From Alphaproteobacteria bacterium (GTDB taxonomy: Bacteria; Pseudomonadota; Alphaproteobacteria; DSM-16000; Inquilinaceae), in NCBI GenBank assembly GCA_009909005.1, contig JAAAOG010000089.1:1-35654 (forward strand): a stretch of DNA of 35,654 nucleotides. The letters are read 5' to 3'. Shown piece by piece: positions 1 through 35,654 of this stretch. Below the pieces are notes generated by a model that searched no databases, was not told where the DNA came from, and saw only the letters and a list, made by a program, of their open reading frames with translations. Made by a program: the position numbers and the translations under genes. Position 1 is the stretch's first letter. The number at the start of each line of letters is the position of its first letter.

Positions 1-186
1 CCCCGCCCGGAAGCGCTGCTGGAGGGCCTGATCCTCTTGCAGCAGGCGATCGGCGCGGAGCGCCGCCCCCTCGGCTGGATGCTCGGCCCCGGCGGCCCGC
101 AAAAGGTGGAACCGCCCAGCCTGCGCGACATGAAGCGCGACGCCCGCAGCCGCACCGGGGAACTGCCCTCGCCGGATACGGTTTGA
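1..186 (+). CDS. nuoB: NADH-quinone oxidoreductase subunit B, C-terminal fragment
   Basis: The window opens inside this gene. The visible 61 residues begin PRPEALLEGLILLQ, the segment that directly follows the last cluster N2 cysteine in NuoB (family motif CPPRPEAL). NuoB carries the terminal [4Fe-4S] cluster N2 that hands electrons to quinone in complex I. The gene ends with TGA at 184-186, and nuoCD starts 6 bases later, which indicates one operon. The cysteine ligands themselves lie upstream of the window, so intactness cannot be judged. Confidence 0.9.
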   Translation, partial: PRPEALLEGLILLQQAIGAERRPLGWMLGPGGPQKVEPPSLRDMKRDARSRTGELPSPDTV

Positions 187-192
187 GCCGCC

Positions 193-1938
193 ATGCGGGA
201 AAGGGACGACATCGCCTCCGAGTTGCGGGCGCGGTTCGGCGGCGGGATTCTTGCCGAGCAGGCGACGGCCGACGGCACGCCGACCCTGTGGGCCTCGCGC
301 GACGTGGTGCCGGATCTGCTGCGGCACCTGAAAACCGAGGCGGCGCCGCGCTACCGCATGCTCTTCGATCTCTACGGCATCGACGAGCGCGAACGCACCC
401 ATCGTGACGGCCAGCCGGCCGGCGACTTCACGCTCGTCTATCATCTGCTGTCGCTGGACCAGGCCGAGGAAATCCGCATCAAGGTCCCGCTTGCCGACGG
501 CGACGGGGCCATGCCCAGCCTGACCGGCCTCTGGCCCAACGCCGCCTGGTACGAGCGCGAGGCCTGGGACATGTTCGGCATCGGCTTTTCCGGCCACCCC
601 GATCTGCGGCGGATCCTGATGCCGCCGACCTGGCAGGGCCACCCGCTGCGCAAGGACCATTACGCCCGCGCCACCGAAGGCGGCCCCTATACCCTGCCCG
701 GCGAGCGCCGCCGACAGGAGGAGGAGGCGCTGGCGGTCGATCCGTCGATGTACGGGCTGGAGCACGACGACGCCGCCGAGACGATGATCCTCAATCTCGG
801 GCCCAACCATCCGAGCGTCCACGGCGTCTTCCGGGTCATCCTGCAGCTGGACGGCGAGGAAATCGTCGCCGCGGTGCCGGATATCGGCTACCACCATCGC
901 GGCGCCGAGAAGATGGGCGAGCGCCAGTCCTGGCACACCTACATCCCCTATACCGACCGCGTCGACTATCTGGGCGGGGTGATGAACAACCTGCCCTACG
1001 TCATGGCGGTCGAGCGCCTCGCCGGGATCGAGGTGCCGGAGCGCGTCCGGGTGATCCGCATCATGCTGGCCGAGCTGTTCCGCATCGCCAGCCATCTCGT
1101 CTTTTACGGCACCATGGCCCAGGATGTCGGGGCCCTGTCGCCGGTGTTCTACATGTTCACCGACCGCGAAAAGGTCTTCGACGTGGTGGAAGCGATCTGC
1201 GGCTTCCGCATGCATCCCGGCTGGTTCCGCATCGGCGGCGTCGCGCAGGACCTGCCCGCGGGCTGGGAAGGCCTGGTGCACGGCTTCCTCGATTACATGC
1301 CGCGGCGCATGGACGAATACGACAAGCTCGTCCTGCAGAACCTGGTCTTCCGCCAGAGGACCAGGGGCGTCGGCGCGTACACCACCGACGAGGCGATCGA
1401 CTGGGGCGTCACCGGGCCCGGCCTGCGCGCCACCGGACTGGATTGGGACCTGCGCAAGGTCAGGCCTTATGGCGGCTATGACCGCTTCGATTTCGATGTG
1501 CCGACCGCCGCCAATGGCGACTGCTACGACCGCACATTGGTGCGGGCCGAGGAAATCCGCCAGAGCCTGCGCATCGTCCGGCAGTGCGTCGACACTATGC
1601 CGGCCGGCGACTACAAGGCCCGCCACCCCCTGACCACGCCGCCGCTCAAGGAGCGGACGATGCACGACATCGAGACGCTGATCACCCATTTCCTCGGCGT
1701 CAGCTGGGGCCCGGTGATCCCGCCCGGCGAGGCGAGCGTTATGGTCGAGGCGACCAAGGGCCTCAACGCCTATTCGCTGATCAGCGATGGCGGGACGATG
1801 TCCTATCGCACGCGCATCCGCACGCCCTCCTTCCCGCATCTGCAGATGATCCCGCTGATGTGTCGGGGGTCCATGGTGCCCGACCTGATCGCGGTGCTCG
1901 GCAGCATCGATTTCGTGCTGGCCGATGTCGACCGCTGA
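193..1938 (+). CDS. nuoCD: Fused NADH-quinone oxidoreductase subunit C/D
   Basis: A 581-residue fusion of NuoC (about residues 1-190, 30-kDa subunit; [12 protein letters not shown] and HPLRKD motifs) and NuoD (about residues 195-581, 49-kDa subunit; [25 protein letters not shown], and a C-terminal DFVLADVDR). These subunits form the quinone-binding Q-module of complex I with NuoB. Fusion of C and D is the arrangement in E. coli and relatives. Most alphaproteobacterial main complex I operons keep them separate, so this may be a second, E. coli-type enzyme (inference). ATG at 193 lies 6 bases after nuoB, and the next gene begins within about 10 bases of its stop. Confidence 0.96.
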
Positions 1939-1948
1939 GGAGCGCCCT

Positions 1949-2413
1949 ATGCTGACCGCTGAGGAACGCGACGTCATCACCGGCCTGCTGGGCCACTACA
2001 CCGACCCGCGCGCCGCCGTAGTCGAGGCCCTGAAGGTCGTCCAGGAACACCGCCGCTGGGTGCCGGACGAGGCGCTGCCGGAGGTCGGCGCCCTGCTCGG
2101 CCTGTCGGCCCACGATGTCGACGCCGTCGCCACCTTCTACAATCTGATCTTCCGGCAGCCGGTCGGCCGCCATGTCATCCTGGTCTGCGACAGCGTCAGC
2201 TGCTGGATGCTCGGCTATGAGGACATCGCCACGGCGCTGAAACGGAGACTGGGCATCGGCTTCGGCGAGACCACGCCCGACGACCGCTTCACCCTGCTGC
2301 CGATCTGCTGCCTGGGGGCCTGCGACAAGGCCCCGGCCATGCTGATCGACTTCGAGCTTTACGGCGATCTGACCCCGGAGCGGCTCGACGCCGCCCTTGG
2401 CCATTACGCGTGA
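1949..2413 (+). CDS. nuoE: NADH-quinone oxidoreductase subunit E
   Basis: A 154-residue NuoE (24-kDa subunit), a thioredoxin-fold protein with the [2Fe-2S] cluster N1a of the NADH-dehydrogenase module. The four ligands are visible as C-x4-C (CDSVSC) and C-x3-C (CLGAC). The ATG at 1949 is preferred because TGAGGAG at 1936-1942 sits six bases before it. An in-frame ATG at 1925 would overlap nuoCD and lacks such a site. The gene is spaced as part of the nuo operon and its TGA overlaps a possible GTG start of nuoF. Length is typical. Confidence 0.95.
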   Translation: MLTAEERDVITGLLGHYTDPRAAVVEALKVVQEHRRWVPDEALPEVGALLGLSAHDVDAVATFYNLIFRQPVGRHVILVCDSVSCWMLGYEDIATALKRRLGIGFGETTPDDRFTLLPICCLGACDKAPAMLIDFELYGDLTPERLDAALGHYA

Positions 2414-2421
2414 GCCCGGCC

Positions 2422-3693
2422 ATGCGCGACGAAGACCGCCCGCTCACCCGCAATATCCGCCCCGGCGAGCCGCCGCTCGACCGCGCCGGCTATGAAGAGG
2501 CCGGCGGCTATCGCGCCCTGAAGGCGGTAATCGGGCGCCGCGACCCGGGCGAATTGCTAGACATCGTCAAGGACTCCGGCCTGCGCGGCCGCGGCGGCGC
2601 CGGCTTCCCGACCGGCATGAAATGGGGCTTCATCCCGATGGGCCCGGACGCGCCGAAGCAGAAATACCTGATCGTCAATGCCGACGAGATGGAGCCCGGC
2701 ACCTTCAAGGACCGCTTCCTGCTGGAGGGCGACCCGCACCAGATGGTCGAGGCGGCCATCGTCGCCGCCTGGATCATCCAGGCCTCCGACGTCTACATCT
2801 TCGTCCGCGACGCCTATCGCCGCGCCACCGACCTGCTGCGCGCCGCCCTCGCCGAGGCGCGGGAGGCCGGGTATCTCGGGCGCAATATCCTCGGCTCCGG
2901 CTATGAGCTGGAGGTGCACCTGCACACCAGCGCCGGACGCTATATCTGCGGCGAGGAGACGGCGCTGATCAACGCCCTGGAGGGCAAGCGCGCGGTGCCG
3001 CGGCAAAAGCCGCCCTTTCCGCAGTCGAGCGGCCTCTGGGGCCGGCCCAGCGTCGTCAACAATGTCGAGACGCTCTACAACATCCCGCACATCGTGCTGC
3101 GCGGCGCCGAGTGGTATCGCGGCCTCGGCAAAGGCGCGGACGGCGGCACCAAGCTGTTCGGCGCCAGCGGCCGGGTCAAGCGCAAAGGCCCGTGGGAACT
3201 GCCCATGGGCACGCCGCTCCGCGAGCTGCTGGAGGCGCACGCCGGCGGCATGCACGACGGCCACGGCTTTCGCGGCCTGCTGCCCGGCGGCGCCTCGACC
3301 GGCTTTCTGGTCGACGAGCATCTCGACCTGCCGATGGATTTCGACCCCATCCAGAATGCCGGCAGCCGGCTGGGCACCGGCGCGCTGATCGTCCTCGACG
3401 ACCGCACCTCGCTGATGGGCATGCTGCGCAATCTGGAGCACTTCTTCGCGCGGGAGAGTTGCGGCTGGTGCACCCCCTGCCGCGACGGCCTGCCCTGGGT
3501 CGAGCGCATCCTCGCCGCCTTCGCGGCCGGCCGGGGCACCGCGGAGGAGCTGGATATCCTGGAAATGCACACGCGCTTCTGCGGCATGGGCAAGACCTTT
3601 TGCGCCCATGCGCCGGGGGCGATCATGCCGCTGGAAACCGCCCTGAAGTATTTCCGCGACGATTTCGAACGCGGCCTGACGCGGGCCGCCTGA
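2422..3693 (+). CDS. nuoF: NADH-quinone oxidoreductase subunit F
   Basis: The 51-kDa subunit, which binds NADH and FMN and carries [4Fe-4S] cluster N3. The FMN/NADH-binding glycine-rich motif GRGGAGFPTG lies near residue 60, followed by NADEMEPGTFKDR and CGEETALINALEG. Cluster ligands are CGWCTPC near the C-terminus and the later cysteines of FCGMGKTFC. The N-terminus (PLTRNI..GYRAL) resembles the E. coli version. A GTG at 2410 (overlapping the nuoE stop) is an alternative start adding four residues, and neither start has a strong Shine-Dalgarno. It sits in the operon between nuoE and nuoG, 11 bases before the latter. Confidence 0.96.
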   Translation: MRDEDRPLTRNIRPGEPPLDRAGYEEAGGYRALKAVIGRRDPGELLDIVKDSGLRGRGGAGFPTGMKWGFIPMGPDAPKQKYLIVNADEMEPGTFKDRFLLEGDPHQMVEAAIVAAWIIQASDVYIFVRDAYRRATDLLRAALAEAREAGYLGRNILGSGYELEVHLHTSAGRYICGEETALINALEGKRAVPRQKPPFPQSSGLWGRPSVVNNVETLYNIPHIVLRGAEWYRGLGKGADGGTKLFGASGRVKRKGPWELPMGTPLRELLEAHAGGMHDGHGFRGLLPGGASTGFLVDEHLDLPMDFDPIQNAGSRLGTGALIVLDDRTSLMGMLRNLEHFFARESCGWCTPCRDGLPWVERILAAFAAGRGTAEELDILEMHTRFCGMGKTFCAHAPGAIMPLETALKYFRDDFERGLTRAA

Positions 3694-3704
3694 GGGAGCG
3701 GGCG

Positions 3705-6467
3705 ATGGCCACGGTCTTCATCGACGGCAAGCCCTATGAGGTCGACCCGTCCAGGAACATGCTGCAAGTCGCCTTGGAGCTGGGCTTCGACCTGCCCTAT
3801 TTCTGCTGGCACCCGGCCCTGGGCTCGGTCGGCGCCTGCCGGCAATGCGCCGTCAGCCAGTACAAGGACGCGGACGATACCGCCGGCAAGCTCGGCATGG
3901 CCTGCATGACCGCGGCCGGCGAGGGCACCCGCATCGGCATCGAGAGCGAGGAGGCGCGCGAGTTCCGCAAATCGGTGATCGAATGGCTGATGATCGCCCA
4001 CCCGCATGACTGCCCGGTCTGCGAGGAGGGGGGCGAGTGCCATCTGCAGGACATGACGGTGATGGCCGGCCATGCCTATCGCCGCTACCGTTATGGCAAG
4101 CGCACCCACCGCAACCAGGATCTCGGGCCCTTCATCGGCCATGAGATGAACCGCTGCATCGCCTGCTATCGCTGCGTCCGCTTCTACAAGGAGTATGCCG
4201 GCGGGCGCGACCTCGATGCCTTCGCCACCGCCCGCGACGTCTATTTCGGCCGCAGCGCCGACGGCGTGCTGGAAAGCCCGTTCAGCGGCAATCTGGCGGA
4301 AATCTGCCCGACCGGCGTCTTCACCGACAAGACGCTGGGCGAGGCCTATACGCGCAAATGGGACATGGCCTCGGCGCCGTCGGTCTGCGGCCATTGCAGC
4401 CTCGGCTGCAACACCTTCGTCAATGAGCGCTATGGCGCGGTGCGGCGCATCCTCAACCGCTATAACCATGCCATCAACGGCTATTTCCTGTGCGACCGCG
4501 GGCGCTTCGGCTATGGCTTCGCCAATCGCGAGGACCGGCCGACCACGCCGCTGCTGCGCCGGGTGCGCGGCGGCGCGCCCTCCCCCGCCTCGGCCACGGA
4601 GGTCGCCGGCTATCTCGGCACCTGGCTGGCCGAGCCTTCCGGGGTGATCGGCCTCGGCTCGCCGCGCGCCTCGCTGGAGAGCAATTTCGCCCTGCAGACC
4701 GCGGTCGGGGCGGAGCGCTTCTACCACGCGGTGCCGGAGGCCGAGCGGGCGCTGGTCGCGACCGTGCTCGGGCTGATGCGGGGAGGCCCGGTGCCGACCG
4801 CCTCCCTGCGCGAGGCGGAGGACGCCGACGCGGTGCTGGTGCTGGGCGAGGATGTCGGCAACACCGCTCCGCGCCTCGCTCTGTCGCTGCGCCAGTCGGT
4901 GCGGCACGCCGCCTGGCGGGTCGCCGACAAGGCCGGGGTGCCGCGCTGGCAGGACAATGGCGTGCGGGAAGCGGCGCATCTCGCCCGCAGCCCGCTGGTG
5001 CTGGCGACGCCCGAGGCCGGCGATCTGGAGGACGTGGCGCTGGCCAGCCTGTGCGGCACGCCGGACCGGCTGGCCCGCTTCGGCTGTGCCGTCGCCCATG
5101 CCATCGACGGCGGCCTGCCGGAGGCCGCGGTGCCGGACGCGGTCCGGACCCTGGCGGCGCGGACGGCCGAGGCGCTGCTGGCCGCCGACCGGCCGCTGGT
5201 CGTCTCAGGCACCGGCTGCCTGAGCGAAGCCGTGGTCCGGGCCGCCGCGATGATCGCGGGCGCGCTCCACCGGCGAAACGCCGCAACGAAGCAGCTGTTC
5301 GTGCTGCCGCAGGCGAACAGCGCCGGCCTCGCCTTGCTGGAGAGCGCCGGCGGTGTCGAGGCGGCGCTGGCCCGCGCCCGGGCCGGCGACATCCACACCG
5401 TCGTGGTGATGGAGGCCGATCCCGACCGCGTCGCCGACCCGGCTGCCGTCGATGAGGCGTTGAGCGACGTCCGGCATGTCGTCGTGCTCGACCCTCTGCC
5501 CACCGGCTTTGCCGCCCGCCGCGCCGACCTGGTGCTGCCGGCCGCGAGTTTCGCCGATGCGGCCGGGACCGTCGTCAACCATGAGGGGAGGGCGCAGCGC
5601 TTCGCCGCCGTCCGCCCGCCGCCGGGCGATGTGCAGGCGAGCTGGCGCTGGCTGCGCGACGCGCTCGCCCGCGGCGGCCGCAGCGAGGCGGCCGGCTGGC
5701 AGCGCCTGGACGATCTCACTCTCGCCCTGGCAGCGCGCGGCGGCGACCTCACCGGGCTGGAGCATGTCGCCCCGCCGGCCGAGGCCCGCCATGCCGGCCG
5801 GCCGCTGCCGCGCGAACCGCACCGGGCCAGCGGCCGCACCGCCGTGCATGCCGGCAAGACGATGTTCGAGCCGGCCGCCCCGCCCGATCCGGACACGCCG
5901 CTCAGGCATTCCATGGAAGGGCACTATGCCCCCGGCCGGGTGCCGCCGGCCCTGCTGCCCTTCCTCTGGCAGCCCGGCTGGGACTCCGAACAGGCGCTGA
6001 ACAAGTTCCAGGCCGAGATCACCGGCCCGCTGAAGGGCGGCGACCGCAGCGTGCGCCTGCTCGCCCCCGACCCGGACGCCCCGGCCCCGATCTGCGACCC
6101 GCCGCCGCCCGAGCCGGGCCCGGCGGACGGAACCTGGCCGGACCCGGCGGACGGAAGCTGGCCGGGCCCGGCGGACGGAACCTGGCCGGTCGTGCCGGTC
6201 TGGCGCGTCTTCGGCAGCGAGGAACTCAGCACCGCCGCCCCGGCCATCCGCGCCCGCATGACCCCGCCCCACCTCCTCGTCCACCCGGCCGACGCCGAGC
6301 ACCTCGGCCTCCGCCCCGGCGCCCCGCTCACCCTCACCGTCGAGGGCCGCCGCCTCACCCTGCCCATCGCCCTGTCCGAAACCATCCCGGAAGGCACCAT
6401 CGGCCTGCCTGCCGGCTTCCCGGAAACGGCCGGGTTCCCGATTGCCGGGGCGACTACCGCACGCTGA
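3705..6467 (+). CDS. nuoG: NADH-quinone oxidoreductase subunit G
   Basis: A 920-residue NuoG, the iron-sulfur-rich subunit of the NADH arm. An N-terminal ferredoxin-like domain carries CWHP, GACRQC and a later CM (N1b). Then come HPHDCPVCEEGGEC (N4/N5 type), MNRCIACYRCVRF with ICPTG, and CGHCSLGC plus a downstream cysteine, the additional N7 site found in E. coli-like enzymes. The remainder is a degenerate molybdopterin-oxidoreductase-like domain. Near the C-terminus an eight-residue unit PADG(T/S)WPx is repeated three times. ATG at 3705 follows GGGAGCGGGCG. No nuoH follows, so the operon as seen ends here. Confidence 0.95.
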   Translation: MATVFIDGKPYEVDPSRNMLQVALELGFDLPYFCWHPALGSVGACRQCAVSQYKDADDTAGKLGMACMTAAGEGTRIGIESEEAREFRKSVIEWLMIAHPHDCPVCEEGGECHLQDMTVMAGHAYRRYRYGKRTHRNQDLGPFIGHEMNRCIACYRCVRFYKEYAGGRDLDAFATARDVYFGRSADGVLESPFSGNLAEICPTGVFTDKTLGEAYTRKWDMASAPSVCGHCSLGCNTFVNERYGAVRRILNRYNHAINGYFLCDRGRFGYGFANREDRPTTPLLRRVRGGAPSPASATEVAGYLGTWLAEPSGVIGLGSPRASLESNFALQTAVGAERFYHAVPEAERALVATVLGLMRGGPVPTASLREAEDADAVLVLGEDVGNTAPRLALSLRQSVRHAAWRVADKAGVPRWQDNGVREAAHLARSPLVLATPEAGDLEDVALASLCGTPDRLARFGCAVAHAIDGGLPEAAVPDAVRTLAARTAEALLAADRPLVVSGTGCLSEAVVRAAAMIAGALHRRNAATKQLFVLPQANSAGLALLESAGGVEAALARARAGDIHTVVVMEADPDRVADPAAVDEALSDVRHVVVLDPLPTGFAARRADLVLPAASFADAAGTVVNHEGRAQRFAAVRPPPGDVQASWRWLRDALARGGRSEAAGWQRLDDLTLALAARGGDLTGLEHVAPPAEARHAGRPLPREPHRASGRTAVHAGKTMFEPAAPPDPDTPLRHSMEGHYAPGRVPPALLPFLWQPGWDSEQALNKFQAEITGPLKGGDRSVRLLAPDPDAPAPICDPPPPEPGPADGTWPDPADGSWPGPADGTWPVVPVWRVFGSEELSTAAPAIRARMTPPHLLVHPADAEHLGLRPGAPLTLTVEGRRLTLPIALSETIPEGTIGLPAGFPETAGFPIAGATTAR
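6118..6189 (+). repeat. Three tandem 24-bp repeats inside nuoG
   Basis: Units at 6118-6141, 6142-6165 and 6166-6189 are nearly identical and codon-aligned, giving PADGTWPD, PADGSWPG and PADGTWPV. They fall in a proline-rich linker between the body of NuoG and its last beta domain (VWRVFGSEELS). The unit differs at only a few bases, which indicates recent expansion by slippage. Confidence 0.9.
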
Positions 6468-6773
6468 CGGCACCGATCCGGACGCGGCATCATCCGCATA
6501 AAGTGAACTTTGTTGAAGTCATTCCTCATTTCGTCTCATTGTTCGACCGGCTCGGAAGTGCGCATAACAGAGCAGCGGGCGATGGACAAAAAGGACAAGC
6601 CGGACCGGAATCAGCGTCAGGAGGATGGGATTCCGGCTGATCGCCGTAGCGGCGACAACATATCCATCCATAAGAGAGGATCGAGACCGCTCAAACCGTG
6701 GCGAACAGCACGTGGGGGATCGGCGGCCGCCGCCGCGCAGGCCGAAACCGCCGGACCCGCCGGAGGAATGACA
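6468..6773. other. 306-bp gap after nuoG
   Basis: No gene is called here. The first 80 bases are less G+C-rich and may hold the promoter of the next gene. The reading frame of the next gene stays open upstream to 6510, with an ATG at 6582. The implied extra residues are hydrophilic, repetitive (poly-Ala, Arg-rich) and have no family look, so I treat it as non-coding. No clear terminator hairpin with a T-tract follows nuoG. Confidence 0.5.
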
Positions 6774-7382
6774 ATGACCGATCCGAAGGACGAGCAGTAC
6801 GGGCTTGATTTCTCGATCGAGAAGTCAATGCGCTATCTGCAGCGGCGGCGGGACTTCTTCGACCGGATGCACAAGCTGTTTCTGTTGCTGATTATCCTGT
6901 CCGGCACCGCCTCCTTCGCCTCATTCTTCGGCAGCGGCGCCGCCTGGGGCCTGGTCACCGCCCTTCTGGCCGCCACCGATCTCGTCTTCGGCCTGTCCGA
7001 CCGCGCGCGCGATCATGAATTCCTGCGCCGGCGTTTCGCCCAGCTGGCCGGCAGACTCCGCGCGACCAGCGACCCCACCGAAGCCGACATCCATGAGTGG
7101 ACACGCGAACGCATCGAAATCGAAACCGACGAACCGCCGACGATGTGGGCGCTGGAGGCCTCGTGCTATAATGAGGTCGTCCATGCCTGGGGCCGGGAGA
7201 CGGATTGGGGCGTGGTGCCGCTGCGCTGGCATCACCGGCTGTTCATGGATGTCTGGCCCTTTGCCAAGGCCGAGTTTCCGCCCTGCGAGGTGGTCACCCA
7301 TACGCGCGGCCCCGGCCACACGCCCCCACGCCCCCTGGCACCGGGCCCCGCCGCGCCCGCCCAGTCCGGAGACCCGCCATGA
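6774..7382 (+). CDS. Two-TM protein, SLATT-like
   Basis: A 202-residue protein with an N-terminal amphipathic, Arg-rich segment (MRYLQRRRDFFDRMHK). Two adjacent hydrophobic helices follow (about residues 41-60 and 63-83), then a long soluble helical tail starting LRRRFAQLAGRL. This layout resembles the SLATT domain, a two-TM effector predicted to form membrane pores in nucleotide-activated conflict systems. No SMODS or SLOG partner lies beside it, so the assignment is tentative. The ATG at 6774 sits 7 bases after GGAGG; another ATG at 6768 is too close. The C-terminal 30 residues are Pro-rich and probably disordered. Confidence 0.75.
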   Translation: MTDPKDEQYGLDFSIEKSMRYLQRRRDFFDRMHKLFLLLIILSGTASFASFFGSGAAWGLVTALLAATDLVFGLSDRARDHEFLRRRFAQLAGRLRATSDPTEADIHEWTRERIEIETDEPPTMWALEASCYNEVVHAWGRETDWGVVPLRWHHRLFMDVWPFAKAEFPPCEVVTHTRGPGHTPPRPLAPGPAAPAQSGDPP

Positions 7383-7394
7383 CGGCGGGCGCAA

Positions 7395-7991
7395 CTACAG
7401 GTCGAGATGGGCCTGGGGCACCCGGAAAACGCCCTTGATACAGTCGGGATTGCGCACACAAATCTGGATGTGGGTTTTCTCGAAGAAGCCGGCCCCCGGA
7501 TAAATCGGCGTCCCTTCAAGAAACACGCCGCGGACACTGTCGAACGCCGGCAAGCCGCCCGTCTTCCGGATCTCATGAAGGTGGTTGATTACGGCGCAGT
7601 CGAGCTTCCGCAATAGAAGATCCGATCCGCCCAAATTCTTGGGCAGTGGTCGACCGGATGACCTATTGTAGCTTTTGAAGTCTTCGTAAACAGCCTTGAT
7701 TTTCTTGAGCCCGTTCGAGGATATCAGGTCGAGGCAAAAGCCGAGATCAATGACGGCACCGACAACGTCGGCGTCTTCAAGTGTACCAGTCTTCTGCTGC
7801 TTTCTCTCCGTCACTTCCCGGGCAAACTCCAGGCCGCGAAGCGGATTGCTTTCCCAGAAATACACTCCCGAACCAAGCCAGTCATAATCATTTTCGCTCG
7901 GCAGAAAATTGCCGCCGGCAATCAGGGCCTCGGCAACACGGCGATCGCAGCCGTGGTAGCCAAGGACAAAGGCTGTCGACAGCTGGTGCAC
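7395..7991 (-). CDS. Probable ADP-ribosyltransferase-fold toxin
   Basis: A 198-residue protein with a GTG start. The N-terminus has YHG (His13) and then DWLGSGVYFWE (Tyr44, Glu47). The C-terminal part has GAGFFEKTHIQICVRN, whose Glu is a candidate catalytic residue. This order matches the His-Tyr-Glu layout of PARP-like ADP-ribosyltransferases, which transfer ADP-ribose from NAD+ to a protein or nucleic acid. There is no signal peptide, so it would act in the cytosol. The gene lies 11 bases after the stop of a 57-residue acidic-tailed gene on the same strand, an arrangement typical of toxin-antitoxin operons. Family assignment comes from motif reading only; the target is unknown. Confidence 0.8.
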   Translation of the reverse strand: MHQLSTAFVLGYHGCDRRVAEALIAGGNFLPSENDYDWLGSGVYFWESNPLRGLEFAREVTERKQQKTGTLEDADVVGAVIDLGFCLDLISSNGLKKIKAVYEDFKSYNRSSGRPLPKNLGGSDLLLRKLDCAVINHLHEIRKTGGLPAFDSVRGVFLEGTPIYPGAGFFEKTHIQICVRNPDCIKGVFRVPQAHLDL

Positions 7992-8002
7992 GGGAGCCCA
8001 CG

Positions 8003-8176
8003 CTAATCGCGGTCTTCGTCCTCCGGCTCGGGCCTGTAAGGCTCGGCGATTTCGTCGTTCTCGTCGAGAAAACCCTCCTCGCGTAGAAACGCCCGCGCCT
8101 TCTCCGGCGTCGCCGTGTGCTCGCGGTTGACGGCCCGCATCACGTCCAGAAACTCTTCGAGCTCTGCCTTGGTCAT
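8003..8176 (-). CDS. Small putative antitoxin
   Basis: A 57-residue protein, MTKAELEEFLDVMRAVNREHT then ATPEKARAFLREEGFL and an acidic C-terminus (EPEDEDRD). The central segment resembles small proteins in which a residue run of the type ARxFLxxxGI is followed by a YR-containing end. It has no DNA-binding motif I recognise. ATG at 8176 follows GGGAGG by about six bases; an ATG two codons upstream is too close to that site. It is the first gene of a two-gene unit with the ART-fold protein, so a neutralising partner role is inferred from position, size and acidity. Confidence 0.7.
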   Translation of the reverse strand: MTKAELEEFLDVMRAVNREHTATPEKARAFLREEGFLDENDEIAEPYRPEPEDEDRD

Positions 8177-8619
8177 CCGCATCCTCCCTCTGCCGCCGGA
8201 GTCAATGTCACCCGCCGGACCGCCCGGCGCAAGAGCGGCCTGAGCCCGGGCTGCCGGGACGCCAGGGCGCCCGGTACGCTCCTTTGCGTGCCGGTCCCGG
8301 CCCGCCGTCATCGATCTCCGTCCAACCGCGGCGTCACCGCGCCGCCCGGCGATGTCGAGCGCGGCAAAGCATCACCATCACTATCACCTGCAAAGGCCGG
8401 CCGGCACCCCGCCTTGAACCTGCCGAGCCCGCCGACATGACCCGCCAATGCCAAGCGGTCCACAAACCTACGACCCTTGCGCCCGCACCCTGCCCCCCAC
8501 CGATCTGACCATAGCCGGCCTCCTCTCCGCCCGCGACGATGGCCGGAAAGAGATCCCGGTATGTCTATTTTGGGGTACAATGCGCTCTCAACGAAGAGTC
8601 ATTTCGTCGGGAGAGCAGG
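8177..8619. other. 443-bp non-coding gap
   Basis: The gap lies between the minus-strand antitoxin start and the plus-strand Ntn hydrolase, so promoters for both should lie here. It contains one copy of a short dispersed repeat (8222-8251). Open frames are present on both strands but have no Shine-Dalgarno site or protein-like composition. I see no RNA gene. Confidence 0.45.
8222..8251. repeat. Short dispersed repeat, copy 1
   Basis: This stretch (starting GCCCGGCGCAAGAGCGGCCT) matches 9761-9790 at 26 of 30 positions. Both copies are intergenic and in the same orientation, one on each side of the proteasome-like gene. The origin is unknown. Confidence 0.55.
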
Positions 8620-9441
8620 ATGACCATTTGCATAGCCGCAACGTGCCACGACGGGCAGGCTATCGTCGTTGCAAGCGACAAGATGCTGACCGCACCCTTT
8701 CTCACGGTCGAATTCGACCATCAAGACGCCAAGATCGATGTCATCAATGACCATTGCGTCGCGCTTTCAGCCGGAGACGCGCTGTGTGTTCAGGACGTTC
8801 TCGCCGGCGGCTGGGGCGCGGCCAGTCAACTGCAAAATCCTACAACCGAACTGCTTGCCGAGCAGATCAAGAAGCAGTTTTCTGAGGTCAGGAAAAAGCG
8901 GGTAAGCGACCTCGTTCTGGCAACGCGTAATCTGGATTTTGATGAATTTTATCATGGCGGAATGATTTCCCGCCTCCCCCCGGAGCTTGCAATGCTGATT
9001 GACTCTGAAGTTCAGAGATACAACCTGAATTCCTCCATTATCGTAGCCGGCGTCGACCCGAGCGGAGCCCATATCTTCGGGATAGAAGACCCCGGCACGA
9101 TCGCCTGCTTCGACCGGCTTGGCTATCATGCGATTGGCAGTGGGTATCGACATGCCTTGCTGCGGCTGGTTGCCGAAAGGCAGCACGTCACGACCTCGAT
9201 CAATGAAACGGTTTTCAATGTGTTTTGTGCAAAAAAGGCGGCGGAGCTGGCACCCGGCGTCGGCCTTGCCACCTCGATGCATCTGGTCACGCGGGCCGGA
9301 AACCAATCCATTGAACAATCCGTTCTTGACGAATTAGGCCCCATATATGAGAAGCGGATGAGGCCGCACCTGCCGGAGCTCGAGCAGGCCATTGCCGCCC
9401 TTCAGCTGAAACCGGAGAACCTGGATGAGACGGACGACTGA
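8620..9441 (+). CDS. Stand-alone proteasome-like Ntn hydrolase
   Basis: A 273-residue protein starting MTICIAATCHDGQAIVVASD. Removal of Met1 would expose Thr2. ASDKMLT (Asp20) and AKIDVI (Lys38) then fall where proteasome beta-subunits and HslV have Asp17 and Lys33, and LSAGDALCVQDVL matches the SAG-containing helix start. It is therefore a probable N-terminal-nucleophile hydrolase acting in the cytosol, with no propeptide. It is longer than HslV, with extra helical sequence after residue 75. No HslU-type ATPase or Pup gene is nearby. ATG at 8620 follows GGGAGAG (8609-8615); the frame is open further upstream but without motifs. Substrate unknown. Confidence 0.8.
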   Translation: MTICIAATCHDGQAIVVASDKMLTAPFLTVEFDHQDAKIDVINDHCVALSAGDALCVQDVLAGGWGAASQLQNPTTELLAEQIKKQFSEVRKKRVSDLVLATRNLDFDEFYHGGMISRLPPELAMLIDSEVQRYNLNSSIIVAGVDPSGAHIFGIEDPGTIACFDRLGYHAIGSGYRHALLRLVAERQHVTTSINETVFNVFCAKKAAELAPGVGLATSMHLVTRAGNQSIEQSVLDELGPIYEKRMRPHLPELEQAIAALQLKPENLDETDD

Positions 9442-9610
9442 TGACAAGGCGAAGGGGGTACCAAAGACCAACCGCGTCGCCCTTCCCGTCGACCTGCAGG
9501 TGAGGTTGGCCAAATACCGACACGAAACGGCGCGCCAGCGGTACGATCTGCTGTGCCGGCGAGGCCGCGCCTGGCAGGTCGAACGACCGGTCCCGGAAAA
9601 CCTGAAATAA
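9425..9610 (+). CDS. Small basic hypothetical protein
   Basis: A 61-residue, Arg/Lys-rich frame starting at an ATG that overlaps the end of the Ntn hydrolase gene by 17 bases. A GGAG lies about eight bases upstream, so translational coupling is possible. It contains NRVALPVDLQVRLAKYRHETARQRY, reminiscent of a short helical DNA-binding segment, but I cannot place it in a family. The overlap could equally be chance. Confidence 0.4.
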   Translation: MRRTTDDKAKGVPKTNRVALPVDLQVRLAKYRHETARQRYDLLCRRGRAWQVERPVPENLK

Positions 9611-9760
9611 TAGGGGGCCAGTTATTGACAGCGGAGTTGCTTCCGCAACGAAGATAGGAAAAACATCCAATCGACCTGGGCATAAAGCGCGCCAATAGTG
9701 TGGTGCCTTTGTGGCAAATTTAATTTTTCACCGGCTCGAACGGACGTTCCGCGCCGACAA

Positions 9761-9790
9761 GCCCGGCGCAAAAGCGGCCTTAGCGCGGGG
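9761..9790. repeat. Short dispersed repeat, copy 2
   Basis: The sequence starts GCCCGGCGCAAAAGCGGCCT and is the partner of 8222-8251, with four mismatches in 30. It lies between the small basic ORF and a minus-strand hypothetical gene. Confidence 0.55.
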
Positions 9791-9819
9791 TCTTGGAAGG
9801 CGGTCATCAGGATTTCTTT

Positions 9820-10053
9820 TCAGCTGTCCGATACTTCGGCATAAAGCACCAGCATGAAGCCGGCGGGGGCAGGAAGCCCGCGGGCAATGCGCTTTTCCGC
9901 AATGGCGTCGGGCAGCCGCGCCGCAAGCTGCACCGACAAGTGCCCCGGCACAAGCAGCTCTGGCAGACCATCGCTCACCACTACCTTCAGCCCTGTCCGC
10001 ATGCCCTCGACCACCCACACGCCGATCATGTCTGTATCCATCTTTTCATGCAT
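9820..10053 (-). CDS. Small hypothetical protein
   Basis: A 77-residue frame starting MHEKMDTDMIGVWVVEG and continuing LKVVVSDGLPELLVPGHLSVQLAARLPDAIAEKRIARGL, ending in a hydrophobic stretch (PAGFMLVLYAEV). Composition looks like a real alpha/beta protein. No family is recognised, and there is no signal peptide. The ATG at 10041 is an alternative start; neither has a strong ribosome-binding site. It is divergent from the A+T-rich gene that begins at 10276. Confidence 0.5.
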   Translation of the reverse strand: MHEKMDTDMIGVWVVEGMRTGLKVVVSDGLPELLVPGHLSVQLAARLPDAIAEKRIARGLPAPAGFMLVLYAEVSDS

Positions 10054-10138
10054 TCGATCGCACCGCCATGGTTTACATAACGATGCCATCCTGATGCTTG
10101 GAACGCCACCCAAACCCATACCGAAATCCCTTTTCGAT

Positions 10139-10176
10139 TTGACGTGGCTAGCAGGTGATGGTACTAAATCTATAAT
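10139..10176 (+). promoter_or_regulatory. Possible promoter of the A+T-rich gene
   Basis: TTGACG at 10139-10144 and a perfect TATAAT at 10171-10176 lie in an A+T-rich stretch about 100 bases before the start codon. The 26-base spacing is too long for a classic sigma-70 pair. Either the TATAAT uses another -35, or TACTAA at 10162 is the -10 for TTGACG. Confidence 0.3.
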
Positions 10177-10275
10177 GATTTTAATAAAGATTGCGCAGTC
10201 TTATCAGAGAGAAGATGACGCGCTCTCTCCACTCAATAAGCCTGATCTTGCTACAAAGCAAACGGAGAAAACAGC

Positions 10276-12084
10276 ATGCACCAAGAAATTGATCTTTGTA
10301 AAATTCCGGAAGCCTTGAAAAGTGTAGTTCATAAACACTTTGATGAGAGCCGCTATTATTCTGCTTTGTATGAAGCAAGAAGAGCCGGAGCTTTTTCGTT
10401 GGCAATTTACTTGGTGTCTGCAGGGAAAGACGGAGATTCTGCGCGCGCAGAAGCAATAGAGATTATTGATGATCATTGGCCGCAGTTAAAGACACTATTC
10501 TTAAGAGAGTATGCAGCAGCGCCGTGTCGCTTTTGGCTTGACCGTATTATTCTCGAAAGTAAAATCATGTCCCGCGATTCGGATTTGGTGTCTTTTCTGA
10601 TCGACAACCTCAGATCAGCTTATGATATGGGAATATTGAAATATTGTACAGAATGGAACAACCCAAGCTTGAGAAAGCTGTTTTTTGTTTGTTTTGAGAC
10701 TGATATTCTCGAAAGATCCGATCCTGAAGGACGGAACGACGTCAGAGCAATGAGACAAAATCTTTATAATACCTACGAGGAAATATTTGAATGCGCCACT
10801 GATATGATATTTTTTAATATTATCAAACTGGATTTTGCCTTATTTCTGTCAAGCTGGTGGAAAGACGTCGTATCGATAGACAAATTGAGGGGTAATCTGA
10901 AAGTAGTGGGTTGCAGCGAGTTTCAAGAGCGATGTGCAATTACAAAGGCGTTGTCAGAACTTCCCGGTGACAGGTGGGACTCACGGGATTTTTGGGACAA
11001 TCTCGGCCCGGATGGGCAAGCGGCCTGGCGACAGGAGCTGCTTCAAAGCGTTCATGATAGCGAGCAACTGAGGCGCGGTCTGGTTGAAGCCTGCTGCTGG
11101 TGGGCGAACAAAGACGCGTTTGCCGAGCTTCAGCCGGTCCTCAAGAAATGTTTTAGGGACGCAAAAGATTTCAATTTTCTCGACAGCTTGGTATCACATC
11201 CTTCAAGGACTGTCCAGCTGAGATCGAGAGGGCTGCTGCAACTGATATCGTCCGGCAGTCTGGCGCCTTTAATTGCTAATGCTTCAAGTCCAATTCCGGA
11301 GACAGACACACCATCTCGAACTTGGATGGGAAATCCAAAAGTGGAGAGTTTTCTTTATAGGTGTGTTCGCTCTGTAGAAATTGAAACGGCTACAGATATA
11401 AAGAGCAATTTTTCTCAAGATGAGGAAGCATTGACAGCAAATTTCCTTGCCAGTCTTCAAAAGACTATAAGTTGTGGAATGGGGGAATTCCGCAACCAAA
11501 TGCGCTATTCGAGAGGGCAGTCGCCGAGTATTAGCATACAGGTGAGACAACCCTCAAAAGTTGAAGAAGGACGACCGGGCCCAAGCGGCTTGCCGCTTGG
11601 GGTTGATATTTTTTTTATCGTAAAAGTTATCGAAAGGCGCAGGCTTATTACGGAGCGGGCAACATATGTGCAGGTAAAGAAGATTCAGAAAGGAAAAAAA
11701 CAAAAACTTTCAAAATTTTTAGACATTGACCTGAAACAGTGTGACGATATCATATCGCATACAGAGTCAGCGTTTTATTTATTCATGGTTCCCCCTTGGG
11801 AACGAGCGGAACAGTGGGTCGTCCCTGCAAGGCTGGTCAGAAATCTGATGTCATTAAACGATTCCAAAAGTAGATTGCCCGATATTCTCGCACACGATAG
11901 CAGCCAAAATTTTTCTGACTTTTTTCTCAATGGGTTAATAGGGCTTTGGGTTGGGGATGAAAGTTCAGAGATATGTCAGAAAGCAAAGGGCGATGCTGAC
12001 TTGGGTTTAGCTGGCCGTTTTATTGTCGAAATCAGAGTATCGCGTGATCCCAATGGTGAAGTTCATATTAGACCAAAGATTTAA
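10276..12084 (+). CDS. A+T-rich orphan, possible PD-(D/E)XK-like C-terminus
   Basis: A 602-residue protein with far more A+T than any neighbour and codons such as ATA, AAA and TTT that are rare elsewhere in the window, so it was probably acquired. Residues 1-400 are mostly helical and unrecognised. Near residues 440-500 the order G-V-D-I-F-F, then Y-V-Q-V-K-K (about 464-470) and I-D-L-K-Q-C-D-D resembles a PD-(D/E)XK nuclease-like core (Asp, then Q-x-K) followed by the conserved QC helix of some defence-associated hypothetical proteins. ATG at 10276 follows GGAG (10264-10267). It stands alone with no methylase or helicase nearby. The nuclease reading is inference; coding status is secure. Confidence 0.9.
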   Translation: MHQEIDLCKIPEALKSVVHKHFDESRYYSALYEARRAGAFSLAIYLVSAGKDGDSARAEAIEIIDDHWPQLKTLFLREYAAAPCRFWLDRIILESKIMSRDSDLVSFLIDNLRSAYDMGILKYCTEWNNPSLRKLFFVCFETDILERSDPEGRNDVRAMRQNLYNTYEEIFECATDMIFFNIIKLDFALFLSSWWKDVVSIDKLRGNLKVVGCSEFQERCAITKALSELPGDRWDSRDFWDNLGPDGQAAWRQELLQSVHDSEQLRRGLVEACCWWANKDAFAELQPVLKKCFRDAKDFNFLDSLVSHPSRTVQLRSRGLLQLISSGSLAPLIANASSPIPETDTPSRTWMGNPKVESFLYRCVRSVEIETATDIKSNFSQDEEALTANFLASLQKTISCGMGEFRNQMRYSRGQSPSISIQVRQPSKVEEGRPGPSGLPLGVDIFFIVKVIERRRLITERATYVQVKKIQKGKKQKLSKFLDIDLKQCDDIISHTESAFYLFMVPPWERAEQWVVPARLVRNLMSLNDSKSRLPDILAHDSSQNFSDFFLNGLIGLWVGDESSEICQKAKGDADLGLAGRFIVEIRVSRDPNGEVHIRPKI

Positions 12085-12262
12085 ATCGCAAGCCTGATCC
12101 GGTCCCCTTGTCAGGCAGGAACGTAAAGCCGACGGCTTCGAGGGTGTGTTGCAGCTTTTCGATTGTGTCGAGGCGGACATTTAGCAGGCCGTGGCCCGGA
12201 TCCAGGCGTTTGATGGTAACAATTGACATTGTCGAACACGCGGCAAGTTGCCGTTGCGAGAA
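12068..12262 (-). pseudogene. Truncated XRE-family regulator
   Basis: The minus-strand frame reads RQLAACSTMSIVTIKRLDPGHG, then LDTIEKLQHTLEAVGFTFLP and GSGLRFK. This is the C-terminal half of a Cro/C1-type HTH regulator: recognition helix, dTIxxLxxaLExAGvxF and G-x-GvR tail. Upstream the frame runs straight into a dispersed repeat (MVSWWLIFFS), so the first helices and start are missing. The 3' end overlaps the last 17 bases of the convergent A+T-rich gene. I infer a remnant truncated by the repeat or by the insertion that brought in the A+T-rich gene. Confidence 0.7.
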
Positions 12263-12267
12263 AAAAA

Positions 12268-12349
12268 TTAACCACCAAGACACCAAGTCACCAAAAAATA
12301 GGATTTCCTAGAAAGATTTTTTCGTGAATCCGTGCCTTCGTGGTGAAAA
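12268..12349. repeat. Dispersed palindromic CACCAAGA-type element
   Basis: The left arm begins ACCACCAAGACACCAAGTCA (12271) and the right arm (about 12319-12349) reads cgtgaatccgtgccttcg then tggtgaaa. The arms are imperfect reverse complements separated by about 25 bases, bounded by A-runs and T-runs. It resembles the widely scattered intergenic repeats of the ACCACxAAGxCACxAAG type found in many bacterial phyla. It abuts the broken XRE gene and the ribbon-helix-helix gene. Confidence 0.75.
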
Positions 12350-12352
12350 TTA

Positions 12353-12505
12353 TTATTGTTGTTGTTTCTTGGACTCCACGAAATCGGCCAGGACTTTTTC
12401 GACGAGGGAGGCGACGGAGCGGCGGTCGGCTTCGGCCAGCCGTTCCAATTCCTTCTTCAGCTCGGGATCGATGCGGATGGAGAGGGCTGCGGTCCGCCGG
12501 GCCAT
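12353..12505 (-). CDS. Orphan ribbon-helix-helix (CopG-like) protein
   Basis: A 50-residue protein: AALSIRIDPELKKELERLAE, then RSVASLVEKVLADFVESKK. The short strand (ALSIRI), helix A (ELKKELERLAE) and helix B (VASLVEKVLADFV) make a complete ribbon-helix-helix DNA-binding domain of the CopG/antitoxin kind. The frame stays open far upstream, but ATG at 12505 fits the fold. No toxin gene lies beside it in either direction, which suggests loss of a partner or a stand-alone regulator. The gene ends at the dispersed repeat. Confidence 0.8.
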   Translation of the reverse strand: MARRTAALSIRIDPELKKELERLAEADRRSVASLVEKVLADFVESKKQQQ

Positions 12506-12566
12506 GTGTGCATTTAACTCGCAAATGTGTGTTGACTGCCGAGGCTTTTGGGTGTAGGACACACAT
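12506..12566. promoter_or_regulatory. Possible RHH operator region
   Basis: Between the RHH start and the next plus-strand gene are repeated TGTGTG/ACACACAT motifs: TGTGTGCATTT at 12506, AAATGTGTGTTG at 12524 and ACACACAT at 12559. CATTT and AAATG face each other across a 7-base centre. Such repeats upstream of an RHH gene often form an autoregulatory operator. This is inferred from pattern only. Confidence 0.35.
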
Positions 12567-12595
12567 ATCAATACGGCGTTTGGGGAGCGTGGTCC

Positions 12596-13075
12596 ATGAC
12601 GGAGTCTGCGAACCGGCAAGCTTGCGACGCGCCCGTGTCGCTTGGGGCGGCGATGATTGAGGCGTTGATGGCGGCGGCGCCGCGGGAGCGGGATGGTGAG
12701 GTGGTGGGCACGCTCATAGGGCTGCACCGGGCGCTGCGCATTTATGTCGAAGAATGCAGCCTGAACGACGACGCGGTCAACGACGTCAACGCCGTGCTCT
12801 ATCCGGTCGAGGATGTACTGGGGCATTATCGGCCGCGCTCGCTGGCCGGGCTCAAGGCGGTGCTGTCCTTTTGCGTCGAGCAGCTGGGCGGCGAGCTCGA
12901 CAAGTCCGACCAGGTGCGCACCTGGCTCGCCGCCGCGGCGGAGAGTGCGGGCCTGCTTGCCCGGCTGGAGACGGGCCGGCTGCACGACCAGGGGATCGCG
13001 CGGCTGCGGCTCGCCAGCCCGGTGACCGGCCGGGCGTCCGACTCCGCCTGCTGGGCGATCCCCGAGGGCCGGTGA
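12596..13075 (+). CDS. Hypothetical protein
   Basis: A 159-residue, mainly helical protein starting MTESANRQACDAPVSLGAAM. GGGGAG lies eight bases before the ATG at 12596, and codon use matches the core genes. It has no signal peptide, membrane segment or motif I recognise. It lies between the RHH protein (divergent) and 3-hydroxybutyryl-CoA dehydrogenase (250 bases downstream, own promoter likely), so context gives no function. Confidence 0.8.
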   Translation: MTESANRQACDAPVSLGAAMIEALMAAAPRERDGEVVGTLIGLHRALRIYVEECSLNDDAVNDVNAVLYPVEDVLGHYRPRSLAGLKAVLSFCVEQLGGELDKSDQVRTWLAAAAESAGLLARLETGRLHDQGIARLRLASPVTGRASDSACWAIPEGR

Positions 13076-13328
13076 GTCTTCCGCCGCTTCTCCGGCCGCA
13101 GGGCCGCCCCTCGCCCCCTCCGATGCGCCGAGGCGCGCCGCAGCCGGCCCCGCGAGGACAGGCCGGCGCGACACGGGCGCGTTTGCGGCGCCGTGAATGC
13201 CGGACCCCATGCAAGTCCCGGCGTACGAACATTTGCCAGCCGTCGGTCCGGCCTGTAAAATAATTCCGTTCCGCCGGAGTTGAAACAAGACTCCGCAATA
13301 TTCAATCAAATCGCCGGGAGGAAACGGC

Positions 13329-14186
<858 letters not shown>

Positions 14187-14215
14187 CGCCGGGTCGCGAC
14201 CCTCGGAGAGCCCCG

Positions 14216-14506
14216 ATGTATATCAGCGTCCGCCGCTACAACAATGTGCGCTCGGTGCGCACCGTGATGGGCCGGATCGAGGCCTCGTTCGTGCCGTTGG
14301 TCCGCCAGTCGCCGGGCTTCATCGCCTATTACGCCGTCGATGGCGGCGGCGGCACCATGGCGACCATCAGCATCTTCTCCACCGAACGCATGGCGCTGGA
14401 GTCGAACGAAAAGGCCGCCGCCTGGATGGCGGAAAACGCCGCCGAGCTGCAGCCGGAGCCGCCCGAGATCGTCGCCGGCAAGGCCGAGATCGCCTCGCGC
14501 GCCTGA
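14216..14506 (+). CDS. Small dimeric alpha/beta-barrel (ABM-like) protein
   Basis: A 96-residue protein, MYISVRRYNNVRSVRTVMGR, then FVPLVRQSPGFIAYYAVDGG, TISIFSTERMALESNEKAAAWM and a short C-terminal tail. The pattern beta strand, helix, PGFxxYY strand, strand, helix with AAxWM is that of the antibiotic-biosynthesis-monooxygenase-like fold, used by many small oxygenases and stress proteins. No catalytic role can be read from it. CGGAGAG precedes ATG 14216. It lies close behind hbd and may share its transcript. Confidence 0.8.
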   Translation: MYISVRRYNNVRSVRTVMGRIEASFVPLVRQSPGFIAYYAVDGGGGTMATISIFSTERMALESNEKAAAWMAENAAELQPEPPEIVAGKAEIASRA

Positions 14507-14541
14507 TCGGCCGGCCGGCGGAGCCGGGCCGCCCGCACGCC

Positions 14542-14988
14542 TCAGCCTTTGGCGGCGAGGGCCTCCAGGCGCATGCGGTCGGCCTCCGGCAGCGCCTCGT
14601 GCCAGGCGGCCTCGGCGCCGGGCTCGGGGAGGATGTGGCCGAACTCGGCCATGGCGGCCGGCGGCAGCTCCAGCAGATAGACCCAGACGGCGAAGCGGTC
14701 GACATGGGCCGCGGCGGCGATATCGGCGACCAGGCGCCTGATCAGGGCGGCGCGGTCTTCGGCGCTGCGGCCGGCGCGGATGCGCCCGTGCACCGAGACA
14801 TGCTCATGGGCGAGCGGCACCCCGCCAATGAAGACGTCGCCCGGCGCCGTGTCGTGAAAGACCACCTGGGCGAAATGCGCCGGGGCGCCGGTGACCGCGG
14901 CATGGGCGCGGGTGATGGCGGCGGCGACCGCCTGTTTCCGGGCGGCATCCAGCAGGCCGGCCGCGGCGGTGCAGAGATAGGTCGGCAT
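14542..14988 (-). CDS. cis-CaaD-like tautomerase
   Basis: A 148-residue member of the tautomerase superfamily, tautomerase_3/cis-3-chloroacrylic acid dehalogenase type. After Met removal Pro2 becomes the catalytic N-terminal proline (MPTYLC). The family pattern continues with AITRAHAAVTGAPAHFAQVVF and GRIRAGRS, the two arginines of which match the substrate-binding pair. GGAGAG is six bases before ATG 14988. Natural substrate unknown; most family members are promiscuous tautomerases or hydratases. It overlaps no other gene and is followed by a gap and the convergent ABM-like gene. Confidence 0.85.
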   Translation of the reverse strand: MPTYLCTAAAGLLDAARKQAVAAAITRAHAAVTGAPAHFAQVVFHDTAPGDVFIGGVPLAHEHVSVHGRIRAGRSAEDRAALIRRLVADIAAAAHVDRFAVWVYLLELPPAAMAEFGHILPEPGAEAAWHEALPEADRMRLEALAAKG

Positions 14989-15011
14989 CGGCGCTCTCCG
15001 TCCCTGGAAGG

Positions 15012-16217
15012 TCAGCGGTCGGCGGCGCAGGCGGCGGGCAGCCGGACGCAGTACCGCCGGCCCAGGCCGGCCAGCTCCGCCTGCCAGCGGGCGACGGCCT
15101 CGCCGACCGCCCAGTCGGCGACCACGACGGCGTCATGCGGCAGCGCCATGCCGTGGAGGACCGTCCCGTCCTGCGGCCGTACGGCAAGCAGCCGGCCATT
15201 GCCCAGAATGACCGCCAGGTCGTTGCCGGGCGACAGGAAGGCATCGGTCACGCCCGGATCGGCCGCCTGCAACGCCGCGTAGAAGGGCAGATCCGGGTTG
15301 TAGCGGGCCAGGGCTGCGGGCGCCGGCCCGGCCGGCAGCGCGGCCGTGACCCGGTAGGTGCCGGTCAGGTAATAGGGCGCGCTGCCATAGGCGACGGCGG
15401 TCATCGCCGTCCGGCCGTCGCGGCGCGCCAGCCGGAAGACCGGGTCGTCGGTGTCGATATCGAAAATGTCGTCCGGCGATATCGGCGCATCCGCTGCCGC
15501 CTCTTCGAAGCGCCCGGCCGCCGCTTCGTCCGCCAGCGCCCGCCGCAGCGCGGCCAGCCGTTCCGGCGCGATCAGGCCGGCGAGCCGAAGCGGCTCCGCC
15601 GCGTCGAACGGCCCGGCAGAACCCGGATCGATGCAATGGCGCAGGTCGGCCGCGAAGGCATGGGCACCGCCGGTAAAGCCGTAAAGGTCGAAGGCGGCGC
15701 AATAGGCGCCGTCGGCGATGAAGCTGGCCTGCTCGCGCGACTCATAGGCGAAGCCTTCGGGATGGAGCGACTCCCGGGACAGGTCATAGGCCTCGCGCAG
15801 GGGGCCGGACACGGCCTCGGTGCCGCGCGCCAGCGCGTCCACCGTGCGTCCCCGGACGATGGCGGTGATGAAGGCCGGCAGGTCCGGGCAATCGGCGCAG
15901 ACCTCGGCCAGCGTCACCGTGACCGGCCGGGCCAGCAGGAACCCGTCGGTCTGCGGCGCTGTTAGGAAGGGCAGATCGGCGCCGATTTTCGCCGAGGCGC
16001 CGTCATGGACCAGGAACAGCGTCCGGTATTCGTCCCCCTCGCGCAGGCCCAGCAGCAGGCCGCTGGGCCGGCCGGCGGGCGCGCCGACCTCCCGGAGGAT
16101 GTCGGCGTAATCGACGCCGCCGCCGGCGGATTGGGCATGCACCTCCGGGCCGGGCCCGACGAGGCCGGCAGCAAGGGTCAGGCCTGCTAAGACAAGCAGG
16201 GCAGCGACGGGGCGCAT
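15012..16217 (-). CDS. Exported GGAH-motif protein (DUF3298/DUF4163-like)
   Basis: A 401-residue protein with an N-terminal signal peptide (MRPVAALLVLAGLTLAAG, cleavage probably after VHAQS or similar), so it is periplasmic. The central part has ASFIADGAYCAAFDLYGFTGGAHAF followed by DPGSAGPF, which resembles the Y-x-GGAH-G and later structural turns of DUF3298-type proteins. The C-terminal part is unassigned. Met at 16217 has GAGG nine bases upstream; Met at 16226 is three codons longer. Its 3' end lies 23 bases from the tautomerase start, suggesting one transcription unit. Function unknown. Confidence 0.75.
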   Translation of the reverse strand: MRPVAALLVLAGLTLAAGLVGPGPEVHAQSAGGGVDYADILREVGAPAGRPSGLLLGLREGDEYRTLFLVHDGASAKIGADLPFLTAPQTDGFLLARPVTVTLAEVCADCPDLPAFITAIVRGRTVDALARGTEAVSGPLREAYDLSRESLHPEGFAYESREQASFIADGAYCAAFDLYGFTGGAHAFAADLRHCIDPGSAGPFDAAEPLRLAGLIAPERLAALRRALADEAAAGRFEEAAADAPISPDDIFDIDTDDPVFRLARRDGRTAMTAVAYGSAPYYLTGTYRVTAALPAGPAPAALARYNPDLPFYAALQAADPGVTDAFLSPGNDLAVILGNGRLLAVRPQDGTVLHGMALPHDAVVVADWAVGEAVARWQAELAGLGRRYCVRLPAACAADR

Positions 16218-16287
16218 GGGCGGCATCCTCGGCGAGTGACGGGCACGGGGCGCCATGCTACCTGACTCATGCCGGATGGAGGGAGAC

Positions 16288-16455
16288 ATGTCCGCACACC
16301 CGATCCTGAAAAGCCTGACCCTGGTGGCATTTGCCACCGCCCTGCTCGCCGGCTGTGCCGGCATGGACGCCGGCGACATGAGGAGCGACCGCGACATGCG
16401 GCCCGACCCCCTGGCCGAGGAACGCCACTACCAGGACATGATCCGGGGGCAGTAG
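16288..16455 (+). CDS. Small lipoprotein
   Basis: A 55-residue protein with a lipoprotein signal peptide: basic start MSAHPILK, hydrophobic core SLTLVAFATALL, lipobox LAGC (Cys at residue 22). The mature part is only about 34 residues and acidic (MDAGDMRSDRDMRPDPLAEERHYQD). GGAGGGAG precedes ATG 16288. It is divergent from the exported GGAH protein, so they share a promoter region of 70 bases. Role unknown. Confidence 0.8.
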   Translation: MSAHPILKSLTLVAFATALLAGCAGMDAGDMRSDRDMRPDPLAEERHYQDMIRGQ

Positions 16456-16586
16456 GCGCGGGCTGAAGGCAGGGATCAGCCATGCAGCCGTGTCGGCACA
16501 GGCGGCGCGGACCCGCGCTGTTGCGCGAGCCCCTGATCCCCAGATCTTTAAGAAAGGAGAAGTCGGCCCGATCAGGACGATGAGCC

Positions 16587-17207
16587 ATGCCCGACCTGCC
16601 GCGAGGGACGCTACGCTGTTTTCCCGTCGCCTATCCGCTCTATTGCCGGGCCACGGGCACCGCACCGACCGAAACGAAAACGCTCGGCGACCATGTCTGC
16701 GATCGGGAGATCCGGTTCAACAACAGCTTCCGGGTCGACCGCAATCAGGGCCGCGACATTCACGGCGCCATCGACATTTTCGGCGCCTTCGGCCTGATCA
16801 TCAAATCGACCTGTGCCGGGGCGATCGTCAAGAAATGGCGATCCGGCCGCACGTCCGTGCCGGGGGTCGGGCGCTCCTCGGAAGGCGATGGCGGGTTCTA
16901 CGTCATGATCCGCGACGGGGCCGGGTTCTACCACTATTACTCACATATGCAAAACACCCGAACCACCCTGGCACTGCGCGAGGGCGACGCCGTCGCGGCC
17001 GGCCAGGTGATCGGCTATCTCGGCGACAGCGGCCGGGCCCGCGGCACCTGCCAGCACCTCCACTATCAGGTGACGACGCGAAACGAGATCGGCGCGCTCG
17101 AACAAATCTGGAACCACTTCAGCGAACTCGTCCGCCTCGCCATCCCCTTCGGCATCACCATCCACGGCATCCACGTCCGCCTGCCGGTTACGCGCCCACC
17201 GCCTTGA
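16587..17207 (+). CDS. M23/LytM-fold peptidase without signal peptide
   Basis: A 206-residue protein with the zinc ligands of M23 metallopeptidases: GRDIHGAIDIFG (H-x3-D) near residue 55, HYYSHM in the middle and CQHLHYQV (H-x-H) near residue 155. GDAVAAGQVIGYLGDSG is the typical lysostaphin/LytM loop. The family normally cuts peptide cross-links in peptidoglycan outside the inner membrane. Here the N-terminus (MPDLPRGTLRCFPVAYPLYC) is neither a signal peptide nor a membrane anchor, so export must be by another route, or the substrate differs. An ATG at 16580 in another frame is rejected. Neighbours are unrelated. Confidence 0.85.
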   Translation: MPDLPRGTLRCFPVAYPLYCRATGTAPTETKTLGDHVCDREIRFNNSFRVDRNQGRDIHGAIDIFGAFGLIIKSTCAGAIVKKWRSGRTSVPGVGRSSEGDGGFYVMIRDGAGFYHYYSHMQNTRTTLALREGDAVAAGQVIGYLGDSGRARGTCQHLHYQVTTRNEIGALEQIWNHFSELVRLAIPFGITIHGIHVRLPVTRPPP

Positions 17208-17279
17208 TTGGCGCGGCGGGGGCGGCGGTACCGTCGAGAACGACTTATCGTCCACGTTGAGGGCATTGCAGCAGGATCA

Positions 17280-18038
17280 TCATGCCGCATCCAATAGACG
17301 GAGGAAATCGCTGTCCGGCGCTGTTTCCGGAATGACTTTGGTCGATGCGGCTGCAACCACTCCGAAAAAGTCTCCCAGGTCTTGCCGGGATTTGACGACG
17401 GAAAATCGTGCAGGCGGATGGTCCATATTTGCGAAATCATGAAACTTGGCTGCCGTTCCAACTATGGAAACGTAGACGTTTGAGACAGGCTCGAAAAAAG
17501 CCCGCTGATAATTGTCAGAAACCATTACTGACACCCGCCACTTATGGTTGGAGGACCCAATGGCCTCCGCGTCCCTCTGGACGTCCTTCGTCGCGAATAT
17601 GGCCGACAGACGGATGTACAAGTCTTCGTCTGCATCACGCCGGTTCCGCTCCGCCGCCCGCAGTGCCGCCACCTTCGTCGCTTCGGATGAGCAGTTGGCA
17701 ACCACCACCATCGCGCCGGCCAAGGCGTCATCACCGACGTCATCGAGGAAGACGTCCCAGCCGTCAAAACGGATTCCGGCCATGTTCACGACGCGCCCCG
17801 CCTCCGCCCTGTAATACCGGGACATCCCCGACATATCCGCCTCGACCGATCCGCCGCCGCGATCGGAAACAAACCAGCGGCCTTTTTGACGGCTTATCTC
17901 CAGGGCCACGGATGCGCCGCTCGGGTAGGTGACGGGCATGGAAATAATGGACCCACCGCGAAAGTGTTCCGCAGTGATCAGACGTCCAATCGCCTGAGCG
18001 ATCTGATTGTCGAAGGCCCTGTCGGAAAGCTCGATCAT
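17280..18038 (-). CDS. DUF1828-like protein
   Basis: A 252-residue protein. The N-terminal half contains IISMPVTYPSGASVALEISRQ, then RWFVSDRGGGSVEADMSG and YYRAEAGRVVNMAGIRFDG, which match the strand order and D-x-GG turn of DUF1828-like proteins. These are often found in mobile or defence gene sets. The C-terminal half (KWRVSVMVSDNY, AFFEPVSNVYVSIVGTAAKFHD) is conserved-looking but unassigned. Cytosolic, no membrane segment. A 42-residue ORF ends 18 bases upstream on the same strand, so the two are probably co-transcribed. Function unknown. Confidence 0.8.
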   Translation of the reverse strand: MIELSDRAFDNQIAQAIGRLITAEHFRGGSIISMPVTYPSGASVALEISRQKGRWFVSDRGGGSVEADMSGMSRYYRAEAGRVVNMAGIRFDGWDVFLDDVGDDALAGAMVVVANCSSEATKVAALRAAERNRRDADEDLYIRLSAIFATKDVQRDAEAIGSSNHKWRVSVMVSDNYQRAFFEPVSNVYVSIVGTAAKFHDFANMDHPPARFSVVKSRQDLGDFFGVVAAASTKVIPETAPDSDFLRLLDAA

Positions 18039-18056
18039 CTCGGTGTCCAGAACAGA

Positions 18057-18185
18057 TCAGCCGTCACAGGCGGCAACAACAAATCTGAAATAGCGGCGCA
18101 ACGCGTCGCCGTCCCATCGCGATCGATGCCCCAAAATTTTCTCGCTTTCAATCAGCGTGAAAATGTCTGTCGGGAGAGCAGTCAT
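18057..18185 (-). CDS. 42-residue ORF paired with the DUF1828-like gene
   Basis: The minus strand reads MTALPTDIFTLIESEKILGH, then RSRWDGDALRRYFRFVVAAC and DG before TGA. Composition is that of a real helical protein: amphipathic and Arg/Asp balanced. It starts at ATG 18185 with only a weak upstream purine site. It lies 18 bases before the DUF1828-like start, so translation may be coupled. It may be a partner protein or the start of a once longer gene cut by a nonsense change; I cannot tell. Confidence 0.55.
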   Translation of the reverse strand: MTALPTDIFTLIESEKILGHRSRWDGDALRRYFRFVVAACDG

Positions 18186-18295
18186 CGCCCGGACTCATCC
18201 CAGAATGACGCAGCAATTTCAATGGATAATTTCTTTCATCTATATTTACGCGAGCCAAGCCCAAATTCTTGCACGCTGGGGAATGCCGCGGTCAG

Positions 18296-18322
18296 AAAAA
18301 CTGCATGCAGCAGGCTGCATGC
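18296..18322 (-). terminator. Rho-independent terminator after tRNA-Gln
   Basis: On the minus strand GCATGCAG, a four-base loop and CTGCATGC form a perfect 8-bp stem (18303-18322). AG and then TTTTT (18296-18300) follow. It lies about 85 bases past the tRNA 3' end and before the DUF1828 unit. Confidence 0.85.
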
Positions 18323-18406
18323 CCTACGCTGGATCGCACAACCAGCGCTTTTGGGCCGAGACGGCGGCGGCGACCTTCGTTTCAATCGTGTCAAAGGCAA
18401 GCGGGC

Positions 18407-18480
18407 TGGCTGGGGGACCAGGATTCGAACCTGGGCTGGCGGAGTCAGAGTCCGCTGTCCTACCGCTAGACGATCCCCCA
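18407..18480 (-). tRNA. tRNA-Gln (anticodon CUG)
   Basis: On the minus strand the 5' arm TGGGGGA pairs with TCCCCCA near the 3' end, followed by discriminator G and an encoded CCA. The D arm is GTCTAGCGGTAGGAC. The anticodon arm is GCGGA-CTCTGAC-TCCGC with CTG at positions 34-36, which reads CAG (Gln). The T arm GTTCGAATC is canonical. The U1-A72 first pair is typical of tRNA-Gln. Length is 74 with CCA. Confidence 0.96.
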
Positions 18481-18663
18481 ACGCGTGTCCGGGAGCCTAG
18501 ACGAAACCGCGCCGCCTGTTAACCCCCGAATGACGATGACACATAGCCCGAACTGTCCCTTTCCACAATCCCCCGGCTGAGCTACGATATTGTTAACCTC
18601 TTCGGGGAAGGATTCCGGCCGCGGGATCGGGTTGCCCGTCGCAGCAGGTGTCAGGGGGTCGGG

Positions 18664-19719
18664 GTGGACCAGGTGACGTTGTCCGATGCACGAAATTTCG
18701 TCGGACGGCGTGTCCGCTCCCTGTCGCGGCCGACCTATGCCGCGCTCGACCTCGGGACCAACAATTGCCGCCTGCTCGTCGCCCGCCCGGCCCAGGGCGG
18801 CTTCCGCGTCATCGACGCCTTCAGCCGCATCGTCCGCCTGGGCGAGGGCGTCGGCCGCACCGGCCGGCTGTCGGAGGAGGCGGTGGAGCGCACGCTGACC
18901 GCGCTCAAGGTCTGCGCCAAGAAGATGCGCCGGCGCGGCGTCTGGCACAGCCGCACGGTGGCCACCGAGGCCTGCCGGCGGGCCGGCAATTTCGAGGAAT
19001 TCCGCACCCGCGTGCACGCGGAGACCGGGCTGGAGCTGGAGGTCATCACCAGCCGCGAAGAGGCCCGGCTGGCGGTCACCGGCTGCGCGCCGCTGCTGGA
19101 TGCCGGCCGGGACCATGCGCTGGTCTTCGACATCGGCGGCGGCAGCACCGAGCTGATGTGGCTGGCGGTCGACGAGACCCGGATCGAGCTGGTCGACACG
19201 GTCAGCCTGCCCTTCGGCGTCGTCACCCTGGCCGAGCAATATGGCGGCGACCGGGTGTCGCTGGCGACCTATGACGGCGTTGTCAGCACCATCCTCGCCG
19301 GGCTGGAGACGTTCGAGACGCGCCACCGCATCCGCACCCGGATCCTGGAGCAGCGGGTGCAGATGCTGGGCTCCTCCGGCACCGTCACGACGCTCGCCGG
19401 CGTCTTCCAGAACCTGCCGCGCTATGACCGCGCCTCGGTCGACGGCTCCTTCCTCGACTTCCCGGAAGTCCGGCGGGTGAGCCGCGGCCTGCTGGCCATG
19501 GACTATGCCTCGCGCGCCGCCCACCCCTGCATCGGCCGCGACCGCGCCGACCTGGTGGTCGTCGGCTGCGCCATTCTCGAGGCGATCTGCCGGGAATGGC
19601 CGGTCGGCCGGCTGCGCATCGCCGACCGCGGCGTGCGGGAGGGCATCCTGCACGAGCTGATGGCCGATACCGGCTTCTCCGGCGACCGCTCCGGCATCGC
19701 CTTCGGCCCCCGCCGTTAG
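18664..19719 (+). CDS. ppx: Ppx/GppA phosphatase family protein
   Basis: A 351-residue short-form member of the exopolyphosphatase/guanosine pentaphosphate phosphatase family, ASKHA fold. Phosphate-loop motifs are visible: AALDLGTNNCRLLVA (phosphate 1) and VFDIGGGSTELMW (phosphate 2). ATEACRRAGN and SREEARLA lie between, and LGSSGTVTTLAG follows. It would release phosphate from polyphosphate or pppGpp in the cytosol. It lacks the HD-like C-terminal domains of long Ppx, as is usual in alphaproteobacteria. The start is GTG 18664. RlmE follows at 14 bases, a common alphaproteobacterial gene pair. Confidence 0.93.
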   Translation: MDQVTLSDARNFVGRRVRSLSRPTYAALDLGTNNCRLLVARPAQGGFRVIDAFSRIVRLGEGVGRTGRLSEEAVERTLTALKVCAKKMRRRGVWHSRTVATEACRRAGNFEEFRTRVHAETGLELEVITSREEARLAVTGCAPLLDAGRDHALVFDIGGGSTELMWLAVDETRIELVDTVSLPFGVVTLAEQYGGDRVSLATYDGVVSTILAGLETFETRHRIRTRILEQRVQMLGSSGTVTTLAGVFQNLPRYDRASVDGSFLDFPEVRRVSRGLLAMDYASRAAHPCIGRDRADLVVVGCAILEAICREWPVGRLRIADRGVREGILHELMADTGFSGDRSGIAFGPRR

Positions 19720-19733
19720 GGCCGGTCCGGCGC

Positions 19734-20423
19734 ATGGCCCCCGCATCGCCGTCCCGCAGCCGGTCCCGCAAGCGGCGGCCCTCATCCCGGCAATGGCTGG
19801 AGCGCCAGCACCGCGACCCCTATGTCGCCGAGGCCCGGCGCCAGGGCTATCGCTCGCGCGCCGCCTGGAAGCTGCGCGAGCTGGACGAGAAATTCGCCCT
19901 GCTGCGCCCCGGCCAGATCGTCGTCGACCTCGGCGCCGCGCCGGGCGGCTGGGCCCAGGTGGCCGTCGCCAAGACGGGAGCGGCAGGGCCCGGCGGTCGC
20001 CGCGCCGGGCAGGTGCTGGCCGTCGACAAGGCGCCGGTCGAGCCGCTGGAGGGGGCGGATATCCTGGCGCTCGATCTTCTGGAGGAGGCGGCGCCCGGTG
20101 CGATCCGCGACGCCCTGGGCGGCCGGCCGGCCGACCTCGTCTTGAGCGACATGGCGCCGGCGACCATCGGCCATCCCGCCACCGACCATCTGCGGATCAT
20201 GGCCCTGGCGGAGGCTGCCCTGGACCTCGCCTGCGGCCTGTTGAAGCCCGGCGGCGGCTTCGTCTGCAAGCTGTTCCAGGGGGCGGAGGAGAAGGCCTAT
20301 ACTGACTCGCTGCGGCGCTGTTTCGCCAAGGTCCGCCTGGCCAAGCCGCCCTCGTCGCGGCGCGAGTCGACGGAGATCTATGCCGTGGCAACGGGTTTTT
20401 CCGGACACGCGGCCTGTGGATAA
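19734..20423 (+). CDS. rlmE: 23S rRNA 2'-O-methyltransferase RlmE (FtsJ)
   Basis: A 229-residue RrmJ/FtsJ methyltransferase, which methylates U2552 of 23S rRNA with S-adenosylmethionine during 50S assembly. The K-D-K-E tetrad is visible: RAAWK (Lys46), LSDMAP, CKLFQG and SRRESTE. The SAM loop is VDLGAAPGGWAQV. An Arg/Ser-rich N-terminal extension precedes QWLERQHRDPYV. There is a small Gly/Arg-rich insertion after the SAM loop (TGAAGPGGRRAG). It starts 14 bases after ppx and is probably co-transcribed. Confidence 0.95.
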   Translation: MAPASPSRSRSRKRRPSSRQWLERQHRDPYVAEARRQGYRSRAAWKLRELDEKFALLRPGQIVVDLGAAPGGWAQVAVAKTGAAGPGGRRAGQVLAVDKAPVEPLEGADILALDLLEEAAPGAIRDALGGRPADLVLSDMAPATIGHPATDHLRIMALAEAALDLACGLLKPGGGFVCKLFQGAEEKAYTDSLRRCFAKVRLAKPPSSRRESTEIYAVATGFSGHAACG

Positions 20424-20562
20424 GTGTTGGCGACACGGACGGCAGGCGGTCGGCCCCGGCCCCAAGGCATCGGTCCATGGCGAAAGATGGCTGTTGGGAA
20501 TGATTATTGAGAAATGATCCGTTAACGTGATAGATCCTACATTAGAGTGCTGTGAGAGTGAA

Positions 20563-21060
20563 ATGGCTGCCCGTCGGGAGGCGCTCGTGCAACATCCATA
20601 TTACCAGAGCATTCTGCTGATCGAACGGCTGCATCGCCACTTCCTCGAAGTGGTCAAGGCCGAATTGGACCGGCATGGAATCCAGGACATCAACAACGTC
20701 CAGAGCCTGATCTTGTACAATATCGGCAGCGACGAACTGACGGTGGGCGAGCTGACGGCGCGCGGTTATTACCTCGGTTCGAACGTCTCCTATAACGTCA
20801 AGAAGATGGTCGAGAACGATTACCTTGTGCAGGAACGCTCTCAGCACGACCGGCGGTCGGTGCGCCTGCGGGTGTCGGACAAGGGCATGGCCCTGCGCGA
20901 CAAGCTGAGCGACATGTTCGAGCGCCATGTCGAGGGTCTCGCCGATATCGAGATGTCGCCGGAGGTTCTCCGCCAGGTCAACGAATCGCTGATGCGCATG
21001 GAGCGCTTCTGGTCCGAGCGCATGGGCTTTCCGCCGGTCGGAGCGCCCAGCGCCGCCTGA
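20563..21060 (+). CDS. MarR-family winged-helix regulator, LdtR-like
   Basis: A 165-residue regulator: HPYYQSILLIERLHRHFLEVVKAE at the dimerisation helix, then ELTVGELTARGYYLGSNVSYNVKKMVENDYL (recognition helix SNVSYNVKKM) and the wing QERSQHDRRSVRLRVSDKG. These segments are close to LdtR of Liberibacter and Sinorhizobium, a regulator of L,D-transpeptidase and osmotic/envelope stress genes. No ldtP is nearby, so targets are elsewhere. ATG 20563 follows GAGAGTGAA. A GTG at 20527 would add 12 residues but has no ribosome site at a proper distance. Confidence 0.9.
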   Translation: MAARREALVQHPYYQSILLIERLHRHFLEVVKAELDRHGIQDINNVQSLILYNIGSDELTVGELTARGYYLGSNVSYNVKKMVENDYLVQERSQHDRRSVRLRVSDKGMALRDKLSDMFERHVEGLADIEMSPEVLRQVNESLMRMERFWSERMGFPPVGAPSAA

Positions 21061-21131
21061 AGACGCCGCCCCGGGCCTCCGGATCGGACGCGCCCGGCGG
21101 CTCCGCGTCCCAACCGCATCCCGACAGCGGC

Positions 21132-22379
21132 TTAGAAAAATGCCTGGATCCCGGTCTGAGCGCGGCCGAGGATCAAGGCATGAATGTCGTGCGTGCCTTC
21201 GTAGGTGTTGACCGCCTCCAGGTTCATCACGTGCCGGATGACGTGGTATTCGTCGGCGATGCCGTTGCCGCCGAGCATGTCGCGGGCCTGGCGCGCAATA
21301 TCCAAGGCCTTGCCGCAATTGTTCCGCTTCATCAGCGAGACGGCTTCCGGCGCCGCCCGGCCGGCATCCATCATCCGGCCGAGTTGCAGGCATCCCTGCA
21401 GGCCCAGCGCGATCTCGGTCTGCATGTCGGCCAGCTTTTTCTGGATCAGCTGGTTGGCGGCCAGCGGCCGGCCGAACATCTGCCGGTCGAGCGTGTATTG
21501 CCGGGCGGTGTGCCAGCAGAATTCCGCCGCCCCCATGGCGCCCCAGGCGATGCCGTAGCGCGCCTTGTTCAGGCAGCCGAAGGGCCCCTTCAGCCCCGCG
21601 ACGCCGGGCAGCAGATGGTCGTCGGGCACGAAGACGTCGTCCATGGCGATCTGGCCGGTCGGCGAGGTGCGCAGGGCAAACTTCCCCTCGATCTTCGGCC
21701 CCGACAGCCCGGCCATGCCCTTGTCGAGGATGAAGCCGCGGATCACCTCCGCCTCGTCCTTGGCCCAGACGATGAAGACGTCGGCGATCGGCGCATTGGT
21801 GATCCAGCTCTTGGTGCCGTGCAGGCGCCAGCCGCCGGCCGTGCGGCGCGCCCGGGTGCGCAAGCTGCCGGGGTCGGAGCCGGCATCGGGCTCGGTCAGG
21901 CCGAAACAGCCGATCCACTCGCCGGCGGCCAGCTTGGGGAGATAGTGCCGGCGCTGGTCCTCCGTGCCATAGGCGTGGATCGGATGCATGACCAGGCTCG
22001 ACTGCACCGACATGGCCGAGCGATAGCCGCTGTCCACCCGCTCGATGGCGCGGGCGATCAGGCCGTAGCAGACGGCGTTGACGCCGGCACAGCCATAGCC
22101 CTCGATCGTCGGGCCGAGCAGGCCGAGCGCCCCCATTTCCGGATAGATCGCCCGGTCGAAGCGTTCGTGGCGGTTCGCCTCCAGCACCCGCGGCATCAGC
22201 CTGTCCCGGCACCAGGCTTCGGCCGCGTCGCGCACCTGGCGCTCCTCCTCGCTCAGCATGCCCTCGAAGAGCAGCGGGTCCTCCCAGCGGAACCGGGCGG
22301 CCGGCTCCGGCGTGGGTCCGGGCGCGGGTTTCAGCCCATCGGGCGCGGGCGCATCGGTCGCGGTGAGGACGGCCGTCAT
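21132..22379 (-). CDS. gcdH: Glutaryl-CoA dehydrogenase
   Basis: A 415-residue acyl-CoA dehydrogenase of the glutaryl-CoA type, which oxidises and decarboxylates glutaryl-CoA to crotonyl-CoA in lysine and tryptophan breakdown. Markers are [35 protein letters not shown] (FAD contact), [59 protein letters not shown] and [17 protein letters not shown], with the catalytic Glu in YEGTHD. An N-terminal Pro/Ala-rich extension of about 30 residues precedes the fold. Its start is about 100 bases from the divergent small gene at 22478. Confidence 0.95.
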
Positions 22380-22477
22380 CGGGCGATCTCCGGCAAAGGG
22401 GTCGTTAAGGTACCGGTAAGCATCAGTGCTCTACAGCTAACCGTGTGGATCTGCGAAAACAATAAGGGGCGCCCGGC

Positions 22478-22696
22478 ATGCGGCCGCGCGAGGTTCTCCT
22501 GGAATTCTACCCCGTCGGCCGGGTCGTCAAGGTCACTGCGGTCGATCCCGCAACCCTGACCGAGGTCTCGATCCAGGCGCCGGCGCATTTGTCGGAAGAC
22601 GCGATGAGCAACGCCGCCATCGCCAAGCTGACCTACGTCCTGAGAAAACGCGCCGGCAACGGCCCCGCGCCCGGCAACGGACCGCTCATCGCCTGA
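22478..22696 (+). CDS. Small conserved alphaproteobacterial protein (DUF6898-like)
   Basis: A 72-residue protein, MRPREVLLEFYPVGRVVKVT, then AVDPATLTEVSIQAPAHLS and AIAKLTYVLRKRAG. It resembles a small family found in many alphaproteobacteria with the pattern EFxxxGxxVKVxAxDPxTxTEVSI and a C-terminal KLxYVL helix. I believe this is DUF6898, but the number is from memory. AAGGGG lies before ATG 22478. It overlaps the convergent DUF29 gene by 11 bases. Function unknown. Confidence 0.8.
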   Translation: MRPREVLLEFYPVGRVVKVTAVDPATLTEVSIQAPAHLSEDAMSNAAIAKLTYVLRKRAGNGPAPGNGPLIA

Positions 22697-23201
22697 AGCC
22701 GTGCCGGCTGACCGGCCACCAGTCATGGTCAAGCAGCTGCGCGAGCGTATAGGGACACGCCGCCGGCAGCGCCGCCTCGTTCAGTCCATCGCGTTCCAGC
22801 CCGACGCCGGCCAGCCGGCGGCCATTGCGGAAGGCGGCCTCCAGCTCCGGACGGATCCTGCCGCGCAGGCTGGGGCTGCGCTCGAGCGTGTCCAGCACCG
22901 GCACCCGATGGTTGACCACCGACTCCCGCCAGCCCTGGCGCGGCCCCTCGGCCGGCGCGTATTCGAGCTTGAGGAGATGTTCGATGATCCGCATCAGGCC
23001 CGAGCGGGCCTTGTCCAGCTCGCTGCGGCCCAAGGAGTCGATCTCCTCGATCAGATTGTCCCAGTCGATGGCCGCCTCGCCGGAGATCGTGTCCCGGGCG
23101 GCCGCGCGGCGCAGGGCGGCCGCCTGCGCTTCCGCCCAGGCATGGAAATCGCGGTCGTAGAGGGCCGGCCGCTCCCCGGTCAGGATTGTCGCGTCGGTCA
23201 T
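22686..23201 (-). CDS. DUF29 family protein
   Basis: A 171-residue protein: LYDRDFHAWAEAQAAALRR at the N-terminus, IDWDNLIEEIDSLGRSE, LMRIIEHLLKLEYAP, GWRESVVNHR, and LEAAFRNGRRLA, ending CPYTLAQLLDHDWWP. These are the landmarks of DUF29, an all-helical family common in cyanobacteria and proteobacteria with no known activity. Met at 23201 fits the family; the frame is open to 23231. It ends by overlapping the convergent small gene. Confidence 0.9.
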   Translation of the reverse strand: MTDATILTGERPALYDRDFHAWAEAQAAALRRAAARDTISGEAAIDWDNLIEEIDSLGRSELDKARSGLMRIIEHLLKLEYAPAEGPRQGWRESVVNHRVPVLDTLERSPSLRGRIRPELEAAFRNGRRLAGVGLERDGLNEAALPAACPYTLAQLLDHDWWPVSRHGFRR

Positions 23202-23363
23202 CGCCGATCCGTTCCTCTGGTGACCGACCATTTAACTGCCGCCCGCGGGCCGCAGGCAACACCGGCAGTGCGACACCGCACCGCAGCATGGCGGATCTGG
23301 CTCAATGACGCGCGGTACGCGAACGCGACACACTCGCGTGCCTTGGGCAGAGGGAGGCAGGAG

Positions 23364-23576
23364 ATGACCCAGATCGCCAGGAAAACCCGTTCGGGCACCT
23401 GCCCCTACCGTAGCGCCGTGGTCAAGGCCTATCGCGGCATGATCCGCTGCGGCCACTGCCATTGCGATGCCTATCGCGTCGCCGAGCGCGTGTTCCGCTG
23501 GCACGATCCCGACCTGCCGGACGCCCAGCGCGAGGCGCGCATCCTCGCCTGGGTGCGTCCCCGCTGGGTCCATTAG
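23364..23576 (+). CDS. Small cysteine-containing protein
   Basis: A 70-residue protein, MTQIARKTRSGTCPYRSAVV, then GMIRCGHCHCDAYRVAERVF and WVRPRWVH. Four cysteines (one early, then C-x2-C-x-C) could bind zinc or a metal, but no known finger fits. GGGAGGCAGGAG stands directly before ATG 23364, one of the best ribosome sites in the window. It is divergent from the DUF29 gene and convergent with the ferritin-like gene. Unrecognised. Confidence 0.7.
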   Translation: MTQIARKTRSGTCPYRSAVVKAYRGMIRCGHCHCDAYRVAERVFRWHDPDLPDAQREARILAWVRPRWVH

Positions 23577-23617
23577 CTGCAGGGGTCTCGCCAAGGCTGA
23601 CATTCGAGACCGAGCGG

Positions 23618-24436
23618 TCAGGCTGCGAGCCGGGCCATCCGTCGCTGGCGCATCTGCAGGAACATCATCCCGCCGCGGGTCGTCATCCGGAACAGCCAGC
23701 TGTGCGGCTTCAATCCGACGGCCTTGAAAATCATCGCCATGCCGCGCTCGATATGCAGCTCCTCATAATACTTGTAGGCCCGCCGCATATATTCGCGATG
23801 CGCTTTATCGCGGTCATAGGGCTCGCCGTCCATGTTCGCCGCGAACCAGGCATAGGCCAGCTCGTCCTCCTCGGTCTCCAGGATCCGGCCCAGCCCGACC
23901 CGCAGCCGCTGCCAGCGATTCAGCCCTTCGATTCTCAAATAACGGCGCAGATGGTCGTAGAAGAGCTTGTAATGGCGCAGCTCGTCGGCTGCGATCTTGC
24001 GGCAGATCGTCTTGAGGGCCGGGTCGGTGACGGCATCGCCGAGCGCCGAATAATAGGAGCTGGTCCCGACCTCGACCATGCAGCGCGCCACCATCTCGCC
24101 CGATCGCGACCCCCGGATCGAGGCATCGGCGCCGGTCTCGATCGGCACGCCCTGGCGAAACACCGCGAAGCGCCTTTCGAAATCGAACCCCGGGTCGACC
24201 AGCATGGCCCAGCGGGCGAGCGCCGCGCCGTGCTGCGTCTCCTCCTCGCCCCAGGCCCGGGCCGCCGCGATGAACTCCGGATCGTCCGCAAAGACGCTTT
24301 CCAGATAGGCGGTATAGGCGGCGGCATTGTATTCGACCATGGCCGCCGCCTTGGCGAGCTGCAGGTGATCGGGATCGATGCTGGCGCGATCCAGCCGGTC
24401 CCAGGGAATATCGTCCAGGGTCCAGTGCTTCGCCAT
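23618..24436 (-). CDS. Ferritin-like di-iron protein
   Basis: A 272-residue all-helical protein. Two helical ligand motifs are visible: E-x-N near residue 35 with ARAWGEEETQHGAAL, and MVEVGTSSYYSALGD with KIAADELRHYKLFYDHL. They give the paired E-x2-H ligands of the ferritin-like or acyl-ACP-desaturase-type di-iron fold. It may be an oxygenase, desaturase or iron/peroxide-handling protein; the sequence alone does not choose. Cytosolic. The C-terminus is Arg/Met-rich. It lies near the iron locus but with no Fur-type palindrome in its 5' gap. Confidence 0.8.
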   Translation of the reverse strand: MAKHWTLDDIPWDRLDRASIDPDHLQLAKAAAMVEYNAAAYTAYLESVFADDPEFIAAARAWGEEETQHGAALARWAMLVDPGFDFERRFAVFRQGVPIETGADASIRGSRSGEMVARCMVEVGTSSYYSALGDAVTDPALKTICRKIAADELRHYKLFYDHLRRYLRIEGLNRWQRLRVGLGRILETEEDELAYAWFAANMDGEPYDRDKAHREYMRRAYKYYEELHIERGMAMIFKAVGLKPHSWLFRMTTRGGMMFLQMRQRRMARLAA

Positions 24437-24494
24437 TTTTCGGGCCTTCCTGAATGAAATGACGCCGAGCGTCCCTTTCTAACCACCCTGCCTC

Positions 24495-24520
24495 AAACGA
24501 GTCGGCCTTTGGCCGACTCG
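24495..24520 (-). terminator. Probable terminator after the porin gene
   Basis: A perfect 10-bp stem, CGAGTCGGCC, with a 3-base loop (24498-24520) lies about 70 bases past the porin stop on the minus strand. A short TTT follows on that strand (24495-24497). The T-tract is weak, but the position fits. Confidence 0.65.
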
Positions 24521-24587
24521 TCCATAGCCATCGTCATGCAGCCCCGACCGGCCTCCCTGACACCAAGAACCGGCTGGCAACCGCCGG

Positions 24588-25730
24588 TCAGAACGACAGG
24601 GCTACGCCACCGGTCACGAAGACGCCGTCATTGTCGTTGGCGATGTTCCCCTCATCCTCGAACTCGCTGTATCCCACCGCCCCGACCAGGGCGATGCTGG
24701 CGCCGAGGTCGTAACGGGCGCCGACGACGTGAGATTGATGCTCGATCTCGTCATCAACGTCGATCAAGCCGTCCTCTTCTCCATTGTAATATGTGTAACT
24801 GACACTCCAGGGTCCCATGCCATAAGCGATGCCGACATCGAACCCACGGCTTTCTGTCGTATAGACATCACCGTTGCTTTGGACGGACAGTATCCCGTCT
24901 GTTACTTCGGCATAGGACCCGCCAATTTCAAAGCCGTTGTAGACGAACGTCGCGCCGGCACTGAAGCCCTGGAAGTCCTCTTCAAGGTCAACCGAATTGC
25001 CGCCAGGTGTGACGACGGTTCCGAATCCACTGTCCGGGGCTTCCGCATAGTAGTACCCGCCCGAAACCAGTACCCCGAAGTCGCCGAAGCTGTTCTCGTA
25101 GTTGACGCCGATCGAGATGCCGTTGGTGAACTCATCGGTGTCGCTGATGAGGCCGTTTCGATCGCCGCCGTCACCGTCGATGTCGGGAAGGTATGACACA
25201 CCGAGCTGTACGCCGAAAAAGCGCGGCGTGAAATAGGTCAGCTTCTGGCCGTCATTGTCGCGGGCCGGTTCGATGAAGGTAGAGCCGAATGGCGATCGAA
25301 AGAGATTGCCCTCCGTTGGATTGTGAATGTGCTGCGTCTGGGACCCCGAGTTGATCGCCAAGGCGACCGCCGGGGCGGCAGTCTGCATGAGGTAACCGGC
25401 CGAGTTTTCCGAACCGATATTGATGCGACCGAAATCGCCCGACAGGAACAGGAACGACTCGTCGATCTGGTCACCCTCGGTATTACCTTCCAGCTGCACA
25501 TTGACACCGAATGTCAAGCCGTTGTCCGTTGTTCCCTGACCCAGAAAGAAAACCTCGCTATCGCTCCACTGCTCCACTTCCTGCAGGTCGAAGGCCTCGT
25601 CGTTGTCGCCATAGCCGAACCATTGGGTCATGAATCCGCCAAGACGCATCTCGATCTGCGCCTCGGACGGTCCGCATACCAGACCCACGGCCATCAGTGC
25701 AGTCGTCCCCAGAAGGCTTCTTTTGTTCAT
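24588..25730 (-). CDS. Outer-membrane porin
   Basis: A 380-residue precursor: signal peptide MNKRSLLGTTALMAVGLVCG with cleavage near SEAQ, then an acidic beta-barrel with alternating residues (MRLGGFMTQWFGYG, LTFGVNVQLEGN, FDVGIAYGMGPWSVSYTYYN), ending VTGGVALSF with the terminal Phe required for barrel insertion. It belongs to the Gram-negative general porin family. Acidic residues (DNDEAF, DIDGDGGD, VDDEIEHQ) dominate loops. It lies 109 bases downstream of the iron-binding protein gene on the same strand and ahead of a terminator hairpin, so it may be read through from the Fur-controlled promoter. Confidence 0.9.
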   Translation of the reverse strand: MNKRSLLGTTALMAVGLVCGPSEAQIEMRLGGFMTQWFGYGDNDEAFDLQEVEQWSDSEVFFLGQGTTDNGLTFGVNVQLEGNTEGDQIDESFLFLSGDFGRINIGSENSAGYLMQTAAPAVALAINSGSQTQHIHNPTEGNLFRSPFGSTFIEPARDNDGQKLTYFTPRFFGVQLGVSYLPDIDGDGGDRNGLISDTDEFTNGISIGVNYENSFGDFGVLVSGGYYYAEAPDSGFGTVVTPGGNSVDLEEDFQGFSAGATFVYNGFEIGGSYAEVTDGILSVQSNGDVYTTESRGFDVGIAYGMGPWSVSYTYYNGEEDGLIDVDDEIEHQSHVVGARYDLGASIALVGAVGYSEFEDEGNIANDNDGVFVTGGVALSF

Positions 25731-25757
25731 CTTTGTCGTTCCTTCTATTGCTGGAGA

Positions 25758-25820
25758 GCCGCAGCCGCCTTGGCCGGCCAGCCCGCCGACCCGGCGCTCG
25801 GCCGAAGCGGCGGCTGCGGC
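25758..25820 (-). other. Inverted repeat between iron SBP and porin genes
   Basis: GCCGCAGCCGCC (25758-25769) and GGCGGCTGCGGC (25809-25820) are perfect 12-bp reverse complements with a 39-base, G+C-rich loop. No T-tract follows, so it could be an attenuating hairpin that lowers porin readthrough, or an mRNA 3' stabiliser of the upstream gene. Confidence 0.5.
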
Positions 25821-25839
25821 AGGAGTTCCGGAACAGCCG

Positions 25840-26868
25840 TTAGAACCAGCCGGCCTGGTCCATCAGGCGCACCGCCTGCGGGTTGTTCTCACCGAGGACG
25901 TTGGCGTTGAGCGTGTCCTCCTTGAAATCGCCGAATTGGGCGATCGGGCCGGAGACCTCGACCGACTCGACGACCGGATATTCGTTGTTGCCCTCGGAAA
26001 AGATCCGCTGCGCGTCGTCGCTGACCAGGAACTCCAGAAAGGCCACGGCGCCGTCGGGGTTGGGCGCCCCGGCCACCACACCGGCGCCGGAGATGTTGAC
26101 ATGGGTGCCGCGGCCATCCTGGTTCGGGAAGATGATGCCGACGGCCTCCCCGACCGCCTGGTCGGCCGGATCCTCGGAGCCCAGAAGGCGGCCGACATAA
26201 TAGCTGTTGACGATCGCCACCCGGCATTCGCCGAGCGCCGTCGCCCGGATCTGCGCGGTGTCATTGCCTTCCGGATCGCGAGCGAAGTTCGAAACGACAC
26301 CCTCTGCCCACTCCAGCGCCGCCTCTTCGCCATGCGCCGCGATGATCGACGCCATCAGCGACTGGCTGTAGATGTTGCTGGAGCTGCGGCTGCAGACCAT
26401 GCCCTCATAGGCCGGGTCGGCGAGGTCTTCATAGGTGTCCAGGCCTTCCGGCGCCCCGGCCTCACGGTTGTAGACGATGACCCGGGCGCGCTTCGACAAC
26501 CCGAACCAATGGCCGTCGGGATGGCGCAGATGCTCGGGCACCCGCTCCACCAACACGTCCGAGTCGACCGGCTGGAAGAGCCCGGCCTCGTCGGCCCGCC
26601 AGAGCCGCCCCGCATCGACGGTGATCAGCACGTCCGCGGCGCCGGCCTCGGCTTCGGCCTGCAGCCTTTCGATCAGCTCGTCGCTGCTGCCTTCGATCAG
26701 GTTGACGTCGATGCCGGTCTGCTCGGTGAACTGCTCGTAGAGCAGCAGGTCGGTGTTGTAGTGGCGGGCCGAATAGACATTGATTTCCTCGGCCGCGGCC
26801 TCGGCGGCAATGCCGCCGCCAAGGCACAGGGCGGCGACCGTGGCGGTGAGGGTCGAGCGGGTTCGCAT
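25840..26868 (-). CDS. Ferric-iron ABC transporter substrate-binding protein
   Basis: A 342-residue periplasmic binding protein of the FutA/FbpA-type. The signal peptide is MRTRSTLTATVAALCLGGGI with cleavage before EEINVYSARHYNTD. The family landmarks VYSARHY, LIEGSSDELIERLQAEA, ADVLITVDAGRLWRAD, SRSSSNIYSQSLMASII and VAIVNSYYVGRLL are present; the paired tyrosines (SYY) match iron ligands in this family. No permease or ATPase gene is beside it, so they must lie elsewhere. Met 26868 follows GGGAGA. A 19-bp Fur-type palindrome lies 70 bases upstream. Confidence 0.95.
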   Translation of the reverse strand: MRTRSTLTATVAALCLGGGIAAEAAAEEINVYSARHYNTDLLLYEQFTEQTGIDVNLIEGSSDELIERLQAEAEAGAADVLITVDAGRLWRADEAGLFQPVDSDVLVERVPEHLRHPDGHWFGLSKRARVIVYNREAGAPEGLDTYEDLADPAYEGMVCSRSSSNIYSQSLMASIIAAHGEEAALEWAEGVVSNFARDPEGNDTAQIRATALGECRVAIVNSYYVGRLLGSEDPADQAVGEAVGIIFPNQDGRGTHVNISGAGVVAGAPNPDGAVAFLEFLVSDDAQRIFSEGNNEYPVVESVEVSGPIAQFGDFKEDTLNANVLGENNPQAVRLMDQAGWF

Positions 26869-26937
26869 GGTGTCGGTCTCCCGGTTGCGGGGGATGTCGG
26901 TTGGCAGTGCCTTCGTCATGAATAGCGCCTGCTTAAG

Positions 26938-26956
26938 ATTGCGAATGCGTCGCAAT
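26938..26956 (-). promoter_or_regulatory. Predicted Fur box A
   Basis: ATTGCGAATGCGTCGCAAT is a 19-bp palindrome with arms ATTGCGA/TCGCAAT around ATGCG. It is 70 bases upstream of the ferric-iron binding protein start. It matches two other sites here at 17 of 19 positions and resembles alphaproteobacterial Fur targets. Confidence 0.85.
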
Positions 26957-27088
26957 AGCAGTGCTCTTTACGCCCGATCGCCGGACCTTGGCAAGAGCAA
27001 ACTCTTCGCCCTCCGCCGGGCCGGCCGCTTTCGCATTGCCGCATGAAGCCGGCGCGGCAAAATGTGCTACCCCGCGAAGCTTATTGCA

Positions 27089-27107
27089 GTTGCGACGCAT
27101 TCGCACT
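27089..27107 (+). promoter_or_regulatory. Predicted Fur box B
   Basis: GTTGCGACGCATTCGCACT is the reverse complement of box A with two changes. It lies 44 bases before the ATG of the first tandem paralog, a position that would block its promoter. Boxes A and B face away from each other in one 280-base divergent intergenic region. Confidence 0.8.
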
Positions 27108-27150
27108 ACCATGGCCGCCGAACAGACAGAACGGCGAAGGAGAGGAGCCC

Positions 27151-27711
27151 ATGGCCGACCCCGCCGCAGAGCCCATCCCAACCCCTCGCACCTTGCTGAG
27201 CTTCGCCGGACAGCTCGTCCTGTGGTCGGTGCGGCTTCGCCTTCTCGGCGACCGCCAGGGCATACCCACGGCCGACACGATCGAGACAGCCTATGGGCTT
27301 GTCGGCTGCCCGCACGCCCCGGCGACGCTTGCTTCGCTGGTCGCCGGGCTGAGCGGGGCGGCGCGACGCCCGATCGATATCCGCGCCCCCTGCTTCCGCA
27401 GCCTTTCCGCGGATGAAGACCGGCTGCTCGACCTGGTTCGCTGCTTCCAGCGCGATGACGCGGTGCGGCCTCGGTTCATCGTCTCCGCGCTGGTGCCGGC
27501 TGCCGGGCAGCCGCGGATCCTGGCGCTGACGGCCCGGCTGTCCGGACAGCTGACTGCCGCCGGCCTGTTTGTCGGCGGCGACATCCGTCCGCGCACCGGC
27601 CCCGTTCCGCAGGGCGCGCATCCGTCGCAACCGTGCGCCCACAGCCGGGCCCACTCCGTTCTCTCGCAGGATTCGGGGCTTTCCCATGCTACGGAACCGC
27701 ACAGACACTGA
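27151..27711 (+). CDS. Unknown protein, tandem paralog 1 of Fur-linked pair
   Basis: A 186-residue cytosolic protein. The core reads LLSFAGQLVLWSVRLRLLGD, then RRPIDIRAPCFRSLSADEDRLLDLV and LTARLSGQLTAAGLF. It aligns along its length with the next gene (LLLWAIRNWVHG, GRPIMIRCEICRWVSHDEERLLGTI, FAAWAFTAAGLRLP). AAGGAGAGGAG precedes ATG 27151. The C-terminal 30 residues (His/Ser/Gln-rich) do not align and overlap the start of paralog 2. Position behind Fur box B indicates expression under iron limitation. I do not recognise a function. Confidence 0.8.
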   Translation: MADPAAEPIPTPRTLLSFAGQLVLWSVRLRLLGDRQGIPTADTIETAYGLVGCPHAPATLASLVAGLSGAARRPIDIRAPCFRSLSADEDRLLDLVRCFQRDDAVRPRFIVSALVPAAGQPRILALTARLSGQLTAAGLFVGGDIRPRTGPVPQGAHPSQPCAHSRAHSVLSQDSGLSHATEPHRH

Positions 27712-28195
27712 ACTCCGCCAGCGCTGCGATCTCGACGGCGGAGAGGCCCTCCTGCTCTGGGCCATCCGCAATTGGGTGCACGGACCCCGGCGCGGCGACC
27801 CCACCCACTCCGTCCTGGCCCGCGCCTGGGCCTATCTGGACGCCCCGGCTCTCGTCGAGCCCTTCGACATGATGATGACCGCGCTTGAGATCACCGCCGG
27901 CCGGCCCATCATGATCCGCTGCGAAATCTGCCGTTGGGTCTCGCACGATGAGGAACGCCTGCTCGGCACCATCGCCCTGCATCAGGCCGGGCTGACGGAC
28001 GAAGCGGTCCAACTGCTCGGGCCGCTGGTCCGCCCGGGCGAAATGGGCCGGGTTACGCCTTCTGTCCGGTTCGCAGCCTGGGCGTTCACTGCGGCCGGAC
28101 TGCGCCTGCCGCGCGGCGGCGCCTTCCGCCAGCTGCTGGCTGCTATTGCGAACGACTCGCAGCACGATGAACGCGCCAGCGCCACGCTGCATTGA
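27686..28195 (+). CDS. Unknown protein, tandem paralog 2 of Fur-linked pair
   Basis: A 169-residue protein homologous to the gene before it. The shared pattern is LLxWxxR..G, then RPIxIR..CR.xSxDExRLL, then a C-terminal AAGL helix. It has three cysteines in the middle (RCEICRW). ATG 27686 lies inside the 3' end of paralog 1 (26-base overlap), indicating translational coupling. No signal peptide or membrane segment. It ends 43 bases from the convergent fur gene. Confidence 0.8.
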   Translation: MLRNRTDTELRQRCDLDGGEALLLWAIRNWVHGPRRGDPTHSVLARAWAYLDAPALVEPFDMMMTALEITAGRPIMIRCEICRWVSHDEERLLGTIALHQAGLTDEAVQLLGPLVRPGEMGRVTPSVRFAAWAFTAAGLRLPRGGAFRQLLAAIANDSQHDERASATLH

Positions 28196-28238
28196 TCGCC
28201 ATCAATGAAGGTGCTGCCTGACGTCGCGGCCACCGCCG

Positions 28239-28652
28239 TCAGGCGTGGTCGGCGAGCGGCTTTTTCGACCGGCCGAACAGGTCGAACCGATAGTCGACAA
28301 GGTCGTAGCCGAACTCTCCGGCCACGGCGCGCACCGCCCGATCCAGGCTGTCACTGGCAAATTCGACGATCTGCCCGGTCTCGACATCGACGAGGTGGTG
28401 ATGGTCCCAGCGGTTCAGTTCGTATCGGGTGCTCAGGGAGCCGAAATCGTGCTTGAGTGCCAGGTTGTGCCGGCAGAGAAACTGCAGAATCCGGTAGACG
28501 GTCGCAATACTGACCGATGGATCATGTTCCTGTGCCCGGCTCTGGATCGTCTCGATGGTCGGGTGGTCGTTCGCGTCGCCGAGAACCTGCAGAACCGCCC
28601 GCCGCTGGCGGGTCAGCCGCATGCCAAGCTCGGCGCATCTCTCAAAAATCAT
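28239..28652 (-). CDS. fur: Ferric uptake regulator
   Basis: A 137-residue Fur-family repressor. The winged-helix part is MRLTRQRRAVLQVLGDANDHPTIETI and VSIATVYRILQFLCRHNLA. The metal-binding dimer domain has RYELNRWDHHHLVDVETGQIVEF and ends GYDLVDYRFDLFGRSKK. The CxxC structural zinc sites of E. coli Fur are absent, as in most alphaproteobacterial Fur proteins. HHH could recall the heme motif of Irr, but the following LVDVETGQIVEF is Fur-like. It most likely acts on boxes A, B and D around it. It is transcribed away from box D, 155 bases upstream. Confidence 0.92.
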   Translation of the reverse strand: MIFERCAELGMRLTRQRRAVLQVLGDANDHPTIETIQSRAQEHDPSVSIATVYRILQFLCRHNLALKHDFGSLSTRYELNRWDHHHLVDVETGQIVEFASDSLDRAVRAVAGEFGYDLVDYRFDLFGRSKKPLADHA

Positions 28653-28806
28653 GAGCGTGCCCCGCTCCGCGCCTTTACGTCTCTCTGTATATCAGACTGG
28701 TCCTCGCCCGGCCATGACCTGTCCCAGGAAATAGCGCGTGCGGCCCGCGCAGCATGGCCGGCTGCACGCGACAAAACAGCCGGATTCAAGCTTGGCGGAG
28801 ATGGTT

Positions 28807-28825
28807 ATTGCAAATGCGTCGCAAG
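28807..28825 (+). promoter_or_regulatory. Predicted Fur box D
   Basis: ATTGCAAATGCGTCGCAAG agrees with box A at 17 of 19 positions. It lies 97 bases upstream of the Tp34/P19-type iron gene and between it and the divergent fur gene, so it could control both. Confidence 0.8.
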
Positions 28826-28921
28826 TGCATCAAGATCGGCCCTGCCGGTGCAGCCGCCCCCTTCGCCAACAGGGAGCGGCCCGCGCCGGCAAGACTCATC
28901 CCGGAACGGAGTGACAGGCCC

Positions 28922-29440
28922 ATGACCGCAAGACTCTTCGCCTATCCCTTAGCCGCGCTGCTCCTCGCCCCGCCCGCCCTTGCGGCCGAAGTCCATGTCG
29001 GCGATGCCGTCGAGCAGGGCGGGCTTTCCGTCGGCGCGGCCTATCTGACGGCCATTTCCATGGAGCCGATGCCGCCCATGCCGATGGGCCCGGACACGAT
29101 CCATCTCGAGTGCGATGTGGCGGCGAGCGCCGACAACCGGCATGGCTTCGCGGAGGGGGATTTCGTCCCCTATCTGACCTGCAGCTATGTCATCGAGAAG
29201 ATCGGCAGCGACTGGCAGACAGCCGGGACCATGCTGCCGATGACCGCGCAGGACGGGCCGCACTACGCCAACAACGTGACCATGGACGGCCCGGGCGAAT
29301 ACCGGGTGACCTATTTCCTGGAACCGCCCTCCCGCAACGGCTTTTTCCGCCATAGCGATGACGAGACCGGCGTGCCGGAATGGTTCACGCCGTTCCACGT
29401 CAGCTGGACCTTCACCTATCCGGGCGAGCCGGCCGAGTAG
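28922..29440 (+). CDS. Periplasmic iron-transport protein, Tp34/P19 type
   Basis: A 172-residue precursor with signal peptide MTARLFAYPLAALLLAPPAL and cleavage after ALAA. The mature part has the family landmarks: a Met-rich site (MEPMPPMPMGPDTIHLECDV), TCSYVIEKIGSDW, LPMTAQDGPHYANNV, GEYRVTYFLEPPSRNGFFRHSDDETGVPEWF and PFHVSWTFTY. Tp34, P19 and FetP bind iron or copper and normally work with an Ftr1/EfeU-type permease. No permease follows here. The nearest ribosome site before ATG 28922 (CGGAG) is rather distant, and the frame is open to 28754. Confidence 0.93.
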   Translation: MTARLFAYPLAALLLAPPALAAEVHVGDAVEQGGLSVGAAYLTAISMEPMPPMPMGPDTIHLECDVAASADNRHGFAEGDFVPYLTCSYVIEKIGSDWQTAGTMLPMTAQDGPHYANNVTMDGPGEYRVTYFLEPPSRNGFFRHSDDETGVPEWFTPFHVSWTFTYPGEPAE

Positions 29441-29662
29441 GCGGCCTGCCGGCCCTCAGCCCTTTCCGATCCCGGGGATCGTCTGCCGCTCTTCCCCACA
29501 GTCTGCCCGCCCGACAGCGCGGGCAGGTCCTGCGTGCCGCCGGGCGCACAGCCCGGCCGCACGGACGGCAGGCCAAGGGACGCCCGGCCGGGTCTCACCC
29601 GCCCGACCGCAAGGCCGTCCCGCGATAATCGCTCTCCTCTGTCCTCATGCGCGCTGTACCTC

Positions 29663-29698
29663 GCGTCCCCGCCGCTCCTGTCGCACAGGCGGGGACGC
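29663..29698. terminator. Strong hairpin between convergent genes
   Basis: GCGTCCCCGCC (29663-29673) and GGCGGGGACGC (29688-29698) form a perfect 11-bp stem with a 14-base loop that has a nested alternative stem (CCTGT/ACAGG). On the plus strand ATCTTTCT follows. It sits in the 291-base gap between the iron protein and the convergent HExxH gene and probably ends the former. Confidence 0.55.
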
Positions 29699-29731
29699 AT
29701 CTTTCTCCGGAACGGGTTGCACGGCGCCCGA

Positions 29732-30331
29732 TCAGGCTTTTGGCACGCCGTTCCACTGGCAGATATCCTTCGCCTCAGACTGATAGGACGGGCAGGCGGC
29801 AACCGCTTTTTCGAGCTCCTCCGCCTCGACTTGGCTTGGGCTCTTGCCGGCGTTGATCACCTTGCCGGCCAGCGTCCAGGCGAGATCAAAGACATGGTCC
29901 TTGGCTGGATTGCTGCCTTGCAGACGACTGGAAACTGCGACGGCCTCGCCCACTTTCTTGCGCGCATAGATACATTGCGCCAGATGTGCCGCCGCCTCCG
30001 AGGTCTTCACCGTCATGTTCTTGACGAGCTTCAAGTCGAACCAGGCATGCAGGCACTCATGGACGATCAGCGCCTTGCGCTCCATGTAGGTGCTGGTCCC
30101 ATCCACCAGCTCAAGGCAATTGCTGCCCGAGTCGTAGGTTCCCGTCACGCCGAGCTTCGGATTGACGACAACCGCGATCCGGCCGCTATCAATCGCTTTG
30201 CGGACCTGCGCGAAGCAGTCCGGTGTGATCTTGTGTTGGCGAAAATCGAACTTGATACTTTTGATTGCCGGCTCGCCCAAGGTCGTCAGCACCGTCATTT
30301 TCGCGGTCAGCGCCCAAATCGCATCGAACAT
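29732..30331 (-). CDS. HExxH putative metallopeptidase-like protein
   Basis: A 199-residue protein with ALIVHECLHAWFDL near residue 95, a zincin-type H-E-x-x-H motif in a predicted helix. A helix with SEAAAHLAQCIYARK follows, whose Glu could be a third ligand. The N-terminus (MFDAIWALTAKMTVLTTLGE) is not a clear signal peptide. The C-terminus is Cys-containing (CPSYQSEAKDICQW). GGGAGGGA precedes ATG 30331 by eight bases; the frame continues to 30379. I know similar stand-alone zincin-like proteins but no function. A protease activity is inference. Confidence 0.75.
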   Translation of the reverse strand: MFDAIWALTAKMTVLTTLGEPAIKSIKFDFRQHKITPDCFAQVRKAIDSGRIAVVVNPKLGVTGTYDSGSNCLELVDGTSTYMERKALIVHECLHAWFDLKLVKNMTVKTSEAAAHLAQCIYARKKVGEAVAVSSRLQGSNPAKDHVFDLAWTLAGKVINAGKSPSQVEAEELEKAVAACPSYQSEAKDICQWNGVPKA

Positions 30332-30524
30332 GCCCCCGTCCCTCCCTGCCAGTTTTCCCGTGCGGTTCCGTGGAACCACGGCCTCATGCGGCTGAGACGT
30401 CGATCACCGCCGCAGGATTGGATAAGGGGACCGGCTGGGGCAGAAGCGTGGCTATTCGGCGCCGCCAACAAGGCATTTGGCGTTCAAGCATGCGGCAGGG
30501 GTCCGCGACCGGCGCCGGTAGCGC

Positions 30525-30617
30525 TCAGAACACAACCGCCTGGGTCGGGCTGGCCGCGGTCAGCAGATACAATCCCCAGAATACGAGGTAAAGCCAAAGG
30601 ATCGCACGGAGCAGCAT
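30525..30617 (-). CDS. 30-residue single-span membrane peptide
   Basis: The minus strand reads MLLRAILWLYLVFWGLYLLT and AASPTQAVVF before a stop. About 20 residues form one hydrophobic helix with a single Arg near the N-terminus. GAAGAAGGGACGG stands just before ATG 30617. The size and composition match known bacterial micro-membrane proteins. Composition could arise by chance, but the ribosome site favours a real gene. Confidence 0.5.
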   Translation of the reverse strand: MLLRAILWLYLVFWGLYLLTAASPTQAVVF

Positions 30618-30803
30618 GGTTCCGTCCCTTCTTCTGAAAGGTACGGCCCTGAGTATCACTTGCCAGGCCTTAAAATGCGGTTGAGTCCGGGCAATTTCGG
30701 GGCGGCGAGTCCCTGCCGGTCCAATTTTCGGCAAAATGCTTGTGAGCCCGCTCTCCGGCGGTTAGCGTGATTTCCCGCCGAATCCTTGCAGACCGCTCTC
30801 ATC

Positions 30804-32420
30804 ATGACCGACCCGCACGCCGCTTCCCCTGCGACGCCCGAGGCCCTCTCGCCCGCCGCCCGGCACGACCATGTGCTGATCCTCGATTTCGGCTCGCAGG
30901 TCACCCAGCTGATCGCCCGCCGGCTGCGCGAGAGCGGCGTCTATTGCGAGATCTGGCCCTTCAACGCCGATCCGGCCCGCATCCGCGCCTTCGCGCCGCG
31001 GGCGGTGATCCTGTCGGGCGGACCGGCCTCGGTCACCGCGCCCGACAGCCCGCGGGCGCCGGACCTCGTCTTCGACCTGGGCGTGCCGGTGCTCGGCATC
31101 TGCTACGGCCAGCAGGCCATGGCGGAACAGCTGGGCGGCCGGGTGGCCGGGGAGGGCGTGCGGGAATTCGGCCGCGCCGATCTCGAGATCACCGACGGCT
31201 GCGCGCTGTTCGAGGGCGTCTGGCCGCGCGGCACCACCCACCAAGTGTGGATGAGCCATGGCGACTCCGTCACCGCCCTGCCGCCCGGTTTCAAGGTGGC
31301 AGCCGCCAGCCCCGGCGCCCCCTTCGCCGCCATCGCCGACGACGACCGCCGCTTCTACGGCCTGCAGTTCCATCCGGAGGTGGTGCATACCCCCGACGGC
31401 GCCTCGCTGCTGCGCAGCTTCACCCACCATGTCGCGGGCTGCGCCGGCGACTGGACCATGGCCGCCTTCCGGGAGGAAGCGATCGCCCGCATCCGCGCCC
31501 AGGTCGGCGTCGGGGCGGACGGCGGCCGGGTCATCCTGGGGCTCTCCGGCGGGGTCGACAGCGCCGTCGCCGCGGTGCTGCTGCACGAGGCGATCCGCGA
31601 CCAGCTGACCTGCATCTTCGTCGACACCGGCCTGTTGCGGGCCGGGGAGGCGCAGCAGGTGGTCGAGCTGTTCCGCGGCCATTACAACGTGCCGCTGCTG
31701 CACGTCGATGCCGGCGACCGTTTCCTCGCCCGGCTGGAGGGGGTCGAGGACCCCGAGCGCAAGCGCAAGATCATCGGCGGCACCTTCATCGAGGTGTTCG
31801 AGGAGCAGGCCAATCGTATTGAAGGGGCCCGCTTCCTCGCCCAGGGCACGCTCTATCCCGACGTCATCGAGAGCGTCTCGGTGACCGGCGGCCCCAGCGT
31901 CACCATTAAATCGCACCACAATGTCGGCGGCCTGCCCGAGCGCATGCGCCTGGAACTGGTCGAGCCTTTGCGGGAGCTGTTCAAGGACGAGGTGCGGGTG
32001 CTGGGCCGGACGCTCGGCCTGCCCGAGGCCTTTGTCGGCCGCCATCCCTTCCCCGGTCCGGGCCTCGCCATCCGCATTCCCGGCGCCGTGACCCCGGAAA
32101 AGCTGGAGATCCTGCGCAAGGCCGACGCCATCTATCTGGAGGAGATCCGCAAGGCCGGGCTCTACGACACCATCTGGCAGGCCTTCGCCGTGCTGCTGCC
32201 GGTGCGCAGCGTCGGGGTGATGGGCGACAGCCGCTCCTACGAGCATGTCTGCGCCCTGCGCGCGGTGACCTCGACCGACGGCATGACCGCCGACTATTTC
32301 CCCTTCCCGCACGACATGCTCGGCCGCACCGCCGCCCGCATCATCAACGAAGTCCGCGGCATCAACCGCGTCGTCTACGACGTCACCTCAAAGCCGCCGG
32401 GAACGATCGAGTGGGAATAG
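30804..32420 (+). CDS. guaA: GMP synthase (glutamine-hydrolysing)
   Basis: A 538-residue GuaA, converting XMP to GMP with ATP and glutamine. The class I glutaminase domain has [17 protein letters not shown], the nucleophile in GICYGQQ, and [10 protein letters not shown]. The ATP pyrophosphatase P-loop is [16 protein letters not shown]. The C-terminal dimer domain has [24 protein letters not shown] and the family end GTIEWE. Met 30804 is chosen; a TTG at 30786 would add six residues. It is complete, with a normal C-terminus, although the region right behind it is accessory. Confidence 0.97.
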
Positions 32421-32526
32421 GCAGAAAGCGGGTAACGCGTGCCATTGCTGCAGCCATGAAATTATGCAATCCGTAATCCTGCCGGGCAGAATGCCGGGTC
32501 ATTCTACCGCTCTGGGTTACAATTGC

Positions 32527-33495
32527 ATGCAGTTCTCGAATCCCAACCTCTCGGCTCTCCTGGCCGAGCCTCAGCCGGACCTCGCAGCCCTGGCCGAGCA
32601 GGGGAATCTCTGTCTGGAGCACCGCGTGAGCGCGGGCCGGCAGTCCGCTTACGAGGCTTTCCTCGGCGAACCCCAGAGCTGGGCTGACTGGCGGGAGCGC
32701 CATTTTCTGTACGTTCGGGAGGAGGTTCGGCGGCGGTTCCCGCCGAGTGCGTCGTTCACGGCGGGCGAGCCGTCCCTCCGCCCCGGCATCGAGCCGAATC
32801 AATATCTCCTGCGCGTCGAGCGTATCGATTCCCTATTGGCCAAGTATACAAAACAAACCGGGGTCAAGATAACGGTCGAGGAAATCAATCGCTGGATCCC
32901 GGGCCAGAGAAAATCTTCATCTCAGAAAGGGAAAGTCTCCACCCTTGCCGATCTGGCTGCAATCCAGATGGGGGAACCGGAAACGCCGGAAGCTGCCGCG
33001 CTGGGCGAATTGACCGACTTCTTCAATCAGGAGCGCAATGATTGTCGTCCGAGCTTCGTGGCGTTCGCCGCCGAGTTTGACTGCCTGGCCAAGCGCGGAG
33101 ATTGGGCGGAAGAATTCTGTCGCCGCTGCGGGCTGGCGCACTTTTTCGCCGGAACCCCGGTGACACTGGCGCTCTTCCGCTATCGGGGACAGGACGTCAT
33201 CGACGCGCTCAGCGCCGAGCATGGCGGTGCTGTGGTCTTCGCCGTGCCGACCACGATCGATCAGCCCTTCTATAACGTGTATTTCCCCGCTCCCGCCGAC
33301 CTCAGTTGGGGACAGGCGGTCGGGCTGGCGCCGGAGTCCGACTGCTCCCATCTTGCCGCCGAGTTGATCCATGCCCGGATTGACTACCAGCCGGCGTTCT
33401 GGGTGACGGTGACGACTGTGGACGCAGCCGGTTTTTCGGATGCCGACATCACGGACCTGCGGGCGCGGCATCTGCGGTGTCTGCAGGCGGAATAG
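32527..33495 (+). CDS. Hypothetical protein, first gene of post-guaA module
   Basis: A 322-residue protein starting MQFSNPNLSALLAEPQPDLA. The first 130 residues (GRQSAYEAFLGEPQSWADWR, LYVREEVRRRFP, YLLRVERIDSLLAKY) are helical. The C-terminal half (PVTLALFRYRGQDVIDALSA, AVVFAVPTTIDQPFYNVYF, FWVTVTTVDAAGFSD) looks like an alpha/beta fold. No family recognised, no signal peptide. An upstream ATG at 32464 is possible; neither has a good ribosome site. It ends 56 bases before the TPR gene and probably forms an operon with it. It starts about 105 bases behind guaA. Confidence 0.8.
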   Translation: MQFSNPNLSALLAEPQPDLAALAEQGNLCLEHRVSAGRQSAYEAFLGEPQSWADWRERHFLYVREEVRRRFPPSASFTAGEPSLRPGIEPNQYLLRVERIDSLLAKYTKQTGVKITVEEINRWIPGQRKSSSQKGKVSTLADLAAIQMGEPETPEAAALGELTDFFNQERNDCRPSFVAFAAEFDCLAKRGDWAEEFCRRCGLAHFFAGTPVTLALFRYRGQDVIDALSAEHGGAVVFAVPTTIDQPFYNVYFPAPADLSWGQAVGLAPESDCSHLAAELIHARIDYQPAFWVTVTTVDAAGFSDADITDLRARHLRCLQAE

Positions 33496-33551
33496 ACCGG
33501 GCCGGAGAGACGTCGCTTACCATTTGGCGGGCTATTTGCTAGGCTCAAACG

Positions 33552-35654
33552 ATGAACACGATGACGCGCAGCCACCCCTTCGACGTTTTGGGGGAAACCT
33601 TGCTTCGGGACCCGGGCACGGCCGTAGCCGACGTGCTGTCCGGCCGGGCCGCCCTTGGCATTCACCAGCGCGCCGAACCGGAGGATTTCTTCGCCGACCT
33701 TCTGGCTGCGCCGCAATGGGCTGCGCAGCGGGAGCGGCTGGTGGCGCAGCTGGATAAAGCCCTGCTCGCCTGGCTCAGGGAGCGCCTGCAATGGCCTATC
33801 CGTCGGGTAAGCGAACGCGGGTTCCGCGCCTATGCGGCGGAGCTGTCGGAAGCGCTCGCCATCGCCGCACGCCTGCCGCTACGCCATACGGCCCGGGACA
33901 TGATCGACGAGGAGCCGTCCTGGCACAACCGGCTGAGCGGCCTGCGCTGGCCGGGTGAGGTCGACTTGCTGCGGCAGTTCGACATGGTGTTGATCCAGCA
34001 TCAGCCGGACTCCCGCTTTGCCGCCCGTTGGTTCGCCGCCTGCGAGCGCGCGGCGTGGTTTGGCCCGTTCTGGCAGACCGAACTGACCACCGGCGCACTC
34101 GGGCTCAGAAAGCTGCCGCAACCGCCCGAGAGCGTGCCCGAAGCCGTGGTGGCCGCCGGATTGGGTCGCTTTACCGTGCTCGCTCTGAAGCGCGGCGCCC
34201 TCGCACAGAAGGTCGCCCAGGCCTTCAGTCGCAAGGCCGGGGCGCTGCAAGTGCTTTACCCGCGCCATAAGGATCATTGGCCCCAGCTCTGGCAGGACGT
34301 ACTCAGCGGGCTCGGTTCCAAGTACCGGGATGAGGCCGGGGTCGTGCGCGACCAGTTTCTGCCGTTGGTCCTTCAGGGAGCGACCGGGAACCGGCGCGGC
34401 CCGCGGGCCAAAGGCAAGAAATCGCCGGTGCCTGCCCTTCCGACGAAAGAAGAACGCGAGACACTGATCGCCGCATTGCGGCAGGTATCGGGTATTGATC
34501 GGGCGCTGTTCGCAAAGGTGCGCGCGCATATGCGGCGCCATTGGGCCTATGCCGAAGCCACCGGAGAAAGCCATTTCGCTGTCCGCACCATGCACAATCT
34601 TTCCAATCGCCTCCTTCGCCTGAGTCCCAATTCGGAGATGCTCCAGGAGGTATATCGCTGGGCTTTGCTGGCGGTCGAGTTCGAACCGGACGATGCCTTT
34701 GCCTGGGGGCTGTGGGCTCGTGTTCTGGCGGCACTTGGCCAGCAAGAATTGTCGATCGCCGTGCGTTGGGAAACCATCCGCCGCTTTCCGACCAACCCCA
34801 TCTTGCGCAACGAATTGGCGCAGACCCTTTGGAAGAAAGGGCAGCATGTACTCGCCGAGAATTTGCTGCGGCAAACCATAGTTGACTTCCCTGGAGAACC
34901 GGTTCCCCGCACCATTCTCGCGGAGTTACTGTGCGACACCGGGGACATTGATGGAGCTGAAGAGACCCTCCAGGAGACGCGGCGACGTTTTCGAAATGAT
35001 GTCCCCTGCCGGGTGGCGCTCGGGTTCCTCCTGCTGCAAAAGAAAGATCCCGATAGCGCCTTGGAGGTCTACGAAGAGGCCAAAGTGATTTCGCCGAGGA
35101 ACGAATATGTCGAGATCCTGGGCACGCGGCTGCATTCAGACGCTGACGCGTTCGATCAACCGATCAGCCTTTTCGGGAAGGTCGATGACATTTCCGCAAT
35201 GCAAGAATATTTCGACAACCTGACCGACGACGAGCAAGCGGCGGCCATGGCAATTGAGAGGGACGCCCCGGTCGACTGGGAAGCGTCTGGGGAAAGCGGC
35301 CTGATGCCATCGGACACGCAGACCGAGGACAGAAGCCAAAATGGTGAAGCAATCAAGGATTCTGCGTCACCAGCCGGAGCGGGCGATTCGGGGCCGGATA
35401 CGCCTTTCACAGTGTCCGACCTTGGCTCAGGGGAAAGTGACATCCTCATCTCGTCCGACTTCCTTCGGCGGCTTGTCGACCAGGCGCCTTTGATACAGAC
35501 CTTTTTCTCTCCCTCGACCGATGGCGGCGTCGAGCTGTCCGAAATCACCAGGGATGCCGCTTTTTCCGAAAGCTCGGAACTCGCGCTGGTCGCGGCCGAC
35601 CGTGCCGGGCTGCTGGAGGGCCCGGAGGGGCGCGCCCTGATCGACGCCTGGGCG
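33552..35654 (+). CDS. Long TPR protein, 3' end beyond the window
   Basis: An uninterrupted frame of 701 codons from ATG 33552 to the window end. Residues 1-290 (FDVLGETLLRDPGTAVADVL, AEPEDFFADLLAAPQWAAQR, WHNRLSGLRWPGEVDLLRQF) are unrecognised and helical. A basic linker (RRGPRAKGKKS) follows. About residues 345-520 are tetratricopeptide repeats (WALLAVEFEPDDAFAWGLWA, ETIRRFPTNPILRNELAQTL, LRQTIVDFPGEPVPRTILAE, LLLQKKDPDSALEVYEEAKV). The last part is acidic and linker-like (EDRSQNGEAIKDSASPAGAG). TPRs suggest a scaffold or sensor; no enzyme domain is visible in the part seen. Confidence 0.85.
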   Translation, partial: MNTMTRSHPFDVLGETLLRDPGTAVADVLSGRAALGIHQRAEPEDFFADLLAAPQWAAQRERLVAQLDKALLAWLRERLQWPIRRVSERGFRAYAAELSEALAIAARLPLRHTARDMIDEEPSWHNRLSGLRWPGEVDLLRQFDMVLIQHQPDSRFAARWFAACERAAWFGPFWQTELTTGALGLRKLPQPPESVPEAVVAAGLGRFTVLALKRGALAQKVAQAFSRKAGALQVLYPRHKDHWPQLWQDVLSGLGSKYRDEAGVVRDQFLPLVLQGATGNRRGPRAKGKKSPVPALPTKEERETLIAALRQVSGIDRALFAKVRAHMRRHWAYAEATGESHFAVRTMHNLSNRLLRLSPNSEMLQEVYRWALLAVEFEPDDAFAWGLWARVLAALGQQELSIAVRWETIRRFPTNPILRNELAQTLWKKGQHVLAENLLRQTIVDFPGEPVPRTILAELLCDTGDIDGAEETLQETRRRFRNDVPCRVALGFLLLQKKDPDSALEVYEEAKVISPRNEYVEILGTRLHSDADAFDQPISLFGKVDDISAMQEYFDNLTDDEQAAAMAIERDAPVDWEASGESGLMPSDTQTEDRSQNGEAIKDSASPAGAGDSGPDTPFTVSDLGSGESDILISSDFLRRLVDQAPLIQTFFSPSTDGGVELSEITRDAAFSESSELALVAADRAGLLEGPEGRALIDAWA

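Follow-up and report, generated by a model that had tools for sequence, protein, structure and literature searches.

The window analyzed here, a 35,654-nucleotide stretch of DNA from an alphaproteobacterium of the family Inquilinaceae, carries two tandem genes, gene 1 and gene 2 (the 'A' and 'B' paralogues, respectively), which lie among genes for ferric-iron uptake and iron-dependent regulation (Table 1). The two genes, which are read in different frames, have 26 bases in common, and the encoded proteins share 30% identity over 136 columns (BLASTP E 7e-11), including an R-P-I-x-I-R motif at residues 73-78 and an S-x-D-E-x-R-L-L motif at residues 86-93 of both proteins. Divergent from the pair and upstream of it lies the gene for a solute-binding protein that matches FutA (2pt1; 413 bits), while the closest solved structure to the downstream Fur-family regulator is the Fur protein of PDB entry 4ray. 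The first-pass annotation of this DNA had described two overlapping homologous genes with these two motifs in common, located between an iron-binding protein gene and fur and preceded by a Fur box (box B) 44 bases upstream; the overlap and the BLASTP comparison, the identical residue numbers of the motifs, the matches of the flanking genes, and the exact distance to box B all agree with this description.

Table 1. Position of the gene pair, its flanking genes and the associated sequence elements in the window
Feature	Position	Strand	Sequence or motif	Remarks
FutA/FbpA-type ferric-iron ABC transporter binding protein	25840..26868	-		start inferred at 26868, before signal peptide
Iron (Fur) box A	26939..26955	+	TTGCGAATGCGTCGCAA	before iron-binding protein; best match in genome
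Iron (Fur) box B	27090..27106	-	GTGCGAATGCGTCGCAA	44 bases before gene 1 ATG at 27151
Ribosome-binding site of gene 1	27139..27147	+	GGAGAGGAG	direct reading; strong
Gene 1 ('A' paralogue)	27151..27711	+	RAPCFRSLSADE	186 aa
Gene 1 protein				helical domain, residues 18-136; low-confidence tail, residues 141-186
Gene 2 ('B' paralogue)	27686..28195	+	RCEICRWVSHDE (Cys79-x2-Cys82)	169 aa; C-terminal ...TLH
Fur-family regulator	28239..28652	-		137 aa; convergent with gene 2
Iron (Fur) box C	28808..28824	+	TTGCAAATGCGTCGCAA	between fur and P19-type gene
P19-type periplasmic iron-transport protein	28922..29440	+		Pfam Iron_transport PF10634, E 2e-51

Both genes are real, as their homologues align along their length and as dN was found to be well below dS (approximately 1/8 to 1/3 of its value, for the A and B copies alike) among the five genomes of genus g2. 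Gene 1 and gene 2 are the only two copies of the family in the genome. Elsewhere in the window, a gene for a DUF29 protein (PF01724, E 2.7e-35) is located on the minus strand at 22686-23231, a few genes from the pair; G+C content drops to 0.446 at 10001-12000, as compared to about 0.66 for the genome, which suggests recently acquired DNA, and two small genes without a Pfam match lie just before this stretch (7395-8311).

Iron operators in the window and upstream of homologues

The 17-base sequence of box A, TTGCGAATGCGTCGCAA, is matched in the window with one mismatch each by box B and box C; when up to 3 mismatches were allowed, these were the 3 matches in the window, as compared to 0.17 expected from dinucleotide shuffles. 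A search of the whole 4.2-Mb genome with the pattern TTGCGAATGNNTCGCAA identified five sites with up to 1 mismatch, three of which fall within 1.9 kb of the window; the other two precede a flavodoxin-DUF2023 operon and a gene for a ferric-type ABC permease, respectively. Nine further sites genome-wide showed 2 mismatches, including one before an imelysin gene and, among those that were read, one on contig C138 with no evident iron gene beside it. Because the best genome-wide matches precede iron-starvation genes, the motif can be regarded as an iron operator in this genome; its consensus and the company of genes in which it is found suggest that Fur would be the protein that binds it.

With regard to the flavodoxin-DUF2023 operon (contig C68, minus strand; flavodoxin at 2037-2516, DUF2023 at 1708-2055, and the box at 2585-2601), its location immediately downstream of an iron box that ranks among the best in the genome suggests that DUF2023 is probably another iron-starvation protein. 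A relationship between the gene pair and DUF2023, a flavodoxin partner with a similar S-x-x-E helix start, was considered and rejected, as profile comparison gave a probability of 0.7%.

Across the class, a generic Fur-type palindrome (TTGNNAATNATTNNCAA; 12 fixed bases, up to 2 mismatches, within 200 bp upstream) was found before 82 of 135 homologues. The controls showed it far less often, with 15 hits for 943 other genes in these loci and 8 for 675 dinucleotide shuffles. With one locus counted per genus, the palindrome was present in 49 of 74 genera, while 2000 random draws of other genes from the same loci yielded a mean of 1.0 and a maximum of 5 genera; about one third of the genera thus lack a good Fur palindrome before the homologue. 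As the pattern was shaped on the first set of loci, the loci fetched later represent a fair test, and here the palindrome was found for 18 of 35 homologues and for 0 of 161 controls; 5 of these 35 entries (L204, L207, L209, and the two from L249) had already been part of the first set, and their removal left 16 of 30. Start codons and gene calls were taken from a simple script and hence contribute noise to these counts, without evident bias towards homologues, and since only the first gene of an operon needs a box, the fraction per transcription unit is expected to be higher. The site of gene 1 itself shows 3 mismatches to the generic consensus and lies outside the count of sites with up to 2; it was judged by the motif of its own genome. 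Palindromes precede homologues across the class and in different gene neighborhoods, which indicates that the operator goes with the family and not with the neighborhood alone.

Some of the genera that lack a Fur palindrome may use Irr instead, although a pattern for the Irr box (ICE) mostly retrieved sites with a better fit to the Fur box. One genus with genomes of 7-8 Mb encodes a tandem pair without a Fur palindrome (L249:3246-4231, identical to L126, and L250:3272-4668), and a possible Irr-like site, ATTGGAATCGTTCAAGA, is located upstream of this pair in L249; in certain lineages, control of the family may have passed to a different iron regulator. Overall, gene 1 and gene 2 are very probably Fur-repressed iron-starvation genes, as judged from sequence, and the earlier proposal that they represent iron-limitation candidates is thus supported both by the genes that share the box within the genome and by the palindromes in 49 genera.

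The protein family, its predicted fold and its conserved residues

Neither protein matched a family in Pfam (even at E 10), NCBIfam, or PADLOC, and a sequence search of the PDB returned only chance-level matches. A scan of the genome collection using gene 2 alone found nothing, the divergence within the family being too great for a single query. A family profile identified homologues in 98 of 385 alphaproteobacterial genomes, representing 71 of 277 genera; within the window's own family, 13 of 17 genomes had homologues. More divergent copies are also found in Paraburkholderia (Betaproteobacteria; E 9e-5), and members occur in Azospirillum (as plasmid copies), Pseudoroseomonas, and Denitrobaculum; a plasmid search with one homologue (L125) as query found nothing. 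Public annotations seen for homologues read 'hypothetical protein'.

The closest named relative appears to be Pfam DUF6628 (PF20333), which, by profile evidence, is a remote branch of one superfamily with this family: a DUF6628 member (L181) was recovered by the family profile with E 1.6e-9 and aligned with the family in profile comparison with a probability of 96% (E 3.8e-9). L181 carries a Fur-like palindrome upstream (2 mismatches) and differs from the family in that it has neither the CxxC form of the cysteine motif nor a C-terminal His. In the opposite direction, the DUF6628 model matched only 1 of 83 homologues (E 2e-4), and the window proteins fall below its curated cut-off of 27 bits, with no match at all; DUF6628 exceeded this cut-off in 1 of 289 genomes of the class, as compared to a quarter for the broader family profile. 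Literature searches found no paper that mentions DUF6628, looser searches found nothing on the family, and papers on iron in Gluconacetobacter and Sphingobium provided no usable link to it. The term 'undescribed' used in the first-pass annotation hence holds for this branch, with DUF6628 as a remote relative; the family is almost undescribed and has unusual conserved features, while Fur-controlled hypothetical proteins in general are already known.

Structure prediction with AlphaFold2, performed on single chains with 83-85 homologues as input, yielded confident models with a pLDDT of 89.5 and a pTM of 0.82 for gene 2 and a pLDDT of 85.6 and a pTM of 0.73 for gene 1, the tail of the latter being of low confidence. 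Both models are all-helical and share the same six core helices (residues 18-136). A Foldseek search with the predicted fold gave no match better than E 1, and the best match in a second structural search, a designed helical protein (Z 4.9, rmsd 4.2 over 97 residues), was unconvincing; comparison with the ferritin-like four-helix protein Dps gave a Z of 2.3. The predicted fold thus appears to be without a convincing solved relative, which is not proof of a new fold.

Arg28 and Glu89 are invariant in 83 of 83 sequences, Gln100 is found in 75, and Trp25, Trp30, and Asp88 are nearly invariant. The cysteine motif is more variable, with Cys82 present in 55 and Cys79 in 39 of the 83 sequences; many members have the CxxC form, and many others, including gene 1 with its single Cys, have only one cysteine or none in the motif. 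A second variable feature is the C-terminus: His is the last residue of 78 of 133 homologues (and of 55 of 72 aligned sequences), usually as part of Leu/Ile/Val-His after a variable linker, and this His is replaceable by Asn or Gln (-LN*, -LQ*). CxxC and terminal His are both nearly invariant within a core group of 26 sequences and are not conserved family-wide. The two features also tend to occur together, as 70 of the 72 proteins that end in His have a Cys at aligned positions 79-82 and 2 do not (Fisher p 2.5e-6); among phylogenetically independent pairs, 5 were concordant, 0 were discordant, and 7 were uninformative, so that the coupling is no more than suggestive once phylogeny is taken into account. 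The [2Fe-2S] domain model Fer2_BFD (PF04324), which describes a domain with four cluster cysteines, matched neither protein, and the gene 2 motif contains the CxxC pair only.

Paired copies and genomic neighbors

Tandem A-B pairs in which A precedes B were found in the window's genus (g1) as well as in g2 and g145. In these pairs, A copies have a single Cys and lack the Leu/Ile/Val-His end, while B copies have CxxC and a Leu/Ile-His end or its Gln variant. Two genera (L033 and L100) encode two family domains fused in one chain, and three further loci (L098, L108, and L153) encode a canonical and a degenerate copy in divergent orientation. The occurrence of fused domains in some genomes and of tandem or divergent genes for the two partners in others favors a complex of two unlike subunits, and the A and B proteins, each with the shared predicted helical fold, probably form such a complex. 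Many genomes have one copy only, and A-type proteins are not all united in the tree, which would be compatible with more than one origin of A/B pairs. Denitrobaculum tricleocarpae R148 (G347, assigned through the identity of L138 and L204) encodes four family domains in three loci (L100:5836-6975, L138, and L147), one of which (L100) specifies the fused two-domain protein, and represents a good organism for genetics.

Among the 355 nearest neighbors of homologues in about 96 loci, Ferritin was the most frequent Pfam family (10 proteins), followed by common families; Redoxin (4), hemP (2), imelysin (2), and TonB receptors (2) were also represented. Bacterioferritin genes are located within 5.5 kb in about 10 of 95 loci, as compared to about 0.6 loci expected from the 2-3 ferritin-domain genes that genomes of this size were seen to contain (binomial p about 1e-9, with related loci not fully independent). 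The gene order homologue-bfd-bfr on one strand is found in L125 and its relatives L213, L214, L217, and L219 (three of which are titled Ferrovibrio) and recurs in L149, and the order bfd-bfr-homologue is found in L129. A lack of linkage between homologues and iron genes, named in the first-pass annotation as a refuting result, was not what the survey of neighborhoods showed: bacterioferritin, bfd, hemP, TonB receptors, imelysin, and ferric-iron binding proteins recur beside homologues. As most homologue loci have other neighbors and are not beside bacterioferritin, it is the operator more than the neighborhood that ties the family to iron. In genera g4 and g7, a gene for a Redoxin/AhpC-TSA protein is located directly downstream of the homologue on the same strand, at a distance of 26-92 bases. 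Loci in the window's family in which such a peroxiredoxin-like Redoxin follows the homologue include L029:6763-7843, L030:6305-7397, and L033:6942-8565.

Proposed role and comparison with known systems

The explanation that best accounts for these observations as a whole, to which we assign a probability of roughly 0.55, is that gene 1 and gene 2 form a Fur-repressed operon encoding an A/B complex that contributes to intracellular iron mobilization. According to this explanation, a fall in cellular Fe(II) would cause Fur to leave box B, and the two genes, which may be translationally coupled through their overlap, would be expressed together with the adjoining ferric-iron uptake genes. The A and B proteins would then associate, as the homologues with both domains in one chain suggest. 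More tentatively, the B subunit may carry the working site, consisting of Cys79-x2-Cys82 and the C-terminal Leu-His, with the A subunit as its degenerate partner; that B has a metal-binding or redox site is a proposal for which we see slightly less than even chances. The complex may act inside the cell on iron mobilization or delivery, and the step that seems most plausible for it would be the release of iron from bacterioferritin together with Bfd, although such a specific role with Bfd and bacterioferritin is possible rather than probable. In its most specific form, the proposal would define a new class of cytosolic iron-starvation factors in Alphaproteobacteria, in which the B subunit of an A/B complex, built on a helical fold with no known solved relative, holds iron or docks on bacterioferritin via Cys-x-x-Cys and Leu-His and, with Bfd, releases or hands on stored iron; we consider this full version rather unlikely.

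The main rival to iron mobilization is that the proteins act as an iron-sparing regulator or adaptor, which would bind to RNA or to other proteins when iron is scarce and turn off iron-rich functions in the manner of the small Bacillus proteins under Fur repression, the C-terminal Leu-His being a docking motif and not a metal ligand. The proteins are cytosolic and helical, with neither an enzyme-like signature nor a PDB relative, and the combination of a hypervariable linker with a conserved C-terminal dipeptide, whose His can be exchanged for Asn or Gln, is typical of a short docking motif; Caulobacter, moreover, strongly induces several Fur-repressed hypothetical proteins, with a sparing role proposed for one operon (PMC3751524). 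However, no RNA- or protein-binding family was matched in Pfam or NCBIfam, and the Bacillus Fbp proteins are small and basic (PMC3751524), as compared to 169-186 aa here, so that we regard a sparing function as unlikely, if still a serious competitor. A role as redox or peroxide-defense partner, in which the Cys motif would engage in thiol chemistry with a peroxiredoxin under iron limitation, draws on the presence of that motif and on the Redoxin gene downstream of the homologue in g4 and g7, but this neighbor is confined to a small number of related genera within the window's family, and the motif is reduced to a single Cys in gene 1 and to one or none in many homologues; we consider this role improbable. 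Finally, the 0.2-kb intergenic region that boxes A and B share with the divergent iron-binding protein gene would allow box B to serve that neighbor and the pair to be unrelated to iron, but box B ends only 44 bases before gene 1 and homologues elsewhere carry Fur palindromes of their own (49 of 74 genera, as compared to 1 expected), which makes this explanation extremely improbable and refutes chance placement between iron genes at the level of comparative genomics.

The family is found in about a quarter of the sampled alphaproteobacterial genomes, is almost unannotated, and is consistently located behind an iron operator; it seems to be a component so far missing from our picture of how Alphaproteobacteria respond to iron starvation. 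Linkage to bfd and bfr, taken together with the Cys motif and the C-terminal His, provides a concrete idea on how stored iron may be released or handed over, and the presence of members in culturable genera (Azospirillum, Pseudoroseomonas, and Denitrobaculum) makes the function open to testing.

Among known systems, Bfd resembles the family in being a small cytosolic protein encoded beside bfr, and bfd of Caulobacter (CC_3263) is Fur-repressed and induced 57-fold by iron limitation (PMC3751524); Bfd differs, however, in being a [2Fe-2S] protein of about 70 residues with its own fold, and the family is encoded in addition to bfd. The Bacillus proteins FbpA, FbpB, and FbpC are likewise small Fur-controlled cytosolic iron-starvation proteins (PMC3751524), but are set apart by description, being small and basic as opposed to the helical fold of 169-186 aa predicted here. 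The Caulobacter crescentus hypothetical proteins CC_2367 and CC_2904, which are Fur-repressed and induced 24- and 10-fold, respectively, by iron limitation (PMC3751524), are, in a comparison by description only, similar to the family in that they are alphaproteobacterial and are strongly induced both when iron is limiting and when fur is mutated.
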